From a bacterium (GTDB taxonomy: Bacteria > Thermosulfidibacterota > Thermosulfidibacteria > Thermosulfidibacterales > Thermosulfidibacteraceae), in the NCBI GenBank assembly GCA_027022065.1, contig JALVZS010000077.1:1-10982 (forward strand): a stretch of DNA of 10,982 bases. The letters are read 5' to 3'. Below the pieces are notes generated by a model. The model saw nothing but the letters and a program-made list of their open reading frames with translations, was not told where the DNA came from and did not search any database. The translations under genes and the position numbers were made by a program. Positions 1 to 10,982 of the stretch are shown here, piece by piece (within the stretch, counting starts at the first letter, position 1; every line of letters starts with the position of its first letter).

Positions 1-754
1 CCCCGCCACTTTCTAGTTTCATGTACATGAGGTATTCTATATTCCCTTTGCTTCCCCTTACGGGAGATTCCATCACTCCTACAATACGGAAGCCCAGCTT
101 TTTCGCACACTTTTTAACCTTTTCAATGGCCTCAAGCCTGTAGCTTTCTTCCCTTACTATGCCCCCCCTTCCCACCTTTTCAGGACCCACCTCAAACTGG
201 GGCTTGATGAGGCAGACCGCCTCTCCTTTTTCTCCCAGAAGCTCCTTTACCTTGGGAAGCACCTTCTCAAGGGAGATGAAGGACACATCAACGCACACGA
301 AATCCACCTCTTCCGGTATTCTGTCCCTGGGCATGTACCTTATGTTGGTTTTCTCTATTGGTACTACCCTTTCGTCGCTTCTCAACTTCCAGTGTAGCTG
401 TCCATAGCCCACATCAACCGCATAAACTTTTCTTGCCCCGTGCATTAGAAGGCAGTGGGTAAAGCCCCCTGTTGATGCCCCCACATCCACGCACACCTTA
501 CCGGAGACATCTATGCCAAATTTTTTTATAGCAGCCTCCAGCTTGAGCCCTCCCCTTGAGACATAGGGAATATCCTCTCCCTTTACCTCAATTTCCGCAT
601 CCAGAGGCACCTTCGTTCCTGGCTTGTCTATCCTTTTTCCGTCAACGAAGACCTTTCCCGCCATGACAAGGGCCTTGGCCCTTTCCCTGCTCTGAACCAG
701 CCCCCTATCAACCAGAAGCTTATCTATCCTTTCACGGGAGGATCCTCTTGCCAT
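1..754 (-). CDS. tlyA: TlyA family rRNA 2'-O-methyltransferase (3' end cut by window edge)
   Basis: SAM-dependent methyltransferase that 2'-O-methylates cytidine in 23S rRNA (C1920) and, in the long form, also 16S rRNA (C1409). My translation gives 251 residues before the window edge. An S4 RNA-binding domain covers about residues 8-58 and an FtsJ-like Rossmann fold follows. The SAM loop DVGASTGGFTH is at 90-100, with SRGGLKL at 66-72, DVSFIS at 156-161 and KPQFE at 184-188. K71, D156, K184 and E240 line up with the K-D-K-E tetrad known for mycobacterial TlyA (69/154/182/238). The ATG at 754 lies inside the end of the upstream kamA-like gene, with GGTGGA about 8 bases before it, so translation is probably coupled. 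TlyA proteins are about 245-270 residues, so only a short tail is missing. That tail would help separate the short TlyAI type from the long TlyAII type. Confidence 0.95.
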   Translation of the reverse strand, partial: MARGSSRERIDKLLVDRGLVQSRERAKALVMAGKVFVDGKRIDKPGTKVPLDAEIEVKGEDIPYVSRGGLKLEAAIKKFGIDVSGKVCVDVGASTGGFTHCLLMHGARKVYAVDVGYGQLHWKLRSDERVVPIEKTNIRYMPRDRIPEEVDFVCVDVSFISLEKVLPKVKELLGEKGEAVCLIKPQFEVGPEKVGRGGIVREESYRLEAIEKVKKCAKKLGFRIVGVMESPVRGSKGNIEYLMYMKLESGG

Positions 755-1658
755 GGGGCGTGTCCACCGCAAAGTGGGGAACAGCCATTCCGGAAAGCTC
801 TTTTCTCAGCCTTTTAATAAGGGAAAGGCCCCTTTCAACAGGGACCCTGAAGTGGGCCGTTCCCCTCACCGGATCGCAGGAGAAGAGATAGTAGGGCCTA
901 ACGCCTGTGGATAGAAGAGAGATTAACAGCTCTTTAAGCACCTCGTATGAGTCGTTTATCCCTTTAAGCAAAACGCTTTGGTTATTTACCGGGCAACCGC
1001 TCTTTATCAGGGAAAGCAGTGCCTTTCTGCTTTCCCCGGTGATTTCCTTTGGATGGTTGAAGTGGGTGTTTATCCAGACGGGTGCATGCCTTGAAAGCAC
1101 TTTCAGTTTGTCCTCCACTGCCTCAGGAGCCACCACAGGGGATCTTGTGCCTATGCGCACGATCCTGACACTGCCTATTTTTCCAACAACCTTAAGTAGC
1201 TCGTCAAACCACGAAGCAGGTAGCCAAAAGGGATCCCCTCCCGATATAAGCACATCCTGTATCTCTGGATGCTTTTTCAGATACCTTTCAAGTGCGCCGA
1301 AGTCCTCAAATACAAATGGGGCATCCCTCCACTTTCTCTTTCTGGTGCAGAAGCGACAGTGGACGAAGCACTGGTTTGTGGAAAGGACAAGCAGCCTGTC
1401 CTTATAGCGCCTTATTAGGCAGGGATGCTCCGTTGAGCCGTCCTCCCCGAAGGGGTCCTCTTCTCCTTCGTCAAGCTCTGAAAAAGAGGGAAAGATTTGG
1501 CGGAATATGGGGTCAGAAGAAGAAAACTCCTCAACAAGCGATAGGTAGTAGTCCGTACAGCGAAAGGGATAGATTTGCTCCACCCTTTCTGCTTCCCTTA
1601 AGATTTTCTCATCCTTGATGAAGCTTCCTATCTCCATGATCTTAGTGTATATTTTCAT
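732..1658 (-). CDS. kamA: KamA-like radical SAM/PLP aminomutase (lysine 2,3-aminomutase family)
   Basis: Probable radical SAM, PLP-dependent aminomutase moving the 2-amino group of lysine, or of a related substrate, to carbon 3. At 308 residues it is shorter than clostridial lysine 2,3-aminomutase (416) and EpmB (about 342). Visible are the TDYYLSLV segment (35-42), the [4Fe-4S] motif C97-x3-C101-x2-C104 followed by TRKR, and SGGDP at 139-143. R106, D262 and D299 occupy the positions that in lysine 2,3-aminomutase bind the substrate carboxylate (Arg) and epsilon-amino group (two Asp), which favours lysine. The usual GGGGK PLP-lysine motif is replaced by DTPHGK, with K304 four residues from the end, so the C-terminal swapping domain is absent. 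Substrates could be free lysine (beta-lysine osmolyte) or EF-P modification; no partner gene is visible. No clear Shine-Dalgarno precedes the ATG at 1658, and M8 (ATG at 1637) is an alternative start. First gene of a pair with tlyA. Confidence 0.85.
   Translation of the reverse strand: MKIYTKIMEIGSFIKDEKILREAERVEQIYPFRCTDYYLSLVEEFSSSDPIFRQIFPSFSELDEGEEDPFGEDGSTEHPCLIRRYKDRLLVLSTNQCFVHCRFCTRKRKWRDAPFVFEDFGALERYLKKHPEIQDVLISGGDPFWLPASWFDELLKVVGKIGSVRIVRIGTRSPVVAPEAVEDKLKVLSRHAPVWINTHFNHPKEITGESRKALLSLIKSGCPVNNQSVLLKGINDSYEVLKELLISLLSTGVRPYYLFSCDPVRGTAHFRVPVERGLSLIKRLRKELSGMAVPHFAVDTPHGKRILP
1648..1653 (+). promoter_or_regulatory. Candidate -10 box for the M24-htpX-GGDEF operon
   Basis: TATATT on the plus strand matches the -10 consensus at 5 of 6 positions and would give a leader of about 50 bases before the ATG at 1711. 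The -35 region 17 bases upstream (TTCCTA, 1625-1630) is poor. The box lies over the start of the divergent kamA-like gene, so the two promoters would overlap back to back. Confidence 0.22.
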
Positions 1659-1666
1659 AGCAGCAA

Positions 1667-1695
1667 TTTATGTCCCAAAAGAGAAAACTTGGCAA
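1667..1695 (-). promoter_or_regulatory. Candidate sigma-70-type promoter for the kamA-tlyA pair
   Basis: On the minus strand, TTGCCA (1695-1690) is separated by exactly 17 bases from CATAAA (1672-1667), giving 5/6 and 4/6 matches to the consensus boxes. Transcription would start about 7 bases further on, almost at the ATG at 1658, so the kamA-like mRNA would be nearly leaderless or would use the inner ATG at 1637. The -35 box lies just beside the Shine-Dalgarno of the divergent gene. A prediction by eye only. Confidence 0.35.
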
Positions 1696-1696
1696 C

Positions 1697-1704
1697 AAGG
1701 AGGT
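1697..1704 (+). promoter_or_regulatory. Strong Shine-Dalgarno fixing the M24 gene start
   Basis: AAGGAGGT ends 6 bases before the ATG at 1711. This spacing favours that ATG over the second in-frame ATG at 1717, which would be 12 bases away. Confidence 0.75.
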
Positions 1705-1710
1705 TAAGCC

Positions 1711-2913
1711 ATGGGTATGGGCGAGGTGCTTTCAAGGTGTGTAAACAGGGTGCCGAAAGAGGAGCTTGAGGAGAGGGTGAAGGGGCTGAAAGGGGCTTTG
1801 GAAGCTGACGCTGCCCTTCTCATTCATCCTCCAGATATATATTACTATGCGGGAAGTAAGCAGGAAGGCTTCTTCTTTGTGCCAAAGGATGGGGACCCTG
1901 CATTTTTAGTTATCAAGCATGTGGAGAGGGCCAGGTGGGAGTGCCCGTTTAATGTGGTTCCACTTAAGTCGGTAAAGGCCCTGGGAGAAGCTGTGAGCGA
2001 GCTTGGTTGCTCGCCTAAAAGCATTGGAACGGAGCTTGATGTGATAACCCTTGCTCTCTTCAACAGGCTAAAGAAGGCCTTTCCCGATGCAGAGTTTGTG
2101 GACATATCCCAAAAGATAAGGGCGCAAAAAGCGGTAAAGAGCAGATGGGAGATAGAGGTGCTGAAAAGGTGCTCTGAGATTGTGAAAGGGGCGTATCAAG
2201 CAGTGCTAGAGGCCGTTAGGGAAGGAATGAGCGAGATAGAGCTAAATGCCATTGCCGTGGCAGAGCTAAGGAAAAGGGGGCATGAGTTTGGCGAGACCAT
2301 GAGGGGAGGCAGGATGGAAGGCTTTGCAGGCCACATCCTCTCTGGGGAAGCAGCTGCCTTTCCCAGCTACATGAATGCGCCTCTGAACGGTATAGGACTT
2401 TCTCCAGCCATGCCTGCAGGTCCAAGCTTTAAAAAGATAGAAAAGGGCGAGCCCATACTATTTGACTTCTTCGGAACCCACATGGGATACCTTGTAGACA
2501 TGACTAGAACCTTTGGACTTTCTCCCATACCCCAGAAGATGGAGGATGCATACAAGGTGGTTGAGGAGATACACGCCTATCTTAAAGAGAACCTGAAGGC
2601 GGGAGCGGATGCGCTGGATGTCTTTAACGGGGTTTTGGAGATAGCAAACAAAAGCCCCTTTGCGGAGAACTTTATGGGCTATCCGGGGAATAAAGTGAAC
2701 TTCATAGGGCACGGCGTTGGAACGGAGATAAACGACTTTCCGTTTCTGGCAAAAGGCCTGTCCATGGAGCTTAAAGAAAACATGGTAATAGCGGTGGAGC
2801 CAAAATTCCTCTTTCCCGGAGAGGGAGCAGTTGGCCTTGAAAACACATATATTATAACCAAGGAAGGAGCCGTCAGCTTGACAGACGCCCCAGAGGAACT
2901 ATTTGAGAAGTAA
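1711..2913 (+). CDS. M24 family metallopeptidase homologue (aminopeptidase P/prolidase-like)
   Basis: Cytoplasmic protein with a creatinase-like N-terminal domain (about 15-140) and a pita-bread M24 domain (about 145-395); 400 residues. Family members are dinuclear metal aminopeptidases or prolidases removing residues next to proline. All five metal ligands are present: D252 (in FDFFG), D263 (in VDMTRTF), H334 (in GHGVG), E363 (in VEPKF) and E377 (in GLENTY). The two further active-site histidines of aminopeptidase P and prolidase are not conserved: the usual PH after the SG motif is PS (S219), and the His seven residues after the metal-binding His is N341. The sequence GHILSG...PSY...GLSPA looks like a distinct uncharacterised M24 subfamily that I recall from deltaproteobacteria and archaea, so Xaa-Pro cleavage should not be assumed. 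No signal peptide. Lies 28 bases upstream of htpX with no obvious promoter between, so probably co-transcribed. Confidence 0.9.
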
Positions 2914-2941
2914 AAAGCCCTCAAAAAGGAGGCGGTGAGTC

Positions 2942-3808
2942 ATGGGTGCGCAGATAAGGACCTTTCTGCTCTTAACGGTTTTAACCGTGCTTCTTGTACT
3001 TTTGGGAAGGGTTATTGGCGGACAAACAGGTATGGTTATAGCCTTTTGTTTTGCCCTTGTTATGAACTTCATATCCTACTGGTTCAGCGACAAGATCGTG
3101 CTTGCCATGTACAGGGCAAGGGAAGTATCTGAGGCCGAGTATCCTGAGCTTTACAGGATTGTGAGAAACCTGTGCCAAAGGGCCGGTCTTCCCATGCCCA
3201 GGATATACATCATACCGTCTGAGACCCCCAACGCCTTTGCCACGGGGAGAAACCCCAAGCACGCGGCAGTGGCGGTGACGGAGGGGCTCTTGAGGATGCT
3301 CAACGAGGAGGAGCTTGCCGGCGTCATAGGCCACGAGCTTGGCCATGTAAAGCACAGGGATATTCTGATACAAACGGTAGCTGCAACGGTTGTGGGAGCC
3401 ATTACCATGCTTGCAGACTGGGGTAGGTGGATGCTCTTCTGGGGAGCCATAGGAGGAGATGACGACAACAACAATCCCCTGGGGATCATAATTGCAATCA
3501 TCATGCTCATAGTGATTCCCATAGCGGCAGTTCTCATACAGCTTGCCATATCTAGGGCCAGGGAGTACTACGCAGATGAGGCAGGCGCCAAGTTCTGCGG
3601 CAATCCTCTCTACCTTGCAAGTGCCTTGAGGAAGATCGCCTATGGTGTTGAGAAAAGACCCATGGAAAACGCATACGCTGGAACAGCCCACATGTTCATT
3701 GTTAATCCCCTTAAGGGAGATGGCTTGACCGCCCTTCTTTCCACGCATCCCCCTGTGGAGGAGAGGATAAGAAGGCTTGAAGAGATGGCGAGAAGGGGCG
3801 TTGCTTGA
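2942..3808 (+). CDS. htpX: HtpX family membrane zinc metalloprotease
   Basis: Integral membrane M48 endopeptidase that, in E. coli, works with FtsH in quality control of misfolded membrane proteins. The product has 288 residues (E. coli 293). Two N-terminal hydrophobic segments (about 6-26 and 30-48) precede a cytosolic catalytic part. The zinc motif HELGH is at 131-135, and the third ligand is probably E208 in [10 protein letters not shown]. Two more hydrophobic stretches lie at about 143-167 and 187-207, separated by the hydrophilic loop [11 protein letters not shown]. The C-terminal [14 protein letters not shown] signature (267-280) is typical. The ATG at 2942 is supported by AAGGAGG at 2926-2932, 9 bases upstream. 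The stop is fused to the next gene as TGATG. I see no heat-shock or Cpx-type promoter directly upstream, so expression probably comes from the promoter before the M24 gene. Confidence 0.96.
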
Positions 3809-4860
3809 TGGAAAACCTCTGCCCCTTGCTGAGTAAAGATCCCGACAAGCTTTCGGAAGGCGAGAAAAGAATATTGCAAAACATTTTGTTAAACACGGTT
3901 AACTTTATGGTAAAGGCCAACATAGTTCCCCATCCTGACACCTTTATGAAGTGGTTCTTAACCCACTGCTATCTATACTCAAAGGGCATAAAGAAGCCCA
4001 CCTATGACGCCCTCTTCAACGCCTATGATCACATTGATGATGCGCTTTCAAAAGAAGAAGGCCTCACATCACAGAAAAAGAGCGAGATACAGCAGAAGCT
4101 GAACCTCTACAAGGTTATTATAAAGGAGCTTTACAAGCTCATAGATCAGCTAAACGCCATTATTGAAAATGCACAGAACAGGCTCCTTGAGGCCATTGGA
4201 AAGGTGCTTGAGAAGGATAAGCTGAGTAAAGAGGAGATAATGGAGGTTTACGAAACCTTTAGGGAGGTGAAGGCCAGCCTCACCGCTGAGGTGGAAAGGA
4301 TCATTGCAAGCATAAGGGGGATAGAGAGCAAGGTTGAGAGGGTGAAAAGGGAGATAGCTTCAGAACCTGTGGAGTGCATGAAGCCAACGGTATTTAAAGC
4401 GGTGGTGAGAAAGCTTATAGAGAGAAGCCGCCATACAGCAAGCAAGTTCTCCTTTGCCCTAGTCAGGGTGGATGAGTGGGAAAACTGGAAGGATGTGCCT
4501 AAAGAGGTGAAGGTGGAGTACATTGATAAGGTGTGCTCCACATTTAAGGAGGAGTTAAGAAGCGTTGATTATGTTTCGTATCTACCCGAACAAGAGCTTT
4601 TTGCGGTTATAATAAGGGGGATAGGGGTAAAAACCGCATACCAGGTGATGCAGAGGATACTGCCCAAGTTAAACCACCTCATTCACAGGTGGAGCGATGT
4701 TCTTCTTCAGAGTAGCTTCAGTATAGCCATTGTGGAGGGAAGACCAAACGACACCTTTGGAAGCCTGATAGAGCGGTGCAAAAGCGCCTTGCTTATGTGT
4801 CCTATAGAGAAGGACGGCTGCATAAGAACAGAAATAGATCTTATAGGAAAGAAACTCTAG
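3808..4860 (+). CDS. Degenerate GGDEF-domain protein with helical N-terminal region
   Basis: Predicted soluble protein of 350 residues. The N-terminal part (1-85) is helical and contains [10 protein letters not shown] (41-50), resembling a P-x-P-x-x-[FY]-x-x-W motif that I recall at the front of many bacterial GGDEF proteins. A long charged, coiled-coil-like region spans about 86-187. The C-terminal part (about 190-345) follows a diguanylate cyclase fold: [12 protein letters not shown] (216-227) corresponds to the D-x-D-x-FK strand, and [12 protein letters not shown] (258-269) to the RYGGDEFAVLL hairpin. The signature itself is PEQEL, so cyclase activity is unlikely. R251-S-V-D254 sits five residues before it, at the spacing of the c-di-GMP-binding I-site. 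It may be a c-di-GMP receptor or only a structural remnant. ATG 3808 overlaps the htpX TGA (TGATG), with AAGGGG about 9 bases upstream; an in-frame TTG at 3805 is a less likely start. Shares its stop tetranucleotide with convergent metF. Confidence 0.8.
4857..4860. other. CTAG tetranucleotide shared as stop codon by two convergent genes
   Basis: The palindrome CTAG gives TAG on the plus strand (4858-4860, end of the degenerate GGDEF gene) and TAG on the minus strand (4859-4857, end of metF). The two reading frames therefore overlap by 4 bases, and I find no hairpin with a T tract here. Confidence 0.95.
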
Positions 4861-5726
4861 CGCTTCTCAGGGATGCTTAGGGCCTTCAGTATCTGCTCCG
4901 TAGCTGGATACCTGTTGAGGGTGTAGAAGTGCAGGTACCTCACGCCGTTTTCCAGAAGGTCTCTGCACTGGTTTATGGTGTACTCTATGCCCGCCTTTTT
5001 TAGATCCTCAGGTTTATCCTTGAGCCTCTCTATGGTTTCCAAAAGCTCTTTTGGGATGGTTGCACCGCAAAGCTGGGTGAAGCGGACTATCTGGCTATAG
5101 CTGGTGATGGGCAGTATCCCTGGTATTATAGGAACTTTTACGCCTTTTGATGCGGCAAGCTCAACAAACCTGTAGTAGTACTCGTTTTTGAAGAAAAGTT
5201 GAGTTACCACGAAGTCCGCCCCCTTGTCCACCTTCAGCTTCAGATACTCCACATCCTTCTCAAGGGATGGAGCCTCAGGATGCCCCTCTGGATATCCGGC
5301 TACTCCCACGCAGAAGCCGTTGTTCTTGTGTATAAACTCCACAAGCTGGTATGCGTATCTAAAGCCGTCCTCAGGAGGCCTAAAGTCCGGGTCTTGGGGG
5401 ATATCGCCTCTTAAAGCGAGGATGTTCTCTATGCCGTGGAGCTTTAAAACATTCAGGGTGCCTTTTATCTTCTGTTTTGTTGAAGCTATGCAGGTGAGAT
5501 GGGCCACCACGTTGTAACCCCTTTCCTTTAAAGCCACCGCTATCTCTATGCTTTTGTCGTGGGTGCTTCCCCCCGCCCCGTATGTTACCGAGACGAAGTC
5601 AGGATTCCACCTCTTTAAGCTCTCCACCGTGTTCCAGAAGATCTCTTCATCTTCTGGTCTTTTGGGAGGAAAGAACTCGTAGGATATGATGAGTGAACCC
5701 TTCTTCAATATATCCCTTACCTTCAT
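4857..5726 (-). CDS. metF: Methylenetetrahydrofolate reductase
   Basis: FAD enzyme reducing 5,10-methylene-THF to 5-methyl-THF, the methyl donor for methionine synthesis. The product has 289 residues, close to E. coli MetF (296), i.e. the short form without the eukaryotic regulatory domain. Motifs in order: SYEFFPPK (15-22) with E17 as the catalytic acid (E. coli E28), [13 protein letters not shown] (47-59), HLTC (76-79), LRGD (105-108) with D108 near the flavin (E. coli D120), AGYPEGHPE (143-151), QLFF (176-179) and [11 protein letters not shown] (262-272). The ATG at 5726 overlaps the cobD stop as ATGA and has a strong Shine-Dalgarno of its own inside the end of cobD. Last gene of the cobS-cobD-metF chain. 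The position suggests that its product feeds a cobalamin-dependent methyltransferase such as MetH (inference). The 3' end converges on the GGDEF-like gene with no room for a normal terminator. Confidence 0.97.
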
Positions 5727-6766
5727 ACCACCTCCTTTAAGGCTTCCAAAAGGGCCTGATTTTCTTCAAAACTCCTCACACAGATCCTGAAGAAGTAATC
5801 CCCGAGAACATCCTCGTATTCGGGAAATATTCTCACCAAAATCCCTTTTTCTTTCAGCTTGTTGTATATAGAGCTTGCGGGTCTTTTAGGGCTTTTAACG
5901 AACAGGTAGTTTGCGCTTGAGGGAAACACCTTAAGTCCTATAGATTCAAGGGAAACGGCAAGCTGTCCCCTTAAATAGGCGATTTCCCTCCTCCACCCCT
6001 TGATGTCCCCAAGGTGCTTTATGAGCTCTCTTCCAACCCTTACTGCAAGGGTAGTTATGCCCCACGAAGGTACAAGCTCTCTTATAAGAGCTATTACCCC
6101 TTCAGGGCCAACGGCGTATCCAAGCCTAATGCCTGGGATGGAAAAGATCTTGGTGAAGGATCTAAGAATAAGGGCTCTGTCCGAATCAAGACAGGCTTCC
6201 AAGGTTTCCTGAGCGTGTTCTGTGAAGTCTATAAATGCCTCGTCAAACACCACAAAGGCATCCTTTAAGGCACACCACCTCAAAAGCCCCTTTATCTCGT
6301 CCACGCTGAAGAAGTGGCCCGTGGGGTTATTGGGGTTGCACACAAAGACCACATCCCTTTCTTCTATATCGCTTGCAAGCTCGCCGAGGCATAACTTAAA
6401 AGCCATCTCCTCCCTTAGTATATGCCTCTTCACCTGGATGGAGAAAATCCTCGCCAAACGCTCATACTCGTTAAAGGTGGGGACTGGAACAACCGCCCTT
6501 TTGAAGATTTTTAGGCTGAGCACAGCGTGTACACCGTAAATGCTTCCCGGAAGGAGGCAGAGCCTGCTGTAAGGGACACCCAGAACCTCTGCCAGCTCCT
6601 TCTCAAGATCTTCTGGATAAATGGGGGGATGTTTGAAAAAGAGCTCTGGATCTAGAGAAGATAAAAGCTTTGTCACTTCATCAGGAGGGGCAAAGGGATT
6701 GAGATTACAGCTAAAGTCCAGCCCCTTTAAGCCAATCTCCTCTATGTTGCCGCCGTGCAACCTCAT
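5723..6766 (-). CDS. cobD: Threonine-phosphate decarboxylase, CobD type
   Basis: PLP enzyme (fold type I, histidinol-phosphate aminotransferase-like) that decarboxylates L-threonine-O-3-phosphate to (R)-1-amino-2-propanol phosphate, the linker arm of cobalamin. The product has 347 residues (Salmonella CobD 364). The N-terminal HGGN (4-7) and [10 protein letters not shown] (16-25) are the marks separating CobD from HisC. The PLP site shows NPNNPTG (144-150), D175 in FDEAFIDF, the Schiff-base lysine K206 in [10 protein letters not shown], and R214 in GIRLGY; R327 in FFRICVR is the likely carboxylate-binding arginine. The ATG at 6766 forms an ATGA overlap with the cobS stop. The bases upstream show no good Shine-Dalgarno, so it probably depends on termination-reinitiation from cobS. 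A histidinol-phosphate aminotransferase role is less likely given the HGGN motif and the cobS neighbour. Confidence 0.92.
5730..5738 (-). promoter_or_regulatory. Strong Shine-Dalgarno for metF inside the cobD 3' end
   Basis: Reading the minus strand, AAAGGAGGT runs from 5738 to 5730, three bases before the metF ATG. It lies within cobD codons. It means metF can recruit ribosomes independently as well as by ATGA coupling. Confidence 0.7.
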
Positions 6767-7464
6767 AGAGCCGTAACTAATGCCAATACCACGGTCTCCA
6801 CAATTTCACAAGAAGCCCCCAAAGTGTCCCCTGTTATGCCTCCGATCTTCCCCTCCCAGAATCTGGCAAACAAAAAGGAGAAGGCCACGGTGAAGACAAA
6901 GGCCAAGAGTCCCAGCCATCCGAAAAGGAACGAGACGGCAAGGGAGACAAGAGAAGAGATAGCAAAGCCTTTAAAAGTTGTCGCCTCTTTAACCATATGC
7001 CCCAATCCCTCCTTCCTTGCAGGTTTAGAGAAAAAGGGAACGAGAAAAAGGGAATACCTGCCAAGCACAGGAGGGAGTATAAGCCTGTGAGGAGCGGTGT
7101 GTGCCATAAGCCACAGTTTTGAGGAAAGCACCACAATTAAGGCAACCGCACCGAAGGTTCCCAAATGGGAATCCTTCAGTATCTTAAGCCTCTCTTCGGG
7201 ACCTTTCCCCACAGCAAGGGCGTCAAAGCTATCCGCAAGCCCGTCAAGATGGAAGGCTCCAGTTACCACTACCCAAAAGGCAAGACAAGCAGGGGGATAC
7301 ACTGCCTTAGGAAGTAAGGAAAGGAGAAAAAGCGCAAACCCTAAAAACAGCCCAACTGCGGGAAACAAGGCTACAGTAAGCTCAAAAGATGCATCTTCAC
7401 TCCAGCCTGCTGGTATGATAGTGATGAAAGATATGGAGTTCCTGAAGGCTTGCAATAGCTTCAT
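6763..7464 (-). CDS. cobS: Adenosylcobinamide-GDP ribazoletransferase (cobalamin synthase)
   Basis: Polytopic inner-membrane enzyme joining adenosylcobinamide-GDP with alpha-ribazole (or its phosphate) in the last assembly steps of adenosylcobalamin. The product has 233 residues (E. coli 247). It opens with the typical AFRNSISFITIIP segment. Conserved acidic and loop motifs follow: FHLDGLADSFDAL (71-83), KDSHLGTFGAVAL (97-109) and GGITGDTLGASCE (208-220). Between them are several hydrophobic stretches (about 28-50, 56-70, 104-120, 167-200). The ATG at 7464 has only a weak upstream GGGC as possible Shine-Dalgarno. First gene of a minus-strand chain with cobD and metF. The kinase/guanylyltransferase (CobU/CobY) and phosphatase (CobC) partners are not next to it. 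I see no sequence that I can recognise as a cobalamin riboswitch in the 47-base upstream spacer, which is too short to hold one. Confidence 0.95.
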   Translation of the reverse strand: MKLLQAFRNSISFITIIPAGWSEDASFELTVALFPAVGLFLGFALFLLSLLPKAVYPPACLAFWVVVTGAFHLDGLADSFDALAVGKGPEERLKILKDSHLGTFGAVALIVVLSSKLWLMAHTAPHRLILPPVLGRYSLFLVPFFSKPARKEGLGHMVKEATTFKGFAISSLVSLAVSFLFGWLGLLAFVFTVAFSFLFARFWEGKIGGITGDTLGASCEIVETVVLALVTAL

Positions 7465-7478
7465 ATTTAGCCCATAAC
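7450..7478 (+). promoter_or_regulatory. Candidate promoter for the THEP1-lipoprotein pair
   Basis: TTGCAA (7450-7455) and CATAAC (7473-7478) are 17 bases apart, each matching the consensus at 4 of 6 positions. The start site would leave a leader of about 27 bases before the TTG start. Overlaps the cobS start. By eye only and weak. Confidence 0.25.
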
Positions 7479-7498
7479 AGTTTTATCAGACGTTTTTC

Positions 7499-7505
7499 AA
7501 GGAGG
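7499..7505 (+). promoter_or_regulatory. Shine-Dalgarno supporting a TTG start
   Basis: AAGGAGG ends 6 bases before the TTG at 7512. No ATG or GTG lies in frame between the site and the Walker A motif that could serve as start, so TTG initiation is well supported. Confidence 0.7.
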
Positions 7506-7511
7506 CTGAAG

Positions 7512-8015
7512 TTGAAGAAGGTGCTGATAACGGGAAGGCCTGGTGTAGGCAAGACAACGGCCGTTATGAAGATAATGGAGGTCTTAGGGGACAAGGCGGT
7601 GGGCTTCTGCACGAGGGAGATAAGGGAAAGAGGTCAGAGGGTGGGCTTTGAGATTGTTACCACCTGGGGAAAGGTCCACACCCTTGCCCATGTGGACATA
7701 GACGGACCAAAGGTATCAAAGTACGGGGTAAATCTGGAAGCCTTGGAAAGCGTTGTGAGGGAGCTAAAGAACATTGAGCCCTTCAAGGTGCTCATAGTGG
7801 ACGAGATAGGGAAGATGGAGCTCATGTCTCATATATTTGCCAGGTGGGTTGAAAGTGTTGTGGAATCAAACATTAAGTTTGTGGGAACGGTCCCTTTAAG
7901 ATCAAGGCATCCTCTGGTGAACAGGCTGAAGAGTAAGCTTCCCGTTTGGGATGTTACTTCTGCGAACAGAAGCGCTATCCCGTTTAGGGTGCTTGAGTAC
8001 ATTGAGGAGGGCTGA
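7512..8015 (+). CDS. THEP1-like nucleoside-triphosphatase
   Basis: P-loop NTPase of the THEP1 family, whose characterised member from Aquifex aeolicus hydrolyses nucleoside triphosphates slowly with broad specificity in vitro; its cellular role is unsettled. The product has 167 residues, slightly shorter than the Aquifex protein (about 178 as I recall). Walker A GRPGVGKTT is at 8-16 and the Walker B-type VLIVDEIGKMEL at 93-104. GFCTREIRERGQRVGFEIVT (31-50) and KYGVNLEALESV (70-81) are family marks, and SRHPLVNRLK (131-140) is a likely C-terminal lid region. TTG start with a strong Shine-Dalgarno. Followed after two bases by a small lipoprotein gene whose Shine-Dalgarno lies inside this gene, so the two are co-translated. 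Divergent from cobS; it does not have the motif set of the cobalamin kinase CobU. Confidence 0.9.
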   Translation: MKKVLITGRPGVGKTTAVMKIMEVLGDKAVGFCTREIRERGQRVGFEIVTTWGKVHTLAHVDIDGPKVSKYGVNLEALESVVRELKNIEPFKVLIVDEIGKMELMSHIFARWVESVVESNIKFVGTVPLRSRHPLVNRLKSKLPVWDVTSANRSAIPFRVLEYIEEG

Positions 8016-8017
8016 AA

Positions 8018-8401
8018 ATGAAGAGGCTTTATGCAGTGTTGATAGCCCTTCCCCTTTGCGCCTGTGCAGTGGCCATAGGAGCGGCAGGTGCGGGGGGAGT
8101 GGCGGGTTACAGGTATGTGAAGGGGGAGCTTCAGGTTACATACAAAAAGGACTTTGCTTCTGTATGGGATGCCACATTAAAGGCCCTTAAAGAGCTGAAG
8201 GTGAGGATCGTTGAGGAAAGCCACGATGAGGTGGAAGGTTATCTTAAGGGATACACGCCCTTGGGAAAGAAGGTGAAGATAAAGGCAAAAACCGATGGAA
8301 GATTCACAAAGCTCCGCATAAGGGTGGGCTTTATGGGAGACAAGGATTACGCTTTGGCCATAAAGTACAGGATAGACAGGATCTTAAAGGTGAAGATGTG
8401 A
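8018..8401 (+). CDS. Small putative lipoprotein, DUF3568-like
   Basis: Unknown function; 127 residues. A short basic start (MKR) and hydrophobic segment (4-15) lead to a plausible lipobox L13-C14-A15-C16, so C16 would be the lipidated residue and the protein would sit on the cell-envelope side of a membrane. An Ala/Gly-rich stretch (17-30) is followed by YVKGELQVTYKKDFASVWDA and ALKELKVRI, an arrangement I recall from the DUF3568 family of small bacterial lipoproteins; the assignment is from memory. The remainder alternates Lys-rich and hydrophobic residues consistent with beta strands (EVEGYLKGY, KKVKIKAK, KLRIRVGF). ATG at 8018 with GAGGAGG at 8004-8010 inside the preceding THEP1 gene. The stop lies 7 bases from the convergent purD stop. 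Without lipidation it would still be a single-span or secreted protein. Confidence 0.75.
   Translation: MKRLYAVLIALPLCACAVAIGAAGAGGVAGYRYVKGELQVTYKKDFASVWDATLKALKELKVRIVEESHDEVEGYLKGYTPLGKKVKIKAKTDGRFTKLRIRVGFMGDKDYALAIKYRIDRILKVKM

Positions 8402-10982
<2,581 letters not shown>

Follow-up and report, generated by a model that had tools for sequence, protein, structure and literature searches.

A degenerate GGDEF protein encoded beside htpX retains the I-site triad and is probably a c-di-GMP receptor

We propose that a 350-residue protein encoded in a 10,982-nucleotide stretch of DNA from a bacterium of the Thermosulfidibacteraceae (the window; source genome of 1.57 Mb, fragmented into 251 contigs) is a catalytically dead diguanylate cyclase that probably works as a soluble c-di-GMP receptor. 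Its GGDEF domain has lost every GTP- and metal-binding residue that we checked, and the three residues of its c-di-GMP inhibitory site (I-site), R251, D254 and R283, do not vary across the nine aligned sequences, degenerate and active alike. Novel here are the near-complete erosion of the domain with the I-site triad kept, an N-terminal domain without a name, and the overlap of its gene with htpX.

A GGDEF fold with an eroded active site

The open reading frame runs from an ATG at 3808 to a stop codon at 4858–4860. When the sequence was re-read, its limits and the positions that an earlier sequence-only reading had given for RSVD (251–254) and PEQEL (260–264) were all exact. The protein has the following features:

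3808–4860, + strand: degenerate GGDEF protein, 350 aa, soluble (open reading frame with translation, Pfam, AlphaFold2 and hydropathy)
3808–4062, + strand: N-terminal helical domain, residues ~1–85, common to the active cyclase paralogues
4063–4359, + strand: long helical coiled-coil-like linker, residues ~86–184, fast evolving (18% identity)
4360–4842, + strand: degenerate GGDEF domain, residues ~185–345 (sub-threshold Pfam match and predicted structure)
4465–4467, + strand: R220, which replaces the metal-binding D327 of PleD, with K or R at this place in the two nearest orthologues
4558–4569, + strand: RSVD, residues 251–254, primary I-site (PleD R359 and D362), from sequence and alignment
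4585–4602, + strand: PEQELF, residues 260–265, at the place of the GGDEF signature, with F265 as the signature F (orthologue alignment)
4654–4656, + strand: R283, secondary I-site arginine by alignment (PleD R390), equivalent to R395 of Bacillus cereus PelD (PMC7112168)

The C-terminal part matches the Pfam GGDEF model below threshold (E = 0.0028, 17.9 bits against a cut-off of 23.8). An AlphaFold2 model of the monomer (pTM 0.58), made from an alignment of nine relatives, has a mean pLDDT of 81, with residues 191–330 at 82–93, and shows the strand and helix order of a GGDEF domain. Foldseek and VIA-align matched this model to SiaD, DosC, PleD, SadC and DgcB; the closest folds are thus solved diguanylate cyclases, several of them bound to c-di-GMP, and PleD superposes over 157 residues at about 2.2 Å (VIA-align Z 20–21). 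The sequence-only reading, which had threaded the C-terminal part onto a diguanylate cyclase fold and suggested comparison of a predicted structure with PleD, was right on this point: the predicted fold is clearly that of a GGDEF domain, and RSVD lies just ahead of the strand that enters the signature hairpin, as in PleD. PelD is absent among the 50 structural matches listed, which is uninformative in either direction. The same reading had described a protein that lacks a membrane anchor and has a long coiled-coil-like region, and both descriptions hold: the highest 19-residue Kyte–Doolittle mean is 1.15, and the predicted long helices at 66–134 and 141–184 fit a coiled coil.

The three parts of the protein evolve at different rates, with identities between the window protein (P0001) and L004, its closest full-length orthologue, of 54% over the N-terminal 85 residues, 40% over the GGDEF domain and 18% over the coil. 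Because the N-terminal domain is the most conserved part, we consider it, from the alignment, a likely contact or input site. It is a small set of predicted helices with the pattern PxPxxFxxWF; scans of Pfam and NCBIfam gave no model for it, and a model of the isolated region had no Foldseek hit in the PDB at E ≤ 0.001, a single search that may miss a fold. The combination of such a domain (PxPxxYxxWF-like), a coiled coil and a GGDEF domain is common in the genomes examined and also outside their phylum (loci L002, L010, L012, L007 and L102–L107). In one other phylum the profile matches 121 of 136 genomes, and the six loci read there all have an intact GGEEF.

In the GGDEF domain of the window protein, both signature glycines and the metal ligands at positions 327 and 370 (PleD numbers) are replaced, as are the guanine-binding N335 and D344 and the phosphate-binding K442. 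Across the trio of the window protein, L004 and L005, D327 has become R or K, N335 K, D344 V or L, and K442 P or E. The absence of GG(D/E)EF and of the metal and GTP ligands rules against an active diguanylate cyclase. The signature region had been read as PEQEL, with RxxD upstream at the spacing found in PleD. This spacing is exact if PEQEL is taken as the signature, but in the orthologue alignment F265 falls on the F of GGDEF; the window protein has a one-residue insertion and therefore a longer hairpin, so that PEQEL is not an exact equivalent of GGDEF.

Selective retention of the I-site triad

We take R251, D254 and R283 to be the counterparts of R359, D362 and R390 of PleD, the first two being its primary and the third its secondary I-site residues. 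The orthologue alignment that the sequence-only reading had suggested as a check came out in its favour: across the degenerate clade, represented by four sequences of which one family supplies three, R251 and D254 never change (RSVD, RTMD, RATD and RGND) while the signature drifts (PEQELF, EEGIF, EEGTF and RGGTF). R283, the secondary I-site arginine, had been overlooked by that reading and is kept too.

Among the GGDEF domains of nine genomes of the order and two outside loci, RxxD is present in 42 of 43 intact domains and in 17 of 22 degenerate ones (13 of the 18 outside the clade). Nearly all GGDEFs of the order thus carry the motif, and we rejected RxxD enrichment as evidence. We instead asked which conserved residues survive. 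Forty-nine columns reach a consensus of at least 65% among the 43 intact GGDEFs, a threshold picked to take in R390 (30 of 43), and the trio keeps four of them: R359, D362, R390 and F372, the last being the core F265 of the window protein. Raising the threshold to 70, 80 or 90% leaves R359, D362 and F372. The naive hypergeometric probability that four retained columns of 49 include the whole I-site triad is about 2e-4, from few sequences and under an assumed independence that the columns do not have. In two other degenerate groups 14 of the 49 columns survive, with RxxD among them and R390 lost; the triad pattern is therefore specific to the clade of the window protein.

Other degenerate GGDEF domains occur in the order. 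One separate clade (L054, L056, L057, L060, L061 and L074, the last on contig C201 of the window's own genome, G000) carries signatures of the types SGAKM, GGAKM, GGSKI and TAAKF; it keeps R-x-F-D, N335 and D344 and has E at the secondary I-site position. Four GGDEF-EAL proteins of G000, on contigs C15, C177, C235 and C8, read SEEQF, EGDRF, WSDEF and KGDRF and keep RxxD before the EAL domain.

Descent from active diguanylate cyclases

Relatives were sought within the order of the genome. Three are degenerate: L004 (36% identity, genome G002), L005 (35%, G001, partial at a contig end) and L006 (28%, G003). Active paralogues with the same layout are L002, in the window's own genome, L010, L012 and L007. 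A contig scan for close relatives with the single protein as query gave no matches, and an alignment-based scan found only the three degenerate relatives already known.

A tree of 65 GGDEF domains places the degenerate clade (support 100/98) within a clade of active cyclases that share its N-terminus (99/97 and 95/89). L006 branches first and is half-eroded: its signature reads RGGTF, yet D327, N335, D344 and K442 are present. From this nesting and branching order we infer that an active cyclase lost its signature and then its pocket, while the I-site stayed. The clade would thus record a stepwise path, from an intact GG(D/E)EF through RGGTF with a GTP pocket to a fully lost pocket with the I-site kept. 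L004 and L005 differ by a dN of 0.24 with saturated synonymous sites, which points to purifying selection and not to a pseudogene; this saturation precluded a dN/dS ratio for most pairs.

Two of the active paralogues, L002 (575–1633) and L010 (1447–2535), lie directly after a gene for a CBS-domain (CorC/HlyC-like) membrane protein, an apparently conserved pairing of cyclase and membrane protein in both genomes.

Comparison with known systems and alternative explanations

Several established receptors resemble the window protein. PelD of Pseudomonas aeruginosa and B. cereus is likewise a degenerate GGDEF with an I-site triad; in B. cereus, R363, D366 and R395 are all needed for c-di-GMP binding (PMC7112168), and their spacing (+3, +32) equals that of R251, D254 and R283. 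PelD differs in being membrane-anchored, with a GAF domain and a place in a pel polysaccharide operon, whereas the window protein is soluble, has an N-terminal helical domain and coiled coil, and lies beside htpX. It is not PelD proper: it has no hydrophobic segment and no GAF match in Pfam, and its neighbours are an M24 peptidase gene, htpX and metF. PopA of Caulobacter, an established degenerate-GGDEF receptor with an intact I-site, acts in CtrA degradation by ClpXP (review PMC12564702) and is thus protease-linked. However, PopA is a PleD paralogue of the response-regulator type that works with the cytosolic protease ClpXP, whereas HtpX is a membrane metalloprotease; the Pfam scan gave no receiver-domain match for the window protein, and PopA proper was rejected as well. 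SgmT of Myxococcus xanthus combines a degenerate A-site (GGGVF) with an RHPD I-site, through which it binds c-di-GMP, and has another arginine 31 residues further along; R763 is needed for binding, and R794 is named in the secondary site (PMC3509222). It differs as a GAF-kinase-receiver-GGDEF hybrid histidine kinase. CdgA of Bdellovibrio, with GVNEF and an RxxD five residues upstream, is inactive and binds c-di-GMP at about 2 uM (PMC3271064), but it belongs to another lineage, has another partner and is located at the prey-facing pole. The active cyclases L002, L010, L012 and L007, from whose clade the window protein descends, share its order of N-terminal domain, coil and GGDEF and differ in keeping GG(D/E)EF and a full substrate site. 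A c-di-GMP receptor of the PopA/PelD/SgmT/CdgA type is the best reading.

We weighed this reading against three others. RxxD and R283 might be structural or ancestral leftovers in a non-binding scaffold for protein-protein contacts, and the frequency of RxxD in the intact and in the other degenerate GGDEFs of the order (13 of 18 in the latter) makes a structural or ancestral reason possible. The sequence-only reading had itself cautioned that the motif may simply remain from an active ancestor. That caveat is serious for RxxD alone and loses force in view of the other family-conserved residues, almost all of which have been replaced: 45 of the 49 went over the same time, and R390, lost in the two other degenerate groups, was kept in this clade. 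Moreover, RxxD occurs in just 44–57% of GGDEFs overall (PMC3974145), and the fold therefore does not need it. We consider such leftovers unlikely.

Less likely again is a pseudo-cyclase subunit that pairs through its N-terminus and coil with L002, an active cyclase of like architecture, and so tunes it; the retained I-site would then serve for cross-inhibition within a mixed oligomer. L002 is encoded in the same genome, has the same N-terminal domain, a coil and an intact GGDEF, and belongs to the group in which the degenerate clade nests; I-site conservation would be expected here too. However, the coil, which would carry the specificity, is the fastest-evolving part, and the operon partner is htpX, not the cyclase. 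Finally, some degenerate GGDEFs are active, such as VCA0965 with AGDEF (PMC3974145), and the window protein could be a diguanylate cyclase with an unusual signature, like some AGDEF and SGDEF proteins; the replacement of both glycines and of all the metal, guanine and phosphate ligands listed above makes this extremely improbable. A c-di-GMP receptor is thus the reading that we carry forward. The sequence-only reading had proposed an inactive GGDEF kept for this role: the inactive site and the I-site conserved against a drifting signature both stand, and c-di-GMP binding itself is a prediction from sequence. The genome has 19 GGDEF, 6 EAL and 3 PilZ matches, with intact GG(D/E)EF proteins among them, and the organism can therefore feed a receptor.

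Genomic association with htpX

The gene closes a run of three on the same strand, followed by a convergent gene:

1711–2913, + strand: M24-family peptidase (PepQ-like), with which the putative operon begins
2942–3808, + strand: htpX, zinc metalloprotease with HELGH at residues 131–135 and stop codon TGA at 3806–3808
4857–5726, − strand: metF, which overlaps the stop codon of the GGDEF gene and marks the 3' end of the operon

The identity of htpX is supported by NF002826 (395 bits against a cut-off of 369), the HExxH motif and hydrophobic segments. Its stop codon and the ATG of the GGDEF gene overlap by one base, 3808. A KamA-family radical SAM gene lies divergent upstream of the three-gene run; with metF convergent at the other end, M24, htpX and the GGDEF gene form a closed block that is probably co-transcribed. 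We found no sigma-70-like promoters between 1500 and 5000 of the window, which says little. Further along (8018–8401, + strand), after a THEP1-like NTPase gene, the window encodes a 127-residue protein with a lipoprotein-like start and no NCBIfam match.

The coupling to a membrane protease gene pointed out by the sequence-only reading is borne out by the shared base and by recurrence of the gene order M24-htpX-GGDEF in a second genus (G002); in G001 contig ends break the order, but both sides fit. In five genomes of a sister family htpX occurs without the GGDEF gene and, wherever its flank was read, next to M24; the relative in G003 adjoins an inositol-monophosphatase-like gene and not htpX. 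The pairing with HtpX is thus real but local, covering one family and two genera, and regulation of HtpX is therefore offered as a hypothesis and not as a rule.

Proposed function

We propose that c-di-GMP, probably as an intercalated dimer, would bind across two neighbouring domains, at R251 and D254 on the first and at R283 on the second. Binding may change the arrangement of a dimer or tetramer, and this change could pass through the coiled coil to expose or hide the conserved N-terminal helical domain, which would contact a partner. The likeliest single partner would be HtpX, or a substrate brought to HtpX, and the protein would then be a c-di-GMP-responsive adaptor, in concept what PopA is for ClpXP. 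HtpX as the output of the receptor is a tentative suggestion, and more tentative still is the full proposal of a degenerate GGDEF receptor acting as an HtpX adaptor through which membrane protein quality control would be adjusted to the amount of c-di-GMP. Links between the two have been touched on elsewhere: htpX is among the genes with c-di-GMP-dependent transcription in Erwinia (PMC9371280), and a study of the Escherichia coli cyclase DgcE tested HtpX as its protease and discussed it together with FtsH, the single knock-out having no effect (PMC6510439). Inactive I-site sensors of c-di-GMP are known and few are characterised; in the literature we found none described beside a membrane protease, and no degenerate GGDEF paired with HtpX or acting as an adaptor with such a protease. 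If the proposal is true, control of HtpX by c-di-GMP would tie a lifestyle signal to membrane protein quality control.
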